Source: Candidatus Levybacteria bacterium RIFCSPLOWO2_12_FULL_39_17 (GTDB taxonomy: Bacteria > Patescibacteriota > Microgenomatia > Levybacterales > GWA1-39-11). Taken from it: a DNA stretch of 38,609 nt. The notes below the pieces were generated by a model. It saw nothing but the letters and a program-made list of their open reading frames with translations. It made no database searches and had not been told where the DNA came from. The translations under genes were made by a program, and so were the position numbers. The first letter of the stretch is position 1. Every line of letters begins with the position of its first letter. Location of the stretch: the NCBI GenBank assembly GCA_001782675.1, contig MFPJ01000001.1:1-38609 (forward strand). Direction: 5' to 3'. Below, piece by piece: positions 1-38,609 of this stretch.

Positions 1-38
1 AAATAAGGGCGGGTAATATAGGAAGTATTAAAGCAAGT

Positions 39-515
39 TTATTTTTTGAAGTTTTTCCTGCCATAGAAAAGTCCTAAGGAAGCGAATGCTACGCCAAGAA
101 CTTGCTCTATTGTAGCAAAATCAGATGCAAAATTTCCAGTGGCAGCTAAAATTTGGGCGCCTAGAACTTCTCCCTGTTTCTCTTCTGACGGACCTCCGAC
201 GCCTCCGGCTTCTCCACCATTTCCGCCATTACCTCCGTTTCCACCGTTTGAAGGCGGAGTTGTAGGTGTGCTGGTCGGTTGCGTTTCGGTTGGGGTAGGT
301 TGTTTTTCAGTTGGAGTGGGCTCTTTTGAGGGTTCAGGTGTGGGAGGACAATCACGGCATAAATTTACAACATTTGTGTTTATCTGGTTTTCAAGAATTG
401 TGACGGCGTTTGAATCTCCGGTGTTAATAGTTTGGGCGGAAACAATTGAAGAAAAAACTAAAGTCAGGGAAATCAATAAAGCTGCCGATGTGATAATTGT
501 TCGATATAAATTCAT
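39..515 (-). CDS. Secreted Pro/Thr-rich protein with LAATG sorting signal
   Basis: This 158-residue protein has an N-terminal signal peptide (hydrophobic residues about 9-27, ending VSAQ). A short region with a CRDC cysteine pair follows, then a Pro/Thr/Glu linker (repeats of PTPTE type), a Gly/Asn-rich stretch, and a C-terminus with LAATG, a hydrophobic segment (VLGVAFASLGLFY) and basic residues. That order is typical of a sortase substrate; LAXTG is the motif known for class E sortases. The last ~45 residues closely resemble those of the protein at 12919-13719, which lies beside a sortase gene, sharing KQGEVLG, LAxTG and FATI. It is probably anchored at the cell surface, and the linker may be glycosylated. 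The binding role is unknown. The ATG at 515 gives the signal peptide directly. Confidence 0.85.
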   Translation of the reverse strand: MNLYRTIITSAALLISLTLVFSSIVSAQTINTGDSNAVTILENQINTNVVNLCRDCPPTPEPSKEPTPTEKQPTPTETQPTSTPTTPPSNGGNGGNGGNGGEAGGVGGPSEEKQGEVLGAQILAATGNFASDFATIEQVLGVAFASLGLFYGRKNFKK

Positions 516-518
516 AAT

Positions 519-544
519 AAAAAAACAACCGCGACGGGCAGTTG
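519..544 (-). terminator. Terminator-like leader hairpin with U-tract before the start codon
   Basis: Read on the minus strand, CAACTGC and GCGGTTG pair over 7 bp (one U-G) with a 5-nt loop at 526-544, followed by seven T at 519-525. The start codon lies 3 nt further on. It has the form of an intrinsic terminator but sits in the 5' leader, so it may be an attenuator. The gene at 13719 has the same arrangement. Confidence 0.5.
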
Positions 545-561
545 CTTCTTGATAAAGACGG

Positions 562-590
562 ATTCTATCCTATAACTTAAATTTTGTCAA
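562..590 (-). promoter_or_regulatory. Sigma70-type promoter for the LAATG protein gene
   Basis: On the minus strand TTGACA (590-585) and TAGAAT (567-562) are exactly 17 nt apart. The predicted start near 555 gives a leader of about 40 nt that contains the hairpin at 519-544. The rest of the 516-849 gap shows no coding sequence that I can support, apart from the divergent promoter at 810-838. Confidence 0.7.
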
Positions 591-809
591 TAGTCTATTC
601 TAAAATTTAAGAAAGGCTTACTAAAACAAGCTAATCTTTTAAAAACAAAATTCTTCTTCCTCCATGGTAATAAGTTTTCGGGGCAGATTATTATGAGATT
701 ATAATACCAAGTACTAAATTTTACAATGCCCTATTTTAAAAGACTTTTATTATTGTTGTGAAAAACTAGAAGATAAACTTTTAAAATTCCCAATTTTAGG
801 GTTTTATTA

Positions 810-838
810 TTCAAATTATCCTATAATTATGCTATAAT
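810..838 (+). promoter_or_regulatory. Promoter of the ABC export operon
   Basis: TTCAAA (810-815), a 17-nt spacer and a perfect TATAAT (833-838) lie 11 nt before the ATG at 850. The mRNA leader would be only about 5 nt. Confidence 0.6.
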
Positions 839-849
839 CCCCTTTCATT

Positions 850-1887
850 ATGAGGATTCCTTCTTTTGACCCGGAAATCATATCTTCTGTGATGAAGAGG
901 AAATGGATGGTCGCAGCATCCATTATTTTGACAATGCTCCTTATTCCTCTGGTTCTTTTTTTAATGAAAAAACCGGAAGCTGAAACTGCAACCGTCAGGC
1001 GAGGGAGCATTTCTCAAGAGCTTTCTTTATCAGGAGAAATAGATGCCGATGAAAAAGCAACTCTCTCCTTTCAAACGGGAGGGCTGGTTGCTTTCGTCGG
1101 GTTTAAAAAAGGAGACTTTGTTAATCAGTTCCAGGCAATCGCCGCACTCGACCAGCGGTCGGCAAAAAAAACTCTTGAAAAAACATTGACAGATTATCTT
1201 CTTCAAAGAAGTGAATTCGACCAAGTCAAAGAAGAAAATCTAAATAGAACCCCCGAGCAAGCAATCAATAACGAAATGAAAAGAATTCTTGAGCGTAACC
1301 AATGGAATCTTGATCTTGCCGTAAACTCCGTGGAACTTCAGGACTTGGTTATTCAGCTATCAACAATCAGCACCCCCATCTCAGGAATTCTTACCGAAGC
1401 TAATACTCCCCATGCGGGAGTCAATGTCGGACCTTTTGCTCCTCAATATACGATTATTAACCCAAAAACTATTTATTTTAAAGTCGCGGCGGATCAAACA
1501 GAAGTGGTAAGTACTCCGGTTGGCGCTTCCGGAACAATAGTTCTTGATTCATATCCCGATAAAACAATATCGGGAAAAGTTTCAGATGTTTCTTTTACAC
1601 CAAGAGTTGGCGAAACCGGAACGGTTTATGATGTGAAGGTTTTATTAAACATTGACAATTCTAATTTTAAATATCTTCTTGGCATGACGGGAGATATCAC
1701 TTTTACAACATTTTCCAAAAGCAACCTATTATCTCTACCTGTAAGATTTGTCAAGACTGATGCTCGCGGCAGATATGTTTTTGAAGACCCGGGGAAGAAA
1801 AAAAAGAAATACATAGAAACAGGGCTTGAAAGTGATGAATTAATTGAAGTCAGAGGGATTGCGGAGGGCGCAATTGTTTATGATTGA
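850..1887 (+). CDS. MacA/HlyD-type membrane fusion protein
   Basis: This is a 345-residue protein with one N-terminal membrane segment (about residues 19-39) and an extracytoplasmic part. Near residues 50-80 is the usual start of HlyD/MacA adaptors (VRRGSISQELSLSGEI, then a lipoyl-like barrel-sandwich half). A coiled-coil hairpin (about 95-165), the second lipoyl half and a beta-barrel domain (about 200-330) follow. It is followed by an ABC ATPase and a MacB-type permease, so it probably completes a tripartite-like exporter or lipid/peptide efflux system. In a cell without a typical outer membrane it would act as an accessory at the outer face of the membrane. The 3' end overlaps the ATPase gene by 8 bp. 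The substrate cannot be told from sequence. Confidence 0.85.
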   Translation: MRIPSFDPEIISSVMKRKWMVAASIILTMLLIPLVLFLMKKPEAETATVRRGSISQELSLSGEIDADEKATLSFQTGGLVAFVGFKKGDFVNQFQAIAALDQRSAKKTLEKTLTDYLLQRSEFDQVKEENLNRTPEQAINNEMKRILERNQWNLDLAVNSVELQDLVIQLSTISTPISGILTEANTPHAGVNVGPFAPQYTIINPKTIYFKVAADQTEVVSTPVGASGTIVLDSYPDKTISGKVSDVSFTPRVGETGTVYDVKVLLNIDNSNFKYLLGMTGDITFTTFSKSNLLSLPVRFVKTDARGRYVFEDPGKKKKKYIETGLESDELIEVRGIAEGAIVYD

Positions 1888-2557
1888 GCTAATAGATATT
1901 ACTAAAGATTATGAGGTTGGAGATGAAACCACAAGTGTTTTAAAAGGCATTAATCTTAAAATAAAAGACGGAGAATTTGTTGGAATCTTAGGATCTTCGG
2001 GGTCGGGAAAATCAACTTTAATGCATATAATGGGCTTGCTCGATACGCCAACGCGCGGAAAAGTGCTAATTGATGGAAGGGATGCTTCAAAACTCTCGGA
2101 TGAGAAGCTTTCAAGATTGAGAAATACATATGTTGGTTTTGTATTCCAACAATTCAATTTAATTAATAAGCTGACTGTTCTTGAAAATGTTCTTCTTCCC
2201 GCACTTTACGCGGTTGAAAAACTTCCCTTTGATCCAAGAGACAGAGCTCTGGAATTGCTTGCGAAATTTGGAATTTATGATAAAAGGGATGCAAGACCGA
2301 ATAAAATATCGGGTGGACAGCAGCAAAGAACAGCCATTGCCCGAGCGTTAATCATGAATCCTAAAATAGTATTCGCAGATGAGCCTACGGGAAATCTTGA
2401 TACAAAAACAGGTAAGGACATATTGAAACTTTTGAATAATTTAAACCGTGAGTTTGGTGTAACGGTTGTCATTGTAACCCATGAAAAAGATGTTGCGAAA
2501 ACTACTAAAAGACAAATTTTTATAAGAGACGGTGAGATAGTCCAGAAATATTTATGA
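1880..2557 (+). CDS. MacB/LolD-type ABC transporter ATPase
   Basis: This ATPase of 225 residues powers the adjacent permease. Walker A is GSSGSGKST (about 38-46), the signature SGGQQQR (about 144-150), Walker B VFADEP (about 164-169), and the switch His is in VTHEKD. FQQFNLI is the usual Q-loop of the LolD/MacB family. I chose the ATG at 1880 rather than an in-frame ATG at 1844 because GGAGGG (1864-1869) is a strong ribosome binding site and because family members begin with MIEL-like sequence just before the first strand. Its start overlaps the adaptor stop (ATGATTGA), and its stop overlaps the permease start (ATGA), which suggests translational coupling. Confidence 0.93.
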   Translation: MIELIDITKDYEVGDETTSVLKGINLKIKDGEFVGILGSSGSGKSTLMHIMGLLDTPTRGKVLIDGRDASKLSDEKLSRLRNTYVGFVFQQFNLINKLTVLENVLLPALYAVEKLPFDPRDRALELLAKFGIYDKRDARPNKISGGQQQRTAIARALIMNPKIVFADEPTGNLDTKTGKDILKLLNNLNREFGVTVVIVTHEKDVAKTTKRQIFIRDGEIVQKYL

Positions 2558-3759
2558 AAAATTTATTTTTTCTAGTTAGTTCTTCTTTTGATGATTTTAA
2601 GCGAAATAAGGTTAGAACTTTTCTAACATCCTTGGGGATTATGATAGGAGTCTTGTCTGTTGTGCTCTTGATTGCTTTTGGGCAAGGTCTTAAAAATTAC
2701 ATTAAAGAACAATTTGAAAGCATTGGGACAAATTTGGTTTATGTTCTTCCCGGACGAATTGTTGGGGAAGGCGGAGGATTCAGAGATCCGGGATCCTTGG
2801 GTGCTAAGTTTGAAGAAAAAGATGTGTTGCGTTTAAAAAAAGTAGAAAATGTGGATTATGTGGTACCCGTTTTTGAAAAATCGGTAACTGTTACAGCCGG
2901 TGCAAACCGCGAAATTTCACAACTTTTGGCTTCAACTCATGAGATTGCCCTCGCATTAAATCTGGAACCTGAAATCGGAAATTTTTTCACAAAATCGGAT
3001 CTTGAGAAAAGAGCAAAAGTCGCGGCAATCGGACCCAAACTTGCCGAGAAACTTTTTGGCTCAAAGGATAATGCATATGGCAAAACAATAAGAGTATCAA
3101 ATCAAAGCTTTAAAGTTATAGCAGTTTTGAAATCAAAAGGCGGGGGCGCTCTTGGTGGCCCAAACTTTGACACAATTACTTACATCCCTTACAAAACAAG
3201 TCTGAGAATTAACCCGGATAAAAAATTTTATGCGTTATATTTGCGAGCCAGAACAGATACGAATATTGCTCAAGTGAAAAAAGACGCGGAAAAAGTTCTT
3301 TTAAAAACTTACGACAAAGATGAATTTCAGGTGGTTGAACAAACGGAATTTCTCAACATTATAACCAGCATATTTTCTGTTCTTAACGGAATTTTGATCG
3401 CCATCGGATCAATATCTTTAATTGTGGGTGGAATTGGAATTATGAACATAATGTATGCGACTGTAACTGAAAGAATTAAAGAAATAGGAATAAGGCGGGC
3501 AATTGGGGCAACAAAAAAAGATATACTCTTTCAATTTTTAGCTCAAGCAATTATCTTGTCCCTTTCAGGAGGTATAATCGGCCTTATTTTTGCTTTTGTT
3601 ATAGTGTTTTTTGTCCGGCAAATTTTTCCTGCCGAAATTAATTTGATTTCTGTTATTGTCGCTTTTTTTATATCCTCAGGGATTGGAATTTTCTTTGGGG
3701 TCTTTCCGGCGCGGCGCGCCTCAAACCTCGTCCCGATTGAAGCAATCCGCTACGAATAG
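2554..3759 (+). CDS. MacB-type ABC transporter permease (FtsX/MacB fold)
   Basis: The 401-residue protein has the MacB plan: one N-terminal membrane helix (about 21-43, after RNKVRTFLTSLGIMIGV), a large extracytoplasmic domain (about 45-270) and three C-terminal helices. The coupling segment ERIKEIGIRRAIGATKKDI and the terminal PARRASNLVPIEAIRYE are typical of the family. With the two upstream genes it forms one operon (ATGA overlap with the ATPase). It ends only 2 bp from the end of the convergent mevalonate operon, so the two transcription units must share a very tight terminator region. No clear hairpin was seen between them. MacAB-type systems move peptides, lipoproteins or drugs; the substrate here is unknown. 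Confidence 0.9.
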   Translation: MKNLFFLVSSSFDDFKRNKVRTFLTSLGIMIGVLSVVLLIAFGQGLKNYIKEQFESIGTNLVYVLPGRIVGEGGGFRDPGSLGAKFEEKDVLRLKKVENVDYVVPVFEKSVTVTAGANREISQLLASTHEIALALNLEPEIGNFFTKSDLEKRAKVAAIGPKLAEKLFGSKDNAYGKTIRVSNQSFKVIAVLKSKGGGALGGPNFDTITYIPYKTSLRINPDKKFYALYLRARTDTNIAQVKKDAEKVLLKTYDKDEFQVVEQTEFLNIITSIFSVLNGILIAIGSISLIVGGIGIMNIMYATVTERIKEIGIRRAIGATKKDILFQFLAQAIILSLSGGIIGLIFAFVIVFFVRQIFPAEINLISVIVAFFISSGIGIFFGVFPARRASNLVPIEAIRYE

Positions 3760-3761
3760 TT

Positions 3762-4739
3762 TTAAAACAAATGAGAACCAACAACTCTGGTTCCGTTTGC
3801 CGGACTGTTCACAATAATGTTTTTTATTTCCGCGACTTTCTTTAATCTATCTTTTAAAGCATTAAGATCTTTCTCTTGAACAATTAAATGTATATCCTGG
3901 CCTGTATTAATGGTAAAGTAGCATTCCAAACCCTCACTTCTTATCTTCTGAACAAACTTCATTAAGCGAACCGTCTCAGGAGTCCAGTAAAAAAGCGGTG
4001 GATTTGAAGTAAAAAGAATTGAATGGAATTCTAATGCTTCTGTTTCAATCAATTCGCCAAATTCTGAAAAATTTTTATCCTCGATGGCTTTTTTTACTCG
4101 ATCTATTTTGTTTTTAATCAAATCCAGTCGTTTCTCAAAGAATGGGCTTGTTCTTGCAGATTGTTGACCCTCTGAAGTTGCTAAAAACTTCTTGTCCGTG
4201 CTTACTACTGTCACGACATCTACGATCTCAAAATAGTCAGGCGGAAAAATAGAAAGTGCAAAAGAAGTATCGCTTGTATTGCCGTCAAGCCATTCCACGA
4301 ATCCGTCAGGAATTGAACGACAGGCAGATCCTGATCCTTGCCGGGCCAGGATAGATAATTCCTTTTCAGAAAGCTCAAGTCCCGCTGCTTTTGCTGCTGC
4401 TACCGTCAACGCCGCGAAACCAGAAGCAGACGACGATAATCCTGTTCCTGTTGGAAAGTTATTATTTGTGATAACTTTAGCTTTCTCAGTTATTTTCGCT
4501 AGTGATCTAATTCGATCTAAATGTTTGACGGCACGACTTCCTTCATTGGATTCACTGATACTATTGATTTCTATATAGTCTTCTGTATAGCTTTTAGAAA
4601 ACTCAACAGTAGTGGTAGTGAACAAATTACTCAAATTCATCGATAAACTGCCATTTTCCGGTAAACGGAGTACTTCGTCTTTCTTTCCCCAGTATTTAAT
4701 AAATGCAATATTTGAAGGCCCAATCGCTGTTGCTTTCAT
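3762..4739 (-). CDS. mvaD: Diphosphomevalonate decarboxylase-like GHMP enzyme
   Basis: The family converts mevalonate 5-diphosphate and ATP to isopentenyl diphosphate. The 325-residue protein starts with the family's NIAFIKYWGKKDE (about 10-22, including the conserved Lys), has the GHMP loop PTGTGLSSSASGFAAL (about 96-111) and the substrate motif GSGSACRS. One oddity: where characterised enzymes have the catalytic Asp (FT-x-DAGPN), this one reads CYFTINTGQD with Asn at residue 278. Activity may be changed or the following Asp may substitute. Related proteins act as phosphomevalonate decarboxylase or mevalonate 3-kinase, so the exact substrate is open. It is the last gene of the mevalonate operon, 11 bp after the gene for an unknown protein. 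Confidence 0.85.
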   Translation of the reverse strand: MKATAIGPSNIAFIKYWGKKDEVLRLPENGSLSMNLSNLFTTTTVEFSKSYTEDYIEINSISESNEGSRAVKHLDRIRSLAKITEKAKVITNNNFPTGTGLSSSASGFAALTVAAAKAAGLELSEKELSILARQGSGSACRSIPDGFVEWLDGNTSDTSFALSIFPPDYFEIVDVVTVVSTDKKFLATSEGQQSARTSPFFEKRLDLIKNKIDRVKKAIEDKNFSEFGELIETEALEFHSILFTSNPPLFYWTPETVRLMKFVQKIRSEGLECYFTINTGQDIHLIVQEKDLNALKDRLKKVAEIKNIIVNSPANGTRVVGSHLF

Positions 4740-4750
4740 ATCTTTTTAAT

Positions 4751-5182
4751 CTAAGAACCTTTGTTACTTATGACATGCTCCGTATATTTATCACCACGCC
4801 ATATATGTTTTGTAGTGGTATAACTCCATGTATTACCCAATAAATACATAACCTTAAAATTCAAATAAGTTAAATCCAATTTCTCTGGCTCAACAAATCC
4901 TTTTAAGCTAGGGAATGGATCAGTATAGAATCTGTATATTATTTTATCCGATGACACTACTGATATTTTAACTATTAATCCCACACTTTTGTCTCGTTTA
5001 CTCACTACTCGTTTAAAATCCTCGGGTTTGCCATTTGTAAACCCAAGCGAGTCATATGATTTTTTCAATCCTTTTTCAAAAACTTTACTTAATATGAATA
5101 GTGCTTTTTTCTCACCAAAATTATCACTCAGAACAAGATATATATTTTCATACAAAGAGAAGAATGCAGTATTGTATTTCAT
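4751..5182 (-). CDS. Unknown protein in the mevalonate operon
   Basis: I do not recognise this 143-residue soluble protein. It has no signal peptide or membrane helix. The C-terminal part (GNTWSYTTTKHIWRGDKYTEHVI) has a Gly-Asp turn between strands that recalls the ends of small heme- or hydrocarbon-binding domains (V4R-like or ATC-hydrolase-like), but this is only a visual resemblance. Its start overlaps the upstream GHMP kinase stop by 4 bp (ATGA) and it is followed after 11 bp by the decarboxylase gene, so it is translated with pathway enzymes. A role in isoprenoid synthesis or its control is an inference from position only. Confidence 0.7.
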   Translation of the reverse strand: MKYNTAFFSLYENIYLVLSDNFGEKKALFILSKVFEKGLKKSYDSLGFTNGKPEDFKRVVSKRDKSVGLIVKISVVSSDKIIYRFYTDPFPSLKGFVEPEKLDLTYLNFKVMYLLGNTWSYTTTKHIWRGDKYTEHVISNKGS

Positions 5183-6150
5183 TTTTCGATCCGGACTCCT
5201 TCCACATTTGTCTGTACTTCTATTACCTGGCCACCAGAACGTGTTATTCCTTGTTGAACAGCTGCAATTTTGTCCTTAGGTGCTATTGCGATCATACAGT
5301 CGCCACCCCCGGCTCCGGATAACTTAGCTCCATATGCCCCTTCGTCTCGTGCACCATAAATCATAGCGGATAGTTTAGCAATACTGACCCCCATTGACTC
5401 AAGCAAGCCTTGATTAAAATTCATCAGTTCTCCAAATGATATTAAATCATTCACAAGCAATGCAGATTTTGCTTTTTCAACGAGTTTAGAAACTTCAGTG
5501 TATAAAACATCTATAAATTCAGGATATTTTGACGCTTTGGCTTTTACTTGATTCATGAGGGTTACCGTATCGGCTTTAACACCAGAATAACCTACAATTA
5601 GCGGTAACTCCTTAATTATTAACGGCTCAATTACTTTTCCACCAGTAACAAAATATAAACAACCGCCATAAATACCAGCCGCTACATCAAATCCTGATCC
5701 TTTTCCCTGAATATCTAAAACTGTTTTATATGCCGAATCAAAAATTTCTTTATTGTCCAGTTTCAAATCAAACAGCTCCGAGAGTGCTTTGACAACGCAA
5801 ACAGTTATGGCCGAAGAAGATCCAAATCCAAACTTCGAAGAGAATTCGGAAGCTGTAGTAATCCGAAGACCCTCACCCAAGTCAAACTTTTCGTAAATAT
5901 TTTTAAGCGCAATCTCTACAAATTGCGCTCCTTTTGGAACATCTCCCTGTCCAAGCTCACTTATCTGTTTTGTATAATTTGTGACTTCAACATCGCCGGC
6001 TTCCAGTATAAAATCTGGAGAATCTAGAACTTCTGCAGCTAAACGAATTCTCTGATCCACCGCAGTTACAATGCATGGATGTCCATAGACTACAGCATGT
6101 TCCCCAAAAAGCATCAATTTCCCCGGCGTCGAAACGGTAACTTTATTCAT
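5179..6150 (-). CDS. GHMP kinase, probably phosphomevalonate kinase
   Basis: The 323-residue GHMP-family kinase starts TPGKLMLFGEHAVVYGHP (about 8-25). Its ATP loop is FGFGSSSAITVCVV (about 112-125), it has QGKGSGFDVAAGIYGG near 154-169, and the C-terminal GHMP motif is KLSGAGGGDCMIAI. The KGSG-D-(V/I)A-x-x-YGG pattern and GYSGVKADT resemble phosphomevalonate kinases, although the N-terminus also looks like archaeal mevalonate kinases. The neighbouring gene at 6147-7211 has the clearer mevalonate kinase motif. I therefore infer that this one makes the second phosphorylation, mevalonate 5-phosphate to 5-diphosphate. Start and stop both overlap neighbours by 4 bp (ATGA), and AAAGGA lies just before the ATG. 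Confidence 0.85.
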   Translation of the reverse strand: MNKVTVSTPGKLMLFGEHAVVYGHPCIVTAVDQRIRLAAEVLDSPDFILEAGDVEVTNYTKQISELGQGDVPKGAQFVEIALKNIYEKFDLGEGLRITTASEFSSKFGFGSSSAITVCVVKALSELFDLKLDNKEIFDSAYKTVLDIQGKGSGFDVAAGIYGGCLYFVTGGKVIEPLIIKELPLIVGYSGVKADTVTLMNQVKAKASKYPEFIDVLYTEVSKLVEKAKSALLVNDLISFGELMNFNQGLLESMGVSIAKLSAMIYGARDEGAYGAKLSGAGGGDCMIAIAPKDKIAAVQQGITRSGGQVIEVQTNVEGVRIEK

Positions 6151-7211
6151 TCCTTTCTCAACCCCTCTACCCCCAACGTCAATTGGGCCGCTACGAACTG
6201 GTGGGATTTTAGCATTTTTCGGAGGGTTCGTAAATCAGTATGATAAATTAGAATTATTCCCGTGGATTTTGTTTTTCCTCCGCCGCCGCAAATTTTTGCT
6301 GCTCCCCCTGATTTTTCTACATCTCTAATTATTTTTTGGACAAATGAGGAAACAACTCCTAATTTTTCTAAATTCTTTTCGCCATCTCTAATTATTCGAA
6401 TAATATCTTCGTGGCTCGATTGCTCTAATGCTGGAATAAGACTTCGAACTAATAACTCTTGCTCGTTAAAAATCTTTTCGATTCTTTCTTTTTGATTTTT
6501 GCTTTTTAATATTTGATTTCTTACCAAGCTTACCATTTCTCCTGTAGTCTCCGATGGAGTTCCGGTATTTATTATATAAAAATTCCTTACTACTTCCTTT
6601 GGTAAATCTGCGTCAAGCGGTCTTAACCCTTCATCTTTCTTAAACCAGACTAATCCTCCAAAGCATGAAGTGGAATTATCTCCCCCCGAAGGATTTCCGT
6701 GTTTTTTCTGTTCGCATAGAAAAGCAATTTCGTTAATAATCTTTTTATCAAATTTTTTACCGGCGAAAAGAGATAAAGCGCCGATTATCGAAACCGCAAG
6801 AGCCCCTGAAGAACCCATACCGCAACCAATAGGAACTTGCGAATCTATACTTAAATCAAATCCTCTTATTGATTTAAGTTTGTAAAAATTTAAAAACTGA
6901 CCGATTATTATCTGAGAATAGTCCAGGAAGCCTTTAGTGATTGATTTAAGAAGCAAGGTGTCATTACTCTTGTTATAAGTCTCCCAATCTTTTTGTGCTT
7001 TTTCGAACTTATCTTTAACTTCTCCGATTCGACACAGTATCAAAGATTTATAATTTTTAGAAGTTATTTTAATTTTATTATCTTTTCTGGGAGTAATCTC
7101 AATAAAACACCTCTTATCAACTGCTGCAAGAATTGCCGGTTTGTTGTAAACGACTGCATGTTCCCCTAATAAATGTAATTTCCCCGGAGCAGAAATTTTA
7201 ATACCGCTCAT
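6147..7211 (-). CDS. mvk: Mevalonate kinase
   Basis: This GHMP kinase of 354 residues would phosphorylate mevalonate at the 5-hydroxyl. It starts SAPGKLHLLGEHAVVYNKP (about 7-25). It has the ATP loop PIGCGMGSSGALAVS (about 126-140) and HGNPSGGDNSTSCFGG, which matches the HG-x-PSG-x-DN motif carrying the catalytic Asp of mevalonate kinases. The C-terminal GHMP motif is KICGGGGKTKSTGI. A Lys-rich insertion lies at about 45-95. The start overlaps the DUF35 gene by 4 bp, and the stop overlaps the next kinase by 4 bp. Two GHMP kinases and a decarboxylase in a row fit the classical rather than the archaeal-variant lower mevalonate route. Confidence 0.88.
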   Translation of the reverse strand: MSGIKISAPGKLHLLGEHAVVYNKPAILAAVDKRCFIEITPRKDNKIKITSKNYKSLILCRIGEVKDKFEKAQKDWETYNKSNDTLLLKSITKGFLDYSQIIIGQFLNFYKLKSIRGFDLSIDSQVPIGCGMGSSGALAVSIIGALSLFAGKKFDKKIINEIAFLCEQKKHGNPSGGDNSTSCFGGLVWFKKDEGLRPLDADLPKEVVRNFYIINTGTPSETTGEMVSLVRNQILKSKNQKERIEKIFNEQELLVRSLIPALEQSSHEDIIRIIRDGEKNLEKLGVVSSFVQKIIRDVEKSGGAAKICGGGGKTKSTGIILIYHTDLRTLRKMLKSHQFVAAQLTLGVEGLRKE

Positions 7212-7510
7212 AAGGATTTAAATTTTATAGCGTAGGTGATAATACTTTCCGAATCAGCTGTAAATGATCTTCGGAGCACCGCAATAACTTTTCTGCCTCG
7301 CTTAAGATCTGCCTCTTCCCAGTCTACGAGCTGACCAATCATTCTTTGCTTATTAGAAAGTTCAACTATAACTACCGGGTATGGTGCCTCATTCATGAAA
7401 GTCTTTGCAGGAACCCTAATTATCGTCCAGTGTAAAATCTGGCCCGTGACTCCAATAAGTCCGGCAACATTTTTTTGTCTTCTCCAAAGCTTTACAGGTG
7501 TTGTAATCAT
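7208..7510 (-). CDS. DUF35 OB-fold protein without the zinc ribbon
   Basis: This 100-residue protein matches the OB-fold part of DUF35 (ChsH2-like) proteins, which in archaea bridge thiolase and HMG-CoA synthase and help pass acetoacetyl-CoA between them. Family hallmarks are WRRQKN at the start, ILHWTIIRVPAK, YPVVIVEL and RMIGQLVDW. The usual rubredoxin-like zinc ribbon (two CxxC pairs between the N-terminal helix and the OB fold) is absent: LIG passes straight into VTGQILHW and the protein has no cysteine. It lies directly after the thiolase gene (2 bp gap) and overlaps mevalonate kinase by 4 bp, which supports a place in a thiolase-synthase complex. Confidence 0.83.
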   Translation of the reverse strand: MITTPVKLWRRQKNVAGLIGVTGQILHWTIIRVPAKTFMNEAPYPVVIVELSNKQRMIGQLVDWEEADLKRGRKVIAVLRRSFTADSESIITYAIKFKSL

Positions 7511-7512
7511 AG

Positions 7513-8655
7513 TTAGTTTTGCAATATATGAATCACTGCGATTGCTCCGCTCCCGCCAACATTATGAGTAAGTCCGATTTTTGCCCCTCTTACTTGTCTT
7601 GCACCGGCTTCTCCGCGTAAATGTTGTGTGATTTCAACAATTTGCTTAATCCCTGTTGCTCCGACAGGATGCCCACAAGCTTTTAATCCACCTGAGGGAT
7701 TTGTAATAATTTTACCTTTGCCTATCGTCATTCTGCCATTTGCGATATCTTTTGCTCCTTCTCCTCTTTTGGAAAATCCTAAATCTTCTGTCGCAATTGC
7801 TTCTGCTATTGAAAAACAGTCATGGATTTCGGCAACATCAACACCAGAAGCTTTTATTCCCACTTTCTTATAAGCAGCTTGTGAAGCTCTGACAACAGAA
7901 GAAAGAGTGGTAAAAGATTGCCTGTCATGCAGAGAAAGAGTATCTGTTGCCACTTCACTTGCCGTGATAAAAACAGGCTTGGAGTTTTTTGATGTTTCAG
8001 TACTAATTACAACAGCTGATGCTCCATCTGAAATTGGAGAACAATCCAAAAGCTTTAGGGGATCTGCGATTTTACCGCTCCTCATGACATCTTCTACTGT
8101 GATAATGCGTCTGAATTGCGCTTTATCATTCAGCGATCCGTGAAAATGGTTCTTTACTGAAACAGCCGCCAATTCCTCCTCTGTTACATTGTATTCACTC
8201 ATATAAGCCTGGGCCATAAGGGCATAAATACCGGGAAAAGTTACCCCTGCTTGCCTTTCCTCATCAGATCCTGCAGCCATAAGTCCTGCCGTTACCTCAT
8301 CTTGGCTTGAATCCGTCATCTTTTCAACTCCAAGAACCAAAACGGTATTATATCTTCCTGCAAGAAGGCTATTGATTGCATTGTGAAGTGCCAATCCTCC
8401 TGACGCACAGGCTGCTTCTACGTGAGATGCCGGAACATTGACACCCAACTCCTCACAAAATAACGACCCTAAATTTGCCTGATTGCCGAAAATTCCGGCC
8501 AACATATTTCCAACAAAAAGAGCATCTATATCCTTGGGCCTTTTTCCGGCATCTTTTAATGCTCCTTGAATGGCAACTCTGGCCAGTTCTCTTGGGGAAG
8601 TTTTCCAAAGCTCTCCGAATTCTGTTGTTGCTGTTCCGAGTATATTTATCTTCAT
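7513..8655 (-). CDS. Acetyl-CoA C-acetyltransferase (archaeal-type thiolase)
   Basis: The 380-residue thiolase would condense two acetyl-CoA to acetoacetyl-CoA, the first step of the pathway. The nucleophile Cys is in VEAACASGGLALHNA (near residue 84). The active-site His pair is seen in EIHDCFSIAE and NPSGGLKACGHPVGATG, and the end has HNVGGSGAIAVIH. Its closest look is to the archaeal acetoacetyl-CoA thiolase/SCP-x group, which works with DUF35 proteins, rather than to the PhaA/AtoB group. The gene sits between HMG-CoA synthase (4 bp gap) and the DUF35 gene (2 bp gap), the three-gene set known in archaea for the channelled entry to mevalonate. Confidence 0.9.
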   Translation of the reverse strand: MKINILGTATTEFGELWKTSPRELARVAIQGALKDAGKRPKDIDALFVGNMLAGIFGNQANLGSLFCEELGVNVPASHVEAACASGGLALHNAINSLLAGRYNTVLVLGVEKMTDSSQDEVTAGLMAAGSDEERQAGVTFPGIYALMAQAYMSEYNVTEEELAAVSVKNHFHGSLNDKAQFRRIITVEDVMRSGKIADPLKLLDCSPISDGASAVVISTETSKNSKPVFITASEVATDTLSLHDRQSFTTLSSVVRASQAAYKKVGIKASGVDVAEIHDCFSIAEAIATEDLGFSKRGEGAKDIANGRMTIGKGKIITNPSGGLKACGHPVGATGIKQIVEITQHLRGEAGARQVRGAKIGLTHNVGGSGAIAVIHILQN

Positions 8656-8659
8656 TGTC

Positions 8660-9697
8660 TTAAAAAGTATGGGTATGCCTCAAATAGCTTGGATAGGAAA
8701 TATATTTTTTATTTTCAATCTGCTTGGTAAATGGAACTGCTTTCTTCTGCTTTTCCAAAATATTTGGGGTTGTCTCAAAAATGAATCCGTCAGACCCTGC
8801 TCCTGAACCGTATGAGACAAAGAAGATTTTTTGGTTGGGCTTTGAAATATCTAAAACTGCAGAAAGTCCAAGAAGTGAAGAGGCGGAATAAGGATTGCCA
8901 ATCTTATCAACAATCAAAGATGGAGCCAGCTGTTCCGTTGTAAAACCTAGTTTTTTGCCTGCCACTCTTGGAAATTTTCCATTTGGCATATGAAAAACAC
9001 AATAAGAAAAATCAGCAGGCTTAAGCTTGCTTTTTTCAAGAAGCTTTTTCCCTTCAGAAAGAACATGAGTATAATATGCCGGTTCGCCTGTGAAACGACC
9101 AAAGTGTGACGGATATCTTGCGCCATCTCTTCTCCAGAAATCCGGAGTATCGGAAGTAAATGAAGACATTTCTAAAATCTTTGCAATTATTTCAGAAGGT
9201 TTATTACCCAAAATATATGCACAACCTGCACTTGCCGCAGTATATTCAAGCACATCATGCGGCTTTCCCTGAGCAGTATCGCTTCCAATAACAAGTCCAT
9301 AATCTATCCGTTTACTGTCAAGAAGTGCTGAGCATGCCTGTATCCCTGCAGTGGCAGCTTTACAAGCAAATTCAAGATCGGCAGCAAAATAATTATTACC
9401 AAGACTTAAGTATTCCCCAACAATTGATGATGAGGGGTTAACAGCATAAGGATGACTTTCGGAACCAAAATATACACACCCAATTTTATTTGGAGTAATT
9501 TGAGCCATGGCAAAAGCTTTTTTGGCCGCCTCAATTCCAATGGTTACCGCATCTTCGTCTAGTGCAGAAACTGCTTTTTCCTCAACCCTAAGTCCGGATA
9601 TTATTTCGTCCGGATTTTTTTGCCACATTTGGGCAATTTCAGAAAGTTTAATCCTGTATTTTGGCACATATGTGCCATATCCAATAATTCCTGACAT
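8660..9697 (-). CDS. Hydroxymethylglutaryl-CoA synthase, archaeal type
   Basis: The enzyme condenses acetyl-CoA with acetoacetyl-CoA to HMG-CoA. The 345-residue length matches the short archaeal form. It starts GIIGYGTYVPKYRIKLSEIA. The nucleophile is in LEFACKAATAGIQAC (near residue 110), the catalytic Glu in RVEEKAV, and the His in YCVFHMPNGKFP. GSESHPYAVNPSSSIVGEYL and SYGSGAGSDGF are also family motifs. It follows HMG-CoA reductase by 5 bp and precedes thiolase by 4 bp. Such close packing with thiolase and DUF35 partners suggests one protein complex. Confidence 0.92.
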   Translation of the reverse strand: MSGIIGYGTYVPKYRIKLSEIAQMWQKNPDEIISGLRVEEKAVSALDEDAVTIGIEAAKKAFAMAQITPNKIGCVYFGSESHPYAVNPSSSIVGEYLSLGNNYFAADLEFACKAATAGIQACSALLDSKRIDYGLVIGSDTAQGKPHDVLEYTAASAGCAYILGNKPSEIIAKILEMSSFTSDTPDFWRRDGARYPSHFGRFTGEPAYYTHVLSEGKKLLEKSKLKPADFSYCVFHMPNGKFPRVAGKKLGFTTEQLAPSLIVDKIGNPYSASSLLGLSAVLDISKPNQKIFFVSYGSGAGSDGFIFETTPNILEKQKKAVPFTKQIENKKYISYPSYLRHTHTF

Positions 9698-9702
9698 ATA
9701 TC

Positions 9703-10833
9703 TTATCTACCTAGTGTTTTATGTGCTTGAGCAAGTTTGTTCTCTGCAAGGGCTGCCAATAGAGATAATTCTGCCGCAAGCACGCCCGACCCAATTATCT
9801 CGGCTAACTGAAGAGTCTTATTTTCTCCTTTCAGTCCAAGTATACGAAGGGCAGCCTGTTGGGCGGGTAGCTTTGTCCCTCCACCTATTGTACCAACCAT
9901 AAGTGATGGTAAATAGATTGAAAAATATAAATCACCATCTTTAAGAAGTCTCGCCGTGGTCACACCCATGCTTCCTTCAACAACATGTGCAATATCCTGG
10001 CCGGTTGCACTAAATATTGCAGCTATTATATTGGCAAAATGCGCATTAAATCCAAGTGACCCGCTCATTATTGAGCCAAATATATTTTTACCTAACCACA
10101 CATCAAATATCTTATCAGCACTTGTGTGAAGCACCTCTCTAATAGTCTTTTTACTAACTTGTACTTCTGCCCAGACTTTTATTCCCCGATTATTTATAAA
10201 ATTGAGCCATGCTGCTTTCTTATCAGTATCAAAGTTTCCCGCAACCGACAGACAGGGAATCCCTGTTTCTTTTTCTATTATCCGGGTCACTTTATCTGTT
10301 GCTATTGTTACCATATTCATTCCCATGGCTTCATCTGTATCAAAGTAGAAACGGATAAAAACATAATCAGCAAGGCTTTTTATTTTCAACTTCTTATACT
10401 TGAGATGTTTTGAAGTGCTTTCCGCGGCAGTCTTAAGAAGAGCTTCGTGTTCCCTTACCCATGTATAAAGTATGCGACTTTTTTGAAGACCTCCAGTATA
10501 AAATACCGGTCCACGCGTTGTGCCTACTCGGTAAGCATAAACGACTGCGCCTCCAGATTGCGTTATTGTTTTGCAACCACGGCTTACCGAGGCAATCAGG
10601 GCGCCTTCTGTTGTTGCAAGCGGAAGAATGTATTGTCCATTCACATATTCGCCCCGAATTTTTATAGGCCCGGCAACACCTAGTGGGATTGATGTTGCGC
10701 CTATTAAATTTTCGCAATGCACATCCTCTGCCTGCTCAACTGTCTCGTTATGAACTTGTTCTAAATTAATTGAAAGTGCCTTCTCAAGGTATTCTCTCCT
10801 TTCGGAGGCTATTGAAAAATCACGCAAATTCAT
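9703..10833 (-). CDS. HMG-CoA reductase (class I, archaeal-like)
   Basis: The NAD(P)H-dependent enzyme reduces HMG-CoA to mevalonate. The 376-residue soluble protein lacks a membrane anchor. It has ENLIGATSIPLGVAGP (about 41-56), the catalytic Glu in TTEGALIAS, the Lys in TDKKAAW, the Asp in TGQDIAHVVEGS, MGMNM for the cofactor, and the C-terminal catalytic His in AQAHKTLGR. GTIGGGTKLPAQ is another strong family block. It is the first gene of the mevalonate operon, so the rate-limiting enzyme of most organisms is nearest the promoter. No clear ribosome binding site is placed at normal distance; a GAGGA lies about 20 nt upstream. Confidence 0.93.
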   Translation of the reverse strand: MNLRDFSIASERREYLEKALSINLEQVHNETVEQAEDVHCENLIGATSIPLGVAGPIKIRGEYVNGQYILPLATTEGALIASVSRGCKTITQSGGAVVYAYRVGTTRGPVFYTGGLQKSRILYTWVREHEALLKTAAESTSKHLKYKKLKIKSLADYVFIRFYFDTDEAMGMNMVTIATDKVTRIIEKETGIPCLSVAGNFDTDKKAAWLNFINNRGIKVWAEVQVSKKTIREVLHTSADKIFDVWLGKNIFGSIMSGSLGFNAHFANIIAAIFSATGQDIAHVVEGSMGVTTARLLKDGDLYFSIYLPSLMVGTIGGGTKLPAQQAALRILGLKGENKTLQLAEIIGSGVLAAELSLLAALAENKLAQAHKTLGR

Positions 10834-10945
10834 ATATAAAAAGTCCAGAAATCCTCGAAAAAAATATTTCTTTTAACAAAGCTTAAAATAGAGTCGTTTC
10901 TGCCCTATTTTTAAAAGCGATTCACATTCTTTAAATGGTAAGGGA

Positions 10946-10975
10946 AGTATACTTTAACAGCATCGAATTTTGCAA
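10946..10975 (-). promoter_or_regulatory. Candidate promoter of the mevalonate operon
   Basis: On the minus strand TTGCAA (10975-10970), an 18-nt spacer and TATACT (10951-10946) precede a leader of about 100 nt. The leader holds a stem-loop: AAAATAG and CTATTTT around 10889-10915. The divergent isomerase-like gene starts at 11036, so the two units share this intergenic region. Confidence 0.5.
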
Positions 10976-11017
10976 GTCTTGCTTGGAAAGATTCTTTGCT
11001 TTATTGTTTTTTTTAAC

Positions 11018-11023
11018 TATAAT
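11018..11023 (+). promoter_or_regulatory. -10 box of the IPP isomerase-like gene
   Basis: A perfect TATAAT lies 12 nt before the ATG at 11036. A weak -35 (TTTGCT, 10995-11000) is 17 nt upstream. It supports the start at 11036 over an in-frame ATG at 10970, which would lie upstream of this box. Confidence 0.5.
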
Positions 11024-11035
11024 ATCCATTACAAA

Positions 11036-11569
11036 ATGACACAAATTCAACAAATCATTGGGCACTGCGACAAAAGAAGCAAGATATTAGGGGGGATTGA
11101 GCGGTGGGAGGCGCATAAAAAGGGAATTTTGCATAGAGCTTTTGCTCTCGCCATCGTTTATAAAAACTATTATATCCTCCAGCATAGGAAACACCCTGTG
11201 TTTGATGGAGTTTTTGATATTACTTCTTCTTCCCATCAATTATATTCGAACGGTAAATTACAAGATACACTTGAGGCCGCAAAATTCTGTTTGTTTCGCG
11301 AATGGAAAATCAACGAAAGTGATATTTTGGGAGAATTCAAACTAAAAGGCGCGATTTATTACAAAGCGCGTGACGCAAAAAGTGTTTATACGGAACACGA
11401 GATTTGCGATATTGTTGAGGTTCGTCTTAAAAAAATTCCCACGCCCGCCTATGAATTCGCTTATGGATCTTCATTGGTCACAAAAGGAGAACTCGCGAAT
11501 AAAAAATCTCGAATCTACTCTCTCCTTGCACCCTGGGTGAAAGTTGCAATCAAGAAAAATCTTATTTAA
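11036..11569 (+). CDS. Isopentenyl-diphosphate isomerase type 1-like NUDIX protein
   Basis: Type-1 IDI interconverts IPP and DMAPP. This protein of 177 residues matches the family in order: HRAFALAIVY (metal-site His), YYILQHRK, VFDGVFDITSSSHQ (metal-site His at 67), a NUDIX-like CLFREWKI, YTEHEICDIVEV (catalytic Glu region) and APWVK near the end (the family's SPW). The catalytic Cys, Cys67 of the E. coli enzyme in SVCGH, is Ser65 here (TSSSH), so isomerase activity is uncertain. It lies divergent to the mevalonate operon, where an isomerase would be expected. I chose ATG 11036 (MTQIQQIIG) because a TATAAT precedes it and the extra residues from 10970 have no family counterpart. Confidence 0.75.
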   Translation: MTQIQQIIGHCDKRSKILGGIERWEAHKKGILHRAFALAIVYKNYYILQHRKHPVFDGVFDITSSSHQLYSNGKLQDTLEAAKFCLFREWKINESDILGEFKLKGAIYYKARDAKSVYTEHEICDIVEVRLKKIPTPAYEFAYGSSLVTKGELANKKSRIYSLLAPWVKVAIKKNLI

Positions 11570-11575
11570 CAAAAC

Positions 11576-11609
11576 TTGCAACAATTTAAAAAATTCTGTT
11601 AAATAGAAT
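11576..11609 (+). promoter_or_regulatory. Promoter region of the SIMPL gene
   Basis: TAGAAT (11604-11609) ends 7 nt before the ATG, as expected for a leaderless message. TTGCAA (11576-11581) with TTAAAT (11599-11604) at 17 nt is an alternative reading that would give a leader of a few bases. Confidence 0.45.
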
Positions 11610-11616
11610 TACTGTT

Positions 11617-12360
11617 ATGAAACTTAAGGATTATCCTTATGCTCCATACTTAATCGCTGCGGCAACCTTTGTAATCACTCTTGGGGTTATAAAAACTTTT
11701 GACATTTCACTTCCTGTCTCTGTCACTACAAGAACTGCCTCGGGAGAACTGTCTGTAGTTGGGGAGGGCAAAGTTGATGTTGTTCCGGATACCGCATCGG
11801 TTCAAGCCGGAATAATTGTATCTGACGCAAAAACAGTTCAGGATGCTGAGAGGAAGATAAATGATGTCAATAATAAAATAGTTTCAGAACTTGAAAAATT
11901 AGGCATTGATAAAAAGGATATAAAAACTACAAATTATTCAATCAACCCAAACTATAATTATGACGGTGGAAAAAATAACATAACCGGTTATTATGGGAAT
12001 GCGACGCTTACGATAAAAGTTAAGGAGACTGAAAAATTGCCTCAGGTAATTAACGCCGCGACGCAAGCCGGAGCAAATCAGATATATGATACCCAATATA
12101 TATTAGACAACCCGTCAAAATACAGAGAAGAGGCGAGGGAAAAAGCAATTCAAAATGCTCGTGAACAAGCAGAGAAACTTGCAAATCAGCTAGGTATAAG
12201 ACTTGGAAAAATAGTCAATATTGTTGAATCCACACCCGATTCTATTATCCCCTACCCTGTTCTTAGATCCGAAGGGATAGGTTCGGCGGAAACTCCCAAT
12301 CTTTCACCGGGTACACAAACAATTTCAACAGTGGTTACATTATATTTTGAAAGAAAATGA
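11617..12360 (+). CDS. SIMPL-domain (DUF541) secreted or membrane-anchored protein
   Basis: This 247-residue protein has an N-terminal hydrophobic segment (about 9-27) that is a signal peptide or anchor. A SIMPL/DUF541 domain (about 45-245) follows. Hallmarks are GELSVVGEGKVDVVPDTASV, INDVNNKIVSELEKLGI, IKTTNYSINPNYNY, and the helix AREKAIQNAREQAEKLANQLG followed by LGKIVNI. The family forms periplasmic or cell-surface oligomers and has been linked to oxidative stress, but no reaction is established. It is a single-gene unit, convergent with the sortase gene, with only 29 bp between their stops. No clear terminator was seen there. Confidence 0.88.
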   Translation: MKLKDYPYAPYLIAAATFVITLGVIKTFDISLPVSVTTRTASGELSVVGEGKVDVVPDTASVQAGIIVSDAKTVQDAERKINDVNNKIVSELEKLGIDKKDIKTTNYSINPNYNYDGGKNNITGYYGNATLTIKVKETEKLPQVINAATQAGANQIYDTQYILDNPSKYREEAREKAIQNAREQAEKLANQLGIRLGKIVNIVESTPDSIIPYPVLRSEGIGSAETPNLSPGTQTISTVVTLYFERK

Positions 12361-12389
12361 ATTTCCTTCGACCTTGGGGGTAGAAGCAT

Positions 12390-12956
12390 TTAATTTTTGA
12401 TTAGTTTTGCTCTGACTAAAAGTCTCTCTTGATCAAACCACCCGTCGCAAGTAAAAAGAGTAATAATATCTTTTTCTTCAGAATAAAGTTTTTTTATATC
12501 TCGAGGATCAATACTGGCCACAAAATAAACCTTATAAGTAAAGTCTTTTCCAGTTTGATTTTTAATTAAAACCAAATCATCTTTCTTAACTTTTTTAAGA
12601 TTTCCAAAAAGGTTCTCCCTATTATGAGCATAAAAAATAGTGTTGTATCCTTCACCTATTCTTCCGCTTGTAGGGAGATATAGAGCTTTTTTATCTGATA
12701 ATATCCACTCCCGGTTCACAATTCCACCCTGCTCAACAAGAGCTTTGATTTTAACTGAGGGAATTGAAATTGATACCGGATACTCGGCAGAAAGTTCTTT
12801 TTTCGGAGCCTCTTTATATGAAAGAAAGACAGAGTTTACAAAAATCTGGACATGGTTTATGGTGCCAAGAAGGAAGAGAAGAAAACCTAAAGCAATAAGC
12901 TTAAAAGCAAAATTTTGTTTATTGCTTAGTTTTTTTCGAAGTCGTTTTCTTGCCAT
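12390..12956 (-). CDS. Sortase
   Basis: This 188-residue transpeptidase has one N-terminal membrane anchor (about 20-37, after KKLSNKQNF). A sortase barrel follows, with the catalytic triad visible: His in FYAHNRENLFGNL, Cys in TLFTCDGW, and Arg in RLLVRAKL. PVSISIPSVKIKALVEQG is the usual first strand. Sortases cut a sorting motif and join the protein to a cell-surface acceptor. The upstream gene, overlapping by 38 bp, encodes a protein with LAPTG, and another with LAATG is at 39-515. LAXTG motifs are known for class E sortases, although I cannot assign the class of this one firmly. The 38-bp overlap suggests that enzyme and substrate are made together. Confidence 0.9.
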   Translation of the reverse strand: MARKRLRKKLSNKQNFAFKLIALGFLLFLLGTINHVQIFVNSVFLSYKEAPKKELSAEYPVSISIPSVKIKALVEQGGIVNREWILSDKKALYLPTSGRIGEGYNTIFYAHNRENLFGNLKKVKKDDLVLIKNQTGKDFTYKVYFVASIDPRDIKKLYSEEKDIITLFTCDGWFDQERLLVRAKLIKN

Positions 12957-13719
12957 ACAAAGACATACCTAAGGTTGCCAAAGCAGCTCCCGCTACCTGT
13001 TGTATTGTAGCAAATATTGATTCAAATGTTCCTGTTGGAGCCAATGTTGAAACACCCAGAACTTCTCCCTGCTTTTGTTCGCTCACTGAAGGACCGCCTA
13101 TTCCCCTTTCAGGAGAAGGTGTGCTTGTTGGTCCCTGGCCTCCTTCGGTAGGAGTTGGAGTATTTGTTGCTCTAACCTCCTCGGTTGGTGTGGGGGTGCT
13201 TGTGGGCTGCTCCTCTGTTTCAGTAGGAGTCGCTGTGGGTGTAGGTTCCGTCTCGGTAGGAGTTGGCTCCTCCTCTATATCTGTTGGGGTCGGTTCTTCT
13301 TCTGTAGGTGTAGGTTCTGTTTCTGTTGGAGTTGGCCCCTCCGGAAAATTGCAATCATTTTCCCATATAGCTTGGCCTTCCTCGGTCCAATTCAAACCGT
13401 CGTGTGTCCCTTCTATTGGTGGAATAATATCTCCCCATTGATCTCCATTATGAGGTGGAGGTGGAGGATTTTCAGGGTCGAAAATTGGCCCTTGATGCTC
13501 GGCAAAATGATCTGCTTGCCCACCATTGTTGCCGGTATTCCCATCGGCAGCATTTTCATCTACCTCTATTTTATTGTATGGATTTGTTACTGAATTCGTC
13601 CTGTGGCAAATTTCTATTTTATGATCGTCATCCTTTTTCTTTGCCACGACATTAGCGGTGTTTTGTGAATAAGCAACAAGGGTAAGAATAACAGTAACAA
13701 TAATTAATAACTTCTTCAT
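12919..13719 (-). CDS. Secreted protein with LAPTG sorting signal and Pro/Thr linker
   Basis: The protein has 266 residues: a signal peptide (about 1-20), then a small domain with EICHRTNSVTNPYNKIEV and GDIIPP. This ICHRT...NPY...GDIIPP pattern recurs in bacterial surface proteins of unknown function; ICHRT and NDCNFP may form a disulfide. A long linker of PTPTE/PTPTD-type repeats follows (about 150-215). The C-terminus has KQGEVLG, LAPTG, a hydrophobic segment and a Lys-rich tail. It is the likely substrate of the sortase encoded by the overlapping next gene. I chose the ATG at 13719, not the one at 13782, because the signal peptide starts there (MKKLLIIV) and the promoter at 13762-13790 excludes the longer form. 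Confidence 0.85.
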   Translation of the reverse strand: MKKLLIIVTVILTLVAYSQNTANVVAKKKDDDHKIEICHRTNSVTNPYNKIEVDENAADGNTGNNGGQADHFAEHQGPIFDPENPPPPPHNGDQWGDIIPPIEGTHDGLNWTEEGQAIWENDCNFPEGPTPTETEPTPTEEEPTPTDIEEEPTPTETEPTPTATPTETEEQPTSTPTPTEEVRATNTPTPTEGGQGPTSTPSPERGIGGPSVSEQKQGEVLGVSTLAPTGTFESIFATIQQVAGAALATLGMSLYGKKTTSKKTKQ

Positions 13720-13748
13720 AAAAAAAGAAAGGTAAAAATACCTTTCTT
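13720..13748 (-). terminator. Terminator-like leader hairpin touching the start codon
   Basis: On the minus strand a perfect 10-bp stem (AAGAAAGGTA with TACCTTTCTT, loop TTTT) at 13725-13748 overlaps a run of seven T at 13720-13726. The ATG follows with no gap. It would fold about 7 nt after the predicted transcription start. Its position suggests attenuation or control of ribosome entry. Confidence 0.6.
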
Positions 13749-13761
13749 GAAACTGCCAAGC

Positions 13762-13790
13762 ATTATAGTGCATAATAAGCAATTTGTCAA
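13762..13790 (-). promoter_or_regulatory. Consensus promoter of the substrate-sortase operon
   Basis: On the minus strand TTGACA (13790-13785) and TATAAT (13767-13762) are perfect and 17 nt apart. The start would be near 13755, leaving a leader of about 36 nt that is almost filled by the hairpin at 13720-13748. Confidence 0.85.
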
Positions 13791-13822
13791 GTACTATAAG
13801 ATATCTAATCTTCGAAATCCCC

Positions 13823-13852
13823 TTGACAGAGGCCTAAAAATTGCTTCATACT
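13823..13852 (+). promoter_or_regulatory. Candidate promoter of metK
   Basis: TTGACA (13823-13828) with CATACT (13847-13852) at 18 nt lies upstream of the riboswitch-like element. The leader would be about 210 nt. Confidence 0.45.
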
Positions 13853-13936
13853 AAATATTGTTTTGGGCTACCTTATTCTAGTTGCTAATTTTGTATATTG
13901 AAATTTTTCCTGTTGTTTGATTTAATAATTTAAGCA

Positions 13937-14042
13937 TTAAGAGTGCCCCGCCGGCTGGCGGGAGCCGGCAACCGTAAAAGTTAACGGTGCCAGTCCAAGA
14001 GGACGATGCGGTCCCGAGCCAGTCGAGGGACAAAACTTTTAA
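13937..14042 (+). ncRNA. SAM-I/IV-clan-like riboswitch upstream of metK
   Basis: The sequence holds the core GCCGGCAACCG followed by CGGTGCCAGTCC, close to the GGCAACC...GGTGCCAAUUCC core of SAM-I and related riboswitches. Stems seen by eye: closing P1 TTAAGAG/CTTTTAA (13937-13943 with 14036-14042), CCCGCC/GGCGGG (13947-13962 region), ACCGT/ACGGT, GTCC/GGAC and GTCCC/GGGAC. It lies directly before a terminator-like hairpin and metK, which makes SAM. The order of outer stems is not that of a textbook SAM-I aptamer, so it may be a variant. The expected effect is premature termination when SAM is high. Confidence 0.7.
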
Positions 14043-14069
14043 ACCTCTGGGATTTCAAGAGGTTTTTTT
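14042..14069 (+). terminator. Riboswitch expression-platform terminator before metK
   Basis: AACCTCT (14042-14048) pairs with AGAGGTT (14058-14064), and T runs from 14063 to 14069. The ATG of metK follows at once. The first base of the terminator stem coincides with the end of the putative P1 stem, as is usual when aptamer and terminator are coupled. Confidence 0.65.
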
Positions 14070-15185
14070 ATGCAAACAAACGGAAAAAATTATTTTTTTA
14101 CATCTGAATCCGTTTGCGCCGGCCATCCAGACAAAATTTGCGATCAAATAAGCGATGCTATTTTGGATTCGGTTTTATCACAAGATCCGTATGGAAGAAC
14201 TGCGATCGAATGTCTTGCCGGTGAAAACAGGTTGGTTATAGCCGGAGAGATTGGAACAAACGCAAAGGTGGATTTTGAATCTATCGCAAGAGAGCAGATC
14301 AAAAGGCTGGGCTATACAAATGGTGATTTTAATTTCTCTTGCAATTCCCCTATCCATGTTTATGTTCACGAACAATCTCCTGAAATTGCCGTGGGTGTTA
14401 AGAAAAAAGGAGCCGGGGATCAAGGAATGATGTTTGGATTTGCCTGTCGTGAAACCAAAAGCCTTATGCCCATACCCATAACTATTGCGCATGCCTTAAC
14501 TAAAAAGATCGATGAGGTCAGAGAAGGAAAAATCCTTTCCTATCTTAGACCTGACGGGAAAAGCCAGGTAACTATTGAGTATAAAAATGGGAAACCTTAT
14601 CGCGTAACAAAAGTGGTAATTGCCGTACCTCATAAAGAGTCTGTTGAACTTTCCGATGTCAAAAACGACCTTTATAAAAAGGTTGTTAAACCGGTTCTTG
14701 AAAAATTCGATTTCAAAATAAATAAAAAGGATCTTATTGTAAACGGTACAGGAATATGGCATAAAGGCGGACCCGCATCCGATTGCGGCCTGACGGGCAG
14801 AAAAATTGTTGTGGACACTTATGGAGGATATGCTCGGGTTGGCGGGGGAGCTTTTTCCGGCAAAGAACCCTCCAAGGTTGATCGCGGAGGAGCATATGCC
14901 GCGCGATACTTAGCAAAAAATATAGTTGCGCAAGGATTGGCCGATAAAGCGGAAGTGATACTTGCTTATTTTATTGGAGCAAAAAAACCCGTAATGCAGG
15001 AAGTGGAAACATTTGGGACGGAAAAGAAACCAAAAAAAATTATAAAAGATTTTATGAATAGGCTGCTTGACACTTCAGTTGCGGGTATTATTGATGGACT
15101 CGACTTGAGACGACCTATCTACCTTCAAACGGCCGCCTATGGTCATTTTGGCCGCCCTGAGTTCCCCTGGGAAAAAATAGTCTAA
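14070..15185 (+). CDS. metK: S-adenosylmethionine synthetase
   Basis: The enzyme makes SAM from ATP and methionine. The 371-residue protein has FTSESVCAGHPDKICDQISDA (ATP and metal site), GENRLVIAGEIGT, GAGDQGMMFGFA (the loop over the active site), GPASDCGLTGRKIVVDTYGG, GGGAFSGKEPSKVDRGGAYAAR and, near the end, the conserved-type LRRPIYLQTAAYGHFGR. Length is slightly below the ~385-400 residues usual in bacteria. It is preceded by a SAM-sensing-type leader and stands alone as a transcription unit. The ATG is placed immediately after the terminator U-tract, with no room for a Shine-Dalgarno site. Confidence 0.96.
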   Translation: MQTNGKNYFFTSESVCAGHPDKICDQISDAILDSVLSQDPYGRTAIECLAGENRLVIAGEIGTNAKVDFESIAREQIKRLGYTNGDFNFSCNSPIHVYVHEQSPEIAVGVKKKGAGDQGMMFGFACRETKSLMPIPITIAHALTKKIDEVREGKILSYLRPDGKSQVTIEYKNGKPYRVTKVVIAVPHKESVELSDVKNDLYKKVVKPVLEKFDFKINKKDLIVNGTGIWHKGGPASDCGLTGRKIVVDTYGGYARVGGGAFSGKEPSKVDRGGAYAARYLAKNIVAQGLADKAEVILAYFIGAKKPVMQEVETFGTEKKPKKIIKDFMNRLLDTSVAGIIDGLDLRRPIYLQTAAYGHFGRPEFPWEKIV

Positions 15186-15201
15186 CCAAACAAGCCTAAC
15201 T

Positions 15202-15239
15202 ACACACCCAATTATTGCGATGGCAACTTTTTGGTGTGT
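15202..15239 (+). terminator. Weak terminator candidate after metK
   Basis: An outer stem ACACACC/GGTGTGT encloses an inner TTGC/GCAA hairpin followed by CTTTTT. Neither is strong, but this is the only fold seen between metK and the next gene. Confidence 0.3.
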
Positions 15240-15296
15240 TACCCAACTCCTTTAGATTACCCTTTAAATTCCTCTTTATTAATCCTATTTTTGTAC

Positions 15297-15302
15297 TATA
15301 AT
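15297..15302 (+). promoter_or_regulatory. -10 box of the DUF2130 gene
   Basis: A perfect TATAAT ends 8 nt before the ATG at 15311, so the message would be leaderless or nearly so. No good -35 is seen. Confidence 0.5.
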
Positions 15303-15310
15303 AAACATCT

Positions 15311-16354
15311 ATGAACTCCACTATCAAATGTCCTCATTGCGGAAAAGATGTAAAAATAAGCGATGCTCTAAACCACGAACTTAAAGAAGAAACTGAAAGG
15401 ATCATAAAAGCCACCGAGGAAGAAACAAGGAAAAAAATTCAGGAAGAATTTGCTCAAAAAGACAAAGAAAGAAAAGCCGAGTTGGAAGATGAAAAAAAGA
15501 AAAATAAAGAACTGCTTGTTGCTTTTGAGAAAAAGAGTAAAGAAGATGGGGAAAGGATAAGGGAAGAGGCAACAAAAGAAGCCGCGGAAAAATCAAGACT
15601 TGAAAAACTTGAATATGAGAAAAAGATTAGCGACATGCAAAAGGCTCTTGAGGAGGCACAAAGAAAAGGAAAACAAGGGTCACAGCAGCTGCAGGGAGAG
15701 GTCTTGGAACTTGACTTAGAAGAAAAGCTTAAATCTCATTTCCCGATGGATGAATTCTTGCCTATTCCCAAAGGCATTGAAGGAGCGGATATATGGCAAA
15801 AAGTCGTAAATAAAAACGGTAAAGAAGTCGGATCAATCCTTTGGGAAACAAAAAGGACTAAAAATTGGGATAAAAAATGGCTTCCAAAGCTCAGGGAAGA
15901 TACCAGAAAAATAAACGCAAGCGACTCAATTTTAGTAACAGACACCTTGCCAAATGAAATTAAAAGTTTTCATAATATAGATAAGGTTTGGGTTACAACT
16001 TATGAATTTGCTCTTCATGTCGCAAGAATAGTCAGATATCTTCTTTTAAAAATTGACGCGGTTAAAGCTTCTGCCTCTCACGACGAGATGGAACTTAGGA
16101 ATATTTTTCAGTATATAACAAGCGATGCTTTCAGACATAAAATAGAAGCACATGACGAAGCGGTGAAGGCGATGAAAATAGATTTAGATTCTGAAATAAG
16201 GCTAACACAAACCAGATGGAAAAGGAGAGAAATTCAACTTAACAGACTGGATTCGAGCGTATCTGAATTGTACGGGGAACTCCAGGGGATTATTCCTACT
16301 CTTCCTGACAGAAATATCGAACTTCTTCCCGACGGGACCGAAAACGATAATTAA
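15311..16354 (+). CDS. DUF2130 protein with N-terminal zinc ribbon and coiled coil
   Basis: The 347-residue protein starts with a CPHCGK half zinc ribbon (residues 6-11). A long charged coiled coil (about 20-135, very rich in Glu and Lys) follows, then the DUF2130 domain (about 140-320), recognisable by SILWETKRTKNWDKKWLPKL and the EIKSFHNIDKVWV segment. The function of DUF2130 is not established; the domain has been compared with nuclease folds, and the conserved E-x-K in WETKRT would fit such a site, but that is inference. Its stop overlaps by 4 bp the end of a small minus-strand reading frame. Confidence 0.85.
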   Translation: MNSTIKCPHCGKDVKISDALNHELKEETERIIKATEEETRKKIQEEFAQKDKERKAELEDEKKKNKELLVAFEKKSKEDGERIREEATKEAAEKSRLEKLEYEKKISDMQKALEEAQRKGKQGSQQLQGEVLELDLEEKLKSHFPMDEFLPIPKGIEGADIWQKVVNKNGKEVGSILWETKRTKNWDKKWLPKLREDTRKINASDSILVTDTLPNEIKSFHNIDKVWVTTYEFALHVARIVRYLLLKIDAVKASASHDEMELRNIFQYITSDAFRHKIEAHDEAVKAMKIDLDSEIRLTQTRWKRREIQLNRLDSSVSELYGELQGIIPTLPDRNIELLPDGTENDN

Positions 16355-16485
16355 TTTCTCCTTTCCTCCGAAGATTTTCCCTGATAGTAATCTTTTAAAG
16401 TCTTAAGCGTTGTATAAATATCATATTTTAATCTTCTAAGTTCTGCCGTTCCCCCTTTTTGTTTTCCATTATCTTTTCCTGTCAT
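16351..16485 (-). CDS. Small basic protein candidate, 44 residues
   Basis: The frame runs from ATG (16485) to TAA (16351) and encodes 44 residues rich in Lys, Arg and Glu: MTGKDNGKQKGGTAEL followed by RRLKYDIYTTLKTLKDYYQG. It could form two short helices. I do not recognise it. Its codons look like those of neighbouring genes, and a TACATT -10-like box ends 6 nt before the ATG, the spacing seen for other genes here. It converges with DUF2130 and shares 4 bp with it. It could be a chance frame. Confidence 0.4.
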   Translation of the reverse strand: MTGKDNGKQKGGTAELRRLKYDIYTTLKTLKDYYQGKSSEERRN

Positions 16486-16756
16486 TGAAAGCAATGTATA
16501 TTATTCTTATTAGATTAGATTAAGTTTCAAGTAAGAGATAGGAAAAAACTGAATTTTTTACTCTATTCTTACTCTATTCTAAACCTCAGGTGATAATAAA
16601 CAATGCTTAATACTTCCAATACAGTACCAATACTACAAATTTACACATAACTCTTATCCCTCATGGTATGAAAAAAACATTAACCATTTGGTTAAGTATT
16701 TAAATTCCTTTAAAATCCTATTAAAATGTTGAATCAAAGGGGCCGATTATTTTGCG

Positions 16757-17878
16757 CTAGAAGTACTTTTTAAACTTAAAGTACAAAAACATTGACAGAA
16801 GAAGAATTAGTGATATCCCGACTATAACAAAAAAGGTTGTGTATTGTCCCCAAAAATTCCAAGAATCCGCTCCTATTCCCCCCGGAAGAATAATGTTCAT
16901 ACCATAGAATGTTCCAATTACCGTAGCAGGTATTGTCAATGTAAAGACTATGGTCAGAACTGCAAGTATTTCATTAGTCTTATCTGAGCTTACTATGTAA
17001 TCGGTATCCTTATATATCTCGATCGTATCCTTTGCTTCTTCAATATTATCTCTCAGCTTATCTATCGTTTTTGTTATATTCCCGTAATATCTTGAAAGAT
17101 TATCTGAAGTCAAATCATTTATTGCAGGCGTCGCATCCTCCAGTATTTTCTTTAATGACCCCAAGATTCTTTTAAGCCGTATTACTTTTTGTCTTAATTG
17201 ACTAATTTTATGGACTCCAGAAACAGCTACATCAAAAACTATATCTTCAACTTCATCAAGTTCTTGAGATATAGTTTGAATGAGAGGCTCGACATCTTTA
17301 ATAAGATTGCTAATCAAAAGGTACAAGAGATATCCTGAAGATCTTTTGAAGAAAGACTCCCTCAAAGAAGCATCCGTTTTACATAGATTAAATTGTGCGT
17401 GAATAGAAGAAGCACCATTATGAATGGTAACCAAATAATTCTTGCCAAGAAAAACAGATATTTGATCTGTAAGCACTTTGCTCTCAACGCTATCGTAAAT
17501 AGGAATATTGAACACTAAAAAGGCATATTTTTCCTCTCTTTCAATTTGTGGTTGACTTTTTAGCAAAACCGTTTCAAGATGGAGCGGGTGAAATCCATAC
17601 TCCTTTGAAAGCTTTCCCATCTCTTTAGTTGTTGGATTTTCTACATTGACCCAAGTAATATTGTTATGCTCTTGAACCATGATTCTGCCTTTATCGATTT
17701 CTGCCATATTCTTCCCGTTTTTTGCCAGAGGGTTAAAACGATTAAGAATAGGGGCAAAAGTCTCTATGATTTTTCTTCCGGGTAAACCTAGTAAATTCTG
17801 CGTTTCTTTTAATTGCTGCTCCAAACTGTTATGTTTTTTACTCACAGTAATATACAGTTTACCCCGCAAGATGCGCAT
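16757..17878 (-). CDS. corA: CorA-family magnesium/divalent cation transporter
   Basis: This 373-residue protein has the CorA plan: a large cytoplasmic N-terminal domain, a long helix (EVEDIVFDVAV... to about 300) and two C-terminal membrane helices. YGMN at the end of the first helix is the pore signature. The terminal FKFKKYF is the usual basic tail. The core domain begins near residue 70 (ITWVNVENPTTKEMGKLS), so about 55-70 N-terminal residues are extra. A shorter start at the Met of MAEIDKGRI (residue 58) is possible, and I found no clear promoter to decide. The 16486-16756 stretch downstream shows only short repeats (TTACTCTATTC twice) and a small TTAACC/GGTTAA hairpin. Confidence 0.9.
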   Translation of the reverse strand: MRILRGKLYITVSKKHNSLEQQLKETQNLLGLPGRKIIETFAPILNRFNPLAKNGKNMAEIDKGRIMVQEHNNITWVNVENPTTKEMGKLSKEYGFHPLHLETVLLKSQPQIEREEKYAFLVFNIPIYDSVESKVLTDQISVFLGKNYLVTIHNGASSIHAQFNLCKTDASLRESFFKRSSGYLLYLLISNLIKDVEPLIQTISQELDEVEDIVFDVAVSGVHKISQLRQKVIRLKRILGSLKKILEDATPAINDLTSDNLSRYYGNITKTIDKLRDNIEEAKDTIEIYKDTDYIVSSDKTNEILAVLTIVFTLTIPATVIGTFYGMNIILPGGIGADSWNFWGQYTTFFVIVGISLILLLSMFLYFKFKKYF

Positions 17879-17956
17879 TTGGCAATCGGCAAGTGAAAAA
17901 TAGTTCCAGCAAGGTCTGATTTAAGAGGTTTTCTAAAGTAATGCATTGGGATAGTG

Positions 17957-17962
17957 TAAAAT
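17957..17962 (+). promoter_or_regulatory. -10 box for a leaderless zinc-ribbon gene
   Basis: TAAAAT ends exactly 6 nt before the ATG at 17969. No ribosome binding site fits in that gap. Confidence 0.5.
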
Positions 17963-17968
17963 AAGACT

Positions 17969-18256
17969 ATGGATGATAAGGAGAGATGCCAAAGTTGCGC
18001 AATGCCATTGGGCATAGGTCTTTATGGAATAAATGCGGATGGAAGCCTAAATCAAGAATACTGTAAGCTTTGTTATGAAAAAGGCACATTTAGAGAATCA
18101 AATTTAACTTTGGAAGAAATGATAGGAAGATCGTTTGCCTACATGGTTGATGAACTTGGCTTTTCAGAGGAAGAGGCGGAAAGTCTTTCAAAATCAATTA
18201 TTCCGAATCTTAAAAGGTGGAAACCCTCACAAATTGGCAAAAATCTTGATGATTGA
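17969..18256 (+). CDS. Zinc-ribbon protein of the zf-ribbon_2 type
   Basis: The 95-residue protein has CQSCAMPLG (residues 7-15) and YCKLCYEKGTF (about 31-41), two Cys pairs that make a zinc ribbon, with GINADGSLNQEYC between them. This order is typical of the small 'putative zinc ribbon' family (PF12674), often found alone or attached to transcriptional regulators. A helical tail (about 45-90) with EEMIGRSFAYMVDEL follows. The role is unknown. The next gene starts 30 bp downstream from its own -10 box, so the two are probably separate units. Confidence 0.8.
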   Translation: MDDKERCQSCAMPLGIGLYGINADGSLNQEYCKLCYEKGTFRESNLTLEEMIGRSFAYMVDELGFSEEEAESLSKSIIPNLKRWKPSQIGKNLDD

Positions 18257-18280
18257 AGAAGTTAAAAAAGATGTTATAAT
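18253..18280 (+). promoter_or_regulatory. Promoter for a leaderless SurA-N-like gene
   Basis: TTGAAG (18253-18258), a 16-nt spacer and a perfect TATAAT (18275-18280) end 6 nt before the ATG at 18287. The -35 box overlaps the stop codon of the preceding gene. Confidence 0.6.
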
Positions 18281-18286
18281 CATGAA

Positions 18287-18949
18287 ATGGTAGAAAAAAC
18301 GGAAAAAACAAAAAAACCGACAAGAAATTTAAAAAAATTTTTAAGGCTTTCTTTTTTTAAGAATCTTAAAGGAAAAAATATTTTATTAGTAATTCTTTTA
18401 ATTATCGTCATAGTTTTGATTGGACTTCTTAAAAATCAATTAGTTGTTGCTACGGTCAACGGAAAACAAATAAATAGAACCAAAGTCATAAGGGAGCTTG
18501 AGAAAAAAGAAGGCAAAAAAATTCTTGATTCAATAATTACCGAGGAATTAATAGCGTTAGCGGCGGAGAAAAGAAAAATCGGGGTTTCAAAACAAGAGAT
18601 AGAGGATGAGTTTAAAAAAATAGAAAAAAGCGTTTCAGCTCAGGGGCAGAATTTGGATCAGTTATTATTAGTTCAAAATTTTTCAAGAGAACAATTAAGA
18701 AAACAGATAAGAATCCAGCTTATTTTGAAAAAAATGGTAAATCCAAACGACATAAAAGTACAAGACCGCGAAGTTGAGGATTATATTGAAAAAAATAAAG
18801 AATCCATACCTGAAAATGCAAAAATGGATCAGGTAAAAAAACAGGCCAGGGAACAACTTGCTCAACAAAAACTAAATCAAAATATTGAAAAGTTAATTCA
18901 AGAATTACAGCAAAAAGCAAAAATACAATATTTCTTTAACTTCAACTAG
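18287..18949 (+). CDS. Membrane-anchored SurA N-terminal-like chaperone domain
   Basis: The 220-residue protein has a basic cytoplasmic N-terminus, one membrane helix (about 32-50, ILLVILLIIVIVLIGLL) and an extracytoplasmic helical domain. VATVNGKQINRTKVIRELEKKEG followed by ILDSIITEELIALAAEKRKIGVSKQEIEDEF is typical of the N-terminal chaperone domain of SurA/PrsA-type foldases. The parvulin (PpiC) domain is missing, so no proline isomerase activity is expected. It would act as a holdase for exported proteins; this is inference from the fold. Confidence 0.78.
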   Translation: MVEKTEKTKKPTRNLKKFLRLSFFKNLKGKNILLVILLIIVIVLIGLLKNQLVVATVNGKQINRTKVIRELEKKEGKKILDSIITEELIALAAEKRKIGVSKQEIEDEFKKIEKSVSAQGQNLDQLLLVQNFSREQLRKQIRIQLILKKMVNPNDIKVQDREVEDYIEKNKESIPENAKMDQVKKQAREQLAQQKLNQNIEKLIQELQQKAKIQYFFNFN

Positions 18950-18987
18950 AATTCACCTCTCAAAAACTTTATCATCCTGAGATATGC

Positions 18988-18993
18988 TAAGAT
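18988..18993 (+). promoter_or_regulatory. -10 box for a leaderless small membrane protein gene
   Basis: TAAGAT ends exactly 6 nt before the ATG at 19000. The -35 region is weak. Confidence 0.45.
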
Positions 18994-18999
18994 ATATTT

Positions 19000-19146
19000 A
19001 TGAGTAACTACTGGTTTAGATCAAAATACGGCCTCGGGTGGTATCCTACAACTTTTAAAGGATTGGCAGTTTTAATTCTTTATTTTTCTTTTCTTCTTTC
19101 TATCTGCTACATTACAGGAGAACCATTAAGAAAATTAAAAATCTAA
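19000..19146 (+). CDS. Small single-span membrane protein, 48 residues
   Basis: The frame encodes 48 residues: MSNYWFRSKYGLGWYPTTF, then one membrane helix (about 21-38, GLAVLILYFSFLLSICYI) and a basic end (LRKLKI). The aromatic start with WF, K/R, YG-x-GW-x-P followed by a helix is a pattern I recognise from a widespread family of tiny uncharacterised bacterial membrane proteins (W-F-K-P-K-x-Y-G-x-G-x-x-P). Its function is unknown. The 6-nt spacing from a -10 box supports expression, and the next gene has its own promoter. Confidence 0.75.
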   Translation: MSNYWFRSKYGLGWYPTTFKGLAVLILYFSFLLSICYITGEPLRKLKI

Positions 19147-19149
19147 AAA

Positions 19150-19179
19150 TAGACAAGGGATTCCACTCTGTAATATAAT
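19150..19179 (+). promoter_or_regulatory. Promoter for a leaderless nuclease-like gene
   Basis: TAGACA (19150-19155), an 18-nt spacer and a perfect TATAAT (19174-19179) end 6 nt before the ATG at 19186. Confidence 0.65.
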
Positions 19180-19185
19180 AGTCAG

Positions 19186-19938
19186 ATGTCCTCGTACTAT
19201 AACGGCAAAAGAAATAACAATCTTTATGTTCTTAATTCAAGCTTCCCTTATAAATTAAGCCGTACGAAGATAGAGTCTTTTATTTCTTGTCCTCGCTGTT
19301 TTTACATAGACAGAAGGCTTGGAATAGATAGGCCCCCCGGTTTTCCTTTCTCTTTAAATTCCGCAGTTGATAAGCTGCTTAAAAAGGAATTTGATGTTCA
19401 TAGAACAAGAAAAACCAGACATCCTCTAATGGAACATTATGGAATTGATGCTATTCCGGCAAGTCACGAGTTACTTGAGGAGTGGAGAAATCCATTTTCA
19501 GGAATTCAATTTCTTCATAAACCCACTAATTTTTTGATATTTGGAGGAGTGGATGATATATGGCAGGATTCTTCAGGGAAGCTAATTGTTGTGGACTATA
19601 AAGCCACCTCAAAAGATCAAGAAGTCAACATAGATGCGCAGTGGCAGCAAGGATACAAAAGGCAGATGGAAATTTATCAGTGGCTGTTTAGACAAAATGG
19701 ATTTGATGTTTCTAATACGGCATACTTTGTATATTGCAATGGAATCACAGACAAGGCAGCTTTTGACGGCAAATTGGAATTTGATGTAAAGATCATTCCA
19801 TATAAGGGAGACTATTCATGGGTTGAAAAAACCCTTCATGAAATCAAAGATTGTCTTGATAAGACCACTATACCTGCTTACAATGAAAATTGTGATTATT
19901 GTGTTTATAGGAAAAATACGCAGCTTGTGGAAGCATGA
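19186..19938 (+). CDS. PD-(D/E)XK superfamily nuclease, RecB/Cas4-like
   Basis: The 250-residue protein has the RecB-type nuclease order: LSRTKIESFISCPRCFYIDRR, then GVDDIWQDSSGKLIVVDYKAT with the Asp (GVDD) and D-x-K (VDYKAT) metal and catalytic residues, the Q-rich helix AQWQQGYKRQMEIYQWL, and CDYC near the end. Four Cys (CPRC near residue 35 and CDYC near 239) are placed as in Fe-S cluster nucleases of the Cas4/AddB type. No CRISPR array or other cas gene lies in the window, so a CRISPR role is not supported. It more likely works in DNA repair. Confidence 0.8.
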   Translation: MSSYYNGKRNNNLYVLNSSFPYKLSRTKIESFISCPRCFYIDRRLGIDRPPGFPFSLNSAVDKLLKKEFDVHRTRKTRHPLMEHYGIDAIPASHELLEEWRNPFSGIQFLHKPTNFLIFGGVDDIWQDSSGKLIVVDYKATSKDQEVNIDAQWQQGYKRQMEIYQWLFRQNGFDVSNTAYFVYCNGITDKAAFDGKLEFDVKIIPYKGDYSWVEKTLHEIKDCLDKTTIPAYNENCDYCVYRKNTQLVEA

Positions 19939-19939
19939 C

Positions 19940-19969
19940 TTGACAATGCCCTGATATTTTCTTTAAGAT
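19940..19969 (+). promoter_or_regulatory. Promoter for a leaderless coiled-coil protein gene
   Basis: A perfect TTGACA (19940-19945), an 18-nt spacer and TAAGAT (19964-19969) end 6 nt before the ATG at 19976. Confidence 0.7.
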
Positions 19970-19975
19970 TAATTT

Positions 19976-20599
19976 ATGTCAAAAATAATTATTGTTTTGT
20001 TTTTGAGCATTGTAATATTTTCCCCCATGACAGTTTTTGCCCAAACAAATTCAGCAACTTTAAAATCAAGACAAATTTTAAAAGAAAGACTCGATGCAAT
20101 AAAGGAAGAAAGGAAACAAAAAATTGAAGAATTTAAAGAAAAAATAGCCGCAATCAAGGATGAGAGAAAAAAGGCTCTGGTTGAAAAAATAGTAGAAAAA
20201 ATTTCCAATTCGAATGAAAGACTTACCGCTAGGATGTCCGCGGCGCTTGCCAGACTATCATCTATTCTTAAAAATCTGAGTGAAAAAGCAGCTAATCTTA
20301 AGGCGAGCGGGAAGGATACTAGCGAGCTTGAGAAGGCCATTTCTCAGGCAGAGACTGCAATCGAGGAAGCAAAATCAGCAGTTGCGGCCCAAGCTGAAAA
20401 AAAGTACTCTGCTAATTTAATAAATGATTCGACTCTAAGAAATGCAATTGGAGAAATGATCTCGCAGTTTAGAAAAGACCTAAGAGATGCGCACAAAAAA
20501 GTTGCAGCAGCAAGACAAGCAATTTCAAAGGCAGTTGCGGAATTGGCTCAATTAGGGGGAGTTAGAAATAGTGCAACCCAATCGGGTAACATGGACTAA
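19976..20599 (+). CDS. Secreted coiled-coil protein
   Basis: The 207-residue protein has a signal peptide (about 1-22, ending TVFAQ). The rest is almost entirely charged alpha-helix: LKERLDAIKEERKQKIEEF and similar stretches over about 28-200, with Ala-rich helices such as KKVAAARQAISKAVAELAQL. No catalytic motif or Cys is seen. Secreted helical proteins of this kind are common in candidate-phyla genomes, and their function is unknown. The next gene begins 1 nt after its stop, so the two are co-transcribed and may act together at the cell surface. Confidence 0.75.
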   Translation: MSKIIIVLFLSIVIFSPMTVFAQTNSATLKSRQILKERLDAIKEERKQKIEEFKEKIAAIKDERKKALVEKIVEKISNSNERLTARMSAALARLSSILKNLSEKAANLKASGKDTSELEKAISQAETAIEEAKSAVAAQAEKKYSANLINDSTLRNAIGEMISQFRKDLRDAHKKVAAARQAISKAVAELAQLGGVRNSATQSGNMD

Positions 20600-20600
20600 A

Positions 20601-21002
20601 ATGGAACCAAATCAAAACCCAACAACACAAGACCAAAATGTACAAGGACAGGCACAACCAAGCGCAGAGTCTACTCCACAAAGTGGAGGAACGCCTCCCA
20701 TTAATCCATCAATTCCCCCTGCGGGCCCTCCTGAGATTAAAACTCCATCCGGCACCGGTGGAAAAATTTTACTATTTATCTTAACAGGAATTGTTGTAAT
20801 TGTTCTGGTCTCCGCAATTTACTTTCTTGCTATAAAAAATAGCGTTCAACCACAGAATCCAAAAAATGCACCTATTCCACAAAAGACAGTAAGTCCTACG
20901 CCCGCTTCATCTGTGCAAATTCAGACGGAGACTGAAAGCATTGATCTTGGAAATCCTGAAGAAGATATTAAAAGCATTGAGCAGGACTATAACCAACTTT
21001 AA
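20601..21002 (+). CDS. Single-span membrane protein with Pro/Gln-rich N-terminus
   Basis: The 133-residue protein has a cytoplasmic tail rich in Gln, Pro and Thr (about 1-55), one membrane helix (about 57-80, KILLFILTGIVVIVLVSAIYFL) and a short extracytoplasmic tail. I do not recognise the family. The ATG at 20601 follows the previous stop by 1 nt. An in-frame ATG at 20571 would overlap the upstream gene and adds only ten atypical residues. The 140 bp after it contain the promoter of the acyltransferase gene and nothing else that I can support. Confidence 0.65.
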   Translation: MEPNQNPTTQDQNVQGQAQPSAESTPQSGGTPPINPSIPPAGPPEIKTPSGTGGKILLFILTGIVVIVLVSAIYFLAIKNSVQPQNPKNAPIPQKTVSPTPASSVQIQTETESIDLGNPEEDIKSIEQDYNQL

Positions 21003-21107
21003 TGCAGCTTGTAATCTTCCTTCTGGTGGGCCCTTGGCCTTCTCCCTAGTACTCTCTATCGTTTCCTCATTCTTGAACTCCCTGGCAAGATAAAGCAGAG
21101 CGCTTCA

Positions 21108-21136
21108 TTGACACATTTCTTCGAATAAACTATCCT
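21108..21136 (+). promoter_or_regulatory. Promoter for a leaderless acyltransferase gene
   Basis: A perfect TTGACA (21108-21113), a 17-nt spacer and TATCCT (21131-21136) end 6 nt before the ATG at 21143. Confidence 0.7.
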
Positions 21137-21142
21137 AAGAAC

Positions 21143-22000
21143 ATGGAAGAAGAATTCCTCGGCGGCAGTTCGCAAAATAATCCACAACAGGAAAGAAGCT
21201 CTTTCCAAGTAAGAGAAGTTTTTAAAGTTTCAAGATTTGATATTAAAAAGCCCACCGTTGAAGGGCTTGAAAAACTTCCCCCTACTCCATGTGTTGTTGC
21301 GACAACTCACTTATCAGATATTGATGTCCAAGAAGTTGCTATGGTGGTTGCCAATCAGAGAAAAATAGGGATAGTAAGCCAAGAAACAAACTTAACTTTT
21401 CCGCTTTATAAACCTTTCGTAGCTGCAATTGGAAAAGAAAATTTTTTCCCAATTACAAACGCCCCTTATAAGAAGGGCAAAACCGCGTATAGTCTAAGAC
21501 TTGATGATTTAAGGAAAATGCAAGAAGGAATTACGCAGGAAGGAAGAACAATGATTGTTGCGGGTCATAACCCAACTCATAACTGGCAGTTAGCTGAAAA
21601 GCCCGGAATGGCAGCGGTATTATTAGCACATATGGCAAATGTTCCGCTTGTCCCGGTAGCACTCGACATAGAATCAAAAACTCCCGTCGCCCAAACTACC
21701 AATAATTTGGCAAGACTTAAGAATCTTTTGAATAGACCTCACGCGAAAATAATTTTCGGTGACCCTATTGAACTTGCGCAACTTTCTGAAGAAAAATTAA
21801 AGGCAGCAGTTGGACTCTATAGTCCTGACCAAAGGAGGAGTATGACACCGGAACAAGCTCAAGAAGCCCGCGAAACTCTTATCACTCTTCAGAGAGAATC
21901 CGAACAAATGATGGAGGCTCTCGCTTCAAAACTTCCGCCCGAAAAACGCGGAAAGTGGGCAAGCCCTACACCTCCAAATCAAAATTCGAATCTAGTCTAA
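21143..22000 (+). CDS. PlsC-like 1-acylglycerol-3-phosphate acyltransferase family protein
   Basis: The 285-residue protein resembles glycerolipid acyltransferases. THLSDIDV (about 52-59) fits the catalytic H-x4-D motif, IGIVSQETNLTFPLYKPFV resembles the second block, and EGRTMIVAGHNPTH stands where the family has its FPEG(T/G)-type block, in weakened form. VPLVPVALDI is the typical fourth block. There is no obvious membrane helix. The C-terminal 24 codons are duplicated at 22816-22887. The stop codon lies inside a palindromic repeat (21992-22021), so the 3' end is probably shaped by that repeat. The acyl acceptor is not known. Confidence 0.7.
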   Translation: MEEEFLGGSSQNNPQQERSSFQVREVFKVSRFDIKKPTVEGLEKLPPTPCVVATTHLSDIDVQEVAMVVANQRKIGIVSQETNLTFPLYKPFVAAIGKENFFPITNAPYKKGKTAYSLRLDDLRKMQEGITQEGRTMIVAGHNPTHNWQLAEKPGMAAVLLAHMANVPLVPVALDIESKTPVAQTTNNLARLKNLLNRPHAKIIFGDPIELAQLSEEKLKAAVGLYSPDQRRSMTPEQAQEARETLITLQRESEQMMEALASKLPPEKRGKWASPTPPNQNSNLV

Positions 22001-22028
22001 TAATCTGAATCATTAGACTAGGCTCAAG
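21984..22028 (+). repeat. Palindromic dispersed repeat, copy 1
   Basis: A 45-bp unit: ATTCGAAT, a stem of CTAGTCTAAT-type arms (21992-22021, one mismatch) and GGCTCAAG. It forms a hairpin between the convergent ends of the acyltransferase and PIN genes and contains the acyltransferase stop codon. It probably acts as a bidirectional terminator. Copies 2 and 3 are at 22871-22914 and 37067-37111. Confidence 0.85.
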
Positions 22029-22031
22029 TAA

Positions 22032-22460
22032 TTATCTAGAAAGGATTTCTTCTAATAATTCCTTAGGGGAAACTATACGAAGGGGCAAAAAATTCTTTTT
22101 AATATCTAACTTAAGCACATGTTTTTTATCAAGGCTAACTAAATACGAACACCGTGTTAAATTTGCTCCAGCGATTAGATGAGCATCTTCATCGTCTATC
22201 ATATCTTTATACGATTCTATTTCTTTTGCCGTAATGCTCTTCCTTATTAAAAGTCCGCTTTTTGCAATAAATTGTCCTATTTGGTCTCTTGACCTCTTTA
22301 ATTTTTCTGGCTTGTCTTCTTCCAAAATCTCCTCAATAACTGTCTGTGAAGTAATACCCTTTATAATACCTTTCTTAACGAATTTTAATAATTCTGACGA
22401 TCCTCCCTTAGGGGATAGTAGCGCAGCAATAATTATTGAGGCATCAAAGTATACTCTCAT
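22032..22460 (-). CDS. PIN-domain toxin (VapC-like)
   Basis: The 142-residue PIN protein would be an Mg-dependent RNase. Acidic residues of the active site are visible: YFDASII (Asp6), VIEEILEED (Glu near 43), and DDEDAHLIAGA (Asp near 91-94) followed by LVSLDKKHVL. It resembles the COG1569-type 'putative toxin component' PIN family. It lies 3 bp after an AbrB-type antitoxin gene in the usual antitoxin-toxin order. Targets in PIN toxins are often tRNA or rRNA, but none can be inferred here. It ends 10 bp from palindromic repeat copy 1. Confidence 0.87.
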   Translation of the reverse strand: MRVYFDASIIIAALLSPKGGSSELLKFVKKGIIKGITSQTVIEEILEEDKPEKLKRSRDQIGQFIAKSGLLIRKSITAKEIESYKDMIDDEDAHLIAGANLTRCSYLVSLDKKHVLKLDIKKNFLPLRIVSPKELLEEILSR

Positions 22461-22463
22461 GCG

Positions 22464-22736
22464 CTAAGAGAATTTCTTTTTTAGCTTTTTTGTGAGGTTT
22501 TTAGGTAATTTGTCTTCTTTCAAGAATTCTTCAATTTCAGTATCAGTATAAATTCTATATGGGACATTACTATCTTTTTGTGCTTCAATTACAACCTTGT
22601 CTCCTTCTTTTTTTGCCCTAACAATATCTCCGGTTGTAATCCCCAAGGCTTCTCTCCATTTTTTAGGAATAGTGACCATGCCTTTCCCCAAAACTTTTAG
22701 CCATTCTTGATTGGTATTTATCTGTGTTTGACTCAT
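22464..22736 (-). CDS. SpoVT-AbrB domain antitoxin (VapB-like)
   Basis: The 90-residue protein has a swapped-hairpin AbrB DNA-binding domain at about 12-55: WLKVLGKGMVTIPKKWREAL followed by GITTGDIVRAKKEGDKVVIEA. The C-terminal part (about 62-90, EIEEFLKEDKLPKNLTKKL) would wrap the toxin. It is first in the operon and would bind its own promoter. A consensus promoter is at 22766-22794, with a leader of about 23 nt. Confidence 0.87.
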   Translation of the reverse strand: MSQTQINTNQEWLKVLGKGMVTIPKKWREALGITTGDIVRAKKEGDKVVIEAQKDSNVPYRIYTDTEIEEFLKEDKLPKNLTKKLKKKFS

Positions 22737-22765
22737 TTTATAAGTTTAACTTTCTAACTTCTTAC

Positions 22766-22794
22766 ATTATAGATTTATAGACTATCCTTGTCAA
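22766..22794 (-). promoter_or_regulatory. Consensus promoter of the PIN/AbrB module
   Basis: On the minus strand TTGACA (22794-22789) and TATAAT (22771-22766) are both perfect with a 17-nt spacer, as expected for a unit kept in check by its own repressor. Confidence 0.85.
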
Positions 22795-22815
22795 GAGTGA
22801 TATATAATACACGTC

Positions 22816-22887
22816 TTGCACCCGCCTGAGAAGCGCGGCAAATGGACAAATCCTACACCTCCAAATCAAAATTCGAATCTAGTCTAA
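22816..22887 (+). pseudogene. Remnant of the acyltransferase 3' end
   Basis: Read in frame, the fragment encodes PPEKRGKW, two changed residues, then PTPPNQNSNLV and stop, matching the last residues of the acyltransferase at 21143-22000. The nearest upstream differences are mostly at third codon positions, while the last ~30 nt are identical. The fragment therefore probably came from a diverged but working homologue. No upstream part of the gene is present. It flanks the PIN/AbrB module on the side opposite to the intact gene. Confidence 0.8.
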
Positions 22888-22914
22888 TGATTCAGATCAT
22901 TAGACTAGGCACAA
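22871..22914 (+). repeat. Palindromic dispersed repeat, copy 2
   Basis: ATTCGAAT followed by a perfect 13-bp-arm palindrome (22879-22908, loop TCAG) and GGCACAAAG. It lies 4 bp after the HigA stop (minus strand) and may terminate that operon. It directly joins the acyltransferase remnant, just as copy 1 joins the intact gene. Confidence 0.88.
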
Positions 22915-22918
22915 AGAC

Positions 22919-23218
22919 TTATCTTGGAATAAAGCGAATTTCGAGTCGTGCATCTATTGCGTCCGCTAAGCGCTGTAGCAAGCTAACCGATGGTTTGGCT
23001 TTTCCGCTCTCAAGTCTTGAAATAACTGCCTGACCCGTTTTCATTCTTTTAGCAAGTTCCGCTTGTGACATTTTCTTTTTAACCCGTGCATCAATCACTG
23101 CCTGAATCACGGCAAATTCAGGCTGAAGATCCTCGTAAGCCTTTCTAAAACCAGGCTTAACCATCAGTTCTTTTTCAAAGTCCTCCCATTTGGTATATTT
23201 TGGTCTACTTTTTTTCAT
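22919..23218 (-). CDS. XRE-family antitoxin (HigA-like)
   Basis: The 99-residue protein has a Cro/C1-type helix-turn-helix at about 45-98: VIDARVKKKMSQAELAKRM, then GQAVISRLESGKAKPSVSLLQRLADAI. The N-terminal half (SRPKYTKWEDFEKELMVKPG) is typical for HigA-type antitoxins, which neutralise the toxin and repress the operon. It follows the toxin gene with an ATGA overlap, the reversed order typical of higBA. Confidence 0.88.
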   Translation of the reverse strand: MKKSRPKYTKWEDFEKELMVKPGFRKAYEDLQPEFAVIQAVIDARVKKKMSQAELAKRMKTGQAVISRLESGKAKPSVSLLQRLADAIDARLEIRFIPR

Positions 23219-23514
23219 AGCTTATACTCTTTTAAACGATCTTCGGCAATTTTTATTTCATTAGTCGGCGTCTTTTGAGTTTTCTTTTTAAATACATTAA
23301 CTATTATCATCTCCTGATTAACAATTCCAAATAAGACTCTAATATTACCTGGCCGCAATTCCCATAGATTATTTTTTAACTTTTTTAAATATTTTCCGGA
23401 TAAAATAAATTTGTGTTCCCGAAATAAATTAATATAACCTCTAATCCTTGCTTGATCCGTATCAGAGAAAGAATTATAAACTTTTTTAACTCTTTCATCT
23501 AATGTTGCCTTCAT
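23215..23514 (-). CDS. RelE/HigB-family toxin
   Basis: The 99-residue protein has the RelE-type fold pattern: YNSFSDTDQARIRGYINLF, then YLKKLKNNLWELRPGNIRVLFGIVN, IIVNVFKKKTQKTPTNEIKIAEDRLKEY. The block LWELR...IRVLF...VFKKK is typical of HigB (Gp49-like) toxins, which cut mRNA on the ribosome. Toxin first and antitoxin second, with a 4-bp overlap, fits higBA. Confidence 0.88.
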   Translation of the reverse strand: MKATLDERVKKVYNSFSDTDQARIRGYINLFREHKFILSGKYLKKLKNNLWELRPGNIRVLFGIVNQEMIIVNVFKKKTQKTPTNEIKIAEDRLKEYKL

Positions 23515-23516
23515 AA

Positions 23517-23545
23517 TTTTATGATAAATTTGTCATAATTGTCAA
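23517..23545 (-). promoter_or_regulatory. HigBA promoter with a candidate operator
   Basis: TTGACA on the minus strand (23545-23540) stands just upstream of a near-perfect 16-bp palindrome (ATGATAAA TTTGTCAT, 23521-23536, one mismatch) that abuts the toxin start. The -10 is unclear (ATAAAA or TAAAAT, only a few bases from the ATG). The palindrome is a plausible HigA binding site. Confidence 0.5.
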
Positions 23546-23548
23546 GCA

Positions 23549-24550
23549 TTAGAATGCGGGGTTTTTAGGATTGCCGGAAAGAAAGCCATAGATATTTTCT
23601 TCGGTAGTTTTCAGAATTCGCATCAATGCTTCACGGCTGTTGAAGGCGTTGTGGGGAGTAATTAATACATTAGGTCTTTCAAAAAGCATTCGATCCTCAA
23701 GCGCAACCATTATATCCTCCTTTTTAAGCCTTTTTGAGAAAAGTTCTTTTTCCTCATGAAGCAACGGCTCACCCTCCAAAACATCAAGTCCACAAGCGCC
23801 GACTTTTCCGCAGTCAAGCGCGCCAATGAGGGCTCTTGTATCAATTATTGCACCACGCGATGTATTAATTATTACAACTCCTTTTTTCATTTTTTCGAAT
23901 TTAGCTTCATTTAGAAAATGCTCTGTTTCGGGAAGCAAGGGGAGATGTAAAGTTATAACATCAGATTCCGAAAGCAAAGTATCAAGATCAACAAACCGGA
24001 AACCCAATTGCTCGGCAACTTTTGGGTTTTCATGTTTTTCATATCCTAAGACCTCCATTCCAACACCTTTTGCAATTCTCACAACATGCCTACCTATATT
24101 TCCTACACCTATTACTCCCAAAGTTTTACCGAAAAGATCAAAACCTGTAAGCCCTGTTGGTGAAAAATTACCTTCGCGAACCCTTTCATGTGACTCTATG
24201 ATTCTCCGCGAGATTGCAAAAATTAAGGCGAATGTGTGTTCTGCAACCGTATTTTCACCATAGCTTGGAACAGTTGAAACTACAATATTGCGTCGCTTGC
24301 ATTCCTCGATGTCAATATGGTCAAATCCCGTAGACATTGTGGTAATAAATTTAAGTTTCGGCATTTTATCGAGGATATCGCGATCAAGCTTTGAATAAAT
24401 AAATATCACTATTCCATCGGCATCCTGCGCATTTTCTAAATTTTCCAAACTTAATTTATCAGAATAAAGGGAAATATCCAAAGCTCCTGAAAATTTCTTT
24501 TTTAAATACTCTTGTTCCCAGTCTTGAAGTTCAAATCCTACTATCTTCAT
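23549..24550 (-). CDS. D-isomer-specific 2-hydroxyacid dehydrogenase
   Basis: This 333-residue NAD-dependent enzyme is probably a D-lactate dehydrogenase or close relative. It has TTMSTGFDHIDIEEC, the nucleotide loop GVIGVGNIGRHVVRIA (about 142-157), the substrate Arg in NTSRGAIID (about 231-239), the Glu in GLDVLEGEPL, and the catalytic His in ITPHNAFNS near 298. The adjacent aromatic and Phe residues resemble the D-lactate group. This would make D-lactate from pyruvate and regenerate NAD+, a common trait of fermentative Patescibacteria. Leader DNA upstream holds a heptad repeat array and a predicted folded RNA region. Confidence 0.9.
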   Translation of the reverse strand: MKIVGFELQDWEQEYLKKKFSGALDISLYSDKLSLENLENAQDADGIVIFIYSKLDRDILDKMPKLKFITTMSTGFDHIDIEECKRRNIVVSTVPSYGENTVAEHTFALIFAISRRIIESHERVREGNFSPTGLTGFDLFGKTLGVIGVGNIGRHVVRIAKGVGMEVLGYEKHENPKVAEQLGFRFVDLDTLLSESDVITLHLPLLPETEHFLNEAKFEKMKKGVVIINTSRGAIIDTRALIGALDCGKVGACGLDVLEGEPLLHEEKELFSKRLKKEDIMVALEDRMLFERPNVLITPHNAFNSREALMRILKTTEENIYGFLSGNPKNPAF

Positions 24551-24581
24551 AATCTAATGCAACAGCAATGTCACAATATTA

Positions 24582-24616
24582 GTATTAAGTATTTTGTATT
24601 AAGTATCAAGTATTTA
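24582..24616. repeat. Heptad repeat array A
   Basis: Five consecutive 7-bp units: GTATTAA, GTATTTT, GTATTAA, GTATCAA, GTATTTA. They stand between the dehydrogenase start and the folded element at 24628-24783. The unit is the same as in array D near grpE/dnaK. Confidence 0.85.
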
Positions 24617-24627
24617 TAAAAGCGAAT

Positions 24628-24783
24628 CGACTTACCACTTGAAAGTGAATTGAAAGCTAGCTAAAGACAATCATCATGATTTAGAAAATCTAGAATATGC
24701 TAGCTTTCATTTAGCGAAGAGGAGAATAACTCCTATGATTTCGATAGTGGTTGCTGAGCGTCACTTTCAACGTGGGTGAGGCG
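24628..24783. ncRNA. Candidate structured RNA or palindromic element downstream of dnaJ
   Basis: An outer stem pairs 24639-24648 (TTGAAAGTGA) perfectly with 24761-24770 and extends, with two bulges and one mismatch, to about 24628/24783. Inside is a perfect 11-bp stem (24651-24661 with 24699-24709) whose arms contain GCTAGC. A second hairpin is AGGAG/CTCCT (24720-24734), closed by CGAA/TTCG (24715-24718 with 24740-24743). The strand of transcription is not known. On the minus strand it lies 14 nt after the dnaJ stop. No reading frame covers it. Confidence 0.5.
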
Positions 24784-24797
24784 GTGAGCAAAACTGA

Positions 24798-25646
24798 CTA
24801 GAACCATTTTTTACTTTCGCGCTCAAATTCTTGAAGCAGGTCTTTTTGTTTAGGTTTAAGTTTTTTTGAAATTACAACCTTAATCTTGACATAATGATCT
24901 CCCCGGCCGCGGCCTCTTAAATATGTAACTCCCTTACCCCTAAGCCTAATCAATGCTCCCGGCTGTGTGCCCTCGGGAATTTTAAGCTTCACTTTTCCGT
25001 CTATTGTTTCAACCTCAACAACATCGCCAAGCGCGGCCTGAATCATTGAGATTTCATTTTCGGTTATTATATCGTATCCTTCCCGGACAAAAGTCGGGTG
25101 AGTTCGGACACCAATTATTATGTCGAACTCATCAAATCTTATCCTTGATCCGCTATCCACTCCGCCCGGGATTTTAATTGCCTTTGTTTTCCCGTCTATG
25201 GTAACTCTTTTCTCAGTGCCGCGGGCCGCCTCCATGAAGTCTATGTTAAGTGAGTAAGCAGGCTTTCTTCTTCCAAACGGTGAGGCTCCACCAAAAAACT
25301 GCTCAAATATTTCAAAAGGGTCGGAAAATCCTCCAAAATTAAAGTCAAAGTCCTGTCCTCCGGAGCTATATGTGTAGGTGAATGGACCACTCCTACCGGC
25401 GAATGGACCCCCTGCTCCTCCTCCCTCAAAGCCAGCCGCTCCAAACTGATCATACTGCTGCTTCTTCTGAGGATCGGACAGCACCTCATAGGCATGATTT
25501 ATTTCCTTGAATTTATCCTCAGCCTCTTTTGATTTATTTTTGTCAGGGTGAAACTGTAGCGCCAGTTTTCTGTAGGATTTTTTTATTTCCTCAGGAGTTG
25601 CATTTTTTGAAACTCCTAAAATTTTATAGTAATCTCTATCTGTCAT
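24798..25646 (-). CDS. dnaJ: DnaJ/CbpA-type co-chaperone without zinc domain
   Basis: The 282-residue J-domain protein stimulates DnaK. The J domain (about 1-70) starts [20 protein letters not shown] and has the HPD motif in LQFHPDKN. A Gly/Phe-rich linker (about 75-125) follows. Then come the substrate-binding domains (about 128-270), with [25 protein letters not shown], and [19 protein letters not shown]. The CxxCxGxG zinc repeats of type-I DnaJ are absent, so it is of the CbpA (type II) kind. It is separated from dnaK by about 8 kb but on the same strand. Confidence 0.92.
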
Positions 25647-25654
25647 AATTTGAG

Positions 25655-25759
25655 GTGGGAAATGAGATATTAGAAGTTAGATTAATGAAATGGGAAGTGT
25701 GATTAGATATCTCACATCTCACATCATTGTCTAACTTCACATTTCTAACTTCTCACATC
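25655..25759. repeat. Heptad repeat array B between dnaJ and the subtilase gene
   Basis: Fifteen 7-bp steps can be read: GTGGGAA, ATGAGAT, ATTAGAA, GTTAGAT, TAATGAA, ATGGGAA, GTGTGAT, TAGATAT, then CTCACAT twice, and CATTGTC, TAACTTC, ACATTTC, TAACTTC, TCACATC. The second half is broadly the reverse complement of the first, so a long imperfect hairpin can form. It occupies most of the 175-bp gap. Confidence 0.75.
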
Positions 25760-25821
25760 TAGAGAGTATTTTAGCAAACTTAGGAAATGATTGCCAGGCC
25801 TGCCTGCGGGCGAGAACCAGG

Positions 25822-27744
25822 CTAATCTGGAACACACTCTAAATCTCCGATCTGAATTGTGCCGGGAGGCGGAGGGTTTATGCCTGTTCTTTCACGGCAT
25901 GTGTAAGTTTGGACAGGTGTGGGAGTTGGTGTTGGCGGAGTTCCGGGAGTAGCACCGCCCAAAGGGGGAGGGGCAGATGTAGGCATAGGGTTTGTGGTGG
26001 GATTAGGATTAGGCTGAGGGGGTGGAATTACAGGTTCTTGGCTTTGCGAAAACCCGCAATCTACTGTCCACAATGAAGCGCTAGAAGAAAGAGTAACCTG
26101 ACCTGAAACAGTTCGACTATTAACAGAACAGGTTACAGTAAAAGTCCCTGCTGAAAGATTACTAAAAGAATAATTCCCGCTGGCATCTGAAGGGGTTGAG
26201 GTACTTATTGGACCGGATAAAGAAACAGTCGCTCCCGCAATGCCCGGTTCCCCCGGATTTTTTTGACGGTCTCCGTTTGTATCGGTAAAAACATTTCCTG
26301 AAATACCGTACTGAATGGGTTGGGAGGAAGGCGAGGTTGGGTTAGGTGTTAACGCGGGCGGCGGCAATACTGTGCTGTCGCACCCGTTTAGCGCTTTATA
26401 AGCATTTAATCTTGGCCCAATTGGCCTGTCTGTTGAAATAAAATCCCCGCTTGTAATAAGGCAGCTCTTTACTTGATCAGGAGACCAATCGGGGTGAACC
26501 GAGAGAAGAAGTGCCGCAACCCCCGCCACATGAGGAGAAGCCATGGATGTGCCGGCAATTGAACCATATGTTCCTCTTGAGGCGGGAAATGTTGATAAAA
26601 TGCAATTTGAGGAACTGCATGGTTTAAAATTTCCGCCGGGTGCGGCGATTACAACTTTAGAACCGAAATTTGAATAAGATGCTTTTTCATCGCTAGAACC
26701 TGTGGCACCCACTGTAATTACTCCATTGCAGGATGCGGGCGTGAAAAGAGAAGCATCTCTATTGTCATTTCCGGCAGCCACAACTACGGTTACCCCTCTC
26801 GTGGTTGCATAATTAATTGCTTGTTGATAAGAAGATTGCGAAGAACAGGAACCACCGCCTCCCAAGCTCATGTTGATTACTTTGGCGCCATTATCTGTAG
26901 CATACCTAATCCCATCAACTATGGAGGCCGGGGAGCCGGATCCCGCAGAATTTAAAACTTTCACAGGCATTATTTTTAAATTCCAGTTTATACCGCTCAC
27001 ACCAATTCCATTATTAGTGCCGGCTCCAATAGTGCCGGCAACATGTGTCCCATGAAAATGATCGTCAAAGGGATCGTTATCGTTATTTATAAAATCAAAT
27101 CCACTAGTTACTCTTCCCTGCAAGTCAGGATTACCTGAATCAACCCCTGTATCGATAACTGCAACTATCACAGAATCCGATCCTTTTGCAAGATTCCACG
27201 CGTTGGGCATATCTATTTTTGTTAGCCCCCACATCTGAGAGAACATGGGATCATTCGGAATCTCCTGAGTCTTCATTATATAATCGTATTCTACTGACTC
27301 AATCTCTTTAAAATTCAACAATTCCTTTCTTATCTTTACAATATCTGTTCCTTTTCTAAATTTAACTAAATAGAAATTTCTAAGAGTCGGATCATCGCTG
27401 TCAAAAACTTTTTTTTGGGAGACAACTCCAAGTTCCTCAAGTTTTCTTTTTAATCTGGTAATCTCGTCAAGAGTATAGGTGTCTTTGTACTTTACTATTA
27501 TCTGGTCAGGCACATATGGCGCAACCGGTTTAAAATCTTCTTCTTTTTTTGGCGCGGGAGTGGGTTTTGCTTTTTGCTGGGGGCTGATTGAAGAAATTAT
27601 AAAAATAAATAAGGGAACAACTAAAATAACCGCGACAATTATCATCCCAATCATGATTTTATTTCTTCTCAAAAAGGAATTTTGATAGAAAGGAGTGTTT
27701 TGAGAATCTATGGGATTCTCAAGGTTTTGTTCATCGGGCATCAT
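25822..27744 (-). CDS. Membrane-anchored subtilisin-like (S8) serine protease
   Basis: This 640-residue protein has a short cytoplasmic start, one membrane helix (about 31-51, [19 protein letters not shown]) and an I9-like propeptide (about 75-160). The S8 catalytic domain (about 165-455) shows the triad in [12 protein letters not shown] (Asp), [12 protein letters not shown] (His) and [11 protein letters not shown] (Ser). An SdrD B-like repeat follows ([21 protein letters not shown], about 478-565), then a Pro-rich tail ending [10 protein letters not shown]...LECVPD. It would cleave proteins outside the membrane. The gene overlaps the Clp ATPase gene by 4 bp (ATGA), with a Met-Met start. Confidence 0.92.
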
Positions 27745-30518
27745 ATGGTATTTGGGTCATCTTTTTGCATTTGAAGATTACCGTTGACTTCCGGGTTTTG
27801 AGGAGGTTGGGGCGGAGTCATTCCATTGTTATCATAACCAAAAACGGGTTCCTGATTTGCTGGAGGTGCCTGATTAATATTTTGCTGTCCATTTCCATTT
27901 GCTTCACTTGGGACTCGTTGAGTTGCTTTCGTTTGAGCTTCATTTGACTGGGATTGCGTTTCGTTACCGGCTTCCTGAAGATTATTCGATTCCTGAGCAT
28001 CTTTACCTTCCTCGCTTAGTTGTTTTTGAACCTTGCTAAAAGTGAATTCATTTTTCGTTGCATCAAACTCTATCAAAATTGAATCTTGAGGAACAAAAGT
28101 TTTGTTGATAATAAGAAGAGAAATGGGATTTTCAATTGCTGCCTGAATCAACCGGCGCAATGGTCTTGCCCCATAAACAGGGTCATATCCTTCTTTTGCA
28201 AGCTGGTTTAATGCTACTTCTGAAATTTGAAGATCATATCCCTGGTCTTTCAATAATTTTCTTGTCTTCTCTATTCCTAATTTTGCTATATCTGTCATAT
28301 CGTGAGGAGACAGTGGTTTAAAAACCACCAATTCATCAAAACGATTCAAGAGTTCTGGCCTAAAGAATTTATGCAATTCATCCATTAATGTTTTCGTAAG
28401 ATCTGCGAATTTTTTGTTAAATTCTTGCTCTGAAATATTCGCTACGCTTGAAAGCACTTTTTGGATTATCTGGCTTCCAATATTTGAGGTTGCGATAATT
28501 ACGGTATTCTTAAAAGAAATTGTGTTACCTTTATTGTCTGTTAATCTTCCATCTTCAAGCAATTGAAGCAGAATATTGAAAACATCAGGATGAGCTTTTT
28601 CAACTTCATCAAGAAGAACTATGGAATAAGGCTTTGTTCGAACCGCCTCAGTCAACTGACCGCCTTCTTCATAACCCACATATCCGGGAGGGGCGCCAAT
28701 TAATTTTGCCACCTCATGTTTTTCCATGTATTCACTCATGTCAAGTCTGACCATTGCTTCTTCTTTTCCGAATAAAATCTCTGCCATTGCTTTTGCAAGC
28801 TCTGTTTTACCTACTCCGGTTGGTCCTAAAAATATAAAAGAAGCAATTGGCCTATTGGCTGCTGATAAGCCTATTCTTCCACGCCTTATTGATTCTGCAA
28901 TCGACACAACTGCTTCTTCCTGGTCAATAAATCTTTTATGAATAAGTTCCTCAAGTTTTAGTAATTTTTGGCTTTCATCCTCCGTCAATTTTGTGATTGG
29001 AATCCCTGTCCATGCGCTCACCACTTTTTCTATGTCTTCCTTATTGACTTCGTTCTCTTTCCTTTTTCCCTCAGAATACGCAAGCTTAACCTCAGCTGCC
29101 GCCTCATCAATTAAATCCACTGCCTTATCGGGCAAAAACCTTTCCCCTATATATTTTTTTGAAAGATGAACCGCTGATTCAATTGATTCCTTAGAATATG
29201 TAACATTGTGGAACTTTTCATATTTGGGAGCAAGAACCTCAAGCATCTGGCAAGCAACATCCTCTTGAGGCTCCTCAACTAAAATTGGCTGAAATCGGCG
29301 TTCAAATGCCTTATCTTTTTCAAAGTATTTTCTGAACTCGGCAGTTGTGGTGGTTCCGATTAGTTGAATTTGTCCTCGAGCAAGGTAAGGTTTGATTATG
29401 TTTGACGCATCCATAGAACCTTCCGTGTCTCCTGCTCCAATCAAAGAATGTATTTCATCGATAAATAAAATCAATTGCCCTGTTGATGCCTGGGCTTCTT
29501 TAATTACGGCTCGAAATCTTTCCTCAAATTCACCTCTATGCGAAGCGCCCGCAATAAGCGATGCCAAGTCCAGCTGCATAATTTTTCTGTTCTCAAGATC
29601 TTTTGGAATTTCTCCTCCGACAATTTTTAAGGCAAGTCCTTCTACAACAGCAGTCTTTCCCACGCCTGCCTCTCCAATTATTATTGGATTATTTTTAGTA
29701 CGCCTGAGCAATATATGAATAAGTCTTTCAATTTCCGTATCTCTGCCTGCTACCGGGTCAAGTCGGCCTTCTTTTGCTTCCTCCGTCAAATCAATGCTAT
29801 ATTTCTCTATCATGGATTTTTTGGCGACAGAATAGTTCGATGACTTTGAGAGTTTATCTTCAATACCTTGTTTTTCTATTCCCTTAGATTTGAGAAAGTC
29901 TGCGGTGATAGCTTGAGAAAATACCGAAAGCAATATGTCCTCGGGACTCAAAAAACTTGAGCCTCTTAACTTTGCGGTATTGTATGCTTCCTCAAGGATT
30001 TGCTTTGATCCCTCGCTTAATGTCGGCTGTCCCGAAAAACTTCCTTTTTCCTGTTTTGCTTCAATTTCCTGAGAGATTTTTGCCACATCTATTGAAAATT
30101 GCTCGAGAAGTTTGAAAATCTCTCCATCATAAAGCAATCCATACAATAAATGCGCAGGTTCAATTAACGATTGGCTATTTTTCTTGGCTAGAGCCTGTGC
30201 CTGATGGAGAACTTGAGTTGCTCTTGGATCAAGACGGGACAGCGCTGTGACATTTTCACGAGCCGCAGGGCTTGAGACAAGTCCTCCTTGTTTTTCATTG
30301 TCCGAAGATTTCTCATGAGTTGTCTTGGTAGTGGTCATTACCTCAGGCTCCACTCTAATGGTTTCGTGAACCCGTGTTGTGTCACCAAAAAGATCCTCAT
30401 GAGTGCTTTGTTCCACATTGATTGAGGGCACAATTTGCTGGGTGGTTGTTGTAGTATTAACCTCAGTCTTATCTTCTTTTTTCTCTAATCTTTTCTGATT
30501 AAATAAATTTCCAAACAT
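27741..30518 (-). CDS. ClpA/ClpC-like AAA+ ATPase without evident ClpP loop
   Basis: The 925-residue Hsp100 protein has a unique N-terminal extension (about 1-85, Thr/Glu-rich) and a Clp N domain (about 90-230, [20 protein letters not shown]). Two AAA+ modules follow: Walker [10 protein letters not shown] near 283 and GPTGVGKTE near 566, with Walker [12 protein letters not shown] and [13 protein letters not shown]. The linker between them is very short, unlike the ClpB M-domain or the longer ClpC linker. The tail (about 835-925) is rich in Gln and Asn. I see no IGF/VGF/IGL tripeptide in the region where ClpP-binding loops lie: after [15 protein letters not shown] comes [12 protein letters not shown]. 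It could therefore be a stand-alone unfoldase. It is co-transcribed with the subtilase. Confidence 0.9.
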
Positions 30519-30610
30519 AGGCAGTTTTTTTCTTTATTGAGAACATGTATTTGAACCTTTTCCTAATTCTACCATACCTTTCCCAACGGATTCTCCCCTT
30601 CTTGTTCCGG

Positions 30611-32971
30611 TCACGATTTTTCTTCCTCCTCATTCTTCATGTTATTATTATCCTTTGAATCTTGATCATTTTCAACATTTTCCGTTTCAACCTGTGCCGA
30701 CATTTCTCGTGGTGCTTCAACTTTTTCTTTTTTACCCGAAATCATAGTCTCCTCCTCTTCCTCTTTTCTTTGGGCCTCCGAAAGAACCGATTTTCCGGCT
30801 TCCATTTTTGCTTTAAGATAAGCAATAACTTCTGATTTTGAAAATCCTCCGATTAGCAAGAAAGGAAGAATATTTGCTACCATTTCCATTCCCTGATTTA
30901 CTCGATCAGGATCAGGGGATGTAAGAAGATTTATTGCCTGGTTTATTTTCTCAATGTCATTCTTGATCCATTCTCGCCTTTCCATTTGATCTCCGGAGAG
31001 GTTTCTTGGAGGTTCAATTGTTTGATAATTCTCGGTCCATAACTTTCTTACCTCTTCATAGTCATCAAGGCTCACTTGCTGAACTTTATTGATAACTGGA
31101 AGAGACTGACTTGTTTGGACAATCTCCTTTGGTTGAACCAACTGAGAAGCAAGAGTATTACCATTTTTTTCTTCGTGGAGCAGGAGATCAAGAACCTCAT
31201 TCTCAATTTTTGTTTTCTTCTCTCCAATTGTTTCTTTTGAAATTTTGTCACTTGCTTCAAGGATGGAGGTAGCCAAAGCATTTCCTTTTTCTTTCTCAAT
31301 GGTTAATTGTTCTTTTAATTTTATAACCTTCTCTTTTTGTTCCAGGGAAGTCGCGGGATTTACAATGCTATTGAGAGTTTCCCTAATATGAGTTAGCTGC
31401 TGTTGTCTTATCTGAACAGTTTTTTGCGCATGTGATACCGAGCTAATCTGAGAAGCTGTCAGAATTGAGGCTGCAAGAGGGTTTCCTTTTTGTTTTTGTT
31501 CAATAAGTTTTTCGCGGACGGAAGAAAACTTTTCCCGTTCAAGAGGAATAGTCACATTTGCCGGATTCCCAATTTTTTCTAAAGTGCTATGAAATTTATT
31601 TACTTCATTTTTTCTTAAAGTTTCTCTTGAAAGAAAAGACGCTTCGTATCTTGCGACATCCCGCAGCTTTGGAACAGAAAGATTGGCAAGCTTTAGAACC
31701 TCTGCGCTCTCGCGTACGGAGGCCTGAATGTGAGCGTTAATCTCCGAAGGCAAAGCGGCAGTTCCATGTCGTGCCATAAAAGGGAGAGTTCTGCCGGCTC
31801 CGGTAGGCTGCACTAGACTCGGAGAGGGAGGGGGCGGCGGAGGCGGTATCCCCCTTGAAGGATTAAGGAAGGAAAAATTCCTATTCATAAATTGCCTTAA
31901 TGCTATATTATTTTCAAACGAAATAGTATTTATATAATCAAGGAATATTTTCAAAAGCAAAAAAGGCAAAAGAATTACAACCCAAAGCATAAGCAGAGCT
32001 ACAACATAAAGAGCAAAAGTATCTTTTAGATTTACGGAATTATTGATGCCTAATGTTTGACCTGGTCCGCCTAAAAGAATGTTTATCGCTGTTGGATAAA
32101 TAACTTTTCCGGCGGCAACACCTGAAAAATCAAAGGGCAAAGGGATTCCCGCCCGCCAGACAATAACCAATCCATGCAGGAAAATTGCAAAAAGAGGCGC
32201 GTACAAAAGCCAACGGAAAAACTCGCCCAGCCAGATTTTAGCAGTATTTCTTATTGGTCTATAAAAGAGAAGGAGGGGAAAAACAGGAGATATTATTACA
32301 AAAAACCAAAGAATAATTTTCCTAACTAATAATACTCCTGTCATAACATAGTAAGTTATTGCTGTGAGCCTTACCAGAAGAAGAGATATAAAAGCAGACT
32401 CTTCAAATTGAGGACCAATTTTTCTATAACCTGAAAAGCTTTGATAATCGAAACCAATATAAAGAAGATCTTTAGTTGTTATGTATTGACCATTGCTTTT
32501 TAGGAAGAAATCCTGAATAATATCGCCGATCTGATAAATAAACTGGACCAAAGAAAATGAAAGCGTTATCAAAACGATTACAAAAACAAAACGAGGGATA
32601 AACCGCATTACCGTGATACTTTGGCCTCGGGTTATTATTAAAATAAAAGCGGTCAACAAAACAAACAATGCAACAAGAGCATAAACAATATTTCTTATTA
32701 TCATCCAGAAGGGAATGAGAGGATTATTTGTGTTATCGCACTGATTTTGCGTATTCTTTTTAACACAAAGCCAACTATAATTTTGAAGCACCCAATCTAA
32801 GAATTCTCCTGATCTTGCTCCTGTTTTTCCGACAAAAGTAACTTCCGAGTCTCCCACCCATTTTCCGTCAATTCCCGGATTTGGAGTTTGAGCATAAACA
32901 GGCTTAAATGAGGTGAAAAAAATTGAATTTAAAAAAAGAAATATTAAGAAAATAGGCAGGAATTTTCTCAT
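30611..32971 (-). CDS. Polytopic VirB6/TrbL-like membrane protein with long cytoplasmic tail
   Basis: The 786-residue protein has a signal peptide (about 1-27, ending VYAQ) and six or more membrane helices within about 85-355 (for example IIRNIVYALVALFVLLTAF, FVIVLITLSFSLVQFIYQI, TFALYVVALLMLWVVILL). A long charged, Pro-containing tail (about 375-786) follows with coiled-coil segments such as LEREKFSSVREKLIEQKQKG, repeated in similar form at about 500 and 550. The membrane part resembles VirB6/TrbL-type type IV secretion proteins. The pilin gene upstream ends 1 nt before this start, which supports a secretion or pilus-like role. No ATPase of such a system is in the window. Confidence 0.7.
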   Translation of the reverse strand: MRKFLPIFLIFLFLNSIFFTSFKPVYAQTPNPGIDGKWVGDSEVTFVGKTGARSGEFLDWVLQNYSWLCVKKNTQNQCDNTNNPLIPFWMIIRNIVYALVALFVLLTAFILIITRGQSITVMRFIPRFVFVIVLITLSFSLVQFIYQIGDIIQDFFLKSNGQYITTKDLLYIGFDYQSFSGYRKIGPQFEESAFISLLLVRLTAITYYVMTGVLLVRKIILWFFVIISPVFPLLLFYRPIRNTAKIWLGEFFRWLLYAPLFAIFLHGLVIVWRAGIPLPFDFSGVAAGKVIYPTAINILLGGPGQTLGINNSVNLKDTFALYVVALLMLWVVILLPFLLLKIFLDYINTISFENNIALRQFMNRNFSFLNPSRGIPPPPPPPSPSLVQPTGAGRTLPFMARHGTAALPSEINAHIQASVRESAEVLKLANLSVPKLRDVARYEASFLSRETLRKNEVNKFHSTLEKIGNPANVTIPLEREKFSSVREKLIEQKQKGNPLAASILTASQISSVSHAQKTVQIRQQQLTHIRETLNSIVNPATSLEQKEKVIKLKEQLTIEKEKGNALATSILEASDKISKETIGEKKTKIENEVLDLLLHEEKNGNTLASQLVQPKEIVQTSQSLPVINKVQQVSLDDYEEVRKLWTENYQTIEPPRNLSGDQMERREWIKNDIEKINQAINLLTSPDPDRVNQGMEMVANILPFLLIGGFSKSEVIAYLKAKMEAGKSVLSEAQRKEEEEETMISGKKEKVEAPREMSAQVETENVENDQDSKDNNNMKNEEEEKS

Positions 32972-32972
32972 A

Positions 32973-33266
32973 TCAGTTAAAACCGGGAATCCTTAAAATT
33001 TCTCCGGTCACGATTTGAATAAAAACAAAACCAAATACGGCTAGGGCAATACCGGCTATTGAGTAAAAGATAAAAGATTTCCCTGTTTGAAGTTTTTCAA
33101 TATTTCCCTGTGAAGTCATAATATAATATCCGCCTATTATCATAAACAGCAATGCAACCATTCCAAGAAATGCCAAACCAATTCCGTAAAATCTTCCAAC
33201 GAATCCAACAGGATCGGAAGGCACGCAACCTAAATCTGTCGCTATTTCACCGGCAGGACAGGCCAT
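32973..33266 (-). CDS. T4SS pilin-like (VirB2/TrbC-type) membrane protein
   Basis: This 97-residue protein has two membrane helices (about 24-48, GFVGRFYGIGLAFLGMVALL; and about 66-88, FIFYSIAGIALAVFGFVFI) joined by a short polar loop with GGYYIMTSQGNIEKLQTGK. That loop is the signature of the T4SS pilin family common in candidate-phyla genomes. The start has CPAGEIATDLGCVPSD, with two Cys that could form a disulfide outside the membrane. No classical signal peptide is seen before the first helix. A leaderless promoter precedes it. Confidence 0.85.
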   Translation of the reverse strand: MACPAGEIATDLGCVPSDPVGFVGRFYGIGLAFLGMVALLFMIIGGYYIMTSQGNIEKLQTGKSFIFYSIAGIALAVFGFVFIQIVTGEILRIPGFN

Positions 33267-33272
33267 AAATTA

Positions 33273-33301
33273 ATGGTACCAAAACAGGGGGGGTAAAACA
33301 A
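33273..33301 (-). promoter_or_regulatory. Promoter for the leaderless pilin gene
   Basis: On the minus strand TTGTTT (33301-33296), a 17-nt spacer and TACCAT (33278-33273) end 6 nt before the ATG at 33266. It adjoins heptad array C. Confidence 0.55.
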
Positions 33302-33390
33302 CTGACCACTGACATATGACAACTGACATGAATTGCGAAATTGAAGATTAGAGAAGTTAGTTGTTAGTGGTTAGTTGTCAGTTGTTAGTT
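33301..33390. repeat. Heptad repeat array C, two inverted arms
   Basis: Left arm (33301-33328): ACTGACC, ACTGACA, TATGACA, ACTGACA. Right arm (33356-33390): GTTAGTT, GTTAGTG, GTTAGTT, GTCAGTT, GTTAGTT. The arms are largely reverse complements, with a 27-bp centre. The right arm includes the dnaK stop codon (minus strand), so the transcript would fold right after the gene. Confidence 0.9.
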
Positions 33391-35301
33391 GACGACTTCA
33401 CCCTCCTCGGGTTTCTCTTCGTCTTTTTTGTTTTTCGAACCTTTTTCCTTTACATCCTCTGTCCCTGCGTCACTTTGTCCCTCTGTTCCCTGACCTTGTG
33501 GTGAGCCTGTCGAACCATACATTTGCGAACCAATTTTTTGGAGAGCGTCTGAGAGCTCCCGTGTTTTTGATTCAATTGCGCTCTTGTCATCTTTGCCGGC
33601 CTCTTCTCTCAATTGCTTAATTAGCTCCCCTATTCCTTTTTTATCCTCCTCTTTTACCTTATCGCCTGCGTCTTTGAGTGATTTTTCAGCGGTAAATATG
33701 AGAGCATCCGCAGCATTTTTTGCTTCTGTCAAATCTTTTTTCTTCGCGTCCTCTTCGGCGTGGAGTTCTGCCTGCTTTGTCATCTCTTCCACCTCTTCTT
33801 TTTTAAGTCCCGTTGAGCCGGTGATTTTAATGCTCTGCTCGCGCCCGGTGGCTTTATCTTTTGCTGTAACAGAAAGAAGACCGGAAGCATCAATGTCAAA
33901 AGTAACCTCAATTTGAGGGACACCACGAGGAGCAGGGGGGATCCCATCAAGAATAAATCTTCCCAGTGATTTATTATCCTGCGCCATAGGACGTTCTCCT
34001 TGGACTATATGAATCTCCACTTGTGTTTGATTGTCGGCTGCTGTTGAAAAGACCTGGGATCTTTTTGTCGGAATAGTAGTATTTCTGTCAATAATCGGCG
34101 TTGCCACTCCTCCTAAGGTCTCTATTCCTAAAGTCAAAGGGGTAACATCAAGAAGGAGAACATCTTTTACCTCTCCTCCCAAAACTCCCGCCTGAATAGC
34201 TGCTCCAATTGCAACAACCTCATCCGGATTGACAGACTTGTTCGGCTCCTTTCCAAAGAAAGAGGATACCGTATCGATAACTTTTGGCATCCTTGTCATT
34301 CCTCCAACCAGAATAACCTCGTCTATCTTATTTTTATCAACCCCGGCATCTTTTAAGGCGTGCTTCGCAGGTTCTAAAGTTTTTTGAACCAAGTGATCAA
34401 CTAAGCTTTCAAGTTTTGCCCGGGTTAACTTCATTGTTAAATGCAGTGGCCCACCCGGACCCATTGTTATAAAGGGCTGATTAATCTCGGCCGTGAGCGA
34501 TGTTGAAAGTTCTATTTTTGCTTTTTCCGAGGCTTCCTTAAGCCTTTGGAGGGCCTGAGGATCTGAACGCAAATCAATATTGTTTTCACGCTTGAACTCC
34601 TCAGCAATATGGTCTATTATTGCCTGGTCAAAATCATCTCCTCCAAGATGGGTGTCGCCGTTCGTTGCCTTAACCTCATAAACTCCGTCTCCAAGCTCTA
34701 AAATAGAAATATCAAATGTTCCCCCACCCAAATCATATACCGCAATTGTATGGGCATGTTTTTTATCAAGACCATAGGAAAGAGCTGCTGCCGTCGGCTC
34801 ATTAATGATCCGCAAGACCTCAAGACCCGCTATTTCACCGGCTTGTTTGGTTGCTTGTCTTTGGGCATCATCAAAATAGGCAGGAACTGTAATCACTGCC
34901 TGTATTACCTTTTCGCCCAAGTAAGATTCGGCGTCTTTTTTAAGTTTTTGAAGAATCTGGGCCGAAATTTCTTGCGGTGTAAAAGTTTTGCCTTCTACTT
35001 CAACAACTACCATACCATCCCGGCCGTCGCGAATTTCATAGGGAAGAAGTTTTTTATCTGTTTCGGTAGATTTATCTTTATATCTTCTACCCATAAGTCT
35101 CTTAATTGAGTAGATTATTCTTTTTGGTTTGAGTACCATTTGGCGCTTTGCCACATCTCCAACAACCCTATCAACAGGATCCACGACAGATGGGGTTACA
35201 TTTCTGCCCTCGGAAGAAAAAATGACCTTGGGGGTTCCCCCCTCCATAACGGCCACTGCCGAATTAGTTGTTCCTAAATCTATCCCTATTATTTTTGCCA
35301 T
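33385..35301 (-). CDS. dnaK: Hsp70 chaperone DnaK
   Basis: The 638-residue protein is a complete Dna[20 protein letters not shown] (phosphate-1 loop), the [18 protein letters not shown] block, [28 protein letters not shown], the linker [16 protein letters not shown], a substrate domain, and a helical lid with a Gly/Gln-rich then Lys/Glu-rich tail. Its tail ends EEGEVVN rather than the EEVD-like end of eukaryotic forms. It lies after grpE, with heptad array D between them. Confidence 0.97.
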
Positions 35302-35311
35302 AATTAAATTA

Positions 35312-35389
35312 GTATTATGTATTAAGTAGTAAGTATCAAGTATGAAATTTTATACTTAATACTTAATACTTTATACCTGCTACTTTATA
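35312..35389. repeat. Heptad repeat array D between grpE and dnaK
   Basis: Left arm (35312-35346): GTATTAT, GTATTAA, GTAGTAA, GTATCAA, GTATGAA. Right arm (35347-35388): ATTTTAT, ACTTAAT, ACTTAAT, ACTTTAT, ACCTGCT, ACTTTAT. Shifted by a few bases, the right arm reads as TTAATAC-type units, the reverse complement of the left. The grpE stop codon (35385-35387) lies inside the right arm. Confidence 0.9.
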
Positions 35390-35858
35390 CCGTAGTCTTG
35401 CCGACTTTCACCTGGGCAGGCTTTAATAGCTTACCATAAAGCCTAAAGCCCGGTCGAGTCTCCTCAATTACAATGTTTTCTTTCCCTTCAATTGTTTCTA
35501 TGCATTCCATAAAGTTAGGATCAAATTCTCGTCCGGCTGTCTCAATCTGTTCTACTCCTGCCTCTTTCAAAACATCCCTTAGATGTTTTATTGTTACTTT
35601 CAAACCGTTATCCTCTATGTATTTTTCTGCTAAAAATAAACTTTCAAGTCCCGAGAGCAAGCGAAGCAAAAGTTCTTTGTTGCCATATTTTATAGTATCC
35701 CTTTTTTCCTCTTCAGTTCTCTTCTCAAGATTTATGTAATCGGCAACCGCCCGCTTTAATTGATCCTCCAAAACCCGAATCTTCTGTTCCAGCTCTTCAA
35801 CTTGCTTATTCTGTCTTTTTTTAATTTTTGGTTCCTGATTAATATTCTTATCATCCAT
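35385..35858 (-). CDS. grpE: Nucleotide exchange factor GrpE
   Basis: The 157-residue GrpE has the usual N-terminal coiled coil (about 18-60, EELEQKIRVLEDQLKRAVAD followed by YINLEKRTEEEK), a helical part, and the C-terminal beta domain with FDPNFMECIETIEG and the family ending GFRLYGKLLKPAQVKVGK. It speeds ADP release from DnaK. The order hrcA-grpE-dnaK is the classical bacterial heat-shock order. It is slightly shorter than the E. coli protein. Confidence 0.95.
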   Translation of the reverse strand: MDDKNINQEPKIKKRQNKQVEELEQKIRVLEDQLKRAVADYINLEKRTEEEKRDTIKYGNKELLLRLLSGLESLFLAEKYIEDNGLKVTIKHLRDVLKEAGVEQIETAGREFDPNFMECIETIEGKENIVIEETRPGFRLYGKLLKPAQVKVGKTTV

Positions 35859-35866
35859 TTTTAATT

Positions 35867-35894
35867 TTGTCAGTTGTCAATTGTCAAATGTCAA
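35867..35894. repeat. Heptad repeat array E between hrcA and grpE
   Basis: Four units in direct succession: TTGTCAG, TTGTCAA, TTGTCAA, ATGTCAA. There is no inverted arm. The unit is related to that of array C (GTCAGTT). Confidence 0.85.
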
Positions 35895-35909
35895 TTGTTC
35901 GCCAAACAC

Positions 35910-36632
35910 CTACCAATCGGCGACTTCGTGGACTAAATTGCCAAAATAGCGGACCACAGGGATTACAAGGTCATACTGCATCCTGCATGGACCTATCACT
36001 CCTATTGTCCCAATATGGTTTCCATGAGTCTCAAACCTTGAAAAAACGAATCCATAGGGCTTAAGTATTTCCTCATCAAAATCATCTTCTAAGAAAACAG
36101 AACATTCATTCTCAAGTCTTCTCATTATTTTATCAAAATAAGAAATATCATCAAGAATGTTGAGTAAGTTTTTTGTTATGTCAATGTCATAAAATTCAGG
36201 CATCTCAAGGATATTAGAATATCCGGAATAGAAAATATCTCCCTCATCTGTTAAGGCAACGGCAAGCGAATGAGTCTTTTGGGCCAGATTTTTTGTTGCC
36301 GCTCTCAGAAACCCTTCTCTTTTTTCCCTAAGGTCCCAAATTTTTTCTTTTGCCTCTACCTCTTCTGCTACAGACATCTCTTTTTCCTTCATCAACTCAT
36401 TAATATAGAATTTTATTGCCTTGCTTGTTGGGGTACGGCCTGAAGATGAGTGGGGTTTTGAAAGATATCCCAGCCTAACCATTTCTGCCATCTCGTTTCT
36501 GATTGTGGCCGGAGAAACACCAAGATCGAATTTCTTCTCTAGAGTTTCAGAACCGATAGGCTGAGCCGTATCTATATATTCTTTAACGATATTTTTTAAA
36601 ATATCAATTTGTCTCGGAGTTAAATCGTACAT
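35910..36632 (-). CDS. hrcA: Heat-shock repressor HrcA, compact form
   Basis: This 240-residue HrcA is about 100 residues shorter than most. The winged helix domain (about 1-80) is clear: LTPRQIDILKNIVKEYIDTAQPIGS, then SPATIRNEMAEMVRLGYL and SSSGRTPTSKAIKFYI. The C-terminal dimerisation part is shortened but keeps NHIGTIGVIGPCRMQYDLVIPVV near the end. HrcA represses heat-shock genes by binding CIRCE. A CIRCE-like site lies just upstream of its own start, so it likely controls itself and the grpE-dnaK genes behind it. Confidence 0.93.
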   Translation of the reverse strand: MYDLTPRQIDILKNIVKEYIDTAQPIGSETLEKKFDLGVSPATIRNEMAEMVRLGYLSKPHSSSGRTPTSKAIKFYINELMKEKEMSVAEEVEAKEKIWDLREKREGFLRAATKNLAQKTHSLAVALTDEGDIFYSGYSNILEMPEFYDIDITKNLLNILDDISYFDKIMRRLENECSVFLEDDFDEEILKPYGFVFSRFETHGNHIGTIGVIGPCRMQYDLVIPVVRYFGNLVHEVADW

Positions 36633-36636
36633 AAAT

Positions 36637-36663
36637 TTAGCAATAATATACCATGACTGCTAA
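36637..36663 (-). promoter_or_regulatory. Degenerate CIRCE operator
   Basis: The 27-bp site has TTAGCAATA, a 9-bp spacer and GACTGCTAA, against the consensus TTAGCACTC-N9-GAGTGCTAA (14 of 18 arm positions match). The outer six bases of each arm are perfect. It overlaps the -10 box of the hrcA promoter. Confidence 0.7.
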
Positions 36664-36673
36664 CATTTGTCAA
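36645..36673 (-). promoter_or_regulatory. Promoter of hrcA
   Basis: On the minus strand TTGACA (36673-36668), a 17-nt spacer and TATATT (36650-36645) stand 12 nt upstream of the ATG. The CIRCE-like arms cover the -10 and spacer. Confidence 0.75.
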
Positions 36674-36710
36674 GGAGCGTTAGTAACTTTTGACGAAGTG
36701 AGTTTTTTGG

Positions 36711-36716
36711 TAAACT
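36711..36716 (+). promoter_or_regulatory. -10 box of the small membrane protein gene at 36723
   Basis: TAAACT ends 6 nt before the ATG. TTGACG (36690-36695) is upstream at a short 15-nt spacing. It is divergent from the hrcA promoter. Confidence 0.4.
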
Positions 36717-36722
36717 AAGTAT

Positions 36723-37064
36723 ATGCGAAGGCAGAAAAAATTCTTACCTTTTCTTTATCTTTTCGCTCTCTCTTTAATCCCGCTCTTCGGAATTATTTTT
36801 TTAGTAAACCCTTTTGAGAAATTAGAGTTGTTTCAATCCAAAATTGATCCTGCTATTTTTCTGTTTACTATTTTATTTTTAGCTCTCTTTTTCTTTTTCT
36901 CTTTTTTGTTTGCAAATAAAAGAAGGGGGGTACTTGCCTCAATTTTTGTCGTGGGACTTTTGATCCTGCGATTTTTTGAGATTCGAAGCATTTATCATGC
37001 AATACTTCTTCTTGCGATAATCTTATTAATCGAATTCCTCCACTCCAAACGCAGTTTGAAATAA
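36723..37064 (+). CDS. Small polytopic membrane protein, unknown
   Basis: The 113-residue protein has probably four membrane helices: FLYLFALSLIPLFGIIFLV, AIFLFTILFLALFFFFSFLF, VLASIFVVGLLIL and IYHAILLLAIILLIEFL. Basic ends (MRRQKK, HSKRSLK) fit a membrane protein with both ends inside the cell. I do not recognise the family. It is divergent from hrcA and is followed after 2 bp by repeat copy 3, which probably serves as its terminator. Confidence 0.7.
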   Translation: MRRQKKFLPFLYLFALSLIPLFGIIFLVNPFEKLELFQSKIDPAIFLFTILFLALFFFFSFLFANKRRGVLASIFVVGLLILRFFEIRSIYHAILLLAIILLIEFLHSKRSLK

Positions 37065-37066
37065 TA

Positions 37067-37111
37067 CTTGTGCCTAGTCTAATGATTCAGATCATTAGAC
37101 TAGATTCGAAT
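37067..37111 (-). repeat. Palindromic dispersed repeat, copy 3 (inverted)
   Basis: This is the reverse-complement orientation of copies 1 and 2: GTGC, the 30-bp palindrome (37074-37103) and ATTCGAAT. With respect to the gene that ends next to it, the orientation is the same as at the PIN and HigA genes. Just after it stand another hairpin (ACCCC...GGGGT, about 37113-37136) and GTGC/GCAC (37136-37147). Confidence 0.85.
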
Positions 37112-37147
37112 AACCCCGTCGACTGTTCAATGGGGTGCTAAAGGCAC

Positions 37148-37176
37148 TTGTTTTTAAAATATCGAATTACTATAAT
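37148..37176 (+). promoter_or_regulatory. Promoter defining a GTG start
   Basis: TTGTTT (37148-37153), 17 nt, perfect TATAAT (37171-37176), then 6 nt and GTG at 37183. The spacing matches the leaderless genes of this window and places the start downstream of the in-frame ATG at 37135. Confidence 0.65.
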
Positions 37177-37182
37177 GTTTTC

Positions 37183-37734
37183 GTGACTTCTGAAATTTTG
37201 ACTGCTGATAATCAACTCGTTTTTTCCTCAAGAGGATTAAGGAGACTTGGAAAAGAAGTAGCACGCGTCTCGGATGCTAGAAGAAGAGTAGGATCCTTAT
37301 TTACCACGATAGAACAATCCACCATGGAGGGTGATACACGATTCGTATTATGGTCCTCTATTAATAGACGGAGGCGAAGAGTATTTGTTCCAACTTGGTA
37401 TGGAGATGTAGAAGATGGAATCGAAGCATTAGCTTTTTGGCCGGAAAATGCAGGTAGTAGGTTATCTAAAAAAATTTTGTGGATAGAGAGAAATTTTCTT
37501 GATGAAGGAAAAACCGAACCTCATGAAGGGCGACCCTTTAGGACATACCTTGTAACCGCAGAAGAACGACATGTTCAGCTACTTTATGATACGCCCTCTC
37601 GTCGCCATTTAGAAGAAATATCGCGAGAATGTGCGGGAGCATATGATTTCGACTCGAAGCGTAAAGAAATTTCTCCTGTTGTAGCTGCAAGATTTATAGG
37701 AGAGGTAGATACAAAAACTGTTACTCCCTTCTAA
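37183..37734 (+). CDS. Unknown soluble protein (GTG start)
   Basis: The protein has 183 residues when read from GTG 37183 (MTSEILTADNQLVFSSRG). An ATG at 37135 would add 16 residues, but it lies upstream of the promoter. There is no signal peptide or membrane helix. Features seen: an Arg-rich run INRRRRRVFVPTWYG, GIEALAFWPENAG, EPHEGRPFRTYLVTAEE, and a helical end PSRRHLEEISRECAGAYDF. I do not recognise a family or catalytic motif. It stands alone between repeat copy 3 and metG, each with its own promoter. Confidence 0.6.
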   Translation: MTSEILTADNQLVFSSRGLRRLGKEVARVSDARRRVGSLFTTIEQSTMEGDTRFVLWSSINRRRRRVFVPTWYGDVEDGIEALAFWPENAGSRLSKKILWIERNFLDEGKTEPHEGRPFRTYLVTAEERHVQLLYDTPSRRHLEEISRECAGAYDFDSKRKEISPVVAARFIGEVDTKTVTPF

Positions 37735-37736
37735 AC

Positions 37737-37765
37737 TTGTTTAGCCTCGCCTTCTCTGTTAAAAT
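37737..37765 (+). promoter_or_regulatory. Candidate promoter of metG
   Basis: TTGTTT (37737-37742), a 17-nt spacer and TAAAAT (37760-37765) would give a leader of about 48 nt. The leader contains four imperfect seven-base units (AACCATT, TAGCCAT, TAGCCAT, AACCATT), with one-base or longer slips between them. Confidence 0.5.
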
Positions 37766-37819
37766 AAATCCGCTACCGAACCATTTAGCCATGTAGCCAT
37801 TTTTAACCATTTAATTTCT

Positions 37820-38609
37820 ATGAACAAATTTTATATTACCAATGCAATTCCTTATGTCAATGCCGCCCCGCATGTGGGTCATGCCTTGGAATTCGTGCAA
37901 TCCGATACAATCGCACGCTACCATAGACTAAAAGGCGAGGACGTTTTACTTCTGTGTGGTGGAGATGAGAATGCTCTTAAGAATGTCCAGGCCGCGCAAG
38001 AAGAGGATGTTCCTATTCAAGAATTTGTCGACCGAAACACAAACTCTTTCTACGAGCTTTCAAAAAAGTTGAATGTTCAGTTTGATGTTTGGCAAAAAGG
38101 AAGCGATCAAAATCACTATTTATCAAGCCAGAAACTTTGGGAACTATGTTCTAAAAATGGCGATATTTACAAAAGGGCATATAGAGGTTTATATTGTGTG
38201 GGGTGTGAAGCTTTTTATAATAAAGAAGATCTCGATGAAAAAGGCGAGTGTCTTGAGCATCCAGGCAAAAAACTAGAAGAGGTTGAAGAGGAAAATTACT
38301 TTTTTAAACTCTCTCGCTACCAGGATAAATTACTTAAGCTTATCGAATCGGACGAGTATAAAATCATTCCCGAATTTAGGAAAAACGAAATGCTCTCTTT
38401 TATAAAGTCTGGCCTTCAAGACTTTAGCGTCTCGCGAACCAATGAGCGCGCCAAAAACTGGGGTGTTCCTGTTTCAAAGGATGATTCACAGCGAATTTAT
38501 GTGTGGTTCGATGCTCTAAACATTTACCAAAGCGGAATTGGATTCGGGTGGGACGATGCAAAATATAAAAAGTGGTGGCCGGCCGATGTTCATGTCATAG
38601 GTAAAGGAA
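37820..38609 (+). CDS. metG: Methionyl-tRNA synthetase, 5' part
   Basis: The open frame runs off the window end after about 263 residues, so the gene is partial. It starts MNKFYITNAIPYVNAAPHVGHALEF, with HVGH as the class-I HIGH motif, and has ARYHRLKGEDVLLLCGGDEN, GLYCVGCEAFYNKEDL, the knuckle region with EENYFFKLSRYQDKL, DFSVSRTNERAKNWGVPVS and IYVWFDALNIY. The KMSKS motif lies beyond the window. The enzyme charges tRNA-Met. A single zinc-knuckle half (VGCEAFY) is present, which suggests a one-knuckle form. Confidence 0.95.
   Translation, partial: MNKFYITNAIPYVNAAPHVGHALEFVQSDTIARYHRLKGEDVLLLCGGDENALKNVQAAQEEDVPIQEFVDRNTNSFYELSKKLNVQFDVWQKGSDQNHYLSSQKLWELCSKNGDIYKRAYRGLYCVGCEAFYNKEDLDEKGECLEHPGKKLEEVEEENYFFKLSRYQDKLLKLIESDEYKIIPEFRKNEMLSFIKSGLQDFSVSRTNERAKNWGVPVSKDDSQRIYVWFDALNIYQSGIGFGWDDAKYKKWWPADVHVIGKG

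What the first reader, a model, noticed from the sequence alone, without database searches (positions are those of the whole stretch)
17957..21145. Systematic leaderless gene starts: -10 box ends 6 nt before the start codon
For genes at 17969, 18287, 19000, 19186, 19976, 21143, 36723, 37183 (GTG) and 33266 (minus), a -10 hexamer ends exactly 6 nt before the start codon; at 11617 and 15311 the gap is 7-8 nt. Transcription would begin at or next to the first base of the start codon. Genes inside operons sometimes keep a ribosome binding site (GGAGGG before 1880). Leaderless translation may therefore be the default for first genes in this lineage, and the rule corrects start calls, for example the GTG at 37183.
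Basis: seen in the sequence. Interest (0 to 1): 0.6.

Follow-up and report, generated by a model that had tools for sequence, protein, structure and literature searches.

The report
Leaderless gene starts in a Patescibacterium
In this tiny, uncultivated bacterium about a third of operon-leading genes carry a promoter placed so that the messenger RNA should begin at, or within a few bases of, the start codon, with no ribosome-binding leader; this type of gene start was already known elsewhere but appears undocumented in this large bacterial group.

Summary
All nine named genes have a TANNNT hexamer ending exactly 6 nt before the start (7 and 8 nt at 11617 and 15311). The window lies in a 907-kb Patescibacteria genome. 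In a 248-kb sample, a -10 box (at least 5/6 of TATAAT) ends 6-8 nt before the start in 34 of 125 first genes (3.5 expected); for full promoters it is 18 against 0.1. An independent -35 box peaks at exactly 17 bp. Genome-wide, TATAAT-N6-ATG occurs 47 times against 15.7. E. coli shows no excess. Corrections: the spacing is 6-8 nt, not strictly 6; about a third of first genes (50-60% of those with a recognisable promoter) look leaderless or nearly so, so it is the commonest mode, not a universal rule. Leadered counterexamples lie in the window, including a SAM riboswitch gene. Shine-Dalgarno motifs are almost unused although the anti-Shine-Dalgarno is intact. AUG is strongly preferred; GUG is a minor leaderless start in this order. 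Many other Patescibacteria families show the signal, some lack it. Verdict: known kind (TA-led leaderless genes), apparently undescribed in Patescibacteria. No transcript ends could be mapped.

The parts
17957..17962 (+). -10 TAAAAT, 6 nt before ATG 17969 (zinc-ribbon protein, PF12674)
   Evidence: sequence; score; Pfam
18253..18258 (+). -35 TTGAAG, 16 bp before the -10 of 18287
18275..18280 (+). extended -10 TGTTATAAT, hexamer 6 nt before ATG 18287 (SurA-N-like protein, PF13624)
18988..18993 (+). weak -10 TAAGAT with TGn, 6 nt before ATG 19000 (48-aa membrane-like protein)
   Evidence: weakest of the nine, other hexamers nearby score higher
19150..19155 (+). -35 TAGACA, 18 bp before the -10 of 19186
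19174..19179 (+). -10 TATAAT, 6 nt before ATG 19186 (conserved Patescibacteria protein; match begins at residue 1 in about 60 of 80 relatives)
19940..19945 (+). -35 TTGACA, 18 bp before the -10 of 19976
19964..19969 (+). -10 TAAGAT, 6 nt before ATG 19976
21108..21113 (+). -35 TTGACA, 17 bp before the -10 of 21143
21131..21136 (+). -10 TATCCT, 6 nt before ATG 21143 (acyltransferase-like, PF01553)
36711..36716 (+). -10 TAAACT with TGn, 6 nt before ATG 36723
37148..37153 (+). -35-like TTGTTT, 17 bp before the -10 of 37183
37171..37176 (+). -10 TATAAT, 6 nt before GTG 37183
   Evidence: start not confirmed by homology
33273..33278 (-). -10 TACCAT with TGn, 6 nt before ATG 33266 (minus)
11604..11609 (+). 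-10 TAGAAT, 7 nt before ATG 11617 (SIMPL/DUF541); a better-scoring site lies at gap 22
15297..15302 (+). -10 TATAAT, 8 nt before ATG 15311 (DUF2130)
13929..14047 (+). SAM-I/IV riboswitch upstream of ATG 14070: a leadered counterexample
   Evidence: Rfam RF01725, 42.8 bits

Best explanation
These are ordinary housekeeping-sigma promoters (TTGACA, 17 bp, TATAAT, sometimes TGn-extended) fused to the coding sequence. RNA polymerase should start at the A of the AUG (gap 6) or 1-3 nt before it (gaps 7-9), giving leaderless or near-leaderless mRNAs. The ribosome would then initiate on the 5'-terminal AUG without a Shine-Dalgarno contact. About one third of first genes use this layout, 50-60% of those with a recognisable promoter; the others have short or long leaders, and very few use an SD. 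Shown here: the promoter signals, their phase to the start codon, their enrichment at first genes, the preference for AUG, and the lack of SD. Inferred: the transcript 5' ends, the sigma factor, and the route of ribosome binding.
For: Strong -10 at gap 6-8 in 34/125 first genes against 3.5 expected; internal genes 6/67 against 1.2. An independent -35: TTGACA matches of at least 4/6 at spacer exactly 17 in 16-19 of 42-49 sites, against about 2 at most other spacers. Full promoters at gap 6-8 are 18 against 0.1 in shuffles, and at 9-11 they are 5 against 0.1. Whole genome 47 against 15.7 (p 1e-10), and five relatives of the same order have ratios 2.7-6.1. Specific to ATG: own sample ATG 43 against 6.5 expected, while TTG, CTG, ATT, ATA and ATC show none. 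Starts confirmed by an aligned ATG in a homologue: 6/22 against 0.2. Genes with a near -10 almost never have an SD: in family f22 1/35 and 1/27, against 68/115 and 57/112 in other genes. E. coli control at background, Deinococcus control 10/83 against 1.5 for TANNNT.
Against: No RNA data: 5' ends are not mapped. Starts were called by an ad hoc gene finder (5'-most ATG). Five of the nine named hexamers match only 4/6. Several window genes have clear promoters at gaps 11-46 or a riboswitch leader. Homologues of the best-supported gene (19186) mostly do not keep the layout at this evolutionary distance: 12 of 80 have a strong -10 as best site at gap 6.
Confidence: 0.9

Rival explanations
1. The hexamers are chance by-products of AT-rich, unstructured sequence kept in front of start codons for non-SD initiation on leadered mRNAs; they are not promoters.
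For: The genome is 38% GC, upstream regions are AT-rich, SD is nearly unused, and five of nine named hexamers match only 4/6.
Against: AT-richness predicts neither the 6-8 nt phase, nor a TTGACA box at exactly 17 bp, nor TGn extensions (31/35 in G109), nor the lower rate at internal genes. The gap profile falls to background at gaps 0-5 and beyond about 12.
Confidence: 0.04
2. The promoters are real but the start codons are miscalled: translation starts at a downstream codon and the mRNAs have normal leaders.
For: Starts were called as the 5'-most ATG; at 23514 (minus) a promoter ends 1 nt before the called ATG, so that call is probably wrong.
Against: Enrichment is specific to ATG codons at the 6-8 nt phase, persists in starts confirmed by aligned homologues (6/22 against 0.2), and downstream decoy ATGs show 1.9%. 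No SD class is enriched that would serve a downstream start.
Confidence: 0.05
3. These are secondary, internal promoters; the main mRNA of each gene is leadered and starts further upstream.
For: Some genes also have promoter-like sites further upstream (gaps 30-59: 20 against 7.8 at the low threshold).
Against: At the strict threshold the near site is the dominant one (18 against 0.1), and strictly divergent genes show it too.
Confidence: 0.1

Closest known systems
TA-led leaderless genes of bacteria (Zheng et al. 2011, PMC3160421)
   Same: TANNNT/TATAAT about 12 bp upstream of the start counted from its first T, no SD, mixed with other modes in one genome
   Different: That survey covered 953 bacterial genomes and reported over 20% leaderless genes for Actinobacteria and Deinococcus-Thermus; a search of its text for TM7 or candidate division found nothing. 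Here SD genes are also scarce.
-10 motif adjacent to ORFs in Deinococcus-Thermus (Zhong et al. 2025, PMC12340547)
   Same: -10 motif mostly 6-7 bp before the ORF, about 30% of ORFs, start-call corrections follow from it
   Different: Deinococcus keeps a clear GGAG ribosome-binding class; the window's lineage shows almost none, and many near -10 boxes here carry a consensus -35 at 17 bp.
Non-SD initiation in low-SD phyla such as Bacteroidota (Nakagawa et al. 2017, PMC5397173; StartLink paper PMC9581028)
   Same: SD motifs at background, AT-rich upstream of internal genes, anti-SD tail of 16S intact here, bS21 present
   Different: A precise -10/-35 promoter phase to the AUG explains about a third of first genes here; whether internal genes use the Bacteroidota mechanism is untested.

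Membership tests
TA-led leaderless genes (bacterial) | TANNNT -10 box whose first T lies about 12 bp upstream of the start | tested here: met
   31/125 first genes at gap 6 against about 4-5 per position; 55/125 at gaps 6-8 against 13.0
TA-led leaderless genes (bacterial) | Exceeds shuffled upstream sequence | tested here: met
   18 against 0.1 and 31 against 0.7 in dinucleotide shuffles
TA-led leaderless genes (bacterial) | No SD in the same upstream region | tested here: met
   SD in 2/42 in own genome; 1/35 and 1/27 in G109 and G245
TA-led leaderless genes (bacterial) | mRNA 5' end at the start codon | not testable with these tools
   no RNA data; no Patescibacteria start-site map found in the held library
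Deinococcus-type -10 motif adjacent to ORFs | -10 motif 6-7 bp before about 30% of ORFs, with a separate RBS class | tested here: inconclusive
   Spacing and share similar (27-44% of first genes); RBS class absent in own sample, present in f22 genomes
SD-led initiation | SD motif enriched just upstream of starts | tested here: not met
   Own genome 13/125 against 14/125 and 11/67 against 10/67; small whole-genome excess 130 against 97
Bacteroidota-like non-SD initiation | Intact anti-SD, SD unused, anti-SD masked by bS21/bS18/bS6 (masking from general knowledge) | tested here: inconclusive
   Anti-SD CACCTCCTTTC intact, bS21 in all 21 relatives; masking not testable

The most novel reading that the evidence does not exclude
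Leaderless initiation is a major, lineage-sorted mode across Patescibacteria: families switch between leaderless plus SD (f22), leaderless with SD nearly abandoned despite an intact anti-SD (the window's family), SD only (f64, f75), and neither signal (f21, part of f88). The phylum would then be a natural laboratory for how bacteria lose SD use.
Probability: 0.6. Interest if true: 0.55.

Novelty: new member of a known kind. Interest (0 to 1): 0.45.

Why it matters
Patescibacteria are a very large part of bacterial diversity and are known mainly from genomes. If a third or more of their first genes are leaderless and SD is rare, gene callers that assume SD sites will misplace starts, and promoters and start codons can be read directly from sequence as one unit. 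It also bears on drug sensitivity (some antibiotics act differently on leaderless initiation, as the StartLink paper PMC9581028 notes) and on how translation works with reduced ribosomes. Lineages within one phylum that differ in SD and leaderless use offer a direct comparative test.

Tried and rejected
A raw scan of every ATG in 248 kb was dominated by background; restricting to called genes was needed. The reversed-pattern control of the genome search is uneven between families, so a gap control (14-28 nt) was run instead. A 5'-most-ATG positive control failed in GC-rich Deinococcus, probably because the first ATG is often too far upstream or the start is GTG; annotated starts were used. A DnaK query typed to find a control plasmid was not useful. 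Loss of bS21, a bS1-like protein or IF3 as a cause was rejected: all are present in own genome and relatives, in SD-using and SD-poor lineages alike (the rpsA matches are below the family cut-off). Homology support for the 37183 start was sought and not found.
Full report
WHAT WAS CLAIMED.

WHERE IT IS. The window is one contig of a 907,069-base, 47-contig, 98.9% complete genome. The protein at 19186-19938 finds relatives at 56-65% identity across Patescibacteria lineages (Yanofskybacteria, Levybacteria, WWE3, Berkelbacteria, Kazan and others), so this is a Patescibacteria (CPR) genome; the family was not named. The single 16S gene is complete and ends GGATCACCTCCTTTC, an intact anti-Shine-Dalgarno.

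THE NAMED SITES. All nine hexamers are where stated, and 11617 and 15311 have gaps of 7 and 8. Using one point per match to TATAAT and TTGACA, half a point off for a 16 or 18 bp spacer, and one for TGn, five named sites score 9 or more (18287, 19186, 19976, 21143, 37183). Three score 7-8 (17969, 33266, 36723), and 19000 scores 5.5. 15311 scores 8.5 and 11617 scores 6, with a better site at gap 22. Taken alone the list is partly chosen by eye; the genome test below is what carries the claim.

GENOME TEST. I took 15 stretches (209 kb) besides the window and called genes by codon usage, with the 5'-most ATG as start, so the start was not chosen by its upstream sequence. Among first genes (divergent neighbour, or more than 25 nt from the upstream gene) 34 of 125 have a -10 of at least 5/6 at gap 6-8, against 3.5 expected from other gaps; internal genes 6/67 against 1.2; in-frame decoy ATGs 1.9%; intergenic decoy ATGs 2.8%. 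With the looser TANNNT it is 55/125 against 13.0. About 50-60% of recognisable promoters of first genes therefore put the start of transcription within a few nt of the AUG (57% by this count in the own genome, about 52% in the same-family genome G278).

INDEPENDENT CHECKS. (a) At near sites chosen only by the -10, TTGACA matches peak at exactly 17 bp. (b) The signal is specific to ATG; TTG, CTG, ATT, ATA and ATC at the same phase show none. (c) In starts confirmed by a homologue with an aligned ATG it is 6/22 against 0.2. (d) E. coli with annotated starts gives 0/97 strong and 3/97 TANNNT (background 5.2); Deinococcus plasmids give 10/83 TANNNT against 1.5. (e) Whole-genome TATAAT-N6-ATG is 47 against 15.7 per control gap, p about 1e-10.

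CORRECTIONS. The gap is 6 to 8 (6:18, 7:15, 8:9, 9:5, 5:2). Leadered first genes exist in the same window: 850, 11036, 36632, 22736, 515, and 14070, which follows a SAM-I/IV riboswitch at 13929-14047. Internal genes do not as a rule keep an RBS: SD four-mers are 11/67 against 10/67 background, and in first genes 13/125 against 14/125. The GGAGGG before 1880 is there, but as a class it is not above chance in the sample. Genome-wide, GGAGG-N5-9-ATG is 130 against 97, so a few dozen SD genes may remain. GUG: three own-genome ORFs without an early ATG have a -10 exactly 6 nt before a GTG, including 37183 (3 of 9 GTG codons against 0.3). TATAAT-N6-GTG is 70 against 42 in six genomes of the order but 171 against 164 over 20 genomes and depleted in family f22. 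GUG leaderless starts are thus a minor feature of this order.

HOW FAR IT REACHES. In a systematic sample of 75 of the 380 phylum genomes, total counts are 1857 against 702 for the reversed pattern, 35 genomes are significant at p below 0.01, and only 2 fall below control. With the stricter gap control on 40 hand-picked genomes, families f22 (ratio 3.7-8.7), f54, f9 and the window's order (2.7-6.1) are strong; f21, f57, f75 and one of two f88 genomes show none. SD use varies separately: f22 has both modes, mutually exclusive gene by gene (SD in 1/35 near -10 genes against 68/115 of the rest in G109); f64 and f75 have SD only; f1 has leaderless starts with little SD. In f22 the near promoters are mostly extended -10 (TGn in 31/35 and 22/27).

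MECHANISM. Shown: promoter anatomy, phase to AUG, first-gene bias, scarcity of SD. Inferred: a housekeeping sigma factor recognises the promoter, RNA polymerase starts on or just before the A of AUG, and ribosomes load on the 5'-terminal AUG as established for leaderless mRNAs in other bacteria (general knowledge). IF3, bS21 and a bS1-like protein of about 400 aa are present in the own genome and relatives, so loss of initiation components is not the explanation. How internal, SD-less genes are started (coupling, A-rich upstream stretch) was not resolved.

KNOWN OR NEW. Leaderless TA-led genes are well established (PMC3160421; PMC12340547; PMC5397173; PMC9581028 cites 21.6% of bacterial species as predicted users). 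In the held open-access library no paper found joins leaderless initiation to Patescibacteria or CPR beyond passing citations and a remark that YchF, linked to leaderless translation, is conserved there (PMC12641178), and none reports a Patescibacteria start-site map. The GeneMarkS-2 paper was not held and most subscription journals are missing, so prior description cannot be excluded. I file it as a new member of a known kind.

Noticed in passing
window 13929-14070: A SAM-I/IV riboswitch whose terminator-like hairpin and T-run directly abut the ATG at 14070, without SD.
   Followed up: partly
window 515 (minus), L002:18382, L014:6926, L012:10407 (minus): Terminator-like hairpin plus T-run ending within 10 nt of the start codon in 7 of 125 first genes of this genome (0-3 in shifted controls), none in G278 or G109; possibly attenuators or riboswitch platforms of unknown ligand.
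   Followed up: partly
window 23514 (minus): A TTGACA-18-TAAAAT promoter ends 1 nt before the called ATG, so the true start is probably further downstream.
   Followed up: no
window upstream of 35858, 35301 and 24550 (minus): Intergenic spacers made of degenerate repeated phrases (TTGACAATTGACAACTGACA; ATACTTGATACTTACTACTTAATAC).
   Followed up: no
own-genome first and internal genes: The base just before the ATG is T in 52-57% and G in only 1-6% of genes, in first and internal genes alike.
   Followed up: no
L098-L103 and L107-L118 (genomes G109, G245): A distant Patescibacteria family uses mostly extended -10 (TGnTATAAT) leaderless promoters alongside a strong SD class, with the two almost mutually exclusive gene by gene.
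   Followed up: partly
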